Positions 1-64,000 of a stretch of DNA of 64,000 nt are shown here, in pieces. The stretch comes from Terriglobus albidus (GTDB lineage Bacteria > Acidobacteriota > Terriglobia > Terriglobales > Acidobacteriaceae), in assembly GCF_025685425.1 (NCBI RefSeq), contig NZ_JAGTAS010000054.1:62001-126000 (forward strand). Direction: 5' to 3'. The notes under the pieces are model-generated. The model was given only the letters and a program-made list of their open reading frames with translations, was not told the DNA's origin and did no database searches. A program made the position numbers and the translations under genes. Position 1 is the stretch's first letter. Every line of letters begins with the position of its first letter.

Positions 1-973
1 CGGCGGTCTTCGGCAAAATGGCAGCGTACGAAAGATAACTCTCCAGACGGGCATTCGCAGGCACGCGCACACCGCTGGCATCACCGCCGCCGGCCGTTGC
101 TATTACCTGCACCGGCTCATGGGCGAGACCATCCAGGGCAGGCTGCAACAACTGGTTAAAGTCGTAGTTGGCAATCGTTCCCTGAGTTACGAAGACAACA
201 GGCTTTGCCGGGTCAAGCGAGTCGATCCATGACGGAGTTTCGACGTCATCGTGTTTCGGAATCATCGGTCCAACAAAGACGACGTTCCCTGGCAGTTCCT
301 TCGTCGGGAACTCAAAGGCCGAGGTGGTGAACTGCAGAAACAGATCCGGACGCGCATACAGCTCATCGAAGAGGAAGGTGTCCAGACGCCGGCCGCAGCA
401 GGCTTCGATTCTGTCGCTCACATAATCGGTCGCAGGCTGCAGCGCCGCGGCGATCTGCGCGTTGTGCTCCGCATTGCGCAGCAGACCCTCGGGGGAGCTG
501 TCCGGCCCGGTGAACGGCGAAACTTCCGGATTGCGACACATGAACGGCACAATGCCGCAGGAGACGACCGCCGGCCGCTCCGCCCGGGGCGCCATCACCA
601 AGGGAAAGATTCCCATGAACAACAGGTCTGCCATGACGACGTCGACGTCCTCAGTATCGACCAGGTGCTTCAACGCAACGTACTGCTCGGGAATAGCGTC
701 ACCGAAGACGCGTTGCATGTCATAGGTAATCTGCGCCAGGCCGGGCTCGACGCTGCTGCGTTCCGGGAAGTAAATATCCTGATGGCGCATGTCATAGTTG
801 GCGGCTCCGGTGAGTGGCACATAACCAAGACCGGCAGCCTCCACACGGTTCCGGTAGATCTCGCCGGTCAGTACGGTAATGCGATATCCATTCGCGGCCA
901 GATGCTCGGCGACCGCCATCATGGGGTTGAAATGACCTGGGACGGGTGTAGCGGCAATCACAACGTGTTTCAT
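1..973 (-). CDS. Family 1 (UDP-)glycosyltransferase, MGT type, 3' end outside the window
   Basis: On the reverse strand an ATG at 973-971 opens 324 codons with no stop before the window edge. The protein begins MKHVVIAATPVPGHFNPMM, the usual N-terminal strand and GHxNP loop of GT1 enzymes such as UDP-glucosyltransferases and macrolide glycosyltransferases. Later parts read VVFVGPMIP and VVFVTQGTI, the interdomain link and first strand of the C-terminal nucleotide-sugar domain. Family members are about 400-450 residues, so roughly 100 residues with the sugar-nucleotide site are missing. It probably moves a sugar from a UDP-sugar to a small hydrophobic acceptor; the acceptor cannot be inferred. 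A divergent regulator gene starts 290 bp away. Confidence 0.85.
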   Translation of the reverse strand, partial: MKHVVIAATPVPGHFNPMMAVAEHLAANGYRITVLTGEIYRNRVEAAGLGYVPLTGAANYDMRHQDIYFPERSSVEPGLAQITYDMQRVFGDAIPEQYVALKHLVDTEDVDVVMADLLFMGIFPLVMAPRAERPAVVSCGIVPFMCRNPEVSPFTGPDSSPEGLLRNAEHNAQIAAALQPATDYVSDRIEACCGRRLDTFLFDELYARPDLFLQFTTSAFEFPTKELPGNVVFVGPMIPKHDDVETPSWIDSLDPAKPVVFVTQGTIANYDFNQLLQPALDGLAHEPVQVIATAGGGDASGVRVPANARLESYLSYAAILPKTA

Positions 974-1265
974 CGAACAAAGAACTCCTGACAAGTAGAA
1001 ATAGGGCGCAAACGCATGGCAGCCTGCACGTGGCAACATCACACGCGCATACTGCCTTGCAAGAGCGCCGGAAAACTGCAACCGAAAGGGGACGTAAGAT
1101 CTTCTCGCGGGTCTCGAAGAAGCAGCACAGACAGACTGCCTTCCGACGGCGGAAGTACCTCCGGAATGAGCATACGCGCAAAGTATCTGAGTGGTTCCAT
1201 GAAAATCGATCAAACTTTCAGAAAAACGGTTCTCGCTCCTCCATCACGTACCATGGTGGCGAATC

Positions 1266-2009
1266 ATGTCCTCCAATAGCCATCCCATGCCGCGGCTCTA
1301 TCAGCGGGTAGCAGAACAGATCTCCGCCTACATCCGCGAACATCGCCTTGAGCCGGGGCAGCGTCTCCCGTCGGAGAAAGATCTTGCCCGCCGCCTCCAT
1401 GTCTCCCGGCCAACTATCCGGGAGGCAATGATAGCGCTGGAGATCGCCGGCCAGCTTGAGATCCGCGTTGGCTCCGGAGCCTATATCCGCCAGGCGCCAC
1501 ATCAGGTTCCGTTGCTGCTCGACGCCGGTCCGGGCCCCTTCGAGCTACTGCGGGCTCGTCTTTTGATCGAGGGCGAGATTGCCGCAGATGCCGCACTCAA
1601 CGCCTCGGCCGAACAGCTCAAACAGATCGAGGCCACCATTCAGGAGATGAAGGCGCTCGATGCGGCCGGACAGAACGCCCAGATCACCGACCGCCACTTC
1701 CATGTCGCCATCGCCGAAGCAGCGCGCAACAACGTTCTCGCCAGTATTGTGGATAGCCTGTGGGCGGGCATCTTCTCGCCCATCTTCCACTCCCTCTCAC
1801 ATCTTGCCGGACTGCAGCATCATCAACGGATGACGCTGCGCGACCATCAGGCGATCTTCGCCGCCATCAAAGCGCGTGATCCGCAAGCGGCCCGCGCCGC
1901 CATGCGCAACCACCTTCGCCATGTGGAAGACATCCTCGCCGGTCAGCCGGAAAAGGCAACACGTCCTAAAAAATCGTCCCGAAAACCCAGATCTTCTCAA
2001 CCTGTCTGA
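1266..2009 (+). CDS. GntR/FadR-family transcriptional regulator (FCD domain)
   Basis: This 247-residue protein has a winged-helix GntR domain at about residues 8-75 (YQRVAEQISAYIREHRLEPG, LPSEKDLARRLHVSRPTIRE, then a wing ending GSGAYIR). A helical FCD ligand domain follows at about 85-225; its conserved histidines suggest a metal-dependent carboxylate effector, as in LldR- and FadR-type proteins. The basic tail KKSSRKPRSSQP is low complexity. Its stop codon lies inside a perfect inverted repeat matching the FadR-subfamily operator, directly ahead of the lar genes. It therefore most likely controls larA-larE-larB in response to a hydroxy acid; the ligand is inference. A downstream ATG at 1287 is also possible. 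Confidence 0.88.
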   Translation: MSSNSHPMPRLYQRVAEQISAYIREHRLEPGQRLPSEKDLARRLHVSRPTIREAMIALEIAGQLEIRVGSGAYIRQAPHQVPLLLDAGPGPFELLRARLLIEGEIAADAALNASAEQLKQIEATIQEMKALDAAGQNAQITDRHFHVAIAEAARNNVLASIVDSLWAGIFSPIFHSLSHLAGLQHHQRMTLRDHQAIFAAIKARDPQAARAAMRNHLRHVEDILAGQPEKATRPKKSSRKPRSSQPV

Positions 2010-2034
2010 CCAATTCTTGAAATTGGTCAGACAA
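2002..2034. promoter_or_regulatory. Operator-like inverted repeat for the FadR-type regulator
   Basis: Positions 2003-2015 (TGTCTGACCAATT) and 2021-2033 (AATTGGTCAGACA) form a perfect 13-bp inverted repeat around CTTGA. Each arm also contains a site of the FadR-group consensus TNGTNNNACNA: TGGTCAGACAA at 2024-2034 fits fully, and 2002-2012 fits with one mismatch in the outermost base. It overlaps the regulator's stop codon and lies 64 bp before the larA-like start. No T-run follows, so it is not a normal terminator. Binding by the adjacent regulator is inferred. Confidence 0.72.
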
Positions 2035-2097
2035 CTATGACATCCTTAAAATCATTGAGGCAGGCGCACCGCCGCCCCACAGGAGACGAAACAACCC

Positions 2098-3411
2098 ATG
2101 CCGTGGTTTTCCATTGAGGGTGATGCCCTCACCGAAGCGCAGATCCAATCCGCCGTTGACCGCCTTCTCACCGAAGCCCGTACGCGCATCAACAAGGACC
2201 TGAAGCGCGTTCTGCTGCTTCCTCCGGATCTCACCCGCGCGCACTCCGGCGCCGGCAAGATCACGGAACTGCTCTACAAGGCGCTTCCCGACGCTCATGT
2301 GCTGGTGATTCCGACCCTCGGCCAGCATGTTCCTCATACAGAAGCCGAGAACAAGTGGATGTTCGGTGATATTCCGCACGAGCGCATTCTGCCTCATGAC
2401 TGGCGCAATGGCGTCACACATATCGGCACCATCCCTGCCTCGCTGGTAAAGGAGACCACCCAGGGCGCCGCCGACTGGGAGATTCCCGTTGACCTGAACT
2501 CTGTGCTGATGGACCAGCAGTGGGACCTCATCATCAACATCGGCCACGTGGTGCCACACGAAGTGCTTGGCTTCGCCAACCACAACAAGAACTACTTCAT
2601 CGGCCTTGGCGGTAAGGAAACCATCTGCGCTTCGCACATCGCGGCCGCCGTCTACGGCATTGAGAACAACCTGGGTTGCCTGATCACTCCACTGCGCGCC
2701 ACCTATAACTGGGCGGAAGAGAACCTGCTGAAACATCTACCGGATGTCTATCTGCAGATCGTGATGCAGCGCGATGCGAACAACAAGCTGGTCACCAGCG
2801 GTATCTTCGTCGGCGACGATCTCGACACTTATCTGCAGGCCGCCCGCAAGAGCCGCGAGCAGAACATCACCGTTTTCGACAAGCCGATCAAGAAGGTCGT
2901 CGCCGTCATGCAGGCTGATGAGTTCCGCGCGACCTGGGTCGCCAACAAGGCTGTTTACCGCACCCGCATGGCGATCGCGGACGGTGGTGAGCTGCTGATC
3001 ATCGCTCCTGGCGTTGAGCGCTTTGGCGAGCAGCCCGAGGTCGACGCCCTGATCCGCAAGTATGGTTATAAGGGAACACCGCGCACGCTCTCGCTTTACA
3101 AGACCGAAGCCGATATGCAGGAGATTCCGCACGGCGTGGCTCACCTGATCCATGGCTCCAGCGAAGACCGCTTCACCATCACCTACGCTCCCGGCCATCT
3201 CAGCAAAGAAGAGATCGAGCAGGTTGGCTACAACTACGCCGATTGTGCCGAGATGCAGAAGCGCTATGACCCTGCCATCATGAAGGAAGGCTGGAATACC
3301 ATGCCCGACGGGGAAGAGGTCTTCTACATCAGCACACCCTCCGCGGGCCTGTGGGCAACCGCCGAGAAGCTGCATAATCCCAACCGGCTGGACTACGGCA
3401 AGAACCTGTAA
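2098..3411 (+). CDS. larA: LarA-superfamily nickel-pincer-nucleotide-dependent racemase/epimerase (DUF2088)
   Basis: The 437-residue protein matches lactate racemase LarA in size and layout. H77 lies in TLGQHVPHTE, the region that supplies LarA His108. H154 in VVPH, K164 in NHNKNYF and H180 in CASH have the spacing (+10, +16) of L. plantarum His174, Lys184 and His200, which bind nickel and carry the cofactor thioamide link. The usual GFSGGxK loop is changed to GFANHNK, so the substrate may not be lactate; malate and other 2-hydroxyacid racemases are known in this superfamily. AGGAGA lies 11 nt before the ATG. It is first in an operon with the cofactor genes larE and larB, behind a FadR-type operator. 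Confidence 0.85.
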   Translation: MPWFSIEGDALTEAQIQSAVDRLLTEARTRINKDLKRVLLLPPDLTRAHSGAGKITELLYKALPDAHVLVIPTLGQHVPHTEAENKWMFGDIPHERILPHDWRNGVTHIGTIPASLVKETTQGAADWEIPVDLNSVLMDQQWDLIINIGHVVPHEVLGFANHNKNYFIGLGGKETICASHIAAAVYGIENNLGCLITPLRATYNWAEENLLKHLPDVYLQIVMQRDANNKLVTSGIFVGDDLDTYLQAARKSREQNITVFDKPIKKVVAVMQADEFRATWVANKAVYRTRMAIADGGELLIIAPGVERFGEQPEVDALIRKYGYKGTPRTLSLYKTEADMQEIPHGVAHLIHGSSEDRFTITYAPGHLSKEEIEQVGYNYADCAEMQKRYDPAIMKEGWNTMPDGEEVFYISTPSAGLWATAEKLHNPNRLDYGKNL

Positions 3412-3425
3412 CGCAGTCACTGTAT

Positions 3426-4271
3426 ATGGACACACTCGCAGCAAAACGCGAAACCCTGCGCCGGGAGCTGGCCACGAGCGAACATCTCCTCGTGGCCTAC
3501 TCCGGGGGCGTCGACTCCGCCTATCTGGCATGGGAGGCCTACCAGGTTCTCGGCGACCGCATGCAGGCCGTCATCGCGGACTCACCCAGCCTGCCGCGCA
3601 AGCATCTCTCAGCGGCGATCGACTTTGCAGAGCAGCACAGCATTCCTCTGCGTGTAATCAACACCCGCGAGATGGAGAAGCCGGACTACGTCCGCAACGA
3701 CAGCCAGCGCTGCTTCCATTGCAAGGACGAGCTCTTCCATGCCATGGAAGAGCTTAGCCGGGAGCTTGGCATCGCCACCATCGCCTATGGCCGCAACCTC
3801 GATGACAACGGTGACTTCCGCCCGGGCCAGCGCGCTGCCGCAATGCACAGGGCAACGGCTCCGCTGGCGACCGCGCAACTCGGCAAGCAGGAGATTCGCA
3901 CGTTGGCTCGCAACGCAAATCTCTCTGTATGGAATAAGCCTGCGTCAGCCTGCCTCTCGTCGCGGCTGGAGTATGGCCGTGAGGTCACGCCGCAGGCTCT
4001 GGCCCAGGTAGAAGCCGCAGAAGATGCGCTCAATGCCCTTGGCTTTTTGCAGGTTCGTGTACGGCATCACGGCACACTCGCCCGCATCGAGATCGCGCGT
4101 GAAGAACTTCCCCGCGCTTTGTCGATGGAAGCACTCGACAGCATCACCACCGCCGTCCGCACCGCCGGCTTCCAGTACGTGACGCTCGATACACAGGGCT
4201 ATCGCAGCGGCAGCATGAATGCCATTCTTCCCATTGAGACTCTTACGGCGAACCTGACCGGCAATCGATAA
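3426..4271 (+). CDS. larE: LarE, ATP-dependent sulfur-inserting enzyme of nickel-pincer cofactor synthesis
   Basis: The 281-residue PP-loop protein carries SGGVDS at residues 26-31 for AMP formation, then RCFHCK at 95-100, and KPASACLSSR at 171-180. Cys176 falls at the same number as the sacrificial cysteine of L. plantarum LarE, which gives its sulfur to the pyridinium dicarboxylate precursor and becomes dehydroalanine. The family role is adenylation of the substrate carboxylates followed by sulfur insertion in the cytoplasm. It starts 14 bp after the larA-like stop and precedes larB, so co-transcription is likely. The single cysteine in the 171-180 motif points to the sacrificial type rather than the iron-sulfur type; that is inference from motif spacing only. 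Confidence 0.88.
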   Translation: MDTLAAKRETLRRELATSEHLLVAYSGGVDSAYLAWEAYQVLGDRMQAVIADSPSLPRKHLSAAIDFAEQHSIPLRVINTREMEKPDYVRNDSQRCFHCKDELFHAMEELSRELGIATIAYGRNLDDNGDFRPGQRAAAMHRATAPLATAQLGKQEIRTLARNANLSVWNKPASACLSSRLEYGREVTPQALAQVEAAEDALNALGFLQVRVRHHGTLARIEIAREELPRALSMEALDSITTAVRTAGFQYVTLDTQGYRSGSMNAILPIETLTANLTGNR

Positions 4272-4334
4272 CGTCTTTGTTTACGATGCAGGTGCCCTAT
4301 GCGCCGCAAATGTTAAGGCACCCTGGAAATACAC

Positions 4335-5090
4335 ATGCACCGCGAATCTCTGCTTCAACTTCTCGAACAGCTCCGCACCGGCGCCATCTCCTCCGAACAG
4401 GCCGCTGACACGCTGGCGCATCTTCCCTTCGAAGACACCGGCTTTGCCAAGATCGATCACCATCGCACCCTGCGCTCGGGCCTTCCCGAAGTGATCTATG
4501 CTGCCGGCAAGACTCCGGAACAGACGGCTGCAATCTTTCAGCGCATCGCCGCCTCGGGCGTGAATGTACTCGCGACCAAGGCAGACGCGACACATTTCGC
4601 CGCAGTGCAGACGCTGGTTCCGGCGGCCGAATATCACGCTCCCGCCCAGTGCATCACCCTGCGGCAGGCTCAGCAGCCACGGCATGACGGCACCATCGCT
4701 GTTGTCTGCGCCGGTACCAGCGATCTTCCGGTTGCGGAAGAGGCTGCCATCACCGCGGATCTCTTCGGCGGCAACGTTCTACGCATCACTGACGTCGGTG
4801 TCGCCGGCATCCACCGCCTGCTCGCGCAGCGTCCTCTGTTGCAGACAGCAGATGTAGTCATTGCCTGCGCCGGAATGGAAGGCGCCTTGCCCAGCGTTCT
4901 GGGCGGCATGGTGGGCGTGCCGGTTATCGCCGTTCCCACCAGCGTTGGTTATGGTGTTGCCTTTCATGGCATCACGGCTCTTCTCTCCATGTTGAACTCC
5001 TGCTCTCCGAACACGACCGTCGTCAACATCGATAACGGCTTCGGCGCTGCTTACACCGCGACCCTCATCTGCCGTGGACAGCAGAAATAG
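4335..5090 (+). CDS. larB: LarB, nickel-pincer cofactor carboxylase/hydrolase
   Basis: The 251-residue protein has a family-specific N-terminal helical part (about 1-110, including the FAKIDHHR motif) and a C-terminal PurE/AIR-carboxylase-like domain (VVCAGTSDLPVAEEA, ACAGMEGALPSVLGG, VPTSVGYGVAFHG). LarB carboxylates nicotinic acid adenine dinucleotide at C5 and hydrolyses the phosphoanhydride, giving the first intermediate of the nickel-pincer nucleotide. It is the last gene of the larA-larE-larB run. No larC, which inserts nickel, follows; the next gene is on the other strand. Confidence 0.9.
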   Translation: MHRESLLQLLEQLRTGAISSEQAADTLAHLPFEDTGFAKIDHHRTLRSGLPEVIYAAGKTPEQTAAIFQRIAASGVNVLATKADATHFAAVQTLVPAAEYHAPAQCITLRQAQQPRHDGTIAVVCAGTSDLPVAEEAAITADLFGGNVLRITDVGVAGIHRLLAQRPLLQTADVVIACAGMEGALPSVLGGMVGVPVIAVPTSVGYGVAFHGITALLSMLNSCSPNTTVVNIDNGFGAAYTATLICRGQQK

Positions 5091-5093
5091 GTT

Positions 5094-5114
5094 GGCCCGC
5101 TTCGTCTGCGGGCC
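5094..5114. terminator. Possible terminator hairpin after larB
   Basis: GGCCCGC (5094-5100) pairs with GCGGGCC (5108-5114) around TTCGTCT. It lies between the convergent larB and phosphoesterase genes. No clear T-run follows on either strand, so its efficiency is doubtful. Confidence 0.45.
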
Positions 5115-5144
5115 AGGTTGCAATCGATTGCCGGAAGAACGACC

Positions 5145-6293
5145 TTACGCTCGAAACAGCTCGGTAATATTTACCTGGCTCCACGGTGTTTTGGATGCAT
5201 TCGCATAGATTGTCATGGAGACATTGTTCTCTCGACCGACATGCACCGATGAGTAGCCGCAAAAATCAGCGTACTCGTAGTGCCGAATAAATGGCTTCTC
5301 CTCTTTCAGGATCTGCTTTCTCAGTTCGAGCGTAGATGGCGTAAAGTCCGGCTCGAGTTCTACGAGTCTTTCCGAATACGCATCAAGGCCTTTTAGATGG
5401 CTTTTGACCGGCGCATCAAGGGAAGGAACCACACTGCCTAGACCGATCTGGACAAAGTTCCCCGAGGGAGTGTTACGCGTAACGATTGAGGTCTTATGCA
5501 GGTGGCCGCTCAGAACCACTGCTTTGTGTTCTCCCAGGAGATTCAGCAACTCCTCCCTCTCTGTAGCCTGGTTGGGATGAACATACACATGCCAATTGGA
5601 ACGGGCATCATAAGGCACAACGGGAACATGAGTGCAGAAGAAGAGAACCTCTGACTTCTTATGTTCTTTGATCGCCTCTCGCAGCCACACCAGGCTCTCC
5701 TTTTCACTGAAGCAATCGAAGAGGATGAACCGGGCATTCTTATGCACGTACATATTGTTGGCAGTGGTCGCGGGACGATTGAGCTGGCGGCTCTGCCACG
5801 GGAGAACGATCTCCTGGTAGACCTCCTTGGCTCCCGTGCCGGTGATGTCATGGTTTCCCTTGATCGCCAGGAACGGCAGACCAAACTGCTGGCGATCCAC
5901 CAGATCGATAAACTCGTTCACCTGGGTCGACGCCAACTCTTTCGAGCCGCAGAGGCCCTCGACAAAGTCTCCGATCTGTAGAAGAAAAGACGCATCCGTT
6001 TCTTTGGCGCATTCCCTGGAGACCTGCATCAGACTCGCCAGATTCTCCCTCGTGATCCGGGAGTAGTTTTCGATCTGATGGATGTCATTGGGGTACTTGT
6101 CTTTCAAATACCCCATGTCATGGTGCATCAGTTTGTCAAAGTGCAGGTCGCCCAGAAAGACAAAGCTGAACGCGTTGTCCGGCACTGCAGCGACACGCTT
6201 TGCCCATCCTGGTACAGGCAGCGTGGCGGTCGCCATCGAAAGATACTGCAAAAACCTTCTTCGGGTACTCCGTATTGACTGCATTTGAATCAA
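5145..6293 (-). CDS. Tat-exported calcineurin-like metallophosphoesterase
   Basis: The 382-residue protein starts with a Tat-type signal (STRRRFLQYLSMATATLPVP, cleavage near residue 35). The metallophosphoesterase motifs follow in order: FLGDLHFDK, QIGDFVEG, KGNHDITG, a histidine in FCTHVPVV and GHLHKTS. These residues bind two metal ions that hydrolyse phosphomono- or phosphodiesters. The Tat signal implies folding, perhaps with its metals loaded, before export to the periplasm. It lies 39 bp downstream of the TonB receptor gene on the same strand, so the pair may be one transcript. The substrate is unknown. Confidence 0.85.
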   Translation of the reverse strand: MIQMQSIRSTRRRFLQYLSMATATLPVPGWAKRVAAVPDNAFSFVFLGDLHFDKLMHHDMGYLKDKYPNDIHQIENYSRITRENLASLMQVSRECAKETDASFLLQIGDFVEGLCGSKELASTQVNEFIDLVDRQQFGLPFLAIKGNHDITGTGAKEVYQEIVLPWQSRQLNRPATTANNMYVHKNARFILFDCFSEKESLVWLREAIKEHKKSEVLFFCTHVPVVPYDARSNWHVYVHPNQATEREELLNLLGEHKAVVLSGHLHKTSIVTRNTPSGNFVQIGLGSVVPSLDAPVKSHLKGLDAYSERLVELEPDFTPSTLELRKQILKEEKPFIRHYEYADFCGYSSVHVGRENNVSMTIYANASKTPWSQVNITELFRA

Positions 6294-6332
6294 TCCTTCT
6301 CATTGAGGTCCGTTCGTTATCGACGCCAGTCC

Positions 6333-9300
6333 TTAGAAGTCCAGGCGCACCGTGAACTGGGCAATGCGCATCTGCTTACTGATTCCGCTCACAATGCCGA
6401 CGGTATTCGTGTTTGAGATGTTGGTGTCAGGATCTCCCCAATTCGGATGATTGAAGGCATTGAACAGCGACATCTCCGTTGAGAGCCGGCATGTTTCGCC
6501 TCCGAGTGCAAACGTCTTGCGCAAACTCATATCAGCCACGTTTGTACCCGGTCCGATAATGGTATTGCGGCCGGCATTGCCGAAACGCGGAAGGCCGGTA
6601 GCCGGATCAAGAAGCGGTGGCTGGGCAAAGGCTGCCGGGTTGAACCATTGGTTTCGGCTTCTCTGGCCGAACGGAAGATTCGGATTCACGCCGGGCACAA
6701 CGTCCGGCCGGCTTGAGGAGAGACCGCCTTGCGACGTCATTGTTGCCGTGAGGTATCGTCCTGTCGTCCAGTGCCAGATTCCGCTGACAATCCATCCCCC
6801 TGTCACCGCATCAGCCCACGCCGGCATAGAACTACCGATTGCGCGGCCTCTGCCGATGGGCAGTTTATAGATGGCATTGACATTGATCGAGTGGCGACGG
6901 GCATAGTCGCTGTTCGCCCGGTCACGACCGGGGCTGAGGATGTCCAACGCTGCTGTCTGAACATTCGTTCCCACGTCGTCAATTGCCTTGGCTAACGTCC
7001 AGTTGGCCTGCAGATTCAGGTCTCGCGTGGCGCGTCTGCGGAATTCAAGGATCATCGCGTGATAGATGGAGTTACCGTCACTGTAGCGAACGGGAATCGA
7101 CGATGTTCCGAAGTTTGTGGAGTACGGCTGCGTGATGACGCCATTCGAATTCACCTCTGCCTGGTTGACATTGTAGGAGCGGAAGAGATGGCTGCCTTTG
7201 TTGCCGACATAGGATGCCGTTACAACATTGTCGGCGCCCAGCTTCCGCTGTACGGTCAGATTCCATTGCTGGTTATTGGGCAACTGAAAATTTTTATTGA
7301 TGCCAACCGGGCTAACACTGGGCTTACCGCCTGCGCCACCGTATGGGGCGTCCAAGGTCAGAGCAGCCTTTCCGCTGGTGATCTTCTGCGAGTAAGGAAA
7401 GAGTCCGGCGAACGGCGGGTTCACCAGCATCGTCTGCAGGAAGTACTGCACCGGGTAACGGGTATACACGATGCCATAGCCGCCATGAATGGAGTAAAGA
7501 CCTTTGCCACTCGGGTCCCATGCAAAGCCGACCCGCGGCGCCCAGTTCTTTCCTCCGGTCGTCACGAGATTCTTCGCATTGAAGCCTACAGAACTGCCGC
7601 AGACCATCGGAAACACGAAGTTGCCATTTGCATCAGTCAGCTTGGCAACAACCGAAGGCAGGAAGGAGTCGCTGGGAAGCTTTCCGTTATCGCAGGCGAC
7701 GACAAAGCCTCCGCCAGGAAGATCTCCATCGAACATGGCAAGCCTGTTCTTCACCTCGCTCGGGCTAGGCGAATACTCATAGCGCACACCAGCTTCCAGA
7801 ACAAAGCGGGAGGTCAGGCGCCAACTATCCTGGCCGTAAGCAGCGTACTCGTTTTCCGTGAGCAGCGCCTTCGGCTTGATGGGCACTTGCTGAGACGACG
7901 AAGGCAAACCGATGAGAAAGTCGGCAAGTGAATAACCGGATGAATTTGCCGAGCTGGCAAAGCCGCTGAAGGTCAGCGCACCACGAGCATTGGTTTGCTG
8001 CAATACGTTGAAGTAGTCGCGACGGCCTTCAAACCCTGCCTTGAAGGTATGCCGCCCCTTTGTGACCAACAGCGAGTCTGCAATCGTAAAGATATTGGAG
8101 GTCATCGACAGGGCTGCTTCACCATAGCCATTTGTCGGGCCATACTTGATGGTCGTAAACGCATCGTTACCGGAGAAGGTGATGCGTGGCAGAGGCGGTA
8201 TCGACAGATTCCCCTGCTCAAAACCCTGCATGCCAAGCGAACTGACTGTCGGCAGCGTGCCCGGAACATAGGTCACGATGTCGGAGTAGTTCATTCCGCC
8301 CAGGCGCAGCTCATTGATCATGTTGCGCCGAACAGGAGCAGTCCAGGTGACCTGACCGTTGCGGCTGTCTACCGGTTCACTCAAACCCACACCCGGTGTT
8401 CCTAACAGGTTCGGGGTAAAGCCACCGGTGTTGACGTAGCTGAAACGCACCATTAACGACTGGCTATGAGGCAGCATCTGATCGATGCGTGCGGTGTACT
8501 GGTCCATATTCGCCGACTCTGTGGGGAACTGGACGAGATTGTTAGCAAGACCCGGGAGATTGGGGCTGGGAAAGAACGTACGTAATGCCTGGGCAGTCTT
8601 GGTCATAAGCGAGCCGCCCTTATAGAGATCGAGCCGATTGCCAGGAATGGCCGGCCTGCTGGAGATAAATGGATCGCGCAACTGGATCTTTCTGCTGCTC
8701 AGAAGCGAGGAGAAGTCGCCGTTCCAGAAGTCTGCGGTTGGAACTGTATCGACGCGGGTCGCGGTGTCGGTCTGACGGCTGCCTTCGTAGTTGAAAAAGA
8801 AGAAGGTCTTATTGCGGCCGTCATAGTGCGGCAACCGCACTGGCCCGCCAATAGCGCCGCCAAATTGATTCCGCAGGAAGGTCTCATTGCCGGCAACTGT
8901 ATCGAAGGGATTATTCGCCAGTAACTGATTTCCGCGATAGTACTCGTACAGCGCGCCGTGGAAGCCATTCGTTCCGCTCTTTGTGATGGAAGAGATGGCG
9001 GTCGCCGCGTGGCCGTACTCAGCCGTTGGAACACCCGAAACTACCTTGAACTCACCAATAGCATCTACCGCCAGGGGCAGCGCAGATTTTCCCTGGAACG
9101 GGTTGTTATTCGGAACGCCATCAATGATGTATTCGTTGGAAAATGCTCGATTGCCGTTCAAGGCGTAAGAGCCAAAATCAAGATTGACCGAGGTTGCCAC
9201 GGTGTTGTCGGTCGCGCCTGCGGAGAGAAGCACCAACTGATTGAAGTCGCGTCCGTTCAGCGGCAAGGCATTGAGCTGTTCCTGAGTGACCACATTCTGA

Positions 9301-9740
9301 ACGGAGATGTCCTGGGTTAACAACGGGACGGATGAGGTCGACACCGTCACAACCTCCGCAGAACTTCCTACCTTGAGGCGAAAGTCGCGCAATGCGCTGT
9401 CGTTCACGTCAAAGGAGAGCCCATGCAACGAGACACCTGCGAAGCCATCTTTGGCGACGGTGATGTCGTACTGACCCGGCTCAAGGGGAAACAGAACGTA
9501 TTGCCCGTTGCGGTTAGTACGCGCACTCTGCGCTGCCCCGGTTCCCAGGTTGGTTGCCGTAACAACGGCATTGGTAACAATCGCACCGGAAGGGTCTGTA
9601 ACCGTTCCCATCATGCGGGCGGCGACACTCTGCGCCACTGCGCTGCCGGCAAGGTAAAGCAACACGAGGAATAAGGCGGAGAACGGAACCCTCACAGGGC
9701 GTCGCGGCTTCTGGCGGAATATTGACTGCTGGGATGACAT
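6333..9740 (-). CDS. Oar-like TonB-dependent receptor with carboxypeptidase regulatory domain
   Basis: The 1135-residue outer-membrane protein has a basic N-terminus and hydrophobic signal segment (about 19-37), a carboxypeptidase-regulatory-like beta domain (GTVTDPSGAIVTNAVVTATN, about 43-125), a plug domain (QLNALPLNGRDFNQLVLLS near 155) and a beta-barrel ending in VRLDF with a C-terminal phenylalanine. GGAGAAATC precedes the ATG. Such receptors take up large ligands, often saccharides or peptides, in Acidobacteria; the ligand here is unknown. It is followed by the Tat phosphoesterase and faces a membrane-anchored regulator across a 342-bp shared upstream region, which suggests control by that regulator. 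Confidence 0.9.
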   Translation of the reverse strand: MSSQQSIFRQKPRRPVRVPFSALFLVLLYLAGSAVAQSVAARMMGTVTDPSGAIVTNAVVTATNLGTGAAQSARTNRNGQYVLFPLEPGQYDITVAKDGFAGVSLHGLSFDVNDSALRDFRLKVGSSAEVVTVSTSSVPLLTQDISVQNVVTQEQLNALPLNGRDFNQLVLLSAGATDNTVATSVNLDFGSYALNGNRAFSNEYIIDGVPNNNPFQGKSALPLAVDAIGEFKVVSGVPTAEYGHAATAISSITKSGTNGFHGALYEYYRGNQLLANNPFDTVAGNETFLRNQFGGAIGGPVRLPHYDGRNKTFFFFNYEGSRQTDTATRVDTVPTADFWNGDFSSLLSSRKIQLRDPFISSRPAIPGNRLDLYKGGSLMTKTAQALRTFFPSPNLPGLANNLVQFPTESANMDQYTARIDQMLPHSQSLMVRFSYVNTGGFTPNLLGTPGVGLSEPVDSRNGQVTWTAPVRRNMINELRLGGMNYSDIVTYVPGTLPTVSSLGMQGFEQGNLSIPPLPRITFSGNDAFTTIKYGPTNGYGEAALSMTSNIFTIADSLLVTKGRHTFKAGFEGRRDYFNVLQQTNARGALTFSGFASSANSSGYSLADFLIGLPSSSQQVPIKPKALLTENEYAAYGQDSWRLTSRFVLEAGVRYEYSPSPSEVKNRLAMFDGDLPGGGFVVACDNGKLPSDSFLPSVVAKLTDANGNFVFPMVCGSSVGFNAKNLVTTGGKNWAPRVGFAWDPSGKGLYSIHGGYGIVYTRYPVQYFLQTMLVNPPFAGLFPYSQKITSGKAALTLDAPYGGAGGKPSVSPVGINKNFQLPNNQQWNLTVQRKLGADNVVTASYVGNKGSHLFRSYNVNQAEVNSNGVITQPYSTNFGTSSIPVRYSDGNSIYHAMILEFRRRATRDLNLQANWTLAKAIDDVGTNVQTAALDILSPGRDRANSDYARRHSINVNAIYKLPIGRGRAIGSSMPAWADAVTGGWIVSGIWHWTTGRYLTATMTSQGGLSSSRPDVVPGVNPNLPFGQRSRNQWFNPAAFAQPPLLDPATGLPRFGNAGRNTIIGPGTNVADMSLRKTFALGGETCRLSTEMSLFNAFNHPNWGDPDTNISNTNTVGIVSGISKQMRIAQFTVRLDF

Positions 9741-10082
9741 GATTTCTCCAGTTAGTTCAGTACGATCGGTTGATTTTTACGGCCTGGGTCTCTTGCTCAG
9801 GTGGCGAAGGTCTTACTTCTGTTGTGGATTCAGCAACACGGAAGCCTGTCACAGGGGAGATGGCAGCTTGATACCCGCACCTTAGCAAGCGGCATCTCCA
9901 GACCGCAGTCAATTCGCGGCAGCAGCTACGTTAAACGCCCGAAACCATATAGCAGATCAATGATTTACTTCGTTGTAACGGAGGACGTTAAACGTTTCCT
10001 GTCAGCCCGTATGAAGGGCGCAAGCGTTAATAACGCATTAATCTCGTCCGTTTACTTTCATGCATGATGTTTCCCACCGACG
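9741..10082. promoter_or_regulatory. Shared upstream region of TonB receptor and divergent regulator
   Basis: This 342-bp gap separates two divergent genes and must hold the promoters of both. The part nearest the regulator (about 9950-10070) is AT-rich and contains a repeated ACGTTAAACG motif: ACGTTAAACGCCC at 9928-9940 and ACGTTAAACG at 9985-9994. That repeat could be a binding site. I saw no terminator or small gene. Confidence 0.4.
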
Positions 10083-11408
10083 ATGGTTACCGATAGTCCC
10101 CAGCTTGAAGAAGCGGCCCTCGAGGAGGATCCGAGGTGGAGACTTGTAGAACGGATCGTTGCGTCTTCATCCTTTGCGAAGTCTGATCGGCTGATTAGCT
10201 TTCTGCTCTACATCTGTGAGCGCTCGCTCACCGGACATAACGACGAGATCAATGAAGTCGGTATCGGCGCCCACCTCTTCAACCGTCCGAACTATGACCC
10301 CTCGATCGATGGACTGGTACGCTCCCATGCGAGCCGGCTGCGTCAGCGGCTGGAACAGTATTTCAATGAGGAAGGTGCGCAGGAATCTCTCCGGCTGACG
10401 ATTCCGAAGGGCGGATACATTCCTGTCTTTCAGGAACAACAATTATCCCCGCCTTCTGCAGAGAACAATCCCACTAATATCCAGCAGGCAAACCACGAAG
10501 CTGTTGGGCCGAATCATGACCACCGCGCCGGGAAAAAGCCGAGAAGCCTCGCCATCTGGTTTCTCTCCACGGCTCTTCTACTGGCATGCGGTTTTATCGT
10601 CTATCTTCTGGCACATGCCCGTGCCGCGCATGTCGAGCCCCTTCCCGCACCTCAGCGGCACGCCTTCTGGAAGTTATTTCTAGGCGCCGATCAAAATACG
10701 ATGATTGTTTGTTCCGACACGAGCCTTGCGACACTCGAGGACGTCACGGGACAAAAAGTCAGCCTTGCCGGCTACTTGAACGAAAACTACCGCATGCACC
10801 TGCCTCCCACTCAATCAACGCTTCCGGACGTTGTTCGAGATATTGGTACGCGCAGATATACGGCCATCGCCGATGTGGGAATCCTTACAAGGCTCTATCA
10901 GCTCGCTGGAGCGAACTCCAATCATCTTCAGTTTCGCTATGCGCGCGACGTCCGGCCGAACGACCTCAAAGAAGGCTCCATGATCCTGATCGGATCAACG
11001 TATAGCAATCCCTGGGTCGAGGTCTTCGACTCGAACATGAACTTCACCTTCCGGGACAACACCTCGCAGCGAGGCTCTTCCATCATCAACCGTTCTCCCC
11101 GGTCAGGAGAGCTTCGTCAGTACGATTTCAACAAGCTGGATGCCTCCCATACGGTCTACGGTGTTGTTGCCCTACGGCCCAACCTGAGAGGATCCGGTAA
11201 GGTTCTTCTACTTGAAGGAACCTCGATGGCCGGCACTGAGGCGGCAGCGGACTTTCTCTTCGACGATGCGCACCTGTTGCCATTTCTGGCGAAGATTCGT
11301 AACCGGGACGGATCGATTCCTTATTTTGAAGTTCTACTGCAGTCGAGCAGTATGAATGGCAGCGCCTCGCAGCTGGTGGTTCTGGCATACCGCACCTCTT
11401 CCAACTAG
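10083..11408 (+). CDS. Membrane-anchored regulator with N-terminal winged-helix-like domain
   Basis: The 441-residue protein has an N-terminal domain (about 15-118) of a type common in Acidobacteria: SFAKSDRLISFLLYICERS, then the EVGIGAHLFNRPNYDPSIDG motif, LVRSHASRLRQRLEQYF and TIPKGGYIPVF, which resembles OmpR/ToxR-style winged helices. One transmembrane helix follows at about 155-178 and a roughly 260-residue periplasmic or extracytoplasmic domain of unknown fold. The layout resembles ToxR-type one-component sensors that bind DNA from the membrane. It is divergent from the TonB receptor at 6333-9740, its likely target. The ligand is unknown. Confidence 0.7.
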   Translation: MVTDSPQLEEAALEEDPRWRLVERIVASSSFAKSDRLISFLLYICERSLTGHNDEINEVGIGAHLFNRPNYDPSIDGLVRSHASRLRQRLEQYFNEEGAQESLRLTIPKGGYIPVFQEQQLSPPSAENNPTNIQQANHEAVGPNHDHRAGKKPRSLAIWFLSTALLLACGFIVYLLAHARAAHVEPLPAPQRHAFWKLFLGADQNTMIVCSDTSLATLEDVTGQKVSLAGYLNENYRMHLPPTQSTLPDVVRDIGTRRYTAIADVGILTRLYQLAGANSNHLQFRYARDVRPNDLKEGSMILIGSTYSNPWVEVFDSNMNFTFRDNTSQRGSSIINRSPRSGELRQYDFNKLDASHTVYGVVALRPNLRGSGKVLLLEGTSMAGTEAAADFLFDDAHLLPFLAKIRNRDGSIPYFEVLLQSSSMNGSASQLVVLAYRTSSN

Positions 11409-11452
11409 TACGGACAACTCTGTTGTCTCCTATCCGCGGTCGGAATGTGATT

Positions 11453-11614
11453 TTAGCCATCACGTGTGGTTTTCCCGCTATCGATCACCATCTGCGCTCC
11501 GGTTATATAGGAAAATTCATCGGACGCAAGCGCCAGGGCAAACGATGCGATCTCTTCGGGAGTCGCCATCCGTTTCATAGGAACATGAGATCTCGCCCAC
11601 ATGCCCGCAGCAGC
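11453..11614 (-). pseudogene. Remnant of an SDR-family dehydrogenase, C-terminal end
   Basis: On the reverse strand this stretch reads MWARSHVPMKRMATPEEI, then ASFALALASDEFSYITGAQM and VIDSG before a TAA at 11455-11453. That is the typical C-terminus of a short-chain dehydrogenase (RMGTPEEIA...LASDE.SYITG...VDGG). The frame is closed by a stop at 11656-11654 with no Rossmann or YxxxK part. It faces a separate SDR piece on the other strand 24 bp away, so the locus is rearranged and decayed. Confidence 0.7.
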
Positions 11615-11637
11615 ATCGTCCAATGCGATCGCTACGA

Positions 11638-11800
11638 CGGAGAAGCGTTCCGCCTACTCCGCGAGTAAGCGCGGACTCGTGGGCCTTGTTCAGTCCGCGG
11701 CACTTGACTGTGTAGAGCGCGGCATCCGCAACAACGCCCTCATTCCTGGAACCACCGATACCGCGTTGGTACGGCGAGTAGCTCACATGGAGAATGTCCG
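11638..11800 (+). pseudogene. Remnant of an SDR-family dehydrogenase, central part
   Basis: The forward strand encodes SAYSASKRGLVGLVQSAALD, followed by RGIRNNALIPGTTDTALVRR. These are the catalytic YxxxK helix and the PGxxxT loop of classical short-chain dehydrogenases. The N-terminal nucleotide-binding half (TGxxxGxG) is missing, and homology fades after about 11800 although the frame continues to 11954. With the reverse-strand C-terminal piece just upstream, it looks like one broken and partly inverted gene or two fused fragments. Confidence 0.7.
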
Positions 11801-11991
11801 CGACGCAGAAAAAAGGCGGAAGCTATGGCGCAACACGCGCGTTGCCAGTGATCGGCTTCCGCCCGATGAACATCGAATGACCATGTTCCCAGGAGGGGAG
11901 CATCGGTGTACGCGGAGATCAGCCAAGCGGTCTTCAGCGCACTCCTGCTACTAGACTCGCGGCAATGAATGGTTCGCGCGGAGCGCGAATG

Positions 11992-12020
11992 CCCATATCT
12001 CGGCGTAGCCGAGATATGGG
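11992..12020. repeat. 29-bp perfect palindromic intergenic repeat (copy 1)
   Basis: CCCATATCTCGGC (11992-12004) and GCCGAGATATGGG (12008-12020) are exact complements around GTA. An identical 29-bp unit occurs at 46577-46605, and a degraded one near 52106-52136 shares GCCGAGATATGGGGCACC. The rest of the 11801-12108 gap shows only low-quality frames. Confidence 0.85.
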
Positions 12021-12108
12021 GCACCCGGCGCCCGGGCACCCTAGAGGAGCATCTGAACACCGCTACAGGCGGCAGAAAAAACTATTCCGAAGTTGTTACC
12101 AACCCTGA

Positions 12109-13251
12109 CTACGAGCCCAGCTTCACGTTCATCTTGCGGGCGGTGTCACGCAGAATCTCGATCTCCCTCTCGCGGTAAGGATGACCATCAGGATAAAAGA
12201 GATCGTGGAACCAGACGGTAGGCTCACGCCCGACATATGGAACCTGCCAACTATCCCAGGGCAGGTTGGTCTGCATCTTGCCCTCAACCAGGCCCCAGTT
12301 GATCATGCCGACATGGTGCGCTGCCGCGATCGGCAGAATGGTGTCGATGGTGGAACCAGCGCCGCGAGCCATGTACTCCGTGCAGAGAAGGGGCCGGTGC
12401 AGCTTCTCCAAACCGGCAACTCTGCTCTCAAACTTTTCGGGCCAGGAGTAGTCATGGAACGAGATGATGTCGCTCTCTGTGAGCTGAATCTTTTCTGTAG
12501 CAGACCAGTTCGCCGGGTCATCCCACGCGTCGTGCGTCCAGACACCGCTTGTCAATGGCTGCTTTGGCCCCTGAGATCTGGCCCAGGCAAAGACCTGCGG
12601 CAGAAGAGCGTTCATCAACTGCGTCTTGTCTTTGAGATTATTCGCGTACCTGCCGCCGCCCGGATTGTCTGGCTCGTTCCAAACATCCCATGCCAGGATG
12701 CGATCGTCATTGGCAAACGCGCCCACGATTCCCTTCACATACGCCTCGAACCGGGGCTTATTTGCCGGATCGGCGAGCGCGATGCCAGGGCTTTGCACCC
12801 AGCCGGAATTATGAATTCCGGGGATGGGTGGATGCTGCGGTCCCAGCTTGGGATCTGGGTCCCAGCAAGAATCAAAGAGAACGAGCACCGGCTTAATATG
12901 ATGCCTGGCTCCGATGGTGAGGAGATTATCGAGCCTCTGCTTGAAGCCTGCTGCGTCCTGCTGCCATAGAAGATCATGCAGGAAGATCCGCATCGTATTC
13001 ATACCGGTCGATTCAGCCCAGCCGAACTCCTTGTCGATCTCGGCGGGGTTATATGTCTCACGCTGGAACATCTCCAGCTCATTGATCGCGTCGACAGGAA
13101 GAAAGTTACTTCCCACGGGCCAGGGGTTTGCCCGCATGTAGGCCCACGCCTGCTCTTCCGTCCAACGTTCGCGAGGGGAGTTCGCATGCAGGTACGTTGA
13201 ACCGAAACAGAGCGCGAGCACAGCAGCCGCAAGAGATTTGCGAAGGATCAC
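12109..13251 (-). CDS. Secreted cellulase-family (GH5-like) glycoside hydrolase
   Basis: The 380-residue protein starts at a GTG preceded by AAGGAAATCATT and carries a signal peptide (cleavage near residue 23). Its TIM-barrel clan-A signatures are MNTMRIFLHD near 84-93, DVWNEPDN with the predicted acid/base Glu193, and PLLCTEYMARG with the predicted nucleophile Glu292. The spacing of about 100 residues between the two glutamates fits GH5-type retaining enzymes. It is probably periplasmic or secreted and cleaves a beta-linked plant or microbial polysaccharide; specificity cannot be told. It stands alone between the SDR remnants and a DUF1801 gene. Confidence 0.78.
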   Translation of the reverse strand: MILRKSLAAAVLALCFGSTYLHANSPRERWTEEQAWAYMRANPWPVGSNFLPVDAINELEMFQRETYNPAEIDKEFGWAESTGMNTMRIFLHDLLWQQDAAGFKQRLDNLLTIGARHHIKPVLVLFDSCWDPDPKLGPQHPPIPGIHNSGWVQSPGIALADPANKPRFEAYVKGIVGAFANDDRILAWDVWNEPDNPGGGRYANNLKDKTQLMNALLPQVFAWARSQGPKQPLTSGVWTHDAWDDPANWSATEKIQLTESDIISFHDYSWPEKFESRVAGLEKLHRPLLCTEYMARGAGSTIDTILPIAAAHHVGMINWGLVEGKMQTNLPWDSWQVPYVGREPTVWFHDLFYPDGHPYREREIEILRDTARKMNVKLGS

Positions 13252-13347
13252 AATGATTTCCTTTCTCCGTATAGAGAAACCGATCGTAGCTTCCAGAAGA
13301 CATCACCGGCAAACCGGAACGCTGCATCCATGGTTCGTCTCGTATCT

Positions 13348-13740
13348 TCAGGATTTCCGAGTCTTGGGCTTGCTCTTGCTCTCCAGGTTGAGCGCCACAG
13401 CAGCGAGGATGAGCTTCTTCAGGGCCGCCTCATTGATCTTGTCTCCTTCGTGGATATCGATGGCTCGCCTGACATTTCCATCAAGGCTGGAGTTGAACAG
13501 ACCTGACGGATCATCCAGCGCAGCGCCCTTGGCAAAGGTCATCTTGACGATGTTTTTATAGGTCTCGCCGGTGCAGACAATACCGCCGTGAGACCAGACG
13601 GGAGTGCCTCTCCACTTCAGCTCTTCCACGATCTCCGGATCTGCCTTGTGAATAATCTCGCGCACCTTCGCGAGCGTCTTTCCACGCCAGTCACCAAGTT
13701 CCTTGATCTTCTCGTCGATAAGTGCAGCAGCAGATTCCAC
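13348..13740 (-). CDS. DUF1801-family protein (YdhG-like)
   Basis: The 130-residue cytoplasmic protein matches DUF1801 throughout (DEKIKELGDWRGKTLAKVRE, EIVEELKWRGTPVWSHGGI, YKNIVKMTFAKGAALDDP). A Bacillus member has been described as an iron chaperone, but the general function is unknown. I chose a GTG start at 13740 because GGAAGGAG lies 8 nt upstream. The ATG at 13758 would put the ribosome site inside the mobile repeat that ends at 13761. The tail is Lys/Ser-rich. Confidence 0.75.
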   Translation of the reverse strand: MESAAALIDEKIKELGDWRGKTLAKVREIIHKADPEIVEELKWRGTPVWSHGGIVCTGETYKNIVKMTFAKGAALDDPSGLFNSSLDGNVRRAIDIHEGDKINEAALKKLILAAVALNLESKSKPKTRKS

Positions 13741-13760
13741 GGTGCCAGCTCCTTCCATTA

Positions 13761-13870
13761 GCGCATTTTCCCTGTTGCTGGGTACTCCGGAAGGGTGTGC
13801 AGCGGCGTTTTCATTGCGGAAAACGCCATAAATGCGGGATGCTCTGACTGCACCTACAGGGAAAATGCTC
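13761..13870 (-). repeat. MITE-like palindromic repeat, copy A
   Basis: Ends GCGCATTTTCCCTG (13761-13774) and CAGGGAAAATGCTC (13857-13870) are near-perfect complements. A second hairpin (GGCGTTTTC...GAAAACGCC) lies in the middle. The sequence order is reversed relative to copies B, C and F. TA dinucleotides flank both ends. It sits just upstream of the DUF1801 start. Confidence 0.9.
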
Positions 13871-13929
13871 TACCGGCTTCAATTTCACTGCATCCGGAGC
13901 AAACCTGCAACATGGCAGCACACGATCGC

Positions 13930-13962
13930 AAAAAAAGGGGGCCGGGCGTGATGCCCAACCCC
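13930..13962 (-). terminator. Rho-independent terminator of the czc operon
   Basis: Read on the reverse strand, GGGG-TT-GGGC pairs with GCCC-GG-CCCC around ATCAC and is followed by a run of seven T. It begins about 20 bp after the czcA stop codon. Confidence 0.85.
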
Positions 13963-13982
13963 GCCAGGAAACCTATATCGAT

Positions 13983-16900
13983 CTATTCCGGCTCTGCCTC
14001 AATATGCGATTGATGACGCGCCATCAGCGGCATGAGGAAGAGGATCGATAAGAGCGTCGTGACCATGCCGCCGACAACGACACGCGCCAGCGGCTGCTGA
14101 GCCTGAGCTCCAATCGCATTCATGACAGCGGCGGGCAACAAGCCAAGACCGGCTGCCATACACGCCATCACCACCGGGCGCAGCTCATCCAGACTGCCGT
14201 GCTTCAGGCCATGGTGAGGATCCTTCTCCTGTGCGCGGCGCAAGCCTGCCAGGAAGACGACGGCGCCCAGCGTGGTGACGCCGGTCAATGAGGTAAAGCC
14301 AACGGCCGCCGAGATACTGAAGGCCGTATGCGTCAGCATCAACGCCATGATGCCGCCGACGTAACTGAACGGAAGCACCGCCAGCACAATCAGAGCATCC
14401 AGCCAGGTCTGGAACTGCAGGTAGAGCAGCACCAGGACCACCAGCAGACTGACCGGAACAATCAGCACCAGGCGGCTTTGTTCCTTCTTCAGTGAGTCAA
14501 ACTCGCCGGCCCAGGTGTATTCATAGCCCGGCGGAAGCGTGATCTTCTGCTTCAACTGCTGCTGCAGGTCCACAATGGTTGAGGCAAGGTCGCGCTCACG
14601 CACGCTGAACTTGATGGGGATGTATCGCCGCCCGCCTTCGCGATAGATGGTGAAGCTTCCCTGCCGTATTCCGATGTTCGCCACCTGTGCAAGCGGCACA
14701 TGGTTTCCATCGGGAGTTGCCAGCATAATCTTCTCCACCGCATCGGGTGTCGAACGAAACTCCGCGGGATAACGGACCGTAAGGTCGAACCTGCGGTCTC
14801 CCTGGATCATCGTCGAAACCGGAGCTCCGCCCACGGCAGCCTGGATCGCGGCATTCACATCACCCGATGCCAGGCCATAACGGGCCGCCTTGGCGCGGTC
14901 CACTTCGATCACCAGGCTTGGCGCTCCGTTCACTTTGAAGATGCCGACATCCTGCACGCCGCGAACTCCGGTCATGACGCCCTGCACCTTCTCCGCGATC
15001 TCGGTCAGCGTTGCCAGGTCATCGCCGAAGATCTTCAGCGAGTTCTCACCCTTCACGCCGCTCATTGCCTCTTCTACGTTGTCCTGAATCGCCTGCGAGA
15101 AACCGAAGACCACACCTGGATACTTGCTGAGCTCGTGCTGCATCTGCTCGATCAGCTTGTCCTTCTCCCCGTGAACGTCCTTTGGCCACTCGCTCGCGGG
15201 CTTCAGGCTGACACCGAACTCCATATTGTTGAAGGTGGTCACGTCGGTACCGTCATCCGGACGCCCTACCTGACTGACGACCTGCGTCACCTCAGGGAAC
15301 TTCCCGAGATCAGCACGCACCTGATCGGAGAGCTTCGTCGCCTGCTCAAAGGAGATGTCCTGCGGCAGAGTGCCGCGGATCCAGAGATTGCCTTCTTCCA
15401 GCGGAGGCATGAACTCGCCACCGACAAACACCAGGAAGCAGACCACCGCCGCCGCCAGTCCGAAGAAGGCAATCGCCCAGACCAGCTTCGCGTGCTCCAG
15501 CGTCCAATCGAAGGCACGGCCGTAGTACTTCTCCAGGAAGCGGTTCAGCCACGTGCCCTGGTGGCCCAGCTCTTCTTCGTCGTGCTCTTCCACCGAGTCC
15601 TTCACCGGAGCCGAGACAAAGCTCAGCACTGGTGCGAACACAAGAGCGAACAACAAAGCGCCCGTAAGCGCAAATCCGTAGGTCACGCTCATCGGCGCGA
15701 AGATCTTGCCCGGAACGCCCTGCATGGTAAACAGCGGAATGAACGCCACCAGGATGATGAGCGTCGAGAAGAGTACTGGCCTGGCTGCATCCTTCACACC
15801 AAGGACAATCATCTCCGCGCGTCCATGCCCAGGTTCACGCCGCGAGAAGCGGCGATAGATGCTCTCCAGCACGACGATCGATGCATCCACAAGGATGCCG
15901 AAGTCGATAGCGCCGATCGAGATCAGGTTGGCTGAACGTCCGGTAAGCGTCATCAGCGAGAACGCAAACAGCACAGCGAACGGAATCGTCGCCGCCGCAA
16001 TCAGCGTAATGCGGAAGTCGCCCAACATCAGCAGCAGCACCAGCGTCACCAGGATCAAGCCGGTAATGATGACGTGCTTCACCGTCTCCGTCGTCAGCCC
16101 AATGAGCTTCGTGCGGTCATAGATGGTTTTGACCTGCATGCCCGGCGGCAGCAGGCCACCGGTATTCAGTTCGGCGAGCTTCTTCTTCAGGCCTTCCAGC
16201 GCCGGCAGGCTCTGCCCTTCCTTCTGCAACAGAACGATGCCTTCAACGATATCGCTCTGGTCGTTGCGGCCGATCTTGCCCAGGCGCGGCTGATAGCCTT
16301 CCTTCACATTGGCAACATCCCGCACCAGCACCGGCGTACCGTTCTTCTGCGCGATCACCACATTCCCGATGTCGGTCGTGTTCTTCAGCAGGCCCAGAGA
16401 ACGCACATTCACGTTCTGGTCGCCGAGCGACAGATAGTTTCCGCCGGCGTTGGCGTTGCTGTTCTGTACTGCAGTAATCAGTTGCGACAGTGTTACACCG
16501 TAGCCGAGCAGCTTGTTGGGGTCGGGCTCGATCTGATACTGCCGCGTCGTACCGCCGAAGGTGGTGATGTCAATAATGCCCGGCACCTTCTTCAACTCGC
16601 GGCGTACCAGCCAGTCCTGCGTCGCCTTCAGCTCATTCAGGTCATATCCGGGACCCGCAAGCTGATAGCGATAGATCTCGCCGATGGGCGACCATGGTGA
16701 CAGCTGCGGTTGCAATGCGTTGGGCAGCTGGATGGTCTGCAGACGATTCAGAATCTCCTGCTTGTCGCGGAAGTAGTCTGAATCGAAGCTGAAGTAAAGC
16801 TTCACATCGCTCAGGCCGAAGATACTGATTGACCGGATCTGCTCCAGGTGCGGTGTACCGTTCAGTGCTGTCTCGATCGGCGCGGTCACCTGCTGTTCCA

Positions 16901-17078
16901 TCTCTTCGGCTGACCATGCCGGATTCTGCGTGATGACCTCCACCAGCGGTGGCGAAGGATCCGGATACGCTTCGATATCGAGTTGCAGAAACCCGAAGGT
17001 GCCCGCGACCAGCCCGGCCGCCAGCAGAATCAGCACAACCGCGCGATAGCGCAGCAGCGTCTTCAGAAAGGCTTCCAT
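13983..17078 (-). CDS. czcA: CzcA/CusA-type heavy-metal efflux RND pump (HME family)
   Basis: The 1031-residue inner-membrane protein has the RND layout: an N-terminal helix, a large periplasmic porter domain, helices 2-6, a second porter domain and a C-terminal helix bundle. Two features place it in the metal-exporting HME group: the N-terminal LDIEAYPDPSPPLVEVITQN and the proton-relay helix IDFGILVDASIVVLES, which keeps the Asp...Asp...Glu pattern of CzcA (usually DFGxxVDGAVVMVEN). It would export divalent or monovalent metal cations with proton antiport across both membranes. It is the last gene of a czcCBA operon, 2 bp after the adaptor gene, with a strong terminator behind it. Which metal it exports cannot be fixed from sequence. 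Confidence 0.92.
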   Translation of the reverse strand: MEAFLKTLLRYRAVVLILLAAGLVAGTFGFLQLDIEAYPDPSPPLVEVITQNPAWSAEEMEQQVTAPIETALNGTPHLEQIRSISIFGLSDVKLYFSFDSDYFRDKQEILNRLQTIQLPNALQPQLSPWSPIGEIYRYQLAGPGYDLNELKATQDWLVRRELKKVPGIIDITTFGGTTRQYQIEPDPNKLLGYGVTLSQLITAVQNSNANAGGNYLSLGDQNVNVRSLGLLKNTTDIGNVVIAQKNGTPVLVRDVANVKEGYQPRLGKIGRNDQSDIVEGIVLLQKEGQSLPALEGLKKKLAELNTGGLLPPGMQVKTIYDRTKLIGLTTETVKHVIITGLILVTLVLLLMLGDFRITLIAAATIPFAVLFAFSLMTLTGRSANLISIGAIDFGILVDASIVVLESIYRRFSRREPGHGRAEMIVLGVKDAARPVLFSTLIILVAFIPLFTMQGVPGKIFAPMSVTYGFALTGALLFALVFAPVLSFVSAPVKDSVEEHDEEELGHQGTWLNRFLEKYYGRAFDWTLEHAKLVWAIAFFGLAAAVVCFLVFVGGEFMPPLEEGNLWIRGTLPQDISFEQATKLSDQVRADLGKFPEVTQVVSQVGRPDDGTDVTTFNNMEFGVSLKPASEWPKDVHGEKDKLIEQMQHELSKYPGVVFGFSQAIQDNVEEAMSGVKGENSLKIFGDDLATLTEIAEKVQGVMTGVRGVQDVGIFKVNGAPSLVIEVDRAKAARYGLASGDVNAAIQAAVGGAPVSTMIQGDRRFDLTVRYPAEFRSTPDAVEKIMLATPDGNHVPLAQVANIGIRQGSFTIYREGGRRYIPIKFSVRERDLASTIVDLQQQLKQKITLPPGYEYTWAGEFDSLKKEQSRLVLIVPVSLLVVLVLLYLQFQTWLDALIVLAVLPFSYVGGIMALMLTHTAFSISAAVGFTSLTGVTTLGAVVFLAGLRRAQEKDPHHGLKHGSLDELRPVVMACMAAGLGLLPAAVMNAIGAQAQQPLARVVVGGMVTTLLSILFLMPLMARHQSHIEAEPE

Positions 17079-17080
17079 TG

Positions 17081-18157
17081 CTAGTCTCCTACCGGCGTAC
17101 GCAGGAACGCCGCTCCCTGAGTCACGACCACATCGCCGTCGTTCAGGCCGCTGGCAATCTCGACCTTGTCTCCATGCGTCGCCCCTAACTTCACTGTGCG
17201 GGCGTCATACTTCTCGCCATTCTTCACATACACGCTGGCGATATCGCCGTCATGAATGACAGACGCCATCGGCACCAGGATCATCTGGCGCTGTCCCATG
17301 CCGATGCGGATGGAGCCGAACATCTGCGGCTTCAAGCGATGGCCCGGGTTGTTCAACACCACGCGCACCTTCAGCGCATGGGTCTGCGGATCGAAGACAT
17401 CGCCGATATTGGCGACCGTGCCATGGAAGGTCTCGCCCGGATATGCCTGCAGCGTCACGTCCGCGGAGGAGTGCGACTTCACGACTGCCAGGTCATGCTC
17501 AAAGACATCGCCCACAACCCACACGGAATCGAGATTCGCTACCGTCGCGATGCCATTCGAGGTCTCCAGCGAACGCTGCATCTCACCCGTCGCTGTTCCA
17601 ATCTCCAGCACCGATCCAGCAATTGGTGAAACCACGGCAGTGGTATCGGAGGTTCCGGTCTCGCTGAAGCCAAGCTCATGGATTCGCTGCCGCGCACGCT
17701 CCTGCTCGCTGTGTGCCGCATCGTCAGCAGCCTTCAGCTCATCGAAGTCAGCCTGGCTCAACACCTCGTGCGCCAGCAAGAGCTTGCCGCGCTCCAGAGC
17801 GCGATCAGCACGCAGTGCCTCGATCTTTGCTTTCTCAAAGTCGCTGCGCGCCGCGGCCACATCGCCGCTCTGCAGCATAGCCACGGTCTGCCCCTTGTGC
17901 ACCTCCTGGCCTGGCTGTACTTGCAGGCTCAACAGGCGCCCGCTCAAGGGCGCATAGACGTGCACCATCTTGCTGGGGTCTACATCCACATGTGCGGGAA
18001 TCTCCAACCCGTCGCTCACCGTCTGCTGATGAACAACCTCAGTCTTGAGATTGACCTTCGGCTTCGCCTCCGGCAGAGCTTTCTCATCACTCTTGCATCC
18101 GCTTAATACGCCAAGCGCTGCGCCCGTCATCACCAGCGTCATCACGCTTTTCTTCAT
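17081..18157 (-). CDS. czcB: CzcB-type periplasmic adaptor (membrane-fusion) lipoprotein
   Basis: The 358-residue protein has a lipobox (GVLSGCKSDE, lipidated Cys21). A split barrel-sandwich hybrid domain holds PLSGRLLSLQVQPGQEVHKG and later SPIAGSVLEI, separated by a coiled-coil hairpin at about 115-175. A beta-barrel and a membrane-proximal domain complete it (DVVVTQGAAFLRTP at the end). It would bridge CzcA to the outer-membrane channel and may hand over metal. Its start overlaps the czcC stop by ATGA at 18154-18157, so the two are translationally coupled. Confidence 0.9.
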   Translation of the reverse strand: MKKSVMTLVMTGAALGVLSGCKSDEKALPEAKPKVNLKTEVVHQQTVSDGLEIPAHVDVDPSKMVHVYAPLSGRLLSLQVQPGQEVHKGQTVAMLQSGDVAAARSDFEKAKIEALRADRALERGKLLLAHEVLSQADFDELKAADDAAHSEQERARQRIHELGFSETGTSDTTAVVSPIAGSVLEIGTATGEMQRSLETSNGIATVANLDSVWVVGDVFEHDLAVVKSHSSADVTLQAYPGETFHGTVANIGDVFDPQTHALKVRVVLNNPGHRLKPQMFGSIRIGMGQRQMILVPMASVIHDGDIASVYVKNGEKYDARTVKLGATHGDKVEIASGLNDGDVVVTQGAAFLRTPVGD

Positions 18158-19401
18158 GGCAGAATCTCCGTGTATGTCACATAACTCAGTTGGTGGATCG
18201 CAAGCTGCAACTGCGCATTCGCCGTCAGGCTCTGCAGGTTCACCGAGCGGTAGTCCTGCAATGCGCTCAGATAATCAAGCAGCGTTCCCTGTCCATTGCG
18301 ATAGCTGAACTCCAGGTTGTCGCGTACCCGTCTGGCCTCGTCGAGATACTTATCGCGATAGCGTGCCGCCTGCGCCTGGGCCGTCTGATATGCCTGGTAT
18401 GCCTGATCCACATCGGCGATGGCCTGATTGCGAGTGGCCGTCAGCGCCAGTTTGCTGGACTCAAGCTCGTACTTGGCGCGTTCTTTCTCGCCCTGGTTGC
18501 GATCGAAGAAGCGGAGCGGAATCTGCAGGCTGAAGCCTGCCGTATCGGCATGGCCGCTATGCTCGTACTCGCCACCCAATATCGGATCTGACGTCCCGTT
18601 GGCGTATGCCAGGCGAACGCTCGCTTGATTGACAGCGACCTGCTGCGACGCCGCCTTCACATCCGGGCGCGTGTCCAGCGCCTTCTGACGCAGATCGTCG
18701 AGCGTCAGCGCCGGAGCAGGAGTATCCAGCGAACCGGTCACGTCGAAGTCCGGCTTCGGGCGTTCAATGCCCATCAGGCTCTGCAACTGTGTCGAAGCCT
18801 GCTGTAACGCCAGTCGCGCATTGTCGGTATCACTCTCGAAGCCAGCAAGCTGCAGCTCGATGCGGGCAAAGTCGTTCCGGCTCATCTGTCCCGCATCCAG
18901 ACGCACCTTCATCAGCTCGACCGTTCTGCGATAGCCGTTGAGATTGTCTTCACTGACGCGCAGCGCGTCCTTCGCAAACAGCATTCGCGTAAACGCCTGC
19001 TTGATGGCGAAGTCCATCTGCCGCTGCAGATCGACCCGCTGCGCATCGGTCAACGCTGTTGTCGCGCGCGCCAGATCAAGGCGGACGCCGCGCTTGTTGC
19101 CGCGCTCGAACAGCCGCTGCACACCTGCCGTATAAAAATCCGGTCCGTTCGGGTTATCAGGCCCCAGCGTCACCATCTGTCCACTACCCGTCAGCACCGG
19201 ATTCTGTCGCAGACCCGCCGTAATCTCACCGGCCTTCACCGCTTCAACATGCTGCGCTGCCGACAGCAATGACGGATTCTGCTTATGCGCAAAATCCAAC
19301 GCCTGCGGCAACGTCATCGGTGGCGAAGCACTCTGCTGCGCCCCGGCCCACGCTGCCTGCAGGAGAGGCAGCATCAGGCAATATGCCCAGCGCACCTTCA
19401 T
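18154..19401 (-). CDS. czcC: CzcC-type TolC-family outer-membrane efflux channel
   Basis: The 415-residue protein has a signal peptide (cleavage after AWAGAQQ) and two TolC-family OEP repeats of long helices, with QALDFAHKQNPSL near the start and the second repeat around LDDLRQKALDTRPDVKAA. It forms the trimeric exit duct of the CzcCBA pump. It is transcribed with the adaptor and pump genes downstream, and a 138-residue membrane protein gene precedes it by 74 bp. Confidence 0.9.
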   Translation of the reverse strand: MKVRWAYCLMLPLLQAAWAGAQQSASPPMTLPQALDFAHKQNPSLLSAAQHVEAVKAGEITAGLRQNPVLTGSGQMVTLGPDNPNGPDFYTAGVQRLFERGNKRGVRLDLARATTALTDAQRVDLQRQMDFAIKQAFTRMLFAKDALRVSEDNLNGYRRTVELMKVRLDAGQMSRNDFARIELQLAGFESDTDNARLALQQASTQLQSLMGIERPKPDFDVTGSLDTPAPALTLDDLRQKALDTRPDVKAASQQVAVNQASVRLAYANGTSDPILGGEYEHSGHADTAGFSLQIPLRFFDRNQGEKERAKYELESSKLALTATRNQAIADVDQAYQAYQTAQAQAARYRDKYLDEARRVRDNLEFSYRNGQGTLLDYLSALQDYRSVNLQSLTANAQLQLAIHQLSYVTYTEILP

Positions 19402-19475
19402 GGATGCACTCCTTCTCTATCTCGTAAAAATCTTATGGTTTTATAAAAGCCGCACAGACCTACGGCTCGACGCAG

Positions 19476-19892
19476 TTACAGAACTGCAACTGGCGGCGGA
19501 CGAACGCCCAGCAGAAGTGCAAAATCTTCATTCAGGAACCGGCGCACGCGCGTGTCCGGACGAGCCAGTACCTGCAACCGGCGCAGCACAAACAGCAGTG
19601 CAATCGCCAGGCACAATATTTCCAGGCACAGCAGCTCAAATTCCAGCGTTACGGCCTCATAGTGGCGCCGTACTGTCAGATCCTCAGGCTCAGTCAACTT
19701 GCGAAGCACCTGCATATCGTCCGAGATGGAGATCACCGGTAACAGCAGGAAGGCCACCATCACGGTCGCCGTCAGAGCACGCCCCATAGGTGCGGTCAAC
19801 TTACCGGTGAACACACCGATCCACACGCCGCTGACCATTGCAAACGCAATGGCGACCCATGCAAGGTTGAGGAAAGATTCCACTAAAGGCAT
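19476..19892 (-). CDS. Small membrane protein upstream of czcCBA, function unknown
   Basis: This 138-residue protein has about three hydrophobic helices (roughly 8-30, 38-57 and 84-106), a charged loop with EPEDLTVRRHYEAVTLEFE between the second and third, and a hydrophobic Pro/Val tail. I do not recognise a family. It lies 74 bp ahead of czcC on the same strand and is probably the first gene of the operon. The His- and Glu-containing loop could bind metal, but that is speculation. Confidence 0.6.
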   Translation of the reverse strand: MPLVESFLNLAWVAIAFAMVSGVWIGVFTGKLTAPMGRALTATVMVAFLLLPVISISDDMQVLRKLTEPEDLTVRRHYEAVTLEFELLCLEILCLAIALLFVLRRLQVLARPDTRVRRFLNEDFALLLGVRPPPVAVL

Positions 19893-19957
19893 TGTAGAGC
19901 AACTTCCGCAGGAAACGTGTCACTCACTGGAACACGCTTCTCCTCCATAAGACGCTT

Positions 19958-21247
19958 TCAGACCCGTTTCAGTACCGGCAATGTTGCGAGTACATTCATT
20001 TTGACCGGCGGCGAAAACAGATATCCCTGCGCCTCAGAACATCCATGCCGATCCAGGAAGCGGCGCTGTTCTTCGCGCTCCACTCCTTCAGCAACCGTGG
20101 GAATACCGAGATGTTCGCTCATGGCCAGCACGGCGCGTGTCAGGGCGCAATCCTTCTGACTCTCCGGGATATTCATGACGAAGCTGCGATCGATCTTCAA
20201 ACGATCCACCGGAAAGCGTCGCAGATATCCGATGCTGGAGTAGCCCGTACCAAAATCATCCACGACGATCTTCACGCCCATCTCGCGCAAGGCATACATC
20301 TGTTGAATCGATCGTGGATCTTCGCGCAACAACGTGTTTTCGGTAATCTCGAACTCAACCTCGTCGAGATTGATGCCCGTCTCCCCCACGGCCGCTTCCA
20401 CCACATCCAGCAATTGAGGATCAGCCAGTTGTGATGCAGTCACATTGACAGCCAGACGAAGACGCTCATGCCCTTCCAGAGTGGTCCATTGCCGACAGGC
20501 TTCACGGAAGACCCACCCACCGATCGCCGTCATCATGCCGGCATGCTCCGCAAGGGGGACAAATGTGCCAGGCATAATCAAACCACCATCCTCGGTACGC
20601 CAGCGTAACAGGGTCTCGGCGCCGGTCATGGCGCCGCTGTTCAAATGCACAATCGGCTGAAATTCGAGGTATAGACCGCCGGTGACCAGTACATTGCGCA
20701 GCTCGCGTTCCAACTCCGCCTGGCGCATCTCCGCCTCTTCCGCCGCGGAGTCATAGAGGAACAACCGCTCTCCCGTGGAGCGCCTGGCCATGCCCAGCGC
20801 CGCATCAGCGCGACGCATCAGATGCGTCACCGTTGGATTCGACTTCGGCAGCAGGCTCACTCCGATGCTCGCCGTCAGGCGCAGTTCGCCAGTTAACCCT
20901 ACCGACACCGGCACCTTGAGGGTACGCAACAGGGCCTCGCCCACCTGGTTCACTTCTTCCCGGGTCGTCCGGCTCAGCAGAACCACCATCTCGTCCAGGC
21001 GGATACGCCCCGCAACGTGATCCGGCGGACAGACCTGACGCACCCGGCTCGCCAACTCATGGAGAAAGCCTTCCGCCTCACGTCCCGGGAGTGACGAACA
21101 GATTTCGTACAGGCGATGAATATCGATTAAAAACACGGCCACCTGCGCTCCGCTGGAGCGGCTTATATCGATCGCCTGCTGCACCCGCGCACGAAAGAGC
21201 TCGCGATCGCTCAACAGCGACTGCGAAGGAATGTCACAGATTCCCAT
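19958..21247 (-). CDS. Degenerate GGDEF plus EAL domain protein, probable c-di-GMP phosphodiesterase
   Basis: In this 429-residue cytoplasmic protein the GGDEF signature is replaced by RIRLDEMVV, so cyclase activity is unlikely. The EAL domain (about 180-425) reads ETLLRW at the signature position and keeps ITENTLLRE, VDDFGTGYSSIGYL, LKIDRSFV and AEGVE, the residues that bind two metals and c-di-GMP. It therefore most likely hydrolyses c-di-GMP, perhaps with the GGDEF remnant acting as a GTP sensor. There is no membrane segment or extra sensor domain. It is an isolated gene between czc and thiL. Confidence 0.85.
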   Translation of the reverse strand: MGICDIPSQSLLSDRELFRARVQQAIDISRSSGAQVAVFLIDIHRLYEICSSLPGREAEGFLHELASRVRQVCPPDHVAGRIRLDEMVVLLSRTTREEVNQVGEALLRTLKVPVSVGLTGELRLTASIGVSLLPKSNPTVTHLMRRADAALGMARRSTGERLFLYDSAAEEAEMRQAELERELRNVLVTGGLYLEFQPIVHLNSGAMTGAETLLRWRTEDGGLIMPGTFVPLAEHAGMMTAIGGWVFREACRQWTTLEGHERLRLAVNVTASQLADPQLLDVVEAAVGETGINLDEVEFEITENTLLREDPRSIQQMYALREMGVKIVVDDFGTGYSSIGYLRRFPVDRLKIDRSFVMNIPESQKDCALTRAVLAMSEHLGIPTVAEGVEREEQRRFLDRHGCSEAQGYLFSPPVKMNVLATLPVLKRV

Positions 21248-21379
21248 AGTGATGGCTCTGAAAAGATTGCCACTTTATAGCAAGGTCGTGACAACCGCTC
21301 AAGTATTACCAAAATAACGCCTTAGGTAAGGTGCCATAAATACAACTTTTGGTTACTTTAGTGGAGGTAAACGGGATGT

Positions 21380-22333
21380 TTACCTGTTTTGGGAAATCAG
21401 ATGTTGCCAGCCACCTGGGCGAAGACGCCGTTCATGGCCATTCTGAACCAGAGAAACCTTCTTCCCCTCTGTCACGATTCCGATCTTCGTGACCTCTACA
21501 CCGCTGATTCTGCGCGGAACAGACCGTCTGCTGGTGAACAGCAACTCGTAGTCCTCGCCGCCATGGAGCGCCTGATCGAGTGTGCTGTGTGGAGCTAACG
21601 GTACCACATCCGCATGAATACGAGCCCCAACGCCCGAGGCCTCACAGAGATGGTGCAGATCGGTCGACAGGCCGTCGCTGACATCCATACATGCAGATGC
21701 CAGTCTTAGCAGACGGAGTCCCACGGCGATCCGCGGCTGCGGGAAGAGATGAGGATGCATGCCATCGGGCTTCGCCCGGCGAAACGCCTCCGGATTGGCA
21801 AGCAGGGCTTCGAATTCCGAGGCGGCCCCGCCCAGCCGTCCAGTGACGTAGATGCCGTCTCCCGGCCGTGCTCCACTCCTTAATAAGGCCTTCCCCCAGG
21901 GAACGGCCCCAACCACGATGATGTCCGCCACGGTGTGCTTGCCCGGAGCACCGGCAGTGTCGCCTCCAGCCAAAACGACACCGAACTGATCTGCAACCAC
22001 ATGCAGACCGCGCAGGAATTCCCGTGTTTTGGTTCGGTCCTCGGCCCATGCCGGCGAGAGAGCCAGGCTGAGGAATGCCGCCAGAGGACGGCCGCCCATC
22101 GCGGCGACGTCGCTGAGACCCCGTGCAAGGCAGCGATACCCGGCTGCAAACGGCGGGTGGAAGTCAGCGAAATGGACGTCTTCCAGGGAGAAATCGGTCG
22201 TAATGACCAGATCTTCCCCTTTCCGGGGACGTAGAACGGCCGCATCGTCGCCGATCCCAAATCGAACGAACTCACTGTTACGCAAGGACTTACGCCTGAT
22301 TTCCCGGATAAGGTCAAGCTCCCCGTATGGCAT
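21380..22333 (-). CDS. thiL: Thiamine-monophosphate kinase
   Basis: The 317-residue protein shows the ThiL signatures GELDLIREIR, FGIGDDAAVL (about 26-35), TTDFSLEDVHF, GLSDVAAMGG, AGGDTAGAPG and MDVSDGLSTDL in the expected order. It phosphorylates thiamine monophosphate to thiamine diphosphate with ATP in the cytoplasm. The start at 22333 gives the standard MxxGExDLI N-terminus although no strong ribosome site is visible. MITE-like copy B lies 47 bp upstream. No other thi gene is close. Confidence 0.93.
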   Translation of the reverse strand: MPYGELDLIREIRRKSLRNSEFVRFGIGDDAAVLRPRKGEDLVITTDFSLEDVHFADFHPPFAAGYRCLARGLSDVAAMGGRPLAAFLSLALSPAWAEDRTKTREFLRGLHVVADQFGVVLAGGDTAGAPGKHTVADIIVVGAVPWGKALLRSGARPGDGIYVTGRLGGAASEFEALLANPEAFRRAKPDGMHPHLFPQPRIAVGLRLLRLASACMDVSDGLSTDLHHLCEASGVGARIHADVVPLAPHSTLDQALHGGEDYELLFTSRRSVPRRISGVEVTKIGIVTEGKKVSLVQNGHERRLRPGGWQHLISQNR

Positions 22334-22379
22334 ATAAAAACCATATCCCCAAAGTTGCCATCACACACTCTGGACAATG

Positions 22380-22490
22380 GAGCATTTTCCCTATAGGAGT
22401 AACGTAGGCATTCCGCATCCATGGGCGTTTTCCGCAATGAAAACGCCGCTCACTCCTGGTCCGGGATACCCAGCAACAGGGAGAATGCTC
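22380..22490 (+). repeat. MITE-like palindromic repeat, copy B
   Basis: Starts GAGCATTTTCCCTATAGG and ends CAACAGGGAGAATGCTC. The inner hairpin GGGCGTTTTCC...GAAAACGCC is intact. It occupies the gap between the divergent thiL and M23 peptidase genes. TA follows the right end and TG precedes the left. Confidence 0.9.
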
Positions 22491-22634
22491 TAAAATGAAA
22501 CAAATCGCCCTGGAGACATCGGCAGACCCAAATGCGAATCGGCAATCTCGATTCGCCAAATGGCAATGCCGGGCCTCTGTGCCGCAGATACGCATTCGCG
22601 GCCGAAGACCGGGCATAAAGGCTGCGGGAGTCCA

Positions 22635-23606
22635 TTGAAAAAGCGCTTTTACATCGTCTTCGTTTCGCGCGATGAGCAGGGAAATCTCAATAAGGTTCCC
22701 GTCCCTCTGCATTACGCCTATATCTTTGTCGCCGCCGCGGTGGTGGGTCTTTTTACCATTGTCGGCCTCGCGGGCTCCTACTCCCGCATGCTGATTAAGA
22801 CGGCCCGCTTCAACCAGATGCGGCAGGATCGCGAATCGCTGCGGCAGGATTACGCCCGGCTGCAGAAGGCAAACCACGAGAAGGATGTTCAGGTCGCCTC
22901 GCTCGGCGCCCTGGCCAATGAGGTTTCTGCTCTGTACGGACTGACCGCCAGCAAGCTTGCCGGCGCTTCCTCGGCAAAGTTCCTCTCGTCCTCGTCCAAG
23001 AATGACCCCGCCCTGGCGCCTGTGGCTGACAACAGCTACTTCAAGTCGCTGGACACCTTCTACGCTCTGCGGAATTCGGCGACCTCCGGACTTACGGCAC
23101 GCGTTCTCTCCCCGTCGTTGCAGTCTGCCCGGCTCGGCAGCTTGAACAGCCTCTCGGACTGGCAGGCCATCGCTGATGCGCCGTCGCTGTGGCCGGTGAT
23201 GGGACCCATCACTTCGAGCTTCGGCCAGCGGGAAGATCCCATCCTGGGCAACGGAGAAGGTGAGTTCCATAAGGGCGTCGATATCTCGGCCCCATACGGC
23301 ACCCCCATTCGCGCCACCGCTGACGGCACCGTTGAGTTTGCCGCCTTCGGCAACGGATACGGTCAAGAGATTGTTATTGACCATGGGCACGGACTGCAAA
23401 CCGTCTACGCACATCTATCCGGCTTCAATGTCACTGCCGGCCAGCAGGTCACCCGCGGACAGATCATCGGCTATGCAGGCCGCACCGGCCGTTCGACCGG
23501 CTCTCACCTTCACTATGAGGTCCGCATCCGCAACACGCCGGTCAATCCGCACAAGTACCTGCGTGAGAGCTTCGCCGGTATGGTCAAGACAGCCGGCGAC
23601 AGCTAG
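22635..23606 (+). CDS. M23-family murein peptidase (LytM/NlpD-like), membrane anchored
   Basis: I place the start at the TTG at 22635: GGGAG lies 6 nt upstream and the protein then begins MKKRFYIVFVSRDEQG. The alternative upstream ATG at 22560 adds 25 residues without signal character. The 323-residue protein has one transmembrane helix (about 28-50), a coiled coil (about 55-90) and a C-terminal peptidase domain with HKGVDISAPYGTPI, GYGQEIVIDHGHGLQT, YAHL and SHLHYEVRI, the zinc and catalytic residues of M23 endopeptidases. It would trim peptidoglycan cross-links during growth or division. A strong terminator follows. Confidence 0.88.
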   Translation: MKKRFYIVFVSRDEQGNLNKVPVPLHYAYIFVAAAVVGLFTIVGLAGSYSRMLIKTARFNQMRQDRESLRQDYARLQKANHEKDVQVASLGALANEVSALYGLTASKLAGASSAKFLSSSSKNDPALAPVADNSYFKSLDTFYALRNSATSGLTARVLSPSLQSARLGSLNSLSDWQAIADAPSLWPVMGPITSSFGQREDPILGNGEGEFHKGVDISAPYGTPIRATADGTVEFAAFGNGYGQEIVIDHGHGLQTVYAHLSGFNVTAGQQVTRGQIIGYAGRTGRSTGSHLHYEVRIRNTPVNPHKYLRESFAGMVKTAGDS

Positions 23607-23627
23607 GCGGATCGATTGCTTTCATTG

Positions 23628-23657
23628 AAAGGCCCACGCCCAGTGCGTGGGCCTTTT
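23628..23657 (+). terminator. Rho-independent terminator after the M23 peptidase gene
   Basis: AAAGGCCCACGC pairs with GCGTGGGCCTTT around CCAGT and ends in TTTT. Confidence 0.88.
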
Positions 23658-23740
23658 ACGTTGCGGCAATTCGAGCGCCTCCATTCAACGCAGTACACTA
23701 ACAGGCACAGCACCAAAATTTGTTCCAGCAAGGATGTTTC

Positions 23741-25285
23741 GTGAAGACTCTCCGCCTGCTCGTGCCTGCTGTACTCGCCGTCTCTTCCGTCGTTCCGTCC
23801 CTCGCACAGACTGCGGGCCAGACCGGACCGATCGCGGAGAAATACAAGGCTGACGCCGACAAGATCATCGCTGCGGCGATGAAAGATACCGAAGGCTACG
23901 AGACATTGGCCTACCTGACCGACCACATCGGCAAGCGCCTTTCGGGTTCTGATTCTCTGCTGAAAGCGCTGAACTGGGGCGCGGAGACGATGAAGAAGGC
24001 CGGCTTCCAGAACGTCAGTATCCAGGAAGCGATGGTACCGCACTGGGTTCGCGGCCAGGAGGAAGCATCGATCGCTGCTCCCTTCTCGAAACCGCTGCAT
24101 ATGCTGGGCCTGGGTATGAGTGTGGGAACCCCGGCTGAGGGCATTACCGCTCCTATCATCTTTATTCCTGATCTGGCTGCCCTGGCGAACACCCCTGACG
24201 ATCAGATCAAGGGCAAGATCGTAGTCTTCAATCCCGGCTGGCACGGCTATGGCATCGGTTCCCTGCACCGCACCACCGGTCCCTCGCGCGCTGCGGCTAA
24301 AGGAGCGGTGGCTGTTCTGGTGCGCTCTGCCACCGGCCTTGCCATGCAGACTCCGCACACCGGCACGCTGACCTACTTGCCCGGTATGCCGAAGGTTCCT
24401 GCTGCGGCGATTACAGTGGAAGACGCACTGCTGCTGGAGCGCCTCGCCAAAGAAGGCCCGGTCCAGGTCCATCTGAAGATGGAAGCTCACATGGAAGCCG
24501 ATCAGAAAGCCGGAAACGTTGTGGGCGAGATCCCCGGAAGCGAGCATCCGGAGCAGGTGGTCGTGCTGGGCGGACACATCGATAGCTGGGACGTGGGTCA
24601 GGGCGCGATGGATGACGGCGGCGGCATCATCTCCTGCTTCGAGGCGGTCAATCTGATTCATAAGCTCGGCCTGAAGCCCAAGCGGACCATCCGCGTCGTC
24701 TTCTGGGTGAACGAGGAGAACGGCGGTGCCGGCGGCCGCGCCTATCGTGATGCCCTTGGAGACAAGGTCAGGAATCATGTCGCAGCTATCGAGTCCGACG
24801 GCGGTGTCGAGCGTCCCGTTGGCATTGGATACACCGTTATGGGCGGAGGTCCAGCTTCGGGATCGGCAGCTCGCCGCCAGGCTGGAGCAAGCGCTAATCC
24901 GGCAGCGGCAATGGCCGCAATGGCTGCCATGGGCGCCCCTCAGCGCGATCTGGATGAAAGCAAGCTGACGCCCGAGGAAAAGAAGTCCTGGGACACGATC
25001 AAGCAGATCGCCTCGCTGCTGCAGCCCATCGGTGCAGACTCAGTCTCACCGGCAGGCGGTGGATCGGACATCGGCCCTATCGTCGCTGCCGGCGTTCCTT
25101 CGCTCTCACCCCGTACGGTGGGTGAGCATTACTTCGACTGGCACCACACCGAAGCCGACACGCTGGACAAGGTCGATCCGGAAGAGTTTCGCAAGAACAT
25201 CGCGCTGCTGGGCGTGCTCAGTTACGTGCTGGCGGATATGGACGGCCAGCTGGTCGGCCACACCTCGGCTGCTCCCGTGGAATAA
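23741..25285 (+). CDS. Secreted M28-family zinc aminopeptidase/carboxypeptidase
   Basis: Start chosen at GTG 23741, which gives MKTLRLLVPAVLAVSSVVP, a clean signal peptide, with AAGGA about 11 nt upstream. A TTG seven codons earlier is less likely. The 514-residue protein has a PA-like insert (about 130-240, GKIVVFNPGWHGYG) and the M28 metallopeptidase core: GGHIDSWDVG with His279, AMDDGGGI, NEENGGAGG and a final histidine in YFDWHHTEADT. Two zinc ions hydrolyse N-terminal residues or dipeptides in the periplasm. An Ala-rich insertion (ANPAAAMAAMAAMGAP) is low complexity. It stands between two terminators as a single-gene transcript. Confidence 0.9.
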   Translation: MKTLRLLVPAVLAVSSVVPSLAQTAGQTGPIAEKYKADADKIIAAAMKDTEGYETLAYLTDHIGKRLSGSDSLLKALNWGAETMKKAGFQNVSIQEAMVPHWVRGQEEASIAAPFSKPLHMLGLGMSVGTPAEGITAPIIFIPDLAALANTPDDQIKGKIVVFNPGWHGYGIGSLHRTTGPSRAAAKGAVAVLVRSATGLAMQTPHTGTLTYLPGMPKVPAAAITVEDALLLERLAKEGPVQVHLKMEAHMEADQKAGNVVGEIPGSEHPEQVVVLGGHIDSWDVGQGAMDDGGGIISCFEAVNLIHKLGLKPKRTIRVVFWVNEENGGAGGRAYRDALGDKVRNHVAAIESDGGVERPVGIGYTVMGGGPASGSAARRQAGASANPAAAMAAMAAMGAPQRDLDESKLTPEEKKSWDTIKQIASLLQPIGADSVSPAGGGSDIGPIVAAGVPSLSPRTVGEHYFDWHHTEADTLDKVDPEEFRKNIALLGVLSYVLADMDGQLVGHTSAAPVE

Positions 25286-25310
25286 CGCTGTTTTCCAGTT
25301 CTGCGGATTA

Positions 25311-25340
25311 GAAAAGGCGCTCCTGCGGGAGCGCCTTTTC
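25311..25340 (+). terminator. Rho-independent terminator after the M28 peptidase gene
   Basis: GAAAAGGCGCTCC pairs with GGAGCGCCTTTTC around TGCG, with TTTTC at the right end. Confidence 0.88.
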
Positions 25341-25672
25341 ATTTGGGGACAAACCTTTGTCCGGAATTCAACACCATGAGACGCACAAGAAAGATAAAAG
25401 TCGCACTATCACTTGATTAAATTTCTTGACATATCGCCGGGGTGCTCGCAATCTGGTACCGGCTTTCCAGAAAAATTCAGCTTTGGTGCATGCTATTGAG
25501 TTCAATTTTTGTACACCAATATGTATACATTTTTCGGGGATGTCCGAACGCAATGAAGGCTGCCAGACACTCGATGAAGAAACGACTACATCGACTGCTG
25601 CGGCATACATAAACACGTACGGCGAGAGCCATGAGACTCCGCCGACTTTTTTTGTTTCGAGAGGTCCTATTG
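25341..25672 (+). promoter_or_regulatory. AT-rich upstream region of the second TonB receptor
   Basis: About 330 bp without a gene, clearly richer in A/T than the surroundings. It contains TTGACA at 25426-25431, a good -35 hexamer, though the matching -10 (CAATCT at 25449) is weak. A TATGTATACATTTTT stretch lies near 25519-25533. The length suggests a long leader or a regulated promoter. No known riboswitch pattern was recognised. Confidence 0.35.
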
Positions 25673-28600
25673 ATGCGAAATACAGCCTCAACCCTCCGCC
25701 GCCTGGCGGTGGGTTTCTGCTTGTGCCTGTTCGCTCTGCTGGCGGTTCCTGCGGGTTTCGCGCAGGAGACCACAGCAGCGATTCAGGGTACAGTGACTGA
25801 TCCGACCGGCGCGATCGTCGCAGATGCGATTGTCACAGCTACCGGCAATAATCTGCTTCAACCCGCCACTGTTAAAACCGATTCCCATGGTTATTACCGT
25901 CTGAGTGCACTTCCGCCTGGAACCTATACGGTTGCGGTAGAAGGTAGCGGTATGAAGGCTAAGGCAACGAACGTCGCCTTGAATGCTGGAGATCTACCAA
26001 ACCTCAATCTCAAGATGACTGTCGGTGCGGAGACGATCATCGACGTGGCAGATAGCGTGGCCATGGTCGACACCACTCAGTCGAAGGTTGAAACCACCGT
26101 CACCAACGAAATCCTTCAATCGATCCCGAAGGGCCGTTCCTTTGCTTCTGTAATCCCGTTTGCTCCGGGCGCGCGCCAAGAGCCCCTTCAGAGCACCAGT
26201 TCTAACCGCAACGGAGGCTTCCAGATTGATGGCGCGTCTGACTCCGAAAATGTCTACTCATCCGACGGCGTGAATATCAGCTCCGTTAAGAGTGGCGGCG
26301 TTGGTACAAGCGTTCCGATGGAATTTGTGCAGGACGTTCAGGTCAAGAGCTCCAGCTTTGAAGCGGAGTACGGCGGCGCACTCGGTGGCGTCGTCAATGT
26401 AATTCAACCACGCGGCGGTTCGAATTGGCACGGATCCATCTTCGGTTACTACCGCTCAAGCGCACTGAATGCGAATGACCAATGCAATTTCCAGGGAGCC
26501 AACTACTACACCCTCTACAACACCGCATGCGGTCTTCGCGCGAATCCCGACCAACCGGTCAAAGGCCGCTTCGATGCTGGATATGAAAACTACATCGCGA
26601 AGCAAGACCACTATCGTTTAGTTGATCCCGGATTCACATTGAGCGGACCACTACTTAAAGATAAATTGGGCTTGTTTGTAAGCTACGTCCCGAACTTTAC
26701 TCGCATTCGTCGTGACGCGAATTTTACAAGAACGAACCCCGGACCACGTACGTTTTATCAGAACACCGATACGCACTTTGCGATGGCACGCGTTGACTAT
26801 AGCGCAACCAGCAAACTGCGCCTGTTTGCAAGCTGGACGAATGCACTTACCCGCTCCGTTGGTCAGCTTCCAAATCCTGAAAGCAAAATCGGGCAGACAA
26901 ACTCTAGCTCTACGACAGATCCAACAACGTTTCGTCCTGATGCCGGCTGGATAGCACCAAGCGCGGTGTACAGTTTTGGAGCGGATTACACACTCAACTC
27001 CACCACGCTTGCTACGGTTCGCTACGGCTATTCATTCCAAAACAATGCAACCCGCGGAACATCGCAGGGTCTTCGTTATCTGTATAGCGGGACGGCAAGT
27101 GCAAGCAGCACCGTTCAGTCAAACACAGGAGAGGTCCTACCTGCCGCTTATTACAACCAGAACAACTACAACAACATCGGTCCTAACCAGCCAACACTTT
27201 ATGACGCCTACAAGCGGAAGCAGTTTGGTGCGGATATCCAACACATCCAGAACGGCTGGGCCGGCACCCATACCTTCAAAGCGGGCTACTCGTGGATGCG
27301 GCAAGGGACAAACACTCGTCAGCTCTATGACTATGCTTACGTGACTGTCACCTACGGCGCCAACTACACGCTCAATACCAGCTCAACTGCCTGCGATGCA
27401 ATTAAGGCAGGCAACCAGCAGGCATATCCTAACCAAACTGGAACTACCTACACTGGATGCCGTGGCAAATATGGATACTTCGTTGTCACAGACGGCAATA
27501 GCGTCCTGGGCCAAGCCTCTGGTGACAGCCAAGCTATCTATTTTCAAGACGCTTGGCAGGTCGGCCACTCCGGATTGACCATCAACGCAGGTGTCCGCTT
27601 CGATGAGGAGTACCTACCTCCTTACATCCCGTCCGCTCCGAGCATTAAGTTCGACTTCAACCAGAAAGTTGCTCCTCGTATCGGAGCGGCTTATGACGTC
27701 CTTCACAATGGCAAGCTCAAGGTCTACGGAAGCTACGGCAAGTTCTTTGACCTGATGAAGTTCGGCCTGCCGCAGGGTTCGTTCGGCGGCAACTACTGGC
27801 ACACCTGCGCGTATACCCTCGATAATCCTAACTACAACCTCATTTTGCCCACCGCTCCGCTTGATGCTAATGGCGTTCGTCATAGCTGCCCGACGTCTGG
27901 ATTAGCTCCGGGCGTAAATTCAAACGCTGCGAGTGATGCCACCGGAGCTGGTGGAAATCCAGGTCGGTTTATCGAAAACGTAGACTTCCGCGCCTTCAAT
28001 AATTCGGCTGCTGATCCCGGCGTTGATCCAAACATCAAGCCGATGCAGCAGCATGAGTGGGTTGTGGGTACCGAATTCGCGATGACTCCGACCCTGACCT
28101 TCGCCGCACGCTATGCACGCAAACGTCTCGATTGGACCATCGAAGATATGGGTCTCAACGATAACTATGGCTTCTACATCGGCAATCCCGGAACGCCATA
28201 TACCGATTTCGTGCACCGTTCTCTGCCGAACATCAATGCCAAAGCAATAGCCTTCAACCAACCGAATGCTGCTGCATTTTTGAATACGTCGGGCATCTGC
28301 CCAACCTGCCCTGCTCAACCGAAGGCTGTTCGCAACTACGATGGTTTTGAGGTCAGCGTTCAGAAGACGATGGGCAGCAAGTGGTTTGTGAAGGGTATTT
28401 ATACCTACAGCCGCCTCTACGGCAACTACCCGGGTGAGACCAGCACCTTCGTTACCGACGGATCTGGTGGACGTCATTCACCCAGCAACAACCGCTCATT
28501 TGACGTGCCGACCATGCAGTTCGATGCTCATGGGCAGCCTCTCGGCGGTCCTCTACCGACTGATCGTCCGAATACCTTCCAGGCCTACGGTTCCTATCGT

Positions 28601-29161
28601 CAGAGCTGGCTCCTGGGAGATTCGCAGATTGGTCTCTCTCAATCGGCCTATCAAGGAACTCCAGTCTCAACAGCGGTCGGCACCATCGGTTCTACCTCGG
28701 CGGTCCAGTTTGTCGAGGGCCAGGGTAACTTCGTCAAAGTTCATACGGATAGCTCCGGGAACCTCGTCAGTGACGGAATTATCAACGGCTATAGGACTCC
28801 CGCCTTCACCCAAACGGATGCCAGCATTACCCACTACGTTCATATAAGCAAGGAACATGAAAACCGTAGGATCGGCGCTGAAATCAACTTTACCAACTTG
28901 CTCAACCAACATGCAGTCATGGCTTATGTTGAGGGTCTAACAAGCGCCGCGGTTAACTTAGGCGTGCCTGCGAGCTCGAATCCCAGCACCTTCGATTACC
29001 TTAAATATGAGACGGGTTGGGACTATATCGGTGCTGCAAACGGAAATGGCGCAGGTCTGCAGCAGACTCCAGCACAGGTCAACTTCTCTAACCAATACGG
29101 CAGACCGAATATCTTCCAGTCTGCTCGTCAGATCCGTATCAAGGTTGCTTACACCTTCTAA
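25673..29161 (+). CDS. Oar-like TonB-dependent receptor with carboxypeptidase regulatory domain
   Basis: Start taken at ATG 25673, so that MRNTASTLRRL leads straight into a signal peptide ending near AGFAQE; an ATG 42 bp upstream is in frame. The roughly 1162-residue protein has a regulatory beta domain (GTVTDPTGAIVADAIVTATG), a plug with SIPKGRSFASVIPFAPGARQ and FEAEYGGALGGVVNVI, and a barrel ending in IRIKVAYTF. It is an outer-membrane uptake receptor of unknown ligand. The gene seems more A/T-rich at third codon positions than its neighbours and has its own promoter and terminator, which may point to separate acquisition. No inner-membrane partner is adjacent. Confidence 0.9.
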   Translation: MRNTASTLRRLAVGFCLCLFALLAVPAGFAQETTAAIQGTVTDPTGAIVADAIVTATGNNLLQPATVKTDSHGYYRLSALPPGTYTVAVEGSGMKAKATNVALNAGDLPNLNLKMTVGAETIIDVADSVAMVDTTQSKVETTVTNEILQSIPKGRSFASVIPFAPGARQEPLQSTSSNRNGGFQIDGASDSENVYSSDGVNISSVKSGGVGTSVPMEFVQDVQVKSSSFEAEYGGALGGVVNVIQPRGGSNWHGSIFGYYRSSALNANDQCNFQGANYYTLYNTACGLRANPDQPVKGRFDAGYENYIAKQDHYRLVDPGFTLSGPLLKDKLGLFVSYVPNFTRIRRDANFTRTNPGPRTFYQNTDTHFAMARVDYSATSKLRLFASWTNALTRSVGQLPNPESKIGQTNSSSTTDPTTFRPDAGWIAPSAVYSFGADYTLNSTTLATVRYGYSFQNNATRGTSQGLRYLYSGTASASSTVQSNTGEVLPAAYYNQNNYNNIGPNQPTLYDAYKRKQFGADIQHIQNGWAGTHTFKAGYSWMRQGTNTRQLYDYAYVTVTYGANYTLNTSSTACDAIKAGNQQAYPNQTGTTYTGCRGKYGYFVVTDGNSVLGQASGDSQAIYFQDAWQVGHSGLTINAGVRFDEEYLPPYIPSAPSIKFDFNQKVAPRIGAAYDVLHNGKLKVYGSYGKFFDLMKFGLPQGSFGGNYWHTCAYTLDNPNYNLILPTAPLDANGVRHSCPTSGLAPGVNSNAASDATGAGGNPGRFIENVDFRAFNNSAADPGVDPNIKPMQQHEWVVGTEFAMTPTLTFAARYARKRLDWTIEDMGLNDNYGFYIGNPGTPYTDFVHRSLPNINAKAIAFNQPNAAAFLNTSGICPTCPAQPKAVRNYDGFEVSVQKTMGSKWFVKGIYTYSRLYGNYPGETSTFVTDGSGGRHSPSNNRSFDVPTMQFDAHGQPLGGPLPTDRPNTFQAYGSYRQSWLLGDSQIGLSQSAYQGTPVSTAVGTIGSTSAVQFVEGQGNFVKVHTDSSGNLVSDGIINGYRTPAFTQTDASITHYVHISKEHENRRIGAEINFTNLLNQHAVMAYVEGLTSAAVNLGVPASSNPSTFDYLKYETGWDYIGAANGNGAGLQQTPAQVNFSNQYGRPNIFQSARQIRIKVAYTF

Positions 29162-29185
29162 CCCCTGGCCTGAGGATCAGGCTGA

Positions 29186-29216
29186 AAATGGGGAGCGCTT
29201 CGGCGCTCCCCATTTT
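29186..29216. terminator. Bidirectional terminator between convergent genes
   Basis: AAAATGGGGAGCGC pairs with GCGCTCCCCATTTT around TTCG. Both strands end in T-rich stretches, so it can serve the TonB receptor gene and the MBL-fold gene. Confidence 0.9.
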
Positions 29217-29236
29217 GTTTTCTTCTTTTGCCTTCT

Positions 29237-30109
29237 CTACTCCGGTACGACCCGGCCTCGTTCGTCCTGCTTGAGGTAGGTCATCGGCAACTCATGGTCG
29301 TGCGGGAAGATCGTCAACCAGCGCTTCGGCAATGCCTGCGCGAAGTAGCGTTTGCGCTCTTCGATGGTACGGATCGGATCCAGGTCGAAGCCCATGGCCC
29401 AGCTCAGATCCAGGTGGTGACGGGTCGGGATCAGGTCGCTGACGAAGACGGCGTGCTCTCCCCTGCTCTCGATATGGACAGCCATCAACTGCTCTGTGTG
29501 GCCGGGATAGAGCTCAACCCAGATGCCATCGCAGATCTCCGGCGCGGTCATGCGTTCGTCGTCGATCAGCGTCATCTGGCCGGCCTGGATCAGCGGGTCG
29601 TAGTTCGCTGAGGCATAGCTGATGGCGTCGCGTTCATGCTGATGATGTCCGTGCAGCACCTCTCCACGGTGCGCGAAGTATCGTGCGTTTGGGAAGGTCG
29701 GCGTCACACTGCCGTCAGGGTGGAGCGTTGTATTCCAGCCGCAGTGATCCCAGTGCAGGTGAGTGTTGATGACGATATCGATCTCTTCCGGCGAGATACC
29801 CGCCGCGGCGAGCGACTCCGGCAGCAACTGCTGCGTCCCATAAATTTCGCGCAGCTTTGGTGAGAGCTTGTTGCCGAAGCCGGTCTCGATCAGCACATTA
29901 TGTCTACCCGTCCGCACCAGCAGACAGTTCAGCCCGGTCGCAATGCGATTCTGCTCGTCGGACTGTATCTTCTTCGACCACAGCGTCTTCGGTACTACTC
30001 CGAACATGGCGCCACCGTCGAACAGAGCCCTACCGTCAGTACAGACAGTCAGGTGAAAATCGCCGAGGGCACGCTCGGCTCGAATCAATTCACTCATACC
30101 AACGCTCAA
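29237..30109 (-). CDS. MBL-fold metallo-hydrolase (lactonase-like)
   Basis: The 290-residue cytoplasmic protein has the metallo-beta-lactamase motif THLHWDHCGWN (His117, His119, Asp121, His122), an upstream ETGFGN strand, a histidine in HRGEVLHGHH, PGHTEQLMAVHI and the late FPHDHELP motif. These bind two metal ions. The HxHxDHCGxN form and the length resemble N-acyl-homoserine lactonase-like hydrolases, but glyoxalase- or sulfatase-like roles are possible. Its start overlaps the end of the upstream DUF457 gene by four bases (30106-30109), so the two are coupled. Confidence 0.85.
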   Translation of the reverse strand: MSVGMSELIRAERALGDFHLTVCTDGRALFDGGAMFGVVPKTLWSKKIQSDEQNRIATGLNCLLVRTGRHNVLIETGFGNKLSPKLREIYGTQQLLPESLAAAGISPEEIDIVINTHLHWDHCGWNTTLHPDGSVTPTFPNARYFAHRGEVLHGHHQHERDAISYASANYDPLIQAGQMTLIDDERMTAPEICDGIWVELYPGHTEQLMAVHIESRGEHAVFVSDLIPTRHHLDLSWAMGFDLDPIRTIEERKRYFAQALPKRWLTIFPHDHELPMTYLKQDERGRVVPE

Positions 30110-31173
30110 TCTCCCTGCTTCTGTACGCTGCCGTCGATCTGCATCTCTACGACGCGGTGGTCCGCATTCACGGTCGCAACGCCGCGCAGCGGGTGCCGCA
30201 TCCGTCCGTCCAAAAAAGTGGAGCTGTAGCGGAAGCGCAGGTCGTCAAACGTCACCTCGGTCTCGTCATCGCCTGGAGCCGCCGAGGCAGCATCCCGCGC
30301 CTGTTCTCTCACCATAGGCCAGCGGGCCCAGTCCAGATAGATCTCTCCCAGCCACGAACGCTTCGCAGCCAGCGTCGCCAGCGTTGTGGGCGGCTTGCGG
30401 ATCAGATCGTTGCTGGGGTCGCTGGTCATCTCTTCCCGCAAGGTATCGATCACGCCCAGCCGAAAGTACTTCGGCGTCTCAATCACAACCTGCCATTTGA
30501 AGGGATTCACAGGATACGGGTTGGCTGCCACCCGCAGCACGGGCTCACCGGAGATCTCATTGGCCTCCGCCAGGCGCATCGCTTTGCCGTGCTCGAAGTC
30601 TCGCACCAGCCACAGGACGGCCGTGAAGACCAGAGCGGCAATCGCCAGGCCCTGCCCACGAAACGCCGAACGCCGCGCGCCAACCTCATTCGCCACCAGG
30701 CCGAAGATCGAAGGCAATAACAGTGCCCCCAATAGGAACAGCCACTGCAGCGGCTCCACGATAAATACAAGCGAGGCTTCATACCAGCGAGGATTCCAGG
30801 GAGCGAAAGGACGCACGCCATAGTTGTTGGTGTAATCCAGCAACAGGTGACTCAAAAGCGCAATCCAGGAAAACACAAAGAGCCGGCCCCAACGGACCGG
30901 CGCCGCCGGCGTGCTTCCCTTTGCCGACCGCCACCAGTGCACCAGCTTCACGATCCCAACGACGAAAGCAGCCTCCAGCGGCAGCGCCCAGAGGCTGTGC
31001 GTCCATCCGCGATGGTGCTGGAAGTAGGCCAACGGCCCGCCAAGGCGATAGACATAATCGATGTCCGGAAGCTCCGCGGCCAGGGTCATGGCCAGCGTGG
31101 CATAAGCGGCGTTGCGATTGAAACCGGCACGGCTCAACACCGCGCCCGTCATGAAGTGAGTGACTGGTTCCAT
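30106..31173 (-). CDS. DUF457/YdjM-family membrane protein, putative metal-dependent hydrolase
   Basis: The 355-residue protein begins MEPVTHFMTGAVLSRAGF and continues AAELPDIDYVY and HHRGWTHSLWALPL, the His/Asp-rich membrane-embedded pattern of the LexA-regulated YdjM/YbcI family. Four or five hydrophobic helices cover residues 1-190, and a soluble C-terminal half of unknown fold follows. The family is predicted to be a membrane metal-dependent hydrolase, but no reaction is proven. It overlaps the MBL-fold gene by ATGA. MITE-like copy C begins 35 bp upstream of its start. Confidence 0.82.
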   Translation of the reverse strand: MEPVTHFMTGAVLSRAGFNRNAAYATLAMTLAAELPDIDYVYRLGGPLAYFQHHRGWTHSLWALPLEAAFVVGIVKLVHWWRSAKGSTPAAPVRWGRLFVFSWIALLSHLLLDYTNNYGVRPFAPWNPRWYEASLVFIVEPLQWLFLLGALLLPSIFGLVANEVGARRSAFRGQGLAIAALVFTAVLWLVRDFEHGKAMRLAEANEISGEPVLRVAANPYPVNPFKWQVVIETPKYFRLGVIDTLREEMTSDPSNDLIRKPPTTLATLAAKRSWLGEIYLDWARWPMVREQARDAASAAPGDDETEVTFDDLRFRYSSTFLDGRMRHPLRGVATVNADHRVVEMQIDGSVQKQGD

Positions 31174-31207
31174 TGCACCAGACTACAAGGTGATTGCAAC
31201 CAGACTG

Positions 31208-31319
31208 GAGCATTTTCCCTGTAGGTATGGAGTAGGGCTTTCGCATCTATGGGCGTTTTCCGCAATGAAAACGCCGCCGCACGCCCCTTTCGGGATACCC
31301 AGCAACAGGGAAAATGCTC
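31208..31319 (+). repeat. MITE-like palindromic repeat, copy C (112 bp)
   Basis: Ends GAGCATTTTCCCTGT and ACAGGGAAAATGCTC are perfect complements (the right end reads CAACAGGGAAAATGCTC). It is an intact copy. The 11-mer CTACAAGGTGA occurs on both sides (31183-31193 and 31319-31329). It lies between the divergent DUF457 and 31347 genes. Copy D is inverted 285 bp further on. Confidence 0.93.
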
Positions 31320-31346
31320 TACAAGGTGAGGTGAGAGGATAGAAAC

Positions 31347-31901
31347 ATGCACCCGCTTCCATCGACCCATGAAGAGATTGCGGCTTTCGTGTCGGCATTC
31401 GAAGCCGGGACTCTCCCGAAAGAACGTTGGACGCATGCCGCTCATATTCTGAGCGGTGCGTGGTATGTCCACGTACTCGGCCCTGAAGCGGCACTCACGG
31501 AGATGAGGCGGCATATCCGCGCCTATAACGAAGCTGTGGGCACGCAAAACACCGATAGCAGCGGGTATCACGAGACCATTACGGTCTTCTGGATCAGGAT
31601 GCTGGAGCATTTTCACTGTTGCTGGGTATCCCGGAAAGAGCGTGCAGCGGCGTTTTCATTGCGGAAAACGCCCATAGATGTGGAAGCCCTGCACTACGCC
31701 TACAGTGAAAATGCTCTGGCAGCAGAACTCGCCCGATCTCCTGAGGTAACACGCGCGGCCTTTGTTACCGAGGCGGTCGAACACTTTGGTCCGCAACGCG
31801 ATATTTTGACGCGTTACTACAGCTTCAACGTTGTGAAGTCGACCGAAGCCAGGCGCACGTGGATTGAGCCTGATTTGATGGCGATTGGAGCGAACGAATA
31901 G
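31347..31901 (+). CDS. Conserved hypothetical protein interrupted in frame by a mobile repeat
   Basis: The 184-residue protein has an N-terminal part (RWTHAAHILSGAWYVHVLGP, IRAYNEAVGTQNTDSSGYHE) and a C-terminal part (REDI-type FGPQRDILTRYYSFNVV) that I recall as one uncharacterised family in which SGYHETxTxFW continues directly into a helix. Here the continuity is broken after IRML by 38 codons encoded by repeat copy D (EHFHCCWVSRK to YSENAL), after which AAELARSPEV resumes in frame. Removing the insert restores IRMLAAEL. The product may still fold with a loop insertion, or may be non-functional. GAGAGG lies upstream of the ATG. Confidence 0.7.
   Translation: MHPLPSTHEEIAAFVSAFEAGTLPKERWTHAAHILSGAWYVHVLGPEAALTEMRRHIRAYNEAVGTQNTDSSGYHETITVFWIRMLEHFHCCWVSRKERAAAFSLRKTPIDVEALHYAYSENALAAELARSPEVTRAAFVTEAVEHFGPQRDILTRYYSFNVVKSTEARRTWIEPDLMAIGANE
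31605..31716 (-). repeat. MITE-like palindromic repeat, copy D, inside a coding sequence
   Basis: It carries the same order as copy A: GAGCATTTTCACTGTTGCTG at the left and CTACAGTGAAAATGCTC-like sequence at the right. Both ends have a matching C-to-A / G-to-T change (TTTCACTG and CAGTGAAA), so the pairing is preserved. TG flanks both ends. Counting one duplicated flank, the insertion adds 114 nt (31605-31718) and keeps the host frame open. Confidence 0.9.
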
Positions 31902-31922
31902 GTCGTATGGACAATTGAGATA

Positions 31923-31953
31923 GCCCATGCAGCGGGTGCCCCTGTGCATGGGC
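31923..31953. terminator. Possible terminator hairpin between convergent genes
   Basis: GCCCATGCA (31923-31931) pairs with TGCATGGGC (31945-31953). No T-run follows, so function is uncertain. Confidence 0.4.
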
Positions 31954-31976
31954 TGTCAGGGATGTATCGATATCCT

Positions 31977-33362
31977 CTACGGCAAGGCTGTTGCCAGGGA
32001 AGCCTTTGGCAGCCGTGATTTACCGGGCTTTTCCTTCGTCTTCGGCTCGGGCACGTAGTTCTTGTACACGCTGATGTGGAAGCAGGCCTGCTGGAACTCC
32101 TCTTCCACATCGATCTTGCCTTCCTGCACCAGGGGCAACAGATACGCACGCATCCATGCGATCTCAGTCATCGACAGACCATGCTTGGCCAGGTCAATGG
32201 CCTGCCCTGTCAGGTGGGGCGAGGCAGTATCTCCCTCCGCCGGAGCGGCGTTGCCATTGGTACGCAGCAGACGCTGCTGGAACTCCACGGTACGGACGGC
32301 TGAGTTCACCTGCAACGGACCGTGGAAGCGGTCATAGTGCGCGCGGCCAAGGTCATTCAAAAACTTCACCGCCCAAGGGCGGGCATACCGCCGGTCAGCG
32401 GACAGGCGATCATCCACCTGCATTGCCCTGTTATCCGGCAGAGCGACGAGCTGTTTGGCTTTGCGCAGACGCTCAAGATCCGCATCATCCTGCACGCGTT
32501 CCAGGCCGTAGCGGTCGGCGACGACATTCTGGCGCACCAGGATGGCGTGCGAACCCAGCAGCGGCGCGGGGACGACCAGACGTCCTCGCCGGAAGGTCAA
32601 CTTCGGCTGGGGCAGCGATGCCGCCGGACTCTCCTCGACAAGCTCAGTACGCTTCACGGCCAGCACCGGCGGTGCGGGCAGCTCCGAAGCGGCTTTTTCT
32701 TCGATTGCAGGCTTCGCCAGGCGGGTGGATTCAGACTTCGCAGTGGTCAGTCTCGGACGTTCAGCAGGAATGGCCGCCGGCTCAGCGGGCTGCGACTCTT
32801 CCGCATCTTCGGTCTGCGAAACGTGCACCACCGGAGCGGGCGCCTCGGCTTTGGGAGGCAGGTGTGTGGTCTTTTCCGGCTCCGGAGTCTCCGTTTCCGC
32901 GGGCTGATGCTTCTGCTCCAGCGACTTTCGCTGCTCGGCTGCCTTCAGGAAATCTTCCGTTGTCGCCTTGTGTCCGTCATCCTTTGCCGGAGCGGCAGGC
33001 TGCTTCGCCGGGGTGGAAGCCGTTATCGCGACAGGTTTGTGGGAGGGGGCGGGCTTTGCAACCGGAGCCGGAGTTTCGTCCGCAACGACCTCATGGTGAT
33101 CTCTCAGCCAGGCATGAACGCGTTCCGCCGCCGCGGCAGCAGCAGCGCGATTCCCGGCCTCGTCGACAGGAGAGTGGCCGGTGTGTGTCGCCGGGGCAAC
33201 GGCCTTCGGTTTTGCAGTAGCGGATGCAGACGGACGGGTGGTCTGGCGTACTGCGGCAGATCCCGCAGCGGGCTTTTTTCCCGGCTTCCTACTCGTGGGC
33301 TGCGCCGGCAATTGACCGGCGACAACAGCCACGAGCAAAAACGCGCATCCAAGGCGACGCAT
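31977..33362 (-). CDS. Secreted DUF5715 protein with M15-like peptidoglycan-hydrolase fold
   Basis: Start chosen at 33362, giving MRRLGCAFLLVAVVAGQLPA, a signal peptide; the upstream in-frame extension is not signal-like. The 461-residue protein has a long disordered Ala/Pro/Lys/Glu-rich region (about 25-270) and a C-terminal domain with the M15-type zinc motif SPHLTGQAIDLAK and a later ACFHISVYK. VNSAVRTVEFQQRLL matches the DUF5715/VanY-like D,D-carboxypeptidase fold. The disordered part may span the periplasm or the cell wall. It probably trims peptidoglycan stem peptides. It is convergent with the repeat-interrupted gene and divergent from the cytochrome gene. Confidence 0.78.
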   Translation of the reverse strand: MRRLGCAFLLVAVVAGQLPAQPTSRKPGKKPAAGSAAVRQTTRPSASATAKPKAVAPATHTGHSPVDEAGNRAAAAAAAERVHAWLRDHHEVVADETPAPVAKPAPSHKPVAITASTPAKQPAAPAKDDGHKATTEDFLKAAEQRKSLEQKHQPAETETPEPEKTTHLPPKAEAPAPVVHVSQTEDAEESQPAEPAAIPAERPRLTTAKSESTRLAKPAIEEKAASELPAPPVLAVKRTELVEESPAASLPQPKLTFRRGRLVVPAPLLGSHAILVRQNVVADRYGLERVQDDADLERLRKAKQLVALPDNRAMQVDDRLSADRRYARPWAVKFLNDLGRAHYDRFHGPLQVNSAVRTVEFQQRLLRTNGNAAPAEGDTASPHLTGQAIDLAKHGLSMTEIAWMRAYLLPLVQEGKIDVEEEFQQACFHISVYKNYVPEPKTKEKPGKSRLPKASLATALP

Positions 33363-33522
33363 ACACAAAACAAAGAAGCCCGCGTCAGGGGCCAGAGCAC
33401 TTTTAACCCTACCCCCGTCCCGGTAATGCAAAAAGTAACCAGAGGGATTCTGTGTAGGAATAAGTAAACACCGCCGCACGGAGAATTCGCCTTCCCTGGT
33501 GTCTCCGCTACGATGAAGAAGC

Positions 33523-33924
33523 ATGCGCATTCGAGCATTTTCCCTGTTGCTGGGTGTTCCGCTCACCGTTGGCCTCAGCGGCTGCGAAAAACCAATGACT
33601 CCGGAAGACGTCACCTACAAAAACACCGGTGATTTCTATATCGACCGCGTGCAGCCCATCCTGCAGACCCGATGCTATCGCTGCCACGCCGGCCTGAACC
33701 GCGAGAGCGGCCTTCGGGTCGACAGCCGCGCTTACATGCTGAAAGGCGGCAAACACGGCACGGCGCTGGTACCCGGCGATCCGGAAAAGAGCCTGATGAT
33801 CAAGCTGGTGCGGCACGAAGGCCCCAAGGACGACCCTATGCCTATGCCGAACCGCCGTGGCAAGCTTCCGGAACAAGAAATCCGCGATCTGGAACGCTGG
33901 GTCAAAGAAGGCGCTCCCGAATAG
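33523..33924 (+). CDS. Lipoprotein c-type cytochrome-like protein (PSCyt1-like domain)
   Basis: The 133-residue protein starts MRIRAFSLLLGVPLTVGLSG with lipidated Cys21, followed by a cytochrome c domain: CYRCH (Cys51, Cys54, His55) for covalent haem, and PMPMP near 106-110 supplying a likely axial methionine. The C-terminal helix EQEIRDLERWVKEGAP is typical of planctomycete-type haem domains. It would act in periplasmic electron transfer or as an anchored redox subunit, but no oxidase or dehydrogenase gene is adjacent. Codons 4-13 coincide with the terminal sequence of the dispersed repeat. Confidence 0.85.
   Translation: MRIRAFSLLLGVPLTVGLSGCEKPMTPEDVTYKNTGDFYIDRVQPILQTRCYRCHAGLNRESGLRVDSRAYMLKGGKHGTALVPGDPEKSLMIKLVRHEGPKDDPMPMPNRRGKLPEQEIRDLERWVKEGAPE
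33533..33561 (-). repeat. Terminal fragment of the MITE-like repeat within a signal peptide
   Basis: GAGCATTTTCCCTGTTGCTG plus GGTGTTCCG matches the left end of copies A and D for 29 bp; the rest of the element is absent. It encodes RAFSLLLGVP, the hydrophobic core of the cytochrome lipoprotein signal. Confidence 0.7.
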
Positions 33925-33986
33925 AGCGCTTCCCACCCATAGGCAAGGTGTTCCGGGGCAACAAAAGGGCTCCGCTGGAAACGAAA

Positions 33987-34005
33987 GGGCTCCGCTGGGG
34001 AGCCC
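33987..34005. terminator. Terminator between cytochrome gene and infC (convergent)
   Basis: GGGCTCC pairs with GGAGCCC around GCTGG, and CTTTCGTTT follows on the infC strand. A tandem duplication (AAAGGGCTCCGCTGG near 33964-33978 and 33985-33999) overlaps it. Confidence 0.6.
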
Positions 34006-34039
34006 CTTGTCAAAGATCAGATTTCTGGGATTACTGAAT

Positions 34040-34651
34040 CTATGCCTGCGGGACCGGAGTCGGCTCGGCCGCGCCTTCCGGCTTGGGGGCGGCGGGCTTC
34101 TTGACCTCGGCCTTCTTGGTCGGAGCCAGAATGGCGTGCAGCGTAGTGCCTTCCATGCGCGGCATGAACTCGACCGTGCCGTTCTCGCCCACATCCTGAA
34201 TCAGGCGGTGGATGATCTTGTAGCCAAGATCGCGGTGCGCCATCTGGCGGCCCTTGAAGCGCAGACTGGCCTTCACCTTGTCGCCATCCTGCAGGAAGCG
34301 GACAGCCTGGTTTTTCTTCGTCTGGTAGTCATGCTCGTCTACGGTGACGGAGAACTTCACTTCCTTGATGGTGATGACCTTCTGCTTCTTCTTCGCGGCG
34401 CGATCGCTCTTGTCCTTCTCGTAGAGAAACTTGCCGTAATCCTGAATACGGCACACCGGGGGAACGGCATTCGGCGAAATCTCCACCAGGTCCAGTCCGC
34501 GTTCGCGTGCGATCTTTAGGGCATCGAATGGCTGCATGATACCGACCTGCTCGCCATTCTCGTCAATCACACGCACCTCACGCGCGCGGATTCTTTCGTT
34601 GGTGCGGATGAAACTCTTTTGCGATCGCTTGTCGTTAAACGGTGGTGGAAT
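34040..34651 (-). CDS. infC: Translation initiation factor IF-3, with ATT start codon
   Basis: IF-3 binds the 30S subunit, checks start codon and initiator tRNA, and blocks early 50S joining. The 203-residue protein contains FIRTNERIRAREVRVIDENG and the C-domain motifs FLYEKDKSDRAAKKKQKVI and VKASLRFKGRQMAHRDLGYK. The ATT at 34651-34649 is preceded by GGAGG with 6 bases between. The first in-frame GTG (34576) would delete the conserved RxNExIRxxEVR segment. AUU is the rare start used by E. coli infC for self-repression, so similar control is likely. A Lys/Ala/Pro-rich tail of about 30 residues extends beyond the usual end. rpmI and rplT do not follow. Confidence 0.93.
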   Translation of the reverse strand: MPPPFNDKRSQKSFIRTNERIRAREVRVIDENGEQVGIMQPFDALKIARERGLDLVEISPNAVPPVCRIQDYGKFLYEKDKSDRAAKKKQKVITIKEVKFSVTVDEHDYQTKKNQAVRFLQDGDKVKASLRFKGRQMAHRDLGYKIIHRLIQDVGENGTVEFMPRMEGTTLHAILAPTKKAEVKKPAAPKPEGAAEPTPVPQA

Positions 34652-35032
34652 AAGAAGCCTCCGGAATCTTTAGGTCTAGGAATTTGACGCGCCTGCAACG
34701 CCAAACGGCTCGGCACGCAGACGAAAGTATAGCAATTTCGCAGGATCATTGGCTGGATTCCTCCCTGCGATACGCGGAAAGACGCCCCTATGCCCCGAAA
34801 CGGGCACAGTAGAGCGTCTCCCTGCTGCCAGATATTCCGGAAGGGGTGTGCGGCGGCATTTCATTCAGGAACGCCCATCGATGCGGAAGCCCTACACTAC
34901 ACCTACAGGGAAACTCTGTGGCCGATAAGCCAACCGAAGGGGGGTGCTTTCGCATCCCATCTCCCATCAGAACAACATTTTATGTTGCAATGTTGATTGC
35001 CCGGCATAGGGCATGTAAGGAGTTCTGCCTGA
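34652..35032. other. Gap between divergent infC and response regulator genes
   Basis: This 381-bp gap holds the infC leader, the degraded repeat copy E (34812-34917), and an AT-rich segment with AACATTTTATGTTGCAATGTT near 34973-34993 upstream of the response regulator. AAGGAG lies 11 nt before the ATG at 35033. No gene was recognised. Confidence 0.5.
34812..34917 (-). repeat. MITE-like palindromic repeat, copy E (degraded)
   Basis: Starts GAGCGTCTCCCTGCTGCCAG and ends CTACAGGGAAACTCTG. Several changes in both ends and in the inner hairpin (GCATTTCATTCAGGAACGC) break the pairing, so it is the oldest-looking copy. Confidence 0.8.
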
Positions 35033-35629
35033 ATGAAACGCCGCATTTTGCTCGTCGATGACGAAATTGCCGTCCTCCTCACCCTGAAAGCAGTTCTGGA
35101 AATCTCAGGCTTCGACGTCGACACCGCCACCTCCGGCCTGGAGGGTCGCCATAAACTCCGCGCCAAACAGTACGACATGGTCATCACGGACATGCGGATG
35201 GAACACGAACAGGCAGGCCGCGATGTGGTCGGCTTTGCCCGCGGACTGCCCAGTCCTCCGGCGATTGCTCTGCTGACCGCCTTCCCCGTCACCGATGATG
35301 ACTGGCAACAAATGGGCGCCGACAAGATGTTGGTAAAACCCATGCAGACCCGCTCCCTGCTGGAACAGATTGAGGCGCTGCTCGATAAACATCTGGCACG
35401 CACCGGCCCCTCCGTGTCGTCCCCGGTGAAAGCAGGCAAGAAAACCGGCCAAAAGGCAGCCGCCAAAAGAGCAACAAAGAAAGCCGTGAAGAAAGCTGCA
35501 AAGAGGACAGTAAAAGCAGCCTTACCGGCAAAGAAGGTAACGAAGAAGTCAGGCGTAAAGAAGGCGGTCGCAAAACCAGCTAAAGTCGCGAAAAAGGTAG
35601 CCAGGAAAAAACCGGCGAAGAAGCGCTGA
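35033..35629 (+). CDS. Response regulator receiver domain with histone H1-like Lys/Ala tail
   Basis: The 198-residue protein has a receiver domain at 1-120: acidic pocket D9-D10-E11, phosphoacceptor Asp53 in VITDMRM, Thr82 in ALLTAF and Lys102 in LVKPM. After a short linker, residues about 133-198 consist almost only of Lys, Ala, Val and Pro with repeating KKA/AKK units. This resembles the C-terminal tails of eukaryotic H1 and bacterial histone-like proteins such as AlgP. There is no helix-turn-helix output domain, so it may bind DNA non-specifically or act through partner proteins. No histidine kinase is adjacent. A terminator follows. Confidence 0.82.
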   Translation: MKRRILLVDDEIAVLLTLKAVLEISGFDVDTATSGLEGRHKLRAKQYDMVITDMRMEHEQAGRDVVGFARGLPSPPAIALLTAFPVTDDDWQQMGADKMLVKPMQTRSLLEQIEALLDKHLARTGPSVSSPVKAGKKTGQKAAAKRATKKAVKKAAKRTVKAALPAKKVTKKSGVKKAVAKPAKVAKKVARKKPAKKR

Positions 35630-35645
35630 CGCCATCAGCGAGAGG

Positions 35646-35674
35646 AAGGAGGGGGTTCCCTCCTTCTTGCTTTT
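35646..35674 (+). terminator. Rho-independent terminator after the response regulator
   Basis: AAGGAGGG (35646-35653) pairs with CCCTCCTT (35658-35665) around GGTT, followed by CTTGCTTTT. Confidence 0.8.
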
Positions 35675-35810
35675 CCATCACTGCGACATCTCGCGGCAGT
35701 CCGCGGCATACTCCCGAAGCCACACGGGCAGCGCATCGCCAACCTGCCTTCGGGATCTGTACCTCACACCCTGAATCGCACACCTCCGGACAACGCGTTA
35801 AACTGACCAG

Positions 35811-36326
35811 ATGCGAACAGTCGTCTCAACCGTACTGTTAGTCGTGGCCATTCCATGTGTTTTGCTGGCAGGCATGTGGACATGGGCATATTTCTCGACA
35901 CCTGCCGTGGTGACCCAGGCGTATAACCGCGAGCTTGCGCGGACCGCGCCAACCATACGCGCAGCACAGGTACCGGCAGCACTGCTGGAGCAGATCCGGA
36001 ACGCGCGCCCCTTGCCTGAGGCGGTTGCGGAGGCCCTGTTCTTCTTCCCCGGCCAGTACCGCCCGAATCCGGTTCGCAATCTGCAACGCCGTGTCTTTGC
36101 CTCCGCGCTCGATCACCGCCTGAGTGCAGACGAGCAGCTGCAGCTCTACCTCAATCACGCCAACTTCGGCCCGCTGCATAGCGGTCCAACCCCGGATAAA
36201 GATATCGTCGGTTTCGCAGCTGCGGCCCAGGCTTATTTCGATAAACCGCTCACGAACCTGGCTCCGGAACAGTTGCAGGCTCTGCTCGACGCGCTGCAGC
36301 ACAAATCCATACAATCTGCTTCATGA
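35811..36326 (+). CDS. Membrane-anchored GT51 (peptidoglycan glycosyltransferase)-like remnant
   Basis: The 171-residue protein has one N-terminal transmembrane helix (about 5-28) and a C-terminal part resembling the second half of the GT51 domain: SADEQLQLYLNHANFG (105-120) and GFAAAAQAYFDKPLTNLAPE (134-153), equivalent to LELYLN.vyFG and GI.aAA..YFgK....L. The first half with the catalytic EDxxFxxHxG glutamate is missing or unrecognisable, so glycan polymerisation is unlikely. It may bind lipid II or be a decayed gene. Its stop overlaps the start of the flavin reductase gene by ATGA (36323-36326). Confidence 0.65.
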   Translation: MRTVVSTVLLVVAIPCVLLAGMWTWAYFSTPAVVTQAYNRELARTAPTIRAAQVPAALLEQIRNARPLPEAVAEALFFFPGQYRPNPVRNLQRRVFASALDHRLSADEQLQLYLNHANFGPLHSGPTPDKDIVGFAAAAQAYFDKPLTNLAPEQLQALLDALQHKSIQSAS

Positions 36327-36967
36327 GTGCGGAGTTTACGTCGTTCGATCTTTCGACCATGACGCCCGGCGGTATCTATAAGCTGCTGGCGTCACTCGTC
36401 GTGCCTCGGCCCATCGCCTGGGTCGTTTCGCAGTCGACCACTGGCCATCTGAACGCAGCACCCTTCTCCTTCTTCAATCTGCTTGCTTCCGACCCGCCGG
36501 TTGTAGGTGTTGGCTTCGGCATGCACTCCTCCGGAGCGGACAAGGACACCTATACCAACATCATTGAGACCGAAGAATTCACGGTTCACATCGTGACCGA
36601 AGAGACTGCCGAGGCAATGAACATCACGGCGGTGGAAGCTCCTCACCATGTCAATGAGATTGAACTTGCCGGCCTGACCCTGGCTCCCAGCATGGCCGTA
36701 AAGACCCCGCGCATCCTGGAGTCCCCGGCTGCATTGGAGTGTCGTCTGCTGCAAACCATCCAGCCTGGCCGGACAAGCAAGATCATTCTTGGTGAAGTCG
36801 TCTACGCCCACGTCCTGACAAGCGCCTTCTCTGACCTGGAGAGGCTGAATATGGATGTCCACGCGATTCACCAGATCGGCCGCATGCAGGGAGGCCTGGG
36901 CGGCGGTTATACGCGCACGCGCGATACCTTCGATATCCCGCGTCCGGTGTGGAAAGAACGTTCCTAG
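36323..36967 (+). CDS. Flavin reductase-like FMN-binding split-barrel protein
   Basis: The 214-residue cytoplasmic protein matches the flavin-reductase-like family: YKLLASLVVPRPIAWVVSQS at the start, AAPFSFFNLLASDPPVVGVG in the middle (FMN phosphate and isoalloxazine contacts) and EFTVHIVTEETAEAMNIT. DUF447-like and styrene monooxygenase reductase proteins share this fold; such proteins bind FMN and often reduce it with NAD(P)H. No partner monooxygenase is adjacent. It is coupled by a 4-bp overlap to the GT51-like gene, an unexpected pairing. Confidence 0.85.
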   Translation: MSAEFTSFDLSTMTPGGIYKLLASLVVPRPIAWVVSQSTTGHLNAAPFSFFNLLASDPPVVGVGFGMHSSGADKDTYTNIIETEEFTVHIVTEETAEAMNITAVEAPHHVNEIELAGLTLAPSMAVKTPRILESPAALECRLLQTIQPGRTSKIILGEVVYAHVLTSAFSDLERLNMDVHAIHQIGRMQGGLGGGYTRTRDTFDIPRPVWKERS

Positions 36968-36972
36968 GTTCT

Positions 36973-37014
36973 GTTGCTAGTTCCTGGTTGCTAGTTCCTG
37001 GTTGCTAGTTCCCG
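36973..37014 (+). repeat. Three tandem copies of a 14-bp unit
   Basis: GTTGCTAGTTCCTG occurs at 36973-36986 and 36987-37000, and GTTGCTAGTTCCCG at 37001-37014, directly after the flavin reductase stop codon. The third copy differs by one base. There are no spacers, so it is not a CRISPR array. Confidence 0.9.
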
Positions 37015-37038
37015 GTTAAGGTCTCTCGACAACCTTGG

Positions 37039-37263
37039 AATTGGGTGCCCCATCCATCGCAAACGGGGTCCCCAACGAACTTGGTTCGCTGGGGCGGGAA
37101 AGCGATGGCTGGGAGATTCGAGCGGAGCTCGAACCTGTCTTTGTCATTTCGTGGCAATCCAAGAAAACAGAGAAATCTGCTTCTTCCCCACTCTTCTGGC
37201 GACCAAGGAAGAAGCAATATGCTTCGCAAATTCCCACCATCGCTTTGCGATGGATGGGGCACC
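37039..37263. repeat. Cluster of dispersed palindromic repeats (GCCCCATCC/GCGATGG family)
   Basis: The gap 36968-37382 contains GGGTGCCCCATCCATCGCAA near 37039-37058, GCGATGGCTGGGAG near 37101, GGAGCTCGAACC near 37123, and an inverted version (CCATCGCTTTGCGATGG, then ATGGGGCACCC) at 37237-37264. Related units occur at 43697, 46494 and 51926. The inner part also carries CGAACTTGGTTCG. The arrangement suggests a composite of two inverted units. No gene is evident here. Confidence 0.8.
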
Positions 37264-37382
37264 CCGGTGTATGGGCGGCCATCAAGTCTCCAACTGAGTT
37301 CTGAATTGGGAAGCGAAGCTGGTTTCCATGCCTGTTTTTTCGGGCGTTTCTGTTCTGTACCGCTACAGTACTGACAGCAACC

Positions 37383-38996
37383 ATGCTTTCTCCCTCGCGT
37401 CCTGGCATCCGCACCAGCGGAATAACCTTTGCTGTGCTCACGACAGTGCTCCTGGCCGGATGCGGCAGTGGCGGTTCGCTGAGCCTGCTCTCTGGAACGA
37501 CTTCATCCGGCTCCGGAACAACGGCATCGGGGTCGTCTTCTGGTACATCGAGCGGAACCGGTAGCTCGTCCTCGGGAAGTGGCAGTACAAGCTCTGGAAG
37601 TTCTTCAAGCTCCGGCAGCAGCTCTGGTTCAGGTACAGGGAGCTCATCTTCAGGCAGTGGCAGCACCGGTTCGGGAAGCTCTTCGGGTTCTGGCAGCAGC
37701 ACAGGATCAGGAAGCGGAAGCTCCTCGTCCTCTGGCAGCAGCGTTCCCACCATCCTCCTCTCGCAGCCCTTCATAGGCCAAACTACCGGCCAGAACGTAA
37801 CGTATGTCGCTACGGCTACTGCCAATGCTTGCAGCAAGGGCATCGCTTCGATGGGCGTTTACGTAGATGGCAAGTTCGTCTACGTCATTCAGGGTGGGTC
37901 TCTCAATACGACCCTGTCGTTTACTCCCGGCCCTCACGACACCGCGATAGAAGCGTCGGATCTTTGCGGCAGCTCGTCGAAGCTCTCGGTTCCCATCACA
38001 GTGACGCCTCAGACTCAGGTCTGGGTCAACTCCCCGAGCGCAGGTAAGTCGAGCACCCAGCCGGCCTTTGTAGCCTCCGCAACAACGACCTGTGCCTCCG
38101 GTATTGCAGCGATGGAGCTGTATGTCGACGACCAGCTAGTCGAGGCCGAACAAGGTAACACCCTCAACTACCAGGTGGCGCTGTCACCCGGCGCACACCA
38201 TACTCTGGTGCAGTCCCGAGATAATTGCGGCAGCTCCGCCAAGACACCTATCGATCTTGTGGTTGTAGGAGCTTCGAATACCTTCACGAACCTGCAGGCA
38301 AGTCCCGCATGGAACATGTCAGGGCAGAAGGCCCCGTACTATGACAACTGCGTCGATCACACCGAGCCCGGCGCATGCGATGGAGTGACGTACTCTTATA
38401 ACCGGAATATCGCGTCACCGTCGCTCACGGGTTCTGCGACACAGTTCAATCTTGGCGGTACTCTGCCCTACTCGGATGTGCTCTTCTGGAATCACCTCAT
38501 CGGAGCGTTCTCTTCGCAGAACCTTCCGGACTACGACCATACGCTCATTACTACGACGAAGAACTTCACCTACGATGCCTACTTCTACGTCACCAGCTAT
38601 GACGAGGTGCACACGCAGGCGCTCGAATTCGATATCAACTGGTTTCTCAACTCCACCGGCATGACGTGGGGAACCGAGTGCCGGCTTCGCGGCGGCCACG
38701 TGTGGGCGTTGTGGAACAACGTCGGCAAGCAGTGGGAGGTTACTGGCATCCCATGCACTCCGATAAAGGATGCATGGAATCACGTGACCATCAATGGAAA
38801 ACGCAATGACGACAACACACTGACCTATCAGACCATCACGCTGAACGGAAAGTCGGTTGTATTGAATAAGACGATTGCTCCCTTCTGGGTGCCGGCCGAC
38901 TGGTATGGAGTTACGGTGAATTACCAGATGGATGGCGATGAAAAACAGACCTCCATCAAGAGCTACGTCGACAAGTTCAGCTTTATGTTCTGGTAG
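37383..38996 (+). CDS. Lipoprotein with Ser/Gly-rich linker, Ig-like repeats and lectin-like C-terminal domain
   Basis: The 537-residue protein has a lipobox (VLLAGCGSGG, Cys near residue 26), then about 85 residues almost entirely Ser, Gly and Thr (37-120). Two beta-sandwich repeats of about 85 residues follow, each with a Cys pair and SMGVYVDG/AMELYVDDQLV plus LCGSSSKL/NCGSSAKT motifs. The C-terminal domain of about 230 residues contains SPAWNMSGQKAPYYDNCVD and ends FSFMFW, resembling a concanavalin-like sandwich. It is probably displayed on the outer membrane and may bind carbohydrate. The family is typical of Acidobacteria, but its function is unknown. Confidence 0.75.
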   Translation: MLSPSRPGIRTSGITFAVLTTVLLAGCGSGGSLSLLSGTTSSGSGTTASGSSSGTSSGTGSSSSGSGSTSSGSSSSSGSSSGSGTGSSSSGSGSTGSGSSSGSGSSTGSGSGSSSSSGSSVPTILLSQPFIGQTTGQNVTYVATATANACSKGIASMGVYVDGKFVYVIQGGSLNTTLSFTPGPHDTAIEASDLCGSSSKLSVPITVTPQTQVWVNSPSAGKSSTQPAFVASATTTCASGIAAMELYVDDQLVEAEQGNTLNYQVALSPGAHHTLVQSRDNCGSSAKTPIDLVVVGASNTFTNLQASPAWNMSGQKAPYYDNCVDHTEPGACDGVTYSYNRNIASPSLTGSATQFNLGGTLPYSDVLFWNHLIGAFSSQNLPDYDHTLITTTKNFTYDAYFYVTSYDEVHTQALEFDINWFLNSTGMTWGTECRLRGGHVWALWNNVGKQWEVTGIPCTPIKDAWNHVTINGKRNDDNTLTYQTITLNGKSVVLNKTIAPFWVPADWYGVTVNYQMDGDEKQTSIKSYVDKFSFMFW

Positions 38997-39328
38997 ACCC
39001 TGTAAGAGGGCTTGTCAAAAGTTCGTCATCCTGAACGAAAGTGAAGGATCTGCTTTTCTTGGGTCGGTAAAGGACGCTGCAGAGTTATAGAGCGGGCCTT
39101 CAGCCCTTTCACATCTTGTGGGCACCTAAACCTGGGGCGTTGCCCCAGGCTGGTATAGAGCGCGCCTTCATCGCTTACAGGCATAGCCCTTTTTGTCATT
39201 CCGGAGCGTTGCGGAGAAAATCTGCTTTTGATCATCTTCGCTGCCCGGGTGCCCCACCCTCGCAACGCTAGGGTGGGTTAGGAATACCCGCACCTCGACG
39301 CAATCGAATTTGTCGACACAATCAGCAA
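38997..39328. other. Intergenic region with short palindromic repeat debris
   Basis: This 332-bp gap between convergent genes contains GGGCCTTCAGCCC near 39092, a CCTGGGGCGTTGCCCCAGG hairpin near 39130-39148, GTCATTCCGGAGCG near 39195 and GGGTGCCCCACCCTCGCAAC followed by GCTAGGGTGGG near 39247-39277. These are the phylum-typical intergenic units seen elsewhere in the window. No gene was recognised. Confidence 0.6.
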
Positions 39329-39886
39329 CTACTCGACATTTCCCGTCAGATCCAAGCCAACGATCTGGCTGTTTGCGTCTAACGTGATCTCAAGGACAGT
39401 ACCGTTCTGCCACTCCCAGTGCAGCAGCGTTGTCTGTGGGCGTTTTCCGGGGATGATGGTGACGCGAGAGCCGTATGCGGCAATCGCCTTCGATGCGGCA
39501 TCGCCCATACCAACACCACGGAATGTCGCACAACTGCCAGGCTCGGGTTTACTGACCGCGGGCTGATCCTCCGGCCGGGTGACGGTCGCCGAGTAGGTCG
39601 TCCGCGGGCCGTTGGGGTTGGCGTACCTTGAGAGCACGCGCACATGGCAGGCCGGCGTATCCCACTCCACCGACTCGTCTCCGCCGCCCAAACCGTTGGC
39701 GTCGTTTTCCATCATCACGGCATTCTTGTGCAGATCAGCAGGCAATTTATACCGGCCCGCCTGGATATCAACGCCCGCAAGTCTGCGCTCCGCCAGCCCC
39801 GGGGTGGTGCTGGAGGCAGGTTTCTGCGCGAGGGCAGGGGTGACGTATAGCGGCAGCAACAGGGCGCCGAAGGTTCGCAAACCCAC
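39329..39886 (-). CDS. Exported hypothetical protein
   Basis: I place the start at the GTG at 39886, giving MGLRTFGALLLPLYVTPALA, a signal peptide cleaved near AQ; GGAAGGAG lies upstream. The 185-residue product has a Cys pair (TPACHVRV and GSCATFRG), a GDAASKAIAAYG motif and a C-terminal WEWQNGTVLEITLDANSQIV strand. I do not recognise a named family; the last part resembles beta-rich substrate-binding modules. It is divergent from the pabA/trpG gene with 90 bp between starts. Confidence 0.55.
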   Translation of the reverse strand: MGLRTFGALLLPLYVTPALAQKPASSTTPGLAERRLAGVDIQAGRYKLPADLHKNAVMMENDANGLGGGDESVEWDTPACHVRVLSRYANPNGPRTTYSATVTRPEDQPAVSKPEPGSCATFRGVGMGDAASKAIAAYGSRVTIIPGKRPQTTLLHWEWQNGTVLEITLDANSQIVGLDLTGNVE

Positions 39887-39976
39887 AGATTCTTTTACTC
39901 CTTCCTGGCAACCATATCGCAAGTGGAGTTGGATGCGGAATTTCGAGCGATACACTAAAGACAGGGATTCTCAGCT

Positions 39977-40564
39977 ATGGTCTTCGTTCTGGATAACTAC
40001 GACTCTTTCACCTACAACCTGGTGCAGTACATGGGCGAGCTGGGCGCGGAGCTGGTCATCCGCCGCAACGACGAGCTGTCGCCTGAGGAGATCGAAGCGC
40101 TGAAGCCTTCGCATATCGTCATCTCCCCCGGTCCCTGCACGCCGCAGGATGCGGGCGTCTCCATTGATCTGATCCGCCACTTTGCCGGGCCCGCCCGAAG
40201 TGCTGGTGTGCCGATCCTCGGCGTCTGTCTCGGCCATCAGGCCATCGGAGCAGCCTTTGGAGCCACCGTCACCCGCGCTGCCCGCCTGATGCACGGCAAA
40301 ACCAGCGAGGTGGAGCACGATGGCAAAACCGTCTTTCACGGCATTCAGACGCCAATGACCTGCACCCGCTACCATTCACTGATCGTGACCGAGGAGTCGT
40401 TGCCGCCTGAGCTTGAAGTCTCCGCGCGCACGCAGGACCCGGCCGGAAGCACAGTGATGGGCCTGCGGCACAAGACTCTGCCGATTGAAGGCGTACAGTT
40501 TCATCCGGAGTCTGTTCTGACGGCAGACGGCAAAAAGCTGATCGCCAATTTTCTGAAGATGTAG
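39977..40564 (+). CDS. pabA: Anthranilate/aminodeoxychorismate synthase glutamine amidotransferase subunit
   Basis: The 195-residue class I amidotransferase has [20 protein letters not shown] at the N-terminus, [11 protein letters not shown] (50-60), nucleophile Cys84 in [10 protein letters not shown] and the His176/Glu178 pair in FHPESV. It releases ammonia from glutamine for the chorismate-using subunit of folate (PabB) or tryptophan (TrpE) synthesis. Sequence alone does not separate PabA from TrpG and many bacteria use one protein for both; no trp or pab partner is adjacent. The next gene begins on the base after its stop. Confidence 0.9.
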
Positions 40565-41539
40565 ATGAAAGATCCAGCACAGCACGGGTTGGGACCGGTC
40601 AAGCACGGCACATGTCTTGTCGCCGCCTTCGTGCTGCTGGCTGCCGTATCACCGGCACAACAGCCTATCGGCACCGTGGTCACCGAGAATGCATCTATCA
40701 GCGGTCTGGTCACGGTCTCAAACCAGAAGGCCACGATCGCCAATCAGGGATCCATCACTGCGGCGACCGATCGCACCGCAGAGCTGACACTGACCCGCGG
40801 CGGCGTGGTACGTGTGTGCTCTACTTCGTCCATCCACGTCTCGCAGGCGAACGCCACCGATCCTCCTCTGCTGCTCGCTCTGGATCGCGGAGCTTTGGAG
40901 GCCAGCTTCCCGGTAACCGCTTCCGACATGCTGATGACCCCCGACCTGCGTTTCCAGGCCAGCGCGGCCGGTGAGCTCAATCTCCATCTGCGGGTTACCC
41001 CGAATGGCGACACCTGCGTGGATAACCGCAGTAAAGCGGACGCTCCTCTGCTCCATGTCACCAGCGCCTTCGGCCCGGAAGGTTACTTCATCAAACCCGG
41101 ACAACATCTGCTGTTTGTCGGCGGATCGCTGACACGAGTGATCGATACAGAGACTACCGCCTGCGGCTGCCCGCCGCCCCAGCCGGAGCCGGCGCCAGTT
41201 CCTGTCCAGGTTGCTGAGGGGAAGCCGGTCACGCCTACACAGGCAGCTGCCCAACATCCTTTCCCGGAAGCCCAGTCCGCCGGCTTGGCGCCTGGCCCCG
41301 TGACCGACCCGGTGCCCATTGGAGAAGTCCACACCCAGATCGCTACGACTCTCTCCGTGAATGGCAATGCGCCAAAGCCCATTCCACCACCTCCTCCCGC
41401 TCCGGAGCCCCAGCCACCCGCACAGCCGAAAAAGGCCGCCGAAAAGCCGGCGACGAAATCAAACGCCTTCCAGAAGATCGGACATTTTTTCAAACATATC
41501 TTCGGTGGCGGAAAACAGGTTGGAGTGTCGGGGAACTAG
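40565..41539 (+). CDS. Exported protein with Pro-rich C-terminal region, function unknown
   Basis: The 324-residue protein starts directly after the pabA stop (TAGATG), which suggests coupling. It has a hydrophobic signal segment (about 17-33), a beta-rich domain (about 40-200) with LTRGGVVRVCSTSSIHVS and GYFIKPGQHLLFVG resembling FecR-like beta modules, a CGCPPPQPEPAP stretch, a Pro/Ala-rich linker and a basic end (KIGHFFKHIFGGGKQ). I do not recognise a defined family. The FecR resemblance is weak. Confidence 0.55.
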   Translation: MKDPAQHGLGPVKHGTCLVAAFVLLAAVSPAQQPIGTVVTENASISGLVTVSNQKATIANQGSITAATDRTAELTLTRGGVVRVCSTSSIHVSQANATDPPLLLALDRGALEASFPVTASDMLMTPDLRFQASAAGELNLHLRVTPNGDTCVDNRSKADAPLLHVTSAFGPEGYFIKPGQHLLFVGGSLTRVIDTETTACGCPPPQPEPAPVPVQVAEGKPVTPTQAAAQHPFPEAQSAGLAPGPVTDPVPIGEVHTQIATTLSVNGNAPKPIPPPPPAPEPQPPAQPKKAAEKPATKSNAFQKIGHFFKHIFGGGKQVGVSGN

Positions 41540-41665
41540 CCAATTGTTAACGCACGGGACTGTATCGGAATCCGATCGGTATTCAAAATCGATGGCTTCC
41601 TTATCCGCCCTAGCGTTGCGAGCGCTCACCCCGACGGCGGGGCACCCGATAAGGAAAGAATCGCC

Positions 41666-42163
41666 CTAACGATGAGCTTCGAAGAGCCAATGTAGCAACC
41701 ACCCGAAGGGCGAATAGGGATTGTGTTCGCCGAAGTGGAATTCTCCGAGCGTCTCTTTTTCTCCAGGCCTCTCAAGCAACAGGAAGTGCGCGGAGTTCGC
41801 ACCGGTGAGCCAGGAGCCGCGTGTGCGGAACTCCCGTTTTCCAGCATGGGTGCCGCGTCTTCTGCGAAACCCGGCTGCGAGCAGTGCCCTCTCCGCATCG
41901 AGAAGCGATCCTGGAAAGGTGAAGGTCCCAGCAGCGGTCTGACCGGCCTCAGTCTTCGAGTGGGTGATACGAAAGCAGAAATTGCCAAAACAATCCTGCC
42001 CATCATGCGTCACCGGCGGATGCCCGTTGCTCACCGTGACCGGGTGCAACCCACCATCGAGCTCGGCGTACAAACCACCCGGCAGGACGCGTAGACACGC
42101 TGCGAGGCTATGTCCTGCCGAGAGAATCTCTTGTGTGAAACGTGGCTTAGCCCGACGCGGCAT
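41666..42163 (-). CDS. Hypothetical protein
   Basis: The ATG at 42163 is preceded by AGGAGAG at 5 bp, so I prefer it over longer in-frame extensions that would run into the divergent DUF4159 gene. The 165-residue soluble protein begins MPRRAKPRFTQEILSAGHSL and contains VTHDGQDCFGNFCFRI and GFRRRRGTHAGKREF. No family was recognised. It shares a 123-bp promoter region with the divergent DUF4159 gene. Confidence 0.5.
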   Translation of the reverse strand: MPRRAKPRFTQEILSAGHSLAACLRVLPGGLYAELDGGLHPVTVSNGHPPVTHDGQDCFGNFCFRITHSKTEAGQTAAGTFTFPGSLLDAERALLAAGFRRRRGTHAGKREFRTRGSWLTGANSAHFLLLERPGEKETLGEFHFGEHNPYSPFGWLLHWLFEAHR

Positions 42164-42286
42164 GATCTCTCCTGAGGATGACATATCCTCCAGAGCTGCA
42201 CTTTCCCCCCGGCCTGCGTCCAAGTAGACATAGGGTACGCCATCCAAGATGAGGGGCGTGCTATCTTCTGGCCAACGGGAGCTGGT

Positions 42287-43120
42287 ATGCAGTTGCGGCG
42301 TATAACCCACGCGGGAATCGCACTGGTGCTGCTCGGCGTCGGGTATGCCCAGCGCGGTTTTCAGCATAACTTTCATGAGTATCCCTCTGTGGAGTATGGC
42401 CGGAATGTTCCTCTTCCCTCCGATTGGCAGAAACCGGGGGAGTGGACCTTCGCCCGCTTGATGTTTCCCGGAGGCCCACTTGACGGCTATCGCGGCCGCT
42501 TCGATGGGCCATGGCAGGAAGGGCTCTCCCTCTGGACGCAGGACTATCCCAAAGCCGATCGCGACTTTGCTGCCAGTCTCCGTCGCCTGACACGCGTCGA
42601 TGCACGCAGTGTGGAACAGCCCGTAAATCTGGAAAACGGCGATGAGGTCTATGACTATCCCTGGGTCTATGCCGTGCAGGTCGGCGAGTGGGGACTTACT
42701 GAGAAACAAGGCGCCAAGCTGCGCGATTATCTGCTGCGCGGCGGCTTCTTCATGGCCGATGACTGTCACGGATCAGAAGAAGAAGCGTACTTCACCAGAA
42801 CCATGAAGATGGTCTTTCCTGAACGCGACCTCGTCGATATTCCTGATAACGATCCCGCCTTTCACGTGCTCTTCGATCTGAACGACCGCATCCAGGTACC
42901 AGGAGCGGAGCACCTGAATACGGGCTACAAAAAAGATGGCCGTGTGGCGCACTGGAAGGGCATCTACGACGATAAAGGCAGGCTGATGGTGGCGTTCAGC
43001 CTCAACTCCGATATTGGCGACTCGTGGGAGTATTACGATTCGCCGTGGTATCCGCTGAAGTATTCTGAGATGGGCATCAAGCTCGGTGTGAACTACGTCA
43101 TTTATGGGATGACGCACTAA
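42287..43120 (+). CDS. Exported DUF4159-family protein
   Basis: The 277-residue protein has a short signal peptide (cleavage near residue 21) and matches DUF4159: FTFARLMFP-type WTFARLMFPGG, DYPKADRDFAASLRRLT, LRDYLLRGGFFMADDCHG and KLGVNYVIYGMTH. In larger proteins this domain sits beside MoxR/DUF58/von Willebrand modules; here it is free-standing. Its fold resembles a glutamine-amidotransferase-like sandwich, but its function is unknown. GGGAG lies 5 nt before the ATG. Confidence 0.82.
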   Translation: MQLRRITHAGIALVLLGVGYAQRGFQHNFHEYPSVEYGRNVPLPSDWQKPGEWTFARLMFPGGPLDGYRGRFDGPWQEGLSLWTQDYPKADRDFAASLRRLTRVDARSVEQPVNLENGDEVYDYPWVYAVQVGEWGLTEKQGAKLRDYLLRGGFFMADDCHGSEEEAYFTRTMKMVFPERDLVDIPDNDPAFHVLFDLNDRIQVPGAEHLNTGYKKDGRVAHWKGIYDDKGRLMVAFSLNSDIGDSWEYYDSPWYPLKYSEMGIKLGVNYVIYGMTH

Positions 43121-43129
43121 AAATCTGCA

Positions 43130-43636
43130 TCACATCCTGACGATCTTCTCGTAACAGAAAAATCGTAGTCCATGGCGAAAGCCGAGACCGATCTCGCCGG
43201 CGAAGGTGTAGCCGAGCTTTGGGAACAGCTTCTGCGTTGCGGCATTCTGCGAGTTGGTATCGACACGCAGGCGAGGGATTGCTCGCTCTCTGGCAATCGC
43301 TTCGGCCTGCTGCATCAGAGCCGTCGCGACTCCGCTGCCGCGAAACGCGGGATCGACCGCTAAACGATGCACCACAATTGCCGGATCTCCAATATCCCAG
43401 CCCACGTGAGCGTACTCGGGTTCCTGATCCATGGTGATAGCGGCAACACCGGCGATCTGTCCATCGATCTCGGCAATCCACAACTGGCTTAGCTGTATGT
43501 CGTTCCCGAAGACAGTGAGATTGGGATACTGATCGTCCCACTGAAGGTTCCCGCTCGCGCGCATCATGGGAACCACGCGGCGGACGAGTTGCATGATGTT
43601 GTCGAGGTCGTCGTTGGTGGCCAGTCGGAGGTGCAT
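43130..43636 (-). CDS. GNAT-family N-acetyltransferase
   Basis: With the start at 43636 (MHLRLATNDDLDNIM) the protein is 168 residues; the in-frame extension upstream is translated repeat sequence. It has the GNAT fold: an N-terminal strand-helix, IAEIDGQIAGVAAI, IVVHRLAVDPAFRGSGVATA with the acetyl-CoA pyrophosphate loop (RGSGVA) and NSQNAATQKLFPKLGYTFAG near the C-terminus. It would transfer an acetyl group to an unknown amine substrate. It is convergent with DUF4159 with only 9 bp between stops. Confidence 0.85.
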   Translation of the reverse strand: MHLRLATNDDLDNIMQLVRRVVPMMRASGNLQWDDQYPNLTVFGNDIQLSQLWIAEIDGQIAGVAAITMDQEPEYAHVGWDIGDPAIVVHRLAVDPAFRGSGVATALMQQAEAIARERAIPRLRVDTNSQNAATQKLFPKLGYTFAGEIGLGFRHGLRFFCYEKIVRM

Positions 43637-43689
43637 GGGACTGATTATCTCGTCTTCCAGGAGGCCGTGGACCTGGGGGTTCGAGCGAA

Positions 43690-43742
43690 GCGCGAACATC
43701 CCACCCATCGCTTTGCGATGGATGGGGCATCCAGTGTATGGG
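43690..43742. repeat. Dispersed palindromic repeat (GCGATGG family)
   Basis: CCCACCCATCGC (43700-43711) and GCGATGGATGGGGC (43716-43729) form a hairpin around TTTG, preceded by TTCGAGCGAAGCGCGAA. It fills the gap between the GNAT and beta-propeller genes. Confidence 0.8.
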
Positions 43743-44378
43743 TTACTTCTTCTTCCTTCTTACGGCGCGGATGACGCCGCTGCGGCCGCCGCCGCAGAAG
43801 AACTGGTCACTGCCGTTCGACTCAAGGCCGGAGACGCCTGTGCCCTGCGGCATCTCGATCTGTTCCAGCACCTCTCCGGTCTTGGGATCGACGTGACGCA
43901 GCTCGCTCTCGTCGCCCTCCCAGGTGCCGTGCCACAGCTCTCCATCGACCCAGGTCACTCCGGTGACGAAGCGGTTGGATTCGATGACGCGAAGCACCTT
44001 GCCGGTCTCGGGATCGACCTGGTGGATCTTGCGGCTGCGGTATTGTCCTACCCAGAGCGAGCCCTCGGCCCAAGCCATGCCGGAGTCTCCACCAGCACCC
44101 GGAGCAGGTATGGTCGCGAGCACTTTCCCGGTGGTGGGGTCGATCTTGTGGATGCGGTCTTCGGCGATCTGGAAGAGATACTTGCCGTCGAAGGCGGTTC
44201 CGGCGTGTCCGGCGACGTCGAGGGTGCGCACCGTCTCTCCGCTGGATGGATCGATCGCATTGATGCTGCCGCCGGCGGCGAACCAGATGTTGCTGCCGTC
44301 GAAGGTCACTCCGTGGACTTGATCGACGCCCGGGAATGGGCCGTACTCCCGGACGATCTCTGCTTTGGTTCGGTTCAT
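43743..44378 (-). CDS. Vgb/SMP-30-like beta-propeller protein
   Basis: The start at ATG 44378 (AGGA 9 nt upstream) is preferred to GTG 44396. The 211-residue protein consists of repeated strands such as GVTFDGSNIWFAAGG, AFDGKYLFQIAEDRIHKIDP, AWAEGSLWVGQYRSRKIHQV and GVTWVDGELWHGTWEG, each with an IDPxTGxVL turn, which is the beta-propeller pattern of virginiamycin B lyase and glutamine cyclotransferase-like proteins. Its length fits about five blades. It is cytoplasmic because no signal peptide is visible. It follows the regulator gene at 44389-45609 and is probably co-transcribed. Confidence 0.78.
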   Translation of the reverse strand: MNRTKAEIVREYGPFPGVDQVHGVTFDGSNIWFAAGGSINAIDPSSGETVRTLDVAGHAGTAFDGKYLFQIAEDRIHKIDPTTGKVLATIPAPGAGGDSGMAWAEGSLWVGQYRSRKIHQVDPETGKVLRVIESNRFVTGVTWVDGELWHGTWEGDESELRHVDPKTGEVLEQIEMPQGTGVSGLESNGSDQFFCGGGRSGVIRAVRRKKK

Positions 44379-44388
44379 GGTTTGAATC

Positions 44389-45609
44389 CTAGTCACCAGG
44401 GATAGAAGTTGGGAGTAACAACGTCGTCGTGAATCCCGGCAAAGGCGGCGTCATCCAGCGGCGGGCGCGTCCATGTCCAAACCACTGTGTCTTGCCCGAT
44501 GCCGCAAGTGAATCGAGCGCGCGCTGCACGGTGCGTTGGCTGGTTCCCATGGCCAGAGCCAGCGCGGAGCTGGACCACGATTCTCCGTCCGCCAGAAAGG
44601 CTAACACCGCGGCATGTTCTTCTTCGACCGGTCTGGCGAGCACGATAATTTCGCGCCTGGGTGAGGCCGTAAGGGCGAAGCCTTGCTTGGTCGCATGAAT
44701 GCCGGCGATGGGACTAAGCATGCGGCGCAGCCTGCCGATCTCCACCCTCAGGCGGGCACGGTGCGACTCGTCGACGAACCTGGCTCCGAAGGCACGGGCC
44801 AGCAGCACATCGCGTGAGACATCGCCGGGCCACGCCTCTCCCAGAGCTTGCGCAAGCGCGAAGAGCACCGGCCGGCTGGTCAACGGGATGATGGTGCTGC
44901 CGCTGCGTACGGCGTAACGACAGGCGTCCACGACTACGGCCTTTGAAGCGAAGAGAGCCTCCACCTCTTCCAGCAGCAGCGGGCGCTCTTCGCCGCCGGA
45001 AATGCGGCGGGCGGCGGGTGTCTTCAGCGTGCTCCAGGCGTTTTCCACCTCGGCGAGCAGCATGGGATTGCGTGCCTCGCGAGCGGCCTTCTCCGCACGG
45101 GCGAGTGCGGTGCGAGCGGGCCTGGTCTGCAGGCGGCGGACTGCGATACCTGCGGCGGCCAGCTGGTGCACAGTTCGCAGGGCGGGCGGAAGAAGTTCAG
45201 GGTTGAGCGTGGAGAGCAGCTCCTCGGCGTTGTCGAGATGGCCGATCAGCAGCAGCCGGCGGACCTCGAGATAGCGCGCGTGGGCGGCGTTCAGGTGATC
45301 GCCGTGCGATTCCAGCACAGCCCGGGCGGCATCGAGCGTTTTTGCAGACCAGCCCAGGTCGCGTGAGGCCAGGGCGATCTCGGTCTCGGCGACAAGACAG
45401 CGGGCACGGGCAACAGCCTCCCTGGGACCGAAGGCGCGGGCAGCGTTGCGCAGCAACATCTTTGCCCGGGAGAGGTCACCGAGCTGAGCCATGGCGATAC
45501 CCCGAAGGGCGAGGGCCGGCGGGTCGTCGCGGAGAGAGATGCGTTTCAGCGCCCCGAGCGGGTCACCGGCGGCGAGGGCACGCGCTGCGGCTGTGATCAA
45601 TGAGTCCAT
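44389..45609 (-). CDS. TPR-like plus winged-helix transcriptional regulator
   Basis: The 406-residue protein has an N-terminal helical-repeat half (about 1-200, LALRGIAMAQLGDLSRAKML and similar TPR-like pairs). An OmpR-like segment (about 225-320) carries SRDVLLARAFGARFVDESHR and LRVEIGRLRRML. Near residue 355, a helix-turn-helix reads SSSALALAMGTSQRTVQRAL. It resembles stand-alone regulators found beside beta-propeller and DUF899 genes, and it is divergent from the DUF899 gene. It probably controls these neighbours; the signal is unknown. Confidence 0.7.
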   Translation of the reverse strand: MDSLITAAARALAAGDPLGALKRISLRDDPPALALRGIAMAQLGDLSRAKMLLRNAARAFGPREAVARARCLVAETEIALASRDLGWSAKTLDAARAVLESHGDHLNAAHARYLEVRRLLLIGHLDNAEELLSTLNPELLPPALRTVHQLAAAGIAVRRLQTRPARTALARAEKAAREARNPMLLAEVENAWSTLKTPAARRISGGEERPLLLEEVEALFASKAVVVDACRYAVRSGSTIIPLTSRPVLFALAQALGEAWPGDVSRDVLLARAFGARFVDESHRARLRVEIGRLRRMLSPIAGIHATKQGFALTASPRREIIVLARPVEEEHAAVLAFLADGESWSSSALALAMGTSQRTVQRALDSLAASGKTQWFGHGRARRWMTPPLPGFTTTLLLPTSIPGD

Positions 45610-45711
45610 CGGAATCCCGCCACAGTTGTCACTCCCACCCCGCGTTTGCCCTGCGCTAAATCTATCTCATCCTCGGTGCCGGATAGGCGCGCCGACGAGA
45701 GGGAGAAACCA

Positions 45712-46479
45712 ATGCCGACATTAACGAAGCACAAGATAGGAACGCGGGAAGAGTGGCTGACGGAGCGGATCGCACTGCTGGAGGCCGAGAAGGCACTGAC
45801 ACAACGCAGCGATGAGCTGGCGCAGATGCGGCAAGAGCTGCCGTGGGTGCGCGTCGATAAGGAGTACCGGTTCGATACCGACGGCGGCACCGTCTCGCTG
45901 CCCGAGCTCTTTCAGGGGCGGTCGCAGCTCATGGTCTATCACTTCATGTTTGGGCCGAACTACGAAGCGGGCTGCCCCTCCTGCTCGATGATCGCGGACG
46001 GCTTCAATGGCTTCGTGCCGCACCTGGCGAACCACGATGTGACGTTGTGCGCCGTATCGCTGGCTCCCCTGGCGAAGCTGAATGCCTACAAGCAGCGGAT
46101 GGGATGGAGCTTCCCGTGGGCCTCGTCGCACGACAGCAGCTTCAATCACGACTTCAACGTCTCCATCACGGAAGAGCAGCAGAGGCAGGGCGGCTTTGAA
46201 TACAACTATCGCCGCAGCCGCCAGACGATGGATACGCTGCCGCCTCCGGTGGTGCAGTTCGCGACGATGTGCGGCACGGATGGACCGACGTATATCCGCG
46301 AGCGTCCGGGGATGAGCACCTTTGTGATGGAGGACGGTGTTGTGTATCACACCTACTCCACCTATGCCCGCGGTCTGGATGGTTTGTGGGGAGCGTATCA
46401 GTGGCTCGATCGCGCTCCGAAGGGACGGAATGAGAGTGGGATCTGGTGGAAGCGCCGGGATGAGTATGGGCGGGCTTGA
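45712..46479 (+). CDS. DUF899-family thioredoxin-like protein
   Basis: Start at ATG 45712 (GAGGGAG upstream), 255 residues. The sequence matches DUF899 along its length: HKIGTREEWLTERIALLEAE, DKEYRFDTDGG, LMVYHFMFGPNYEAGCPSCS (Cys88, Cys91 as a CxxC pair), SWPW-like WSFPWASSHDSSFNHDF and GVVYHTYSTYARGLDGLWG. The fold is thioredoxin-like and a peroxidase or disulfide role is plausible but unproven. It is divergent from the TPR/HTH regulator with about 100 bp between. Confidence 0.87.
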   Translation: MPTLTKHKIGTREEWLTERIALLEAEKALTQRSDELAQMRQELPWVRVDKEYRFDTDGGTVSLPELFQGRSQLMVYHFMFGPNYEAGCPSCSMIADGFNGFVPHLANHDVTLCAVSLAPLAKLNAYKQRMGWSFPWASSHDSSFNHDFNVSITEEQQRQGGFEYNYRRSRQTMDTLPPPVVQFATMCGTDGPTYIRERPGMSTFVMEDGVVYHTYSTYARGLDGLWGAYQWLDRAPKGRNESGIWWKRRDEYGRA

Positions 46480-46493
46480 GAAACCCAAACACT

Positions 46494-46605
46494 GGGTGCC
46501 CCATCCATTGCGTAGCAATGGGTGGGTTTCAGCCACAGACTTGAAATGAAAACCGGATCGAGCTTTCGCTTGATATCCCATATCTCGGCGTAGCCGAGAT
46601 ATGGG
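46494..46605. repeat. Palindromic repeats: GCCCCATCC unit and 29-bp hairpin copy 2
   Basis: GGTGCCCCATCCATTGC and GCAATGGGTGGG form one hairpin (46495-46529). CCCATATCTCGGC/GCCGAGATATGGG at 46577-46605 is identical to the unit at 11992-12020. Both end with the shared GGGGCAC motif. Confidence 0.85.
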
Positions 46606-46642
46606 GCACTCTGAGTGGTGCGTATTGGATGTGAGGTAAAAG

Positions 46643-46933
46643 ATGAATTGCTTACGGAGAAACGATCGGGCTTGCTGTCGTGTGGTCTCACAACCCGGCA
46701 TGTTGCGGCGGTGGTGGAAGAACGCGGGCGCATCCGCCGGTTCCGGGGTGCTGCTGCTCCTGTTGCCGAAGTGTCCGTTCTGCATCGCCGCGTATCTTGC
46801 CGTATGGATGGGAGGCGGCGCGGCCATGTCGATTGCCACACAGGCGCGTCCGGTGCTGGAGCTGCTGTTTGCTGCTTCGCTGATCCTGCTGGCTGTACGC
46901 TTCTGGCGGCAGCCTCCCGGAGTAGTCTCCTGA
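46643..46933 (+). CDS. Small membrane protein with PKCPxC motif
   Basis: The ATG at 46643 has GAGG 6 nt upstream; ATG 46700 is a second option. The 96-residue protein has two hydrophobic helices (about 33-57 and 68-87) with LLLLLPKCPFCIAAYLAVW in the first. Similar Cys-Pro-x-Cys membrane helices occur in small uncharacterised MerC-like or thiol-linked proteins. The N-terminal 30 residues are Arg- and Cys-rich. Its function is unknown. The stop lies next to the convergent cupin gene. Confidence 0.55.
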   Translation: MNCLRRNDRACCRVVSQPGMLRRWWKNAGASAGSGVLLLLLPKCPFCIAAYLAVWMGGGAAMSIATQARPVLELLFAASLILLAVRFWRQPPGVVS

Positions 46934-46934
46934 T

Positions 46935-47393
46935 CTACTTCTTGTCTTTATTCGGCGACCAATTGATGACGTGGTACTGAGCCGGAACCTTGCCGACGTT
47001 GCGGAACTGGTGCAGGCTGTTTGAGGCGTTGAAGATGATGTCGCCTTTGGTCACCTTGATCCATTTGCCGTCAGAGAGCGTCTCGCACTCGCCGCTGTCC
47101 ATGATGATGAGCTCTTCGTTCACGTGACGATGTGCGGGGTGTGACGTCTGGCCCGGGTTCAGCGTGGTAATGTGCATCTCCAGTTGATCGACGGTCGCTG
47201 TCGGCTGCTTAACCACGGAGCGAACCTCGCCAGTGGCGTTCTTCGTTACCGGTAACTGGTCGAACTTGAAGACCGTGGGGCCGAGGATAGTGGTCTTATC
47301 GACCCCAACAGCCTCCGGATTGTTCTGCGCCAGGGCAGAGACTGCGGTCAGCAGAATTGCCGCCGCGATGCTGCGAATTTCAAGCTTCATCAT
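46935..47393 (-). CDS. Exported cupin-domain protein
   Basis: The start is one of two adjacent ATG codons (47393 or 47390) preceded by AGGAG. The roughly 152-residue protein has a signal peptide (MKLEIRSIAAAILLTAVSAL) and a cupin barrel with motif 1 HPAHRHVNEELIIMDSGECE (metal ligands H, H and E) and motif 2 GDIIFNASNSLHQFRNVG (third His). Cupins of this type are periplasmic metal-binding proteins or dioxygenase-like enzymes; no substrate can be assigned. It is convergent with the small membrane protein gene. Confidence 0.82.
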   Translation of the reverse strand: MMKLEIRSIAAAILLTAVSALAQNNPEAVGVDKTTILGPTVFKFDQLPVTKNATGEVRSVVKQPTATVDQLEMHITTLNPGQTSHPAHRHVNEELIIMDSGECETLSDGKWIKVTKGDIIFNASNSLHQFRNVGKVPAQYHVINWSPNKDKK

Positions 47394-47445
47394 GATGCTC
47401 CTTTTTGTGCCAGACCATCGTAGACCAGGAGGAAGATCGGTTGCG

Positions 47446-47895
47446 CTAAGGAGCGACACATATTTGGTGGTTCGATTCGACCCAGACACCTTTGTATCGG
47501 TGCGTGACGAATACCATATATTTCGTTCCCGATGACAGGTCATAAAACTCGCCTAGATCGATCTCGTCCATCGCGACTTTGTGAGGAGGGACAAACAGGG
47601 AGCCGCCGCCATGAATAACATACGCTCCACCCGGTGACCATCCCTTCGGGTAGATCCGGTGATCGGCCTCATCTGTAATCACGAGATAGGCCCCGAACGC
47701 CCCATACCGTAGACTCGGCCAGAAAAGAACTTCGTCCGTGTTATTGGAAATTGTGGTCCGTAGCCCTAAGGTCTGATGAACAGATGCCATATGCCTTCTG
47801 GTGCACTGTAAATCGATCGCTACCGGGGCCTGTTGCGCCTGGGTCCATGCGGACGTACTTAGCAGAACCGCCAGCATTCCATGCCAGACCCTCAT
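47446..47895 (-). CDS. Small exported hypothetical protein
   Basis: Start set at ATG 47895, giving MRVWHGMLAVLLSTSAWTQA as a signal peptide; the longer in-frame extension lacks signal features. The mature part of about 128 residues is beta-rich (RTTISNNTDEVLFWPSLRYG, GEFYDLSSGTKYMVFVTH) with two Cys, and resembles immunoglobulin-like extracytoplasmic domains. No family is assigned. It ends about 50 bp upstream of the cupin start, so the two could be co-transcribed. Confidence 0.6.
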   Translation of the reverse strand: MRVWHGMLAVLLSTSAWTQAQQAPVAIDLQCTRRHMASVHQTLGLRTTISNNTDEVLFWPSLRYGAFGAYLVITDEADHRIYPKGWSPGGAYVIHGGGSLFVPPHKVAMDEIDLGEFYDLSSGTKYMVFVTHRYKGVWVESNHQICVAP

Positions 47896-48078
47896 CGTTT
47901 TGGCCCTCCGACCTTTCAGAGGTAAGACGAGGTGCATCGCAAAAGGCATCGGCATTTCTTCACCGAGGCCAGGTTTCAATCTACGGGCTTCCCTACCCCC
48001 GCTTGCCATGAATGAGATAATGAAGAGTGGCTCACAGATGCCGTTGCGTGGGTCAGGATATGGGGGCATTCGGAAGCT

Positions 48079-49190
48079 ATGAGCAATCCACAGCATCCAC
48101 TTCAGAAGATTCTGGAAAATCGGATCGCCATCATCGATGGAGCGATGGGTACCACAATTCGCACCTACGGGATGAAAGAAGCCGATATCCGTGGAGAGCG
48201 CTTCAAGAATGCCACCAAAGATCTGCTGAACAACGGCGACCTGTTCTCACTGACACAGCCGAAGATGATCGGCGACATTCACCGCCGCTTCCTCGAAGCC
48301 GGTGCGGACATCATTGAGACCAATACCTTTGGGGCCACCAGCATCGCGCAGAGCGAGTTCTTTGTTGATGATCCGCGTGAGCACGGCGGCCGCAAAGACC
48401 CGGAGTTCTATCAGAAGATTATCGACGATGCTTCGCTCAGCGCGCTTGCCTGGGAGATCAATGAGCAGTCGGCGCGGCAGTGCCGCGAGTGGGCCGACCG
48501 CGTCGGCAATGACACCGGCCGGCAGCGCTTTGTCGCCGGAGCCATCGGACCGCTGACCGTCTCGCTATCGAACTCGCCGGATGCGGACGATCCCGGCTTC
48601 CGTGTTGTGACCTTCGACCAGGTGAAGAAGGCTTACTCGGAAGAGGTGCGCGCCCTGATTGCCGGCGGAGTCGATCTGCTGCTGGTGGAGACCATCTTCG
48701 ACTCACTGAATGCCAAGGCGGCACTGGTCGCCATTCAGGAGGTCTTTGAAGAGGACGGCAAGAAGCTGCCCATCATGATCTCGGCGGCGGTTGGCCGCGG
48801 CGGCGAGACGATGATCTCCGCGCAGACGGTTGAGGCCTTCTGGAATGCCGTGAAGCATGTGAAGCCGCTCTCGGTGGGCCTGAACTGCTCGCTTGGCCCA
48901 GACCTGATGTATCCGTTCCTGGAAGAGCTTTCCAGTAAGGCCGATGTCGCTATCTCGGCGTATCCGAATGCCGGTCTGCCGAATCCGCTTTCGCCCACGG
49001 GCTTCGATCTGGAGCCCGCCGATATGGGCCGTTATCTTGGCGACTTCGCTAAGGGTGGACTGATCAACATCGCCGGCGGATGCTGCGGCAATACGCCGGA
49101 GCACATCGCCGCCATCGCCAAGGCCCTGGCACACCAGGAACCCCGTAGGCTGGAACACCATCAGGAGCCGGAGGCTGTGGGAGCCCGGGG

Positions 49191-49194
<4 letters not shown>
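48079..49194 (+). CDS. metH: Methionine synthase, homocysteine-binding module as a separate polypeptide
   Basis: The 371-residue protein equals the first module of cobalamin-dependent methionine synthase: [17 protein letters not shown] (16-32), [15 protein letters not shown] and the zinc cysteines Cys270 (GLNCSLGPD) and Cys335/Cys336 (GGCCGNTP). It binds homocysteine as the methyl acceptor. In most bacteria this module continues into the folate domain; here translation ends after EPEAVGARG and the next gene starts within the stop (ATGA, 49191-49194). The two products must associate for catalysis. No cobalamin or SAM riboswitch was recognised upstream. Confidence 0.92.
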
Positions 49195-51911
<2,717 letters not shown>

Positions 51912-52285
51912 TGAGCTACACGAATTGGTGCCCCATCGATTGCGTAGCGATGGGTGGGATGTTCGAGCCGAGCTCGAATATGTTTTGACATTGGGGAAGT
52001 GAGAGAAGCAGATTTCTCCGCTACTCCTCACCCCAGGCAGCAAGCTGGCTGGAGACCCCGACGAAATGACAAACAAAAAAGACGGTTCGAGCTTCGCTCG
52101 AATCTCCCGCATCCCGGCATCGCCGAGATATGGGGCACCCGGTGTATGGGTATCAATCAGCCACACGAAAGTGTGGCTTCTTTTATGCCTCTCCGTGGGT
52201 GTACATGCGTCTGTTACCAGCGTTGAATGAAATCCGACCACGTACGTCCCTGAACAGTCAAACACCTCCAACCCGCTAACCAGAA
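51912..52285. repeat. Cluster of palindromic intergenic repeats
   Basis: This gap contains GGTGCCCCATCGATTGC paired with GCGATGGGTGGG (51926-51959), TTCGAGCCGAGCTCGAA near 51963-51979, a GCAAGCTGGCTGG segment near 52038, GGTTCGAGCTTCGCTCGAA (52084-52102) and GCCGAGATATGGGGCACCCG (52122-52141), a degraded relative of the 29-bp hairpin. The cluster resembles that at 37039-37263. No gene was recognised. Confidence 0.8.
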
Positions 52286-52297
52286 ATGGAGACGACC

Positions 52298-53119
52298 ATG
52301 AAGACCATCACCGTGAAAGACGGCACCACAATCTACTTCAAAGACTGGGGCTCAGGACAACCGGTTGTGTTTTCGCACGGCTGGCCGTTGAACGCAGATG
52401 CGTGGGATGCGCAGATGCTCTTCCTCGGCGAGCGCGGATATCGCGTCATTGCGCATGACCGCCGCAGCCATGGACGGTCAGACCAGACGTGGGACGGCAA
52501 CGAGATGGATACGTATGCCGACGATCTGGCGGCGCTGTTCGACGCGCTCGATCTGAAGAACGCCGTGCTTGTGGGCCACTCCACCGGCGGCGGTGAGGTG
52601 GCACGCTATTTGGGACGCCACGGCACCAGCCGCGTTGCTAAGGCGGTACTGATCGGCGCTGTTCCTCCGGTAATGCTGAAGAGCGAGAAGAATCCAGGCG
52701 GGCTGCCGGTCGATGCCTTCGATGCAATCCGCAACGGAGTGGTGAACGACCGCTCGCAGTACTACATGGATCTGACGCTTCCCTTCTATGGCTACAACCG
52801 TCCTGGTGCCGCAGTCTCAGAAGGTGTGCGCAAGAACTTCTGGTATCAGGGCATGCAGGGCGGCATCAAGGGGCAGTACGACTGCATCAAGGCCTTCTCT
52901 GAGACGGACTTTACCGAAGACCTGAAGAAGATCGACATTCCCACCCTGGTGATGCACGGCGATGATGACCAGATCGTTCCTTACCTTGACGCCGGTGTGC
53001 TGACAGCGAAGCTGGTGAAGAACAGCCAGTTGAAGATCTACCCGGGATACCCGCACGGCATGGCGCAGATTCATACCGACCAGATCAATGCGGATTTGCT
53101 GACGTTTATCCAGAGCTGA
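52298..53119 (+). CDS. Alpha/beta hydrolase (arylesterase / non-haem chloroperoxidase-like)
   Basis: The start at ATG 52298 follows GGAG and gives [20 protein letters not shown]. The 273-residue protein has the oxyanion HGWP motif, nucleophile Ser95 in VGHSTGGGE, Asp224 in HGDDDQIVP and His253 in YPHGM, the order of the bacterial perhydrolase/chloroperoxidase group. It is cytoplasmic and likely hydrolyses small esters; the haloperoxidase activity reported for relatives is a side reaction. A terminator hairpin follows, so the gene is probably its own transcript. Confidence 0.9.
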
Positions 53120-53157
53120 AGAGAAATTGAATCATGGAATGAATTGAATGATTGAAG

Positions 53158-53186
53158 ATGGCCCATGTTCCTGGAGCATGGGCCAT
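53158..53186 (+). terminator. Terminator after the alpha/beta hydrolase gene
   Basis: ATGGCCCATG pairs with CATGGGCCAT around TTCCTGGAG, followed by TTCT. The hairpin is strong but the T-run short. Confidence 0.65.
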
Positions 53187-53218
53187 TTCTACGCGCCTTC
53201 GGCTACACTACGCGCACG

Positions 53219-54133
53219 ATGGCTACACGGCTTACACTCGATCTCGACACGCTGCGCACCCTCACCATTGCAAACGACCTTGGCAGTCTGGCGCTGGCGG
53301 CAGAACGTCTGGGGCGCACGCCCTCGGCAGTAAGTCTGCAGATGAAGCGGCTGCAGGAGGAGCTGGGAGCTCCCGTCTTTCGGAAACGTGGCCGCGGTCT
53401 TGCCCTGACCGAAGAGGGAGTGGTGGCGCTCGCTTATGCACGCCGCATGCTGTCGCTCAACGACGAACTGCTGGATACGATGCAGGGCGCCAACATTGCC
53501 GGACACATTCGCATCGGCTGCACACAGGACTTTGTCGCGGCGCTGCCTTCCGCGCTGTCACACTTTGCCCTGCTGTATCCGCGTATGCAGGTCGAACTGC
53601 GCATCGAAGGCAACGCAGCGCTGGCCGATGCGGTAGAGGCAGCGCAGCTCGACCTTGCCGTGGTGATCGGACATGAGGCACGCGCGGCCGCCGAGGCCAT
53701 CGGACAGCTTGAGATCGTCTGGATTGCTGCTTCCAACTTTGTGCCTCCCCAGCATCATCCTCTGCCGCTGGCTGCGCTTGGGCCACAGTGCGCCTTCCGC
53801 CGCCGCGCCATCGAACATCTGGAGACGGCCACAACGCCATATCGCGTCGCCGCCAGTAGTCCCAGCCTTGAAGGCCTGTGGGCTGCGCTGCTTGCAGGTC
53901 TCGGCATTACGGCGCGCACTGGGCTACGCCTTCCTGAGGGCCTGATCGCGGCAACGTCGCTCTTCGGCTTGCCTGCGCTCGGCGCACTGCCGGTTACGGT
54001 TCATCGCAATCCGCATTCCATGGGTGTTGCGGCCGATCGCATGAAGATCCTGCTGACGGAAGCTGTGCAGGCAGCGCTGGCCTCACAGACACAGACCGCG
54101 AAGAAGCATAAGCTGCGCTTACGTGTTGGGTGA
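53219..54133 (+). CDS. LysR-family transcriptional regulator
   Basis: The start at 53219 gives MATRLTLDLDTLRTLTIAND, aligned with the LysR N-terminus; upstream codons lie in the terminator. The 304-residue protein has the LysR helix-turn-helix (LGSLALAAERLGRTPSAVSL, then MKRLQEELGAPVFRKRGRGL) and an effector domain from about residue 90 (HIRIGCTQDFVAALPSAL). The C-terminus TAKKHKLRLRVG is basic. Its target is not obvious: neither neighbour is divergent from it, and the following lipocalin-like gene is co-directional. Confidence 0.88.
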   Translation: MATRLTLDLDTLRTLTIANDLGSLALAAERLGRTPSAVSLQMKRLQEELGAPVFRKRGRGLALTEEGVVALAYARRMLSLNDELLDTMQGANIAGHIRIGCTQDFVAALPSALSHFALLYPRMQVELRIEGNAALADAVEAAQLDLAVVIGHEARAAAEAIGQLEIVWIAASNFVPPQHHPLPLAALGPQCAFRRRAIEHLETATTPYRVAASSPSLEGLWAALLAGLGITARTGLRLPEGLIAATSLFGLPALGALPVTVHRNPHSMGVAADRMKILLTEAVQAALASQTQTAKKHKLRLRVG

Positions 54134-54179
54134 AAACAATCAAATTGTTCTTGCAGTGGCGCGTTGTTAGAGTTGCCCC

Positions 54180-54662
54180 ATGAAACGGCATCTGCTCCTG
54201 CTCACTGCACTTCTGCTTGCCCCGCTCTCAGGCATGGCACAGACATCTTCGATCGTAGGCACATGGATCCTCACCGCTGCGGATAAGCTAATGCCGGATG
54301 GGACGAGAGTCTCCGATTACGGGCCGGATCCCCATGGCCTGGTGATCTTTACCGCCGATGGACATTACTCCGTCCAGATCTATCGCAATGACCGTGTGAA
54401 GTTTGCCTCGGGCGACAGACTGAAAGGCACGCCGGAGGAGTATCGCGCGATTGCAACTGAGATGAGTGTTCACTTCGGCACCTATACCGTCGATACAGCA
54501 AAGCACACCATCAGCTTCCACATCGATCGTGCCTCGGTTCCGAACCAGGATGACACGACGCAGGTGCGGGCTTATGAGCTGCAGGGAGATGTTCTCTCGT
54601 GGAAGGTCGCGGCACGGCCGGATGGATCGATTCCGATTACGGTGTTGAAGCGGGTGAAATGA
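54180..54662 (+). CDS. Exported lipocalin-like domain protein
   Basis: The 160-residue protein has a signal peptide (MKRHLLLLTALLLAPLSGMA) and a lipocalin-like barrel: SSIVGTWILTAADKLMPDGT, GLVIFTADGHYSVQIYRNDR, HFGTYTVDTAKHTISFHID and AYELQGDVLSWKV. The GTW motif after the signal is the family hallmark. It may bind a small hydrophobic ligand in the periplasm; no ligand is known. It follows the LysR gene on the same strand by 46 bp. Confidence 0.8.
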   Translation: MKRHLLLLTALLLAPLSGMAQTSSIVGTWILTAADKLMPDGTRVSDYGPDPHGLVIFTADGHYSVQIYRNDRVKFASGDRLKGTPEEYRAIATEMSVHFGTYTVDTAKHTISFHIDRASVPNQDDTTQVRAYELQGDVLSWKVAARPDGSIPITVLKRVK

Positions 54663-55003
54663 AGGGGTGTGGCTAATCTATTTGCCTGCCTAGGATTGGG
54701 TGGGAGGGGCGCGCTTCAGCCCGCCCATATGTAGCGTGTAAGAGATTGGGCTTTAGCTCCGGCCTTTCTTCATCTGCAAGAAAAGGCCCAGGGCTAAACC
54801 CTCATTCGTTTTTTGTGCGTATCTCAGCGGGCTGAAGCCCGCTGCTCCCACCAGATCGCGCTTCCCGCGAATCTCCCACTCACGTTCCGCATCACCACCC
54901 AGCGAACAAGTTCGTCGAGGCCGCACCTCTGCGCTTCTCCCAAAAGAAATTTCCTGCCTGCCTTGACACTCGCATCCATTACTCACACAATGTAGTACTA
55001 ACA
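54663..55003. other. Intergenic region with GGGCTTCAGCCC-type repeats
   Basis: This 341-bp gap contains GCTTCAGCCCGCC near 54713, GGGCTTTAGCTCCGGCC near 54749, AGGGCTAAACCCT near 54790 and GCGGGCTGAAGCCCGC near 54826-54841, the same short palindrome family as 63730-63890. TACTAACA near 54992 just before the PadR gene could be an operator half. No gene was recognised. Confidence 0.6.
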
Positions 55004-55330
55004 ATGCTTGGAGAGTTTGAGTACCTGATCATTACGGCGGCAGCGGGGCTTGGCGAGCGGGCGTATGGCGCTACCATCCGCGAAGAGATTGAGGCCAGCG
55101 GCCGAAGCTGTTCGATTGGTGCGCTGTACACCACCATCGATCGGCTGGAGGCGAAAGGTCTGCTGAAGACCTGGATGAGCGATGCCACACCCGAACGCGG
55201 TGGCCGCGCCAAGCGCATGGTAAGCATTACACCCAGCGGTGTGAACGCGGCGAAAGAGTTCTATGAGACGGTGATGCGGATCAGCCGCGGAGCCTCATGG
55301 GTGGCAAACCAGAGCAGGAGTGTTCTATGA
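55004..55330 (+). CDS. PadR-family transcriptional regulator
   Basis: The 108-residue protein matches PadR: EFEYLIITAAAGLGERAYGA, IREEIEASGRSCSIGALYTT as the helix-turn-helix, IDRLEAKGLL and the wing ERGGRAKRMVSITPSG. It carries no C-terminal extension (the short PadR-s2 type). In Acidobacteria such regulators are commonly paired with membrane proteins of the ABC permease type. Its stop overlaps the next start by ATGA (55327-55330). Confidence 0.88.
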   Translation: MLGEFEYLIITAAAGLGERAYGATIREEIEASGRSCSIGALYTTIDRLEAKGLLKTWMSDATPERGGRAKRMVSITPSGVNAAKEFYETVMRISRGASWVANQSRSVL

Positions 55331-56046
55331 CAGGCTGGACCATGGTGGAAGTCATCGCTTCACGTCTTCTGGAACGCAATGAGTGTGAGGCAGTGCTTGG
55401 CGATCTGGCGGAGACACGTGAAAGCACATGGTCAGCCATGCTGGATGTGATGGGTCTTGCGATTCGCCGTCACGCAACGCCGTGGCGCAATCTGGCGCCG
55501 TGGGTTGCTGCCTTCGGCCTGGCGCTGCCGTGCAGCCTGCTGTTGATGGGGCTGTCGGTCTCAATCAGCGCGACCTATCAACGGCTGTTCAATACCACGG
55601 TTCTGAAGAACACGGGCCTCGCACTTGGACCAGGCGTCGCCCTTTTGATCTGGAATGTAATTCTGCTGATCGGCTGGTCGTGGACCGGCGGCTTCGTGAT
55701 GGGATCCATTTCACGCAAGACCGTTCGCATCAGTGTGCTGATGTCTTCGCTTCCCTGCGTCTTCTGCATGGCGCGTTTTCATGTGGAGTCACTCTCACGT
55801 TTCTGCCTACTGCTCTTTCTTCTTCCCGCAGCGTGGGGAGTCTATCGAGGTTTGCGGCTCACACGCATTTACTTTCCTGCGGCGCTGGTGCTTGCAGTCG
55901 GTATCACGCTACTGACGATTCCCATGTGGCGCAGTCCCGGCGCATGGCTTCCTAACTGGGCGCTGAGCTGGCCGGCGTGGTACCTGGCGCTGACTGCGTG
56001 GAGAAGCTCCAGGCACTCAGAGAGCGCACGGCCGCTGGCCACCTGA
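55327..56046 (+). CDS. Membrane protein coupled to PadR (permease-prefix-like)
   Basis: Starting at the ATG inside the PadR stop, the 239-residue protein has an N-terminal soluble segment (VEVIASRLLERNECEAVLGD, LAETREST) that resembles the permease-prefix domain of acidobacterial ADOP-type ABC permeases, then about five or six transmembrane helices (roughly 47-73, 94-120, 130-145, 158-172, 182-198 and 205-222). It lacks the MacB and FtsX domains of full permeases. It may be the regulator's signal partner or a truncated relative. The function is unknown. Confidence 0.65.
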   Translation: MTGWTMVEVIASRLLERNECEAVLGDLAETRESTWSAMLDVMGLAIRRHATPWRNLAPWVAAFGLALPCSLLLMGLSVSISATYQRLFNTTVLKNTGLALGPGVALLIWNVILLIGWSWTGGFVMGSISRKTVRISVLMSSLPCVFCMARFHVESLSRFCLLLFLLPAAWGVYRGLRLTRIYFPAALVLAVGITLLTIPMWRSPGAWLPNWALSWPAWYLALTAWRSSRHSESARPLAT

Positions 56047-56262
56047 CACACACTGGTATCAGGCCGCGTCCTGCGGCTGCACCCGCCGTCGCTGCGAACC
56101 GGTACGGAATTCCCTACGTTAAAATTCGCGATTTTTCTAAAAGCGCGGAACCAACGTCCCCAATGGAACGTATCAGCGGGCGTACGTCGCAATACCGCGC
56201 GGCAGTCTTAGCTCGAAATCAGGATCTATAGGCTTCACACCTTATCTCTGAGGAGCACTCCC

Positions 56263-57432
56263 ATGTCGACTGCTCGCATAGCCCCTTGCGTCTTAAAGCA
56301 TTTTCCCTGTAGGTACAGAGTAGGGCGTCCGCATCCATGGGCGTTTTCCGCAATGAAAACGCCGCTGCACGCCTTTTCCGGGATACCCAGCAACAGGAAA
56401 AATGCGATAAAACGCCTGGCGATGATCTGGCTCATCGTTGCGGCACTTCCTCTGCTCTTCTTTGATAGCGCTATCGCGTACGCACGTCCCGCGATGCAAG
56501 CGAGCCTCAGTACAGAACGTACCGCCAAACCTGTACCGGCGACGACGCAGCAGATGTATCGCAAGCTGATTCAGCAAGCCGAACAGCGAAATGATCCACC
56601 TGCGCGACAAGGCTATCTATGGGCGGTACTGGCCGCGTCCTATCACGACATCGGCGATATTGCCGGTTCACAACATGCCTATGAACGCGCATTGCCCTTG
56701 CTGGCACAATCGCCGCAGTCACGCGACAACTATGCCACAGCCCTCGATAATCTTGGGAGTATCTATCTCGAGCTCGGCAATATTGCCGACGCAGAGAAGG
56801 TGAGGACACAGGCCTTTCATCTTCGCGAAGAGATGGGCAATCCCATTGACCTTGCCCGTGGCCACGAACATCTCGCCGAGGTGCTGCTGGCGCGCCATCG
56901 TTTCAAAGAGGCAGAGCAGCATGCTCGTGCCGCCTACGACACGCTCTCTGTCAATCCGGAGCCCGATGATATGGATGCTCCTACGGCCGAGCACCCGCAG
57001 TACACGGCGAGGCACGGCAACACCATGCTCGCCGCATTGATCACGCTGGTCTTTGCAAAATGCAACCAATCGGAGCTCCAGGAGTGTCTGCAGGCAGCAA
57101 AGCAAGCCGACGAAGTTGCAAGGAAGGAGTTCCCTTCCGGATCGCTGGAACAGGCACACGCCGCTATGGCGTTAGGCTTTGCGCAGTGGAAGACAGGAGA
57201 TGTCTCCACCGCTGATCAGACCTTGCGTAGCGGCATGGCCATGATGAAGTCAAGGCTCGGCGAAGGCCATCCGCTCGTACTTGATTCGATGTATGAATAC
57301 CGGGAGTTCCTGCAGGCACAGCACCGCAAGGCGGACCTCTCATCGCTCGATCATCAGATCAGGGATGCGAAAGAACATCGTCCGGCGGCGGCGTGCGCGA
57401 ATTGCACGATTAGTGTGTTTGCATTGCGGTAG
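56263..57432 (+). CDS. TPR-repeat protein with an in-frame mobile repeat near its N-terminus
   Basis: The ATG at 56263 has a strong GAGGAG 8 nt upstream. Codons 1-12 read MSTARIAPCVLK, then about 38 codons come from repeat copy F, then KRLAMIWLIVAALPLLFFDS continues as a signal-anchor. Without the insert the protein would read VLKRLAMIWLIV, a normal n-region. TPR units cover about 110-240 (YLWAVLAASYHDIGDIAGSQ, LDNLGSIYLELGNIADAEKV, GHEHLAEVLLARHRFKEAEQ) and 290-350. The product is about 389 residues and ends CANCTISVFAL. Translation might instead start at ATG 56422. It is probably a periplasmic scaffold; partners are unknown. Confidence 0.72.
   Translation: MSTARIAPCVLKHFPCRYRVGRPHPWAFSAMKTPLHAFSGIPSNRKNAIKRLAMIWLIVAALPLLFFDSAIAYARPAMQASLSTERTAKPVPATTQQMYRKLIQQAEQRNDPPARQGYLWAVLAASYHDIGDIAGSQHAYERALPLLAQSPQSRDNYATALDNLGSIYLELGNIADAEKVRTQAFHLREEMGNPIDLARGHEHLAEVLLARHRFKEAEQHARAAYDTLSVNPEPDDMDAPTAEHPQYTARHGNTMLAALITLVFAKCNQSELQECLQAAKQADEVARKEFPSGSLEQAHAAMALGFAQWKTGDVSTADQTLRSGMAMMKSRLGEGHPLVLDSMYEYREFLQAQHRKADLSSLDHQIRDAKEHRPAAACANCTISVFALR
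56297..56407 (+). repeat. MITE-like palindromic repeat, copy F, inside a coding sequence
   Basis: Starts AAGCATTTTCCCTGTAGG and ends CAACAGGAAAAATGCG. The inner hairpin GGGCGTTTTCC...GAAAACGCC is intact. TAAA occurs on both sides (56294-56297 and 56408-56411), so the net insertion is 114 nt and the reading frame of the host gene is kept. Confidence 0.88.
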
Positions 57433-57720
57433 GGAGAGATTCGAGCGAAGTTCATGAGAATTAGTGACCAAGCTTCGGTGCCTCAGCGGCTAAGCCGCGT
57501 GTTCTTCGCCTCTGTACGGGACGGCTCTAAGCCGCTGAGGGCATGTCAGCGGCAAGATCGGAGTGCTACGCGCGATACTGTTCTTCGCTGAAAGCGAAGA
57601 ATGGTACCAAGCAGGTCGTTCGCTAAACACCCCATCCAGCAAGCTGGCTGGGAGGCTCCGTATGCTCAGGATGACAGGCCTGGAAGAATATGGGCTGTCG
57701 AGTTGCCGCCGCTCTGCCCC
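57433..57720. other. Gap with a 60-bp hairpin repeat
   Basis: CCTCAGCGGCT (57481-57491) pairs with AGCCGCTGAGG (57530-57540), with inner GGCTCTAAGCC symmetry. Downstream CCAGCAAGCTGGCTGGGAGG (near 57637-57656) resembles debris at 52038. No gene was recognised in this gap between convergent genes. Confidence 0.6.
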
Positions 57721-57757
57721 AAACAAAAAATAGCCGTGCCGCTTTCGCGGCACGGCA
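57721..57757 (-). terminator. Rho-independent terminator of the third TonB receptor gene
   Basis: On the reverse strand TGCCGTGCCGCG pairs with CGCGGCACGG-type sequence around AAAG and is followed by CTATTTTTTGTTT. It lies 20 bp after the stop codon. Confidence 0.85.
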
Positions 57758-57777
57758 CAGGGGGCGTGTACAACGTC

Positions 57778-60700
57778 TTAGAAGTTGATACGGGCAGCGA
57801 GCTGCAGCAGCCTGGGCTCGTTTACCTGGGTTGTGATCTGTCCCTGTTGCGCCGAGCCGATGGAGGTATTCGGCGCGCCGAACTGGACACGGTTGAACAG
57901 GTTGAACGACTCGACACGAAGCTGCAGGATCACTTGCTCGGAGATGTGCGTGTCCTTGAACAAAGCGAGATCGAAGTTCGCTATGCCTGGAGCACGCAGT
58001 GTGTTATCGGTACGGGATTCGTTGCCGAACTTGAAGTTGCCCGGAGCAACGAAGCATGAGGTATTGAAGTATCCGCTGTTGGAGAACTTATCTCCCAACC
58101 GCGACTGCACACTGCCTCCAATGGTCTTAGTGCAACCCTGGACCACATTCGGACGTGTCGTACCGCCAAGCGAGTAGGTGCTGACGGTGTTTGAGGCCAT
58201 GGTGACGCCCAGGGGATATCCCTTCTGGAAGGTGGTGACGCCGTTGAAGCCCCAGCCGGAGACCAGTTTGTCCATCACGCCACTGACGCCGGCGGCAAAG
58301 TGCTGCCCGTAGCCGAATGGCAGTGAGTAGACGTAGCTGACGGTGAGACGCTGGCGCGAATCATAGCCGGAGAGCGCGTACTCTCCACCCAGGTCGTTGT
58401 TGTTTTGATAACCGGGAGCTCCGGTTGCCTCGAGCCACGAGGTGAGCGACTCGGCATTTGCCAGCAGCTTCGAGAAGGTATACGAGCCGAGCAGCACGCC
58501 GCCCGAGGTAAACCTCTTCTCCATCTTCATCTGCAGCGCGTTGTAGTTGCTGACGCCTACATAGTTACCCGTATTAGAGATGGCGCCGTATTGAGGGAAC
58601 GGACGATAGAGCTGCGTGGAGTTGATGGTTGCATACTGCTGCGACCCCTGATTGAACAACGATCGGTTAAACGGATTCGCAACGGTTTTGGTGAGGAAGC
58701 AGGCGCTCGACAGGTTCGCGGTTGAACCCACGCAGTTGGGATCGCTTGCGGCCTGGTTCAGATACGAGGCTGCGACCTGGTTGATGCTGTGGCTGATCGG
58801 CAGGTGAGATCCGTGCAGACCTGCATAAGCCGCTTCCAGGGCAACACCGAGCGGAAGTTGGCGTTGGATGGCGAAGTTCCACTGGTAGGTGGCGCCGTTC
58901 TCTTCATACTTCTGCAGCGCATTGGCGGAGCCGCCAAGCAGCAGGTTCTGGTAATTAGCGCCCCGGCCGGGAGCGGGCGTAATGCCGCTGGGCAATGGGT
59001 TATCCAGCGTAGCGTTTGGAGTCTTGCCGGAGTCGAGCGTCGTTACAGGGTTATTGGTGATGTATGAGAGAGGCGACTGTACCGGCGATTCCGGGAACTG
59101 CAGGATTGCCGGAATCACGAACTTGCCCCACCCGGCGCGAATGACCGTCTTGTCATCAGGTCTCCATGCCAGGCCGAGCCGTCCCGAAAAGTTGGTGAAG
59201 TGCTCGTCGCGCGTCCCCTGTCCTGGAGAAACCAGATCATAGGCGCCAGTAATTGCACGGCCGTTGATCGTGATAGCACCGAGAACTGGATTTACCTCGT
59301 TGGGATTGAAGGTGGCGATCAGGTTGTTGGTTTCGCGGAAGGTTCCCGGAATCTCATAGCGCAGACCGACATTCAGAGTCAGCTTCGGCGTCAGGTTCCA
59401 GTTGTCCTGCACGTAGTAGCCCTGGTAGTAGATGGTGCTGAAGGTCGGCGGAGCGATCTGCACAACACTGGCAGAGGATGCCTGATCAACCATGTAACCC
59501 ATCAAGAAGGAGGCGAAGGGATGTCCGCCTGCCGCGTTGTTTGCGAACGATGACATGAAGGGATTGAACTGGAACGATCCACCCGGGCTGTTGTTCTGGA
59601 AGTACTTCATCTCCATGCGGCGCAGATCGACACCGGCCTTGATGGTGTGGGCTCTGATGGTCTTCGTAATGGTCGGAGCAATGACGTAATTGTTATTGAC
59701 CGAGAAGATGTAACCGGTGCCGATCCCGTTGACCGTCGGGTTGGACAGAGCAATCGCTGGAACAGTGGTCGAGCTCGGCACGTTGTTCAGACCGGAGATG
59801 GTTCCCATATACGACGGGAAGCCGAGTTTGGTTTCGTCATATCCCAACGTTCCGGGCGTACGGACGTAGTTCCAACGAGTGAAGGAGAGCCGCAGATCGC
59901 CCACCAGGGTCGGACTGAACATATAGGAGTCACCGATGACCGTTTGATAGGTCTTGAACGACTCGGGCGAGATGGGGTCACCGGAACGAAGCCCGTTCTT
60001 GTACGGCTCCGATGCGGCGTTGCTTGAGTTCCACTGCGTATAACGGCCGAAGAGATTCTGCTTATCGCTGATCTTGAAATCGACGCGGCCGTTGTACTGA
60101 TCGTTCGTGCCGCCGGAGCCGGCATAGGCTACAAAGTTATTGGTCACTCCGGAACGTGTGGGCTGCGCGTAGTACGGGAAGGCGAGTAGGTTGGTGGCCA
60201 CCTTGCTCCAGCGAGCCTGCGGAATGACGTTGTTCGCGTACGGCGTGCGCGGTCCGGTATAGCCGGCACACCCCTGGCCAGCCGATGCAGTACCACCGCA
60301 TGGATCATAGATCTGTCCGGCGGTGGCTACGGAAGCGGGGCTGCCCGCTGCGTTGGCGCAATAACCGGTTGCGGAGTTGATGGTGCACAGCTCACTAAAA
60401 TCGCCGGCGCGCATCTTCACTGTCGGCACAGTGTAGTTATAGAGACGCTTCTGCGCCTGCCGGTAACCCTGATAATCGAAGAAGCCGAAGACCCTATCTC
60501 TGAAGATCGGGAAGCCGACATTCCCACCGAACTGGTTCTGGTGGTAGGGGTTCTTGCCAAGGACGTTTGCCGGAACATCGGTATGCTTTGCGAAGTACGG
60601 GGTCGAGTTAAAGATCGTATTGCGGACGTACTCGTATACGGTTCCGTGGATCTTATTCGAACCTGACTTGCTGGCGATGTTGATAACGCCGCCGGTGTAC

Positions 60701-61413
60701 ATGCCGTACTCGGCCGTGTTGTTGCTGGTCTGAACGCGAAATTCCTGGACAGCGTCCTGCGACGGCACAAGAATCGTGGCGTTGCCATAGGAGACGTTCA
60801 CCGGCGCGCCATCGTAGAGCGTGGAACTCTGATTGGCGCTGCCACCGCCGATCTGATAGTTACCGGCAGCGAATACGTTCTGGCCGGTCAGATTGCCCGA
60901 TGAGCTGCCCTGCGGAACCACTCCGGGAACAAGGCCGACCAGTGCGAGAACGTTTCTTCCATTCAGCGGTATGTCGGTCACGGCTTTGCCCTGAACGACC
61001 TGACCAAGAGAGGCATTCTCCGATTGAATGATCGGCGCCTGCGAGGTGATGGTAACCTCTTCCGTTGTTTCACCAATCGCGAGCTCTACATTTTCACGAG
61101 TTGCCAGAGCGACCTGCACCTCAACAGGGTTGTGGGTGTAGCGTTTGAAACCGCTCCTCTCAACCGTGAGGGTGTACTCACCGGGAATCAAAGATAGGAA
61201 CTGGAAGTCGCCGTTATCAGCGGTGGTAATGACCTTCTTGTCTCCAGTTGCATTGTTTGTCAGTGTTACCTGGGCGCCCGGCATTACCGATCCACTCGTG
61301 TCAGTGACCGTACCCACCACAGACCCGGCAGCGCTCTGTGCCCATGCGTGAGGAGCAATCCCCACCAGACACAGAAGGAGCATGCACAGGAGTGCTAATT
61401 TGATACCTTTCAT
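57778..61413 (-). CDS. Oar-like TonB-dependent receptor with carboxypeptidase regulatory domain
   Basis: Start set at ATG 61413 because GGGAGGAA lies just upstream and MKGIKLALLCMLLLCLVGIA is a signal peptide. The 1211-residue protein has a regulatory domain (GTVTDTSGSVMPGAQVTLTN), a plug with VTDIPLNGRNVLALVGLVPG and AEYGMYTGGVINIASKSG, and a barrel that ends RLLQLAARINF with a terminal Phe. It is an outer-membrane uptake receptor of unknown ligand. The upstream FG-GAP/DUF1080 gene on the same strand (133 bp away) may work with it. A terminator follows. Confidence 0.92.
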   Translation of the reverse strand: MKGIKLALLCMLLLCLVGIAPHAWAQSAAGSVVGTVTDTSGSVMPGAQVTLTNNATGDKKVITTADNGDFQFLSLIPGEYTLTVERSGFKRYTHNPVEVQVALATRENVELAIGETTEEVTITSQAPIIQSENASLGQVVQGKAVTDIPLNGRNVLALVGLVPGVVPQGSSSGNLTGQNVFAAGNYQIGGGSANQSSTLYDGAPVNVSYGNATILVPSQDAVQEFRVQTSNNTAEYGMYTGGVINIASKSGSNKIHGTVYEYVRNTIFNSTPYFAKHTDVPANVLGKNPYHQNQFGGNVGFPIFRDRVFGFFDYQGYRQAQKRLYNYTVPTVKMRAGDFSELCTINSATGYCANAAGSPASVATAGQIYDPCGGTASAGQGCAGYTGPRTPYANNVIPQARWSKVATNLLAFPYYAQPTRSGVTNNFVAYAGSGGTNDQYNGRVDFKISDKQNLFGRYTQWNSSNAASEPYKNGLRSGDPISPESFKTYQTVIGDSYMFSPTLVGDLRLSFTRWNYVRTPGTLGYDETKLGFPSYMGTISGLNNVPSSTTVPAIALSNPTVNGIGTGYIFSVNNNYVIAPTITKTIRAHTIKAGVDLRRMEMKYFQNNSPGGSFQFNPFMSSFANNAAGGHPFASFLMGYMVDQASSASVVQIAPPTFSTIYYQGYYVQDNWNLTPKLTLNVGLRYEIPGTFRETNNLIATFNPNEVNPVLGAITINGRAITGAYDLVSPGQGTRDEHFTNFSGRLGLAWRPDDKTVIRAGWGKFVIPAILQFPESPVQSPLSYITNNPVTTLDSGKTPNATLDNPLPSGITPAPGRGANYQNLLLGGSANALQKYEENGATYQWNFAIQRQLPLGVALEAAYAGLHGSHLPISHSINQVAASYLNQAASDPNCVGSTANLSSACFLTKTVANPFNRSLFNQGSQQYATINSTQLYRPFPQYGAISNTGNYVGVSNYNALQMKMEKRFTSGGVLLGSYTFSKLLANAESLTSWLEATGAPGYQNNNDLGGEYALSGYDSRQRLTVSYVYSLPFGYGQHFAAGVSGVMDKLVSGWGFNGVTTFQKGYPLGVTMASNTVSTYSLGGTTRPNVVQGCTKTIGGSVQSRLGDKFSNSGYFNTSCFVAPGNFKFGNESRTDNTLRAPGIANFDLALFKDTHISEQVILQLRVESFNLFNRVQFGAPNTSIGSAQQGQITTQVNEPRLLQLAARINF

Positions 61414-61546
61414 TGCGTTCCTCCCAAATGGCCGTATCCGTTGCGGCCCCGGTTTGTTTTTTTCAACTGCCTGCGACAAAGCGCCGGCTGCTTAATTGCT
61501 CTTGCGGCTTCGCACCAGAAAATGAATCAATGATTCCGATCGCCGG

Positions 61547-63469
61547 TTATTGGCTGCCGGTCTTCTTCTGCTGTCTTGTGCTCCAGAAGATGTAAGTGCC
61601 ACTCTTCGTGGAGGTGACAAGATCGATGTTTCCGTCCCCTTTCAGGTCGACCGCCAGAACATCCGATCCTCCACCGGAGAGGTTATGAACCAGCTCCGGC
61701 TCAAAGCGCGCGCCACCGGGGCTCTTCTTGTCGCGGACGGTGCGATACACGTACAGCACCGGAGGACCGTAGGGATCTGGATCGTAGTAGTCATCCAGAT
61801 GGGACCAGTAGCGCTTGGCCACGACGAAGTCAGGGATGCCGTCTCCATCCACATCCGCGATCGTGGAAGCATGCGGCTCGGTGAAGACCACGCCGCCTGC
61901 ACTCTCCGATGGAAGATGTCCCATGACCTGATGCGGGATAAAGGTGATCTCGCCGGAGGCGGACCGCTTCTGCTCGAACCAACTGATGCCCCATCCATGC
62001 GCCTGCATGGAGGTGATGACATCGGGGAGTCCGTCACCGTTGATGTCGTAGACACCGATCTTCGCGCCGCCGGCGGAGGTGCGTCCCCACTTCCCGAAAG
62101 GAGCGGGATGATAGGTCCACTTCGTTTCGGCGTCGTTCTGGGCAGGCTGTTCCCACCAACCGTACGCGCCGACGATGTCGATACGCCCATCGCCATTGAC
62201 ATCACCGGCGCCGACGCCATGCGCGGGCCAGGGACCATGCTCGCTGACCTTATGAACGATCCACTTGCCGGTAGGGTTCGAGGGGTCCGGCTTGGCGTAG
62301 CACATGTAGCCGCCGCCCATGTACACCAGCTCCGGCTTGCCATCCTTGTCGACATCGGCCAGCACCGTCTCTTCGCTGTCGATAGGAGCGACGACGGTGA
62401 ACTTCTCCCAGCGCCGTGACTCTCCCTTTGGATTGACGTAGAGCACGGCTCCTGTCTGACCGCCACCCGCGTGGCTGGTAGTAATCACGTCAGGCCATCC
62501 GTCACCGGTGAAGTCTGCGGCGTGCTGCACCCAGTCCTCCATCGAGTAGTTGGTAGAGGCGTTCACGACCTGCGCGGGATAGATCTCGCGCGACTGAGTA
62601 AAGTCAGGCCCGAAGTAGATAAAAGGGCCGGAGACGATATCGAGCTTGCCGTCATGATTGAAATCGGCAGCCGCAGCCGACCAGCCGTAATAGAACTCGT
62701 TGATCCGCTGCATACGAAAGTTAGGGCTGACCTGCTCTCTGGGCAGAGTCTTGATCGCAATGTCCTTGTAGGCGATGGCGCGGAAGTGAACGGTCCCACT
62801 CCCGACGTAGAGCGCGAACGGACCATAGCCACTCATGTTTTCGGTCGCAACACTTACGGCATCTCCACCGTCGTTGAAGAATGCCCGCAGAATATCGGCA
62901 TCGAGAAGCACCTCTACGTCGTTCCACTCACCGGCGCGTAAACCATGAACCGGACGCTGCAGAGGCGCCGTTACCCCCGCTGGCATCGGCACAGGCTCAG
63001 GAGGATTGAAACGACGGGCAGGTGTGCCAGGAGCGGGCGCAGGAGGCGCAAAGCGAATCTGGCCTCCGGCAAAGCGAAGCTGGGTATGGTCCGCCAGCTT
63101 GCCGGACTCATCGAAGGTGGCATGGTAGCCGGCCAGCTCCTGCGGCCGGATCGAGAGCAGATCTCCGCTCATACCGCTTGCGCTTTTGGCTGTGCGCATC
63201 ATGATGCCCGCATTGCATTCGCCTTCGCAGCGGAACTGCAGATAAACGGCACTGTCCTGTGCAGGCTTGTTGAAGACCAGCAGCCCGCTGCCGGTACCGG
63301 TGATCTCGCCATTCGAGGCGGACCACTGCGCGCCGCCCACCTGCTGCCATCCAGACAGAGACGAGCCCGTAAAGATGCCATCAGGAGCAAAGCTTGGGGA
63401 CTGCGCGACAAGCCCGGCAGACATGCTTACGGACAATGCGGAAGCTGCTAACAGGTACGACCGTCTCAT
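61547..63469 (-). CDS. Secreted DUF1080 plus FG-GAP (VCBS) repeat protein
   Basis: The 640-residue protein has a signal peptide (MRRSYLLAASALSVSMSAGL), a DUF1080 lectin-like domain (about 28-235, SLSGWQQVGGAQWSASNGEI and VYLQFRCEGECNAGIMMRT), known from 3-keto-disaccharide hydrolases, and a seven-bladed FG-GAP propeller (about 245-635). Its blades carry Ca2+ loops such as DFNHDGKLDIV, DFTGDGWPDVI, DVDKDGKPELV, DVNGDGRIDIV, DINGDGLPDVI, DVDGDGIPDFV and DLKGDGNIDLV. It probably binds or cleaves a glycan outside the cell. The gene precedes the third TonB receptor on the same strand. Confidence 0.87.
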   Translation of the reverse strand: MRRSYLLAASALSVSMSAGLVAQSPSFAPDGIFTGSSLSGWQQVGGAQWSASNGEITGTGSGLLVFNKPAQDSAVYLQFRCEGECNAGIMMRTAKSASGMSGDLLSIRPQELAGYHATFDESGKLADHTQLRFAGGQIRFAPPAPAPGTPARRFNPPEPVPMPAGVTAPLQRPVHGLRAGEWNDVEVLLDADILRAFFNDGGDAVSVATENMSGYGPFALYVGSGTVHFRAIAYKDIAIKTLPREQVSPNFRMQRINEFYYGWSAAAADFNHDGKLDIVSGPFIYFGPDFTQSREIYPAQVVNASTNYSMEDWVQHAADFTGDGWPDVITTSHAGGGQTGAVLYVNPKGESRRWEKFTVVAPIDSEETVLADVDKDGKPELVYMGGGYMCYAKPDPSNPTGKWIVHKVSEHGPWPAHGVGAGDVNGDGRIDIVGAYGWWEQPAQNDAETKWTYHPAPFGKWGRTSAGGAKIGVYDINGDGLPDVITSMQAHGWGISWFEQKRSASGEITFIPHQVMGHLPSESAGGVVFTEPHASTIADVDGDGIPDFVVAKRYWSHLDDYYDPDPYGPPVLYVYRTVRDKKSPGGARFEPELVHNLSGGGSDVLAVDLKGDGNIDLVTSTKSGTYIFWSTRQQKKTGSQ

Positions 63470-64000
63470 TTATGTCGAGCCTCGAAGAATGTTGGCTGCT
63501 GTCGCATAAGCTGCAATTTAGATTGCGTATTATGCAAAAGCCATTTTTGAAACGGAGCCATCCTAGCACCGGGATGTGGCATTGTCGAGAGGCGAATTCA
63601 TGCATTTTTTGCGGCTTGGAATTTCGCAAAAGAGCACGCCAGCGCGTGTATGCAGGGCGATGCCGTGGCGGTATGCGTGACAACGCACGACTTCTGCGAG
63701 TCATCGTTGGCTTGATTCCTTGACCTTAGTTGGGTGGGAGCAGCGGGCTTCAGCCCGCTGATAATGCACAAAACAGAATGGGCTTTAGCCCCGGGCCCTC
63801 TGCTGAAATTTGGAACCAAGCCCAGGGCTAAAAGCCCAATTTCTGATGACCCCGTAAACCGTGGGCTGAAGCCCACGGCTCCCACCGATTCGAGCTGCGC
63901 TCGAATAATTCATTCCAGCGAACAAGTTCGCTGGGGACCCCGAACCTTCAGGACGGCAACGTTACGACAAAAACTTCTGAGACCGCACACTAACCTGCAT
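63470..64000. other. Upstream region and GGGCTTCAGCCC repeat cluster
   Basis: 63470-63600 is AT-rich and probably holds the promoter of the FG-GAP gene. 63730-63885 contains four related short palindromes: GCGGGCTTCAGCCCGC (63744-63759), GGGCTTTAGCCCC (63780-63792), CCCAGGGCTAAAAGCCC (63821-63837) and GGGCTGAAGCCCACGG (63863-63878). A further unit CCAGCGAACAAGTTCGCTGG lies at 63917-63936. No gene was recognised. Confidence 0.65.

Follow-up and report, generated by a model that had tools for sequence, protein, structure and literature searches.

The reading frame of a conserved hypothetical gene of Terriglobus albidus (ORF 31347–31901 of the window, by which is meant the whole stretch of 64,000 nucleotides that was analysed) was found to be extended by a palindromic repeat. 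Probably a MITE-like transposon of 112 bp, itself non-autonomous, recently jumped into a leucine codon (CTG) of a dispensable gene. That the insertion exists and is in frame was confirmed; its effect is probably neutral or slightly harmful, the inserted residues may have a coding role, and tolerance of the insertion by the cell is weakly indicated. It is a rare in-frame event, though one with precedent. The host genome (G000) was compared with that of a sister (G001) and with further genomes, which carry other G-numbers.

The interrupted gene

The reading frame was checked and contains no stop across the repeat; the 112-bp element together with a 2-bp duplication of TG adds 114 nt, or 38 codons (Table 1). 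A stop-free, in-frame insertion in a conserved hypothetical gene and a duplicated flank had both been predicted from the letters of the window, and both are borne out, the ORF being open through 31605–31718 and TG standing on either side of the element. When the insert is removed the ORF has 146 codons, which is the length of the orthologue in G001, G010, and G008 (143 in G018). The residues gained by the 184-aa protein include TPIDVEALHYAYSENALAAELAR. The region 31600–31722 was predicted to fold as single-stranded DNA at −33.5 kcal/mol (z −5.9), with none of 200 shuffled sequences folding equally well.

No Pfam or NCBIfam family was matched by the 184-aa gene, and a PDB fold search with the model of the 146-aa sister protein returned 142 matches at E ≤ 10 and none at E ≤ 0.001. 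An Rfam scan of the 64-kb window gave nothing above the gathering threshold. Residues H30, H33, Y74, H75, T77, I78, T79, and F81 are invariant across the homologues of this gene, a set of His, Tyr, Thr, Ile, and Phe that gives the impression of a metal or catalytic site.

Table 1. Position of the insertion, its host ORF, and other copies of the element in the window.
Feature	Position	Strand	Basis or remark
184-aa ORF, conserved predicted all-helical family	31347..31901	+	carries insertion
112-bp palindromic MITE-like element, copy D	31605..31716	+	repeat matches, empty site in G001
Target dinucleotide TG, left copy	31603..31604	+	flank comparison, empty site
Target dinucleotide TG, right copy	31717..31718	+	flank comparison, empty site
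Left terminal inverted repeat, 15 bp	31605..31619	+	partner 31702–31716; position 11 is the A of the A-T variant
Right terminal inverted repeat	31702..31716	+	pairs with 31605–31619
Inner hairpin GGCGTTTTC-ATTGCG-GAAAACGCC	31649..31672	+	DNA fold, copy alignment
Neighbouring copy upstream of gene	31208..31319	−	orthologous copy in G001, both flanks TA there
Intergenic copy	22380..22490	−	empty site in G001
Copy overlapping called 5′ end of gene	56296..56405	−	
Intergenic copy	13763..13871	+	G001 site empty, no TA there

Homologues of the gene

A scan of contigs with the 146-aa protein of G001 yielded 20 homologous loci, those of G008 and G010 among them. The 38 residues are absent at the junction in all 20, and likewise in the four closest members of the genus (G001, G008, G010, and G018), whose proteins are of 143–146 aa. 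A gap of this size exactly at the site had been put forward as the check on the original prediction; the two findings named as speaking against it, homologues that carry the insert and a lack of homologues spanning the junction, were not encountered among the 20 loci. Of the two nearest homologues (86% identity), one comes from a MAG of Acidobacteriaceae and the other from a MAG of Acidobacteria. The records are titled Acidobacteria, Bacteroidota, Anaerolineae, and others, with Phycisphaerales, Anaerolineaceae, and Bacteroidota among the farthest. Within the genus the gene was matched in 10 of 19 genomes, G000 included, and no match was found in the other nine, three of which are less than 90% complete. 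In the more distant members G003, G004, G005, G007, and G013 the match was split into two pieces.

The element family

The element has terminal inverted repeats (TIRs) of the sequence GAGCATTTTCCCTGTTGCTGGG, and at least 44 repeat matches, this copy counted, were found among those listed for its own genome (E 1.5e-68 to 1.1e-23; scores were computed for 40 of 417 candidates). When up to one mismatch was allowed, the terminal motif was counted 427 times in G000 and 273 times in G001, compared with no occurrence of the reversed-pattern control in either. A census of 1,998,275 bases of G000 (loci L051–L070 and L154–L233, copies with E above 1e-6 being left out) recorded 157 copies, of which 137 are full length; extrapolation gives approximately 480 copies per genome. 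Among those dropped from the census is a decayed copy at window position 33533, which had earlier been placed inside a called 133-aa ORF. It spans 33533–33618 and has a fuller counterpart in G001 (B5:117394); a second decayed copy lies at 34817–34915. Runs of like-oriented copies separated by a few bases were also observed (three copies at G000:C38:5275–5618 and two at G000:C39:124973–125200).

When 150 genomes of the family were queried with the element, nine matched, namely G000, G001, G132 (at least five matches at 77%), and six with a single match each. The 184-aa query also gave more than 150 matches in each of G008 and G010, which lie outside this sample, nearly all of them through the element. 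The repeat is thus short (112 bp), bears 15-bp TIRs, is too small for a transposase, and is present in many copies (157 in 2.0 Mb), as is characteristic of MITEs. It is a MITE-like family unmatched to any described one, although of a kind already known (RPE, QMITE, Correia, ERIC, and RUP). No description of the family was found among the open-access papers listed for MITEs and palindromic repeats in Acidobacteria, as judged from titles and the beginnings of abstracts.

Target site and empty alleles

Both flanks are TA in 60 of 97 distinct full-length copies (orthologous copies of G000 and G001 being counted separately) and TG in two, of which copy D is one. In 0.8 Mb of G000 and G001 together, 26 of 45 copies were comparable between the genomes; 14 of these sites are empty in the other genome, one of them retaining a 31-nt remnant, and 12 are shared, the shared copies being counted from both sides. 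Several empty alleles have a single TA where the occupied allele has it doubled or altered. For the copy at window position 22380 the unoccupied sequence is CAATAAAATG, and in the occupied allele the left flank is TG and the right flank TA. TA is missing from the site in certain empty alleles (e.g., A28:116541 and A55:75763). A Y-TA-R target was seen in 37 of 56 copies off stop codons (1.2-Mb set), compared with 18.4% of 6907 intergenic TA sites. The family therefore shows both the target site duplication and the empty sites expected of a MITE.

Against the preferred explanation stand the empty alleles elsewhere that lack TA, the absence of an autonomous element around the transposase genes searched, and the target of copy D, which is TG where TA is the usual one. 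The uninterrupted site reads TTGG in G001, CTGA in G010, and CTGG in G008 and G018. As TG is present in all four close relatives, a TG target is the simplest reading, although a TA target mutated on both sides is possible.

Search for a mobilising transposase

A transposase acting in trans would recognise the TIRs and duplicate the 2-bp TA target in the style of IS630/Tc1-mariner elements. Duplication of TA agrees with such an origin; TIRs shared with an IS630 element were not found at the DDE_3 loci fetched. No autonomous element with these TIRs was present around the fetched DDE_3, DUF4096, DDE_Tnp_1, and Y1_Tnp genes. Near the first three, TIR-like matches were limited to one in L140 and two, with the spacing of the MITE, in L143. 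At seven DDE_3 (PF13358) loci no TIR of the element was found within three mismatches, those of G000 and G001 having other TIRs. An IS630-type element with TA flanks was observed in G008 (L111), the TIR of which shares only its first five bases (GAGCA) with the MITE. DUF4096 (PF13340) gave one match, in G010, and DDE_Tnp_1 (PF01609) gave none in G000. No match to PF07592 was obtained anywhere, controls included, and this search is hence uninformative. A TIR pair 1 kb apart in G000:C23 was considered as a candidate autonomous element and proved to be two separate copies.

REP sequences go together with a RAYT gene. Genes of the Y1_Tnp family are present in four genomes (G000, G001, G008, and G010) and absent from G018, which is also how the element is distributed among these five. 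A RAYT/REP origin was nevertheless rejected: five of 22 Y1_Tnp loci have the element within 1.5 kb, which is about the expectation from its density, and the unit is 112 bp long, REP units being palindromes of 20–40 bp in the text consulted of one source (PMC3733652).

Age of the insertion and its effect on the protein

Copy D is identical to its closest copies at 107 of 112 positions, and differs from the majority of the ten nearest at positions 34, 35, and 94, where each of its letters is present in other copies. Between G000 and G001 the gene has a dN of approximately 0.06 and a dS of 0.58–0.71. The closeness of the copies and this dS together indicate that the insertion probably took place late on the G000 branch, from which it follows that the low dN/dS mostly reflects the time before insertion.

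Structure prediction with AlphaFold2 (21-row alignment) gave a pLDDT of 89.6 and a pTM of 0.82 for the 184-aa protein, and 94.6 and 0.89 for the sister without the insert. In successive ten-residue blocks across residues 91–130, where most of the insert lies, pLDDT was 89, 76, 58, and 72, the lowest being at 111–120. The model has a helix at 76–106, a turn, and a helix at 112–130, compared with a helix at 76–92 in the uninterrupted sister. One possibility raised by this model is that the insert forms a helical hairpin projecting from helix 76–92. By insertion into CTG the leucine codon would be duplicated, and the 37 residues then lying between the two leucines may protrude as a helical hairpin or as a loose loop from the middle of that helix. 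No benefit to the cell would be required.

The same insertion may instead have set the gene on its way to a pseudogene, with helix 76–92 broken and the protein inactive, the event being too young for stops or frameshifts to have accumulated. This is a real possibility, if a somewhat doubtful one, and it overlaps with the preferred explanation, which makes no claim on the activity of the protein. It is favoured by the position of the site in mid-helix in the predicted model and by the nine genus genomes in which the gene was unmatched. The synonymous/nonsynonymous changes 3′ of the site (8/6 on the G000 branch, 6/1 on the G001 branch) also speak for it, the numbers being small. Conversely, the frame remains open and the predicted core is retained; the counts for the whole gene (21/9 on the G000 branch and 18/5 on the G001 branch) probably belong mostly to the time before insertion and so say little.

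Placement relative to genes and stop codons

The 157 copies of the G000 census were assigned as follows: 91 lie away from called genes, 57 coincide with a stop codon (one end of the copy being no more than 3 nt from a called stop), seven overlap a called 5′ end, and two are inside a gene (a called gene reaching more than 45 nt past both ends). The gene caller was a simple codon-score one, on whose calls the 57 stop-codon copies rest, and the seven 5′ copies have uncertain starts. As the 184-aa gene went undetected by the caller at the initial threshold and was called at the following one, short or atypical genes that bear insertions may escape it. Gene interiors hold two of 157 copies, set against the 52% of YTAR sites that are coding. 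Of the 155 copies that do not lie within a gene, 57 are on stop codons, compared with 17% of non-coding YTAR sites (binomial p 6e-9, which is approximate given the simple gene calls and the relatedness of copies). The share of copies on stop codons is about twice that of the YTAR sites in non-coding DNA.

At the stop-codon copies, TA followed by the first base of the element (G) restores TAG. For two such copies (A55:25156 and A28:118623) an empty allele with the stop codon intact was seen. Beyond the far duplication the next base is a purine (A or G) in 29 of 30 fused copies; as this is also so in 44 of 56 others (1.2-Mb set), the test is a weak one. Either selection or target choice may lie behind the placement bias. 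Three read-through candidates (C28:826560, 55097, and 301897) were rejected, lying between called genes, opposite one, or beside another copy.

A second copy inside a gene

The other copy inside a gene lies at G000:C28:14278–15054 (L174), in a gene for a 258-aa protein with an SLT transglycosylase domain (PF01464, 1.4e-26). The junction reads TSLTPAEL in G001, G008, and G010 compared with TSL[ERAAAFSLRKTPIDAEALHDTRRENAL]TASEL in G000, and the gene of the more diverged G018 likewise lacks the inserted segment. The gene was matched in all 19 genus genomes, with the junction compared in five. The insert separates the N-terminal part of the protein from the SLT domain. Near its left end this copy lacks 33 nt, which is divisible by three; as the gene is well conserved, such an in-frame deletion suggests that coding copies can persist in some cases, an observation that weighs against the preferred explanation. 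Both in-gene copies are read in the same frame, entered via the duplicated leucine codon. As 1267 of 2867 coding YTAR sites are in leucine phase, the occurrence of two out of two there is not significant. Among 81 copies at 60 further loci (40 of them chosen for long open frames, and some overlapping the census), a lenient codon test applied to both sides was passed by five rows, and none resembled an insertion in the middle of a gene.

Reading frames and covariation of the palindrome

In 66 of the 97 copies the number of inserted nucleotides is divisible by three, the commonest insertion being 112 + 2 = 114 = 3 × 38 (62 copies). At least one of the six frames is open in 65 of the 66, with three open in 39, two in 20, four in four, one in two, and none in one. 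The consensus has three open frames, compared with means of 1.1 for shuffled sequences and 1.5 for random perfect palindromes; three or more were open in 7% of shuffled sequences and 14.6% of random perfect palindromes of like composition. The element is therefore mildly richer in open frames than expected by chance. Given that 114 is 3 × 38 and that two or three of the six frames are usually open, an in-frame landing is ordinary for this element. The insert would have been tolerated because the element and its target duplication together make 114 nt and the leucine-entered frame is normally free of stops.

The claim that a bacterial MITE-like unit serves here as a coding insertion stands for the in-frame insertion and is not supported for function: the insertion appears recent, falls in mid-helix of the uninterrupted model, and is of a kind whose open landing is ordinary, and the gene was unmatched in nine of 19 genus genomes. 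It had also been proposed that changes at the two ends of the element compensated each other after insertion. This was not upheld, as the A-T pair at 11/102, replacing C-G, is a subfamily variant found in seven of 62 copies of 112 nt, copy D and six others, and was thus most likely already in the source element. Frame and covariation counts used these 62 copies of exactly 112 nt, with the other 35 left out. In the outer 22 pairs, 45 cells are changed on both sides, compared with no more than 23 in any of 500 shuffles and up to seven when the pairing was slid by one to three positions. Of these cells, 39 come from the neighbouring pairs 9-104, 10-103, and 11-102, and they are not independent because they are inherited by subfamilies. 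The palindrome does covary between copies, and for copy D this most likely took place before the jump.

An alternative is that the element is a protein-compatible cassette comparable to the RPE, in which selection holds the 3n length and the open leucine frame and the two coding copies are retained and working. We consider this unlikely, although several observations agree with it. In two unrelated genes the element is read in one and the same frame (..ERAAAFSLRKTPID.EALH...ENAL), and the leucine-entered frame is open in 56 of 62 copies in sense and 58 of 62 in antisense, the second coding phase in 47 of 62 in sense. The length of 114 nt in most copies and the loss of 33 nt from the SLT copy, both multiples of three, point the same way. 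Set against these are the mere two of 157 copies in genes, the second coding phase in antisense (open in one of 62 copies), the frequency with which random perfect palindromes have three or more open frames, and the 81 further copies, where, homology aside, no mid-gene insertion was seen. That the element is tuned to be harmless, by Y-TA-R entry, by rebuilding TAG at stops, and by offering an open 38-codon cassette at leucine codons, is similarly improbable. If it were so, the in-gene copies would be raw material for new protein segments, as has been proposed for the RPE, and an RPE-like supply would exist in another phylum and in a 6-Mb genome.

Much less probable still is an assembly artefact, in which a copy of the repeat was wrongly joined into the gene. 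G000 is a draft of 58 contigs and the repeat is abundant in it; however, the sequence to the left and right of the insert belongs to the same gene and keeps the order found in G001, and copy D is unlike every other copy compared. It is also only 112 bp long, which usual sequencing reads or read pairs exceed. That the 38 residues are ancestral and were lost by the relatives can practically be dismissed, since they are missing from all 20 homologues, whose record titles name Acidobacteria, Bacteroidota, Anaerolineae, and others, and the same DNA is a repeat at other places in G000.

Comparison with known palindromic elements

In-frame palindromic insertions are best known from Rickettsia, the genomes of which are small and decaying. 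A counterpart of the RPE has reportedly been described in Wolbachia. In the parts consulted of the two reports used here (PMC2229807, PMC10969869), RPEs are palindromic units of approximately 105–150 bp inserted in frame in conserved genes, with 19 genes having such insertions and nearly half of the RPEs lying in ORFs. The T. albidus element resembles them as a palindromic unit of similar size found in frame in conserved genes. It differs in belonging to another phylum, Acidobacteriota, and in not being frequent in genes (two of 157 copies); furthermore, the target site duplication of the RPE is entered as "?" in the table seen of PMC2229807, whereas the present element duplicates TA.

In the sections used of the Coxiella report (PMC5896051), QMITE copies contact the stop codons of ubiB and CBU_2020 (its Table 2), and others are in frame in mid-ORF in the hypothetical genes CBU_0752a and CBU_1269a. 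QMITE1 and QMITE2 are thus like the present element in having copies that touch stops and others in frame within ORFs; the direct repeats of QMITE2, compared here by description, are unique to each copy and are not TA (PMC5896051). The RUP of pneumococcus, according to the part seen of PMC2229807, is a 107-bp intergenic MITE with TA-containing targets attributed to IS630-Spn1. It is described there as having stops in all six frames, and no partner IS was found for the T. albidus element. The 107-bp form of Correia/NEMIS and ERIC/RU-1 have, in the same portion of that source, terminal TA and open frames, the Correia form being fused to ORFs. By description they are like the T. albidus element in size, in TA, and in open frames, and differ in their hosts.

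T. albidus belongs to another phylum and has a genome of 6 Mb, in which two same-frame cases occur; sister genomes hold empty alleles, and more than a third of the copies lie on called stops, so that this system lets target preference and selection be counted directly against each other.
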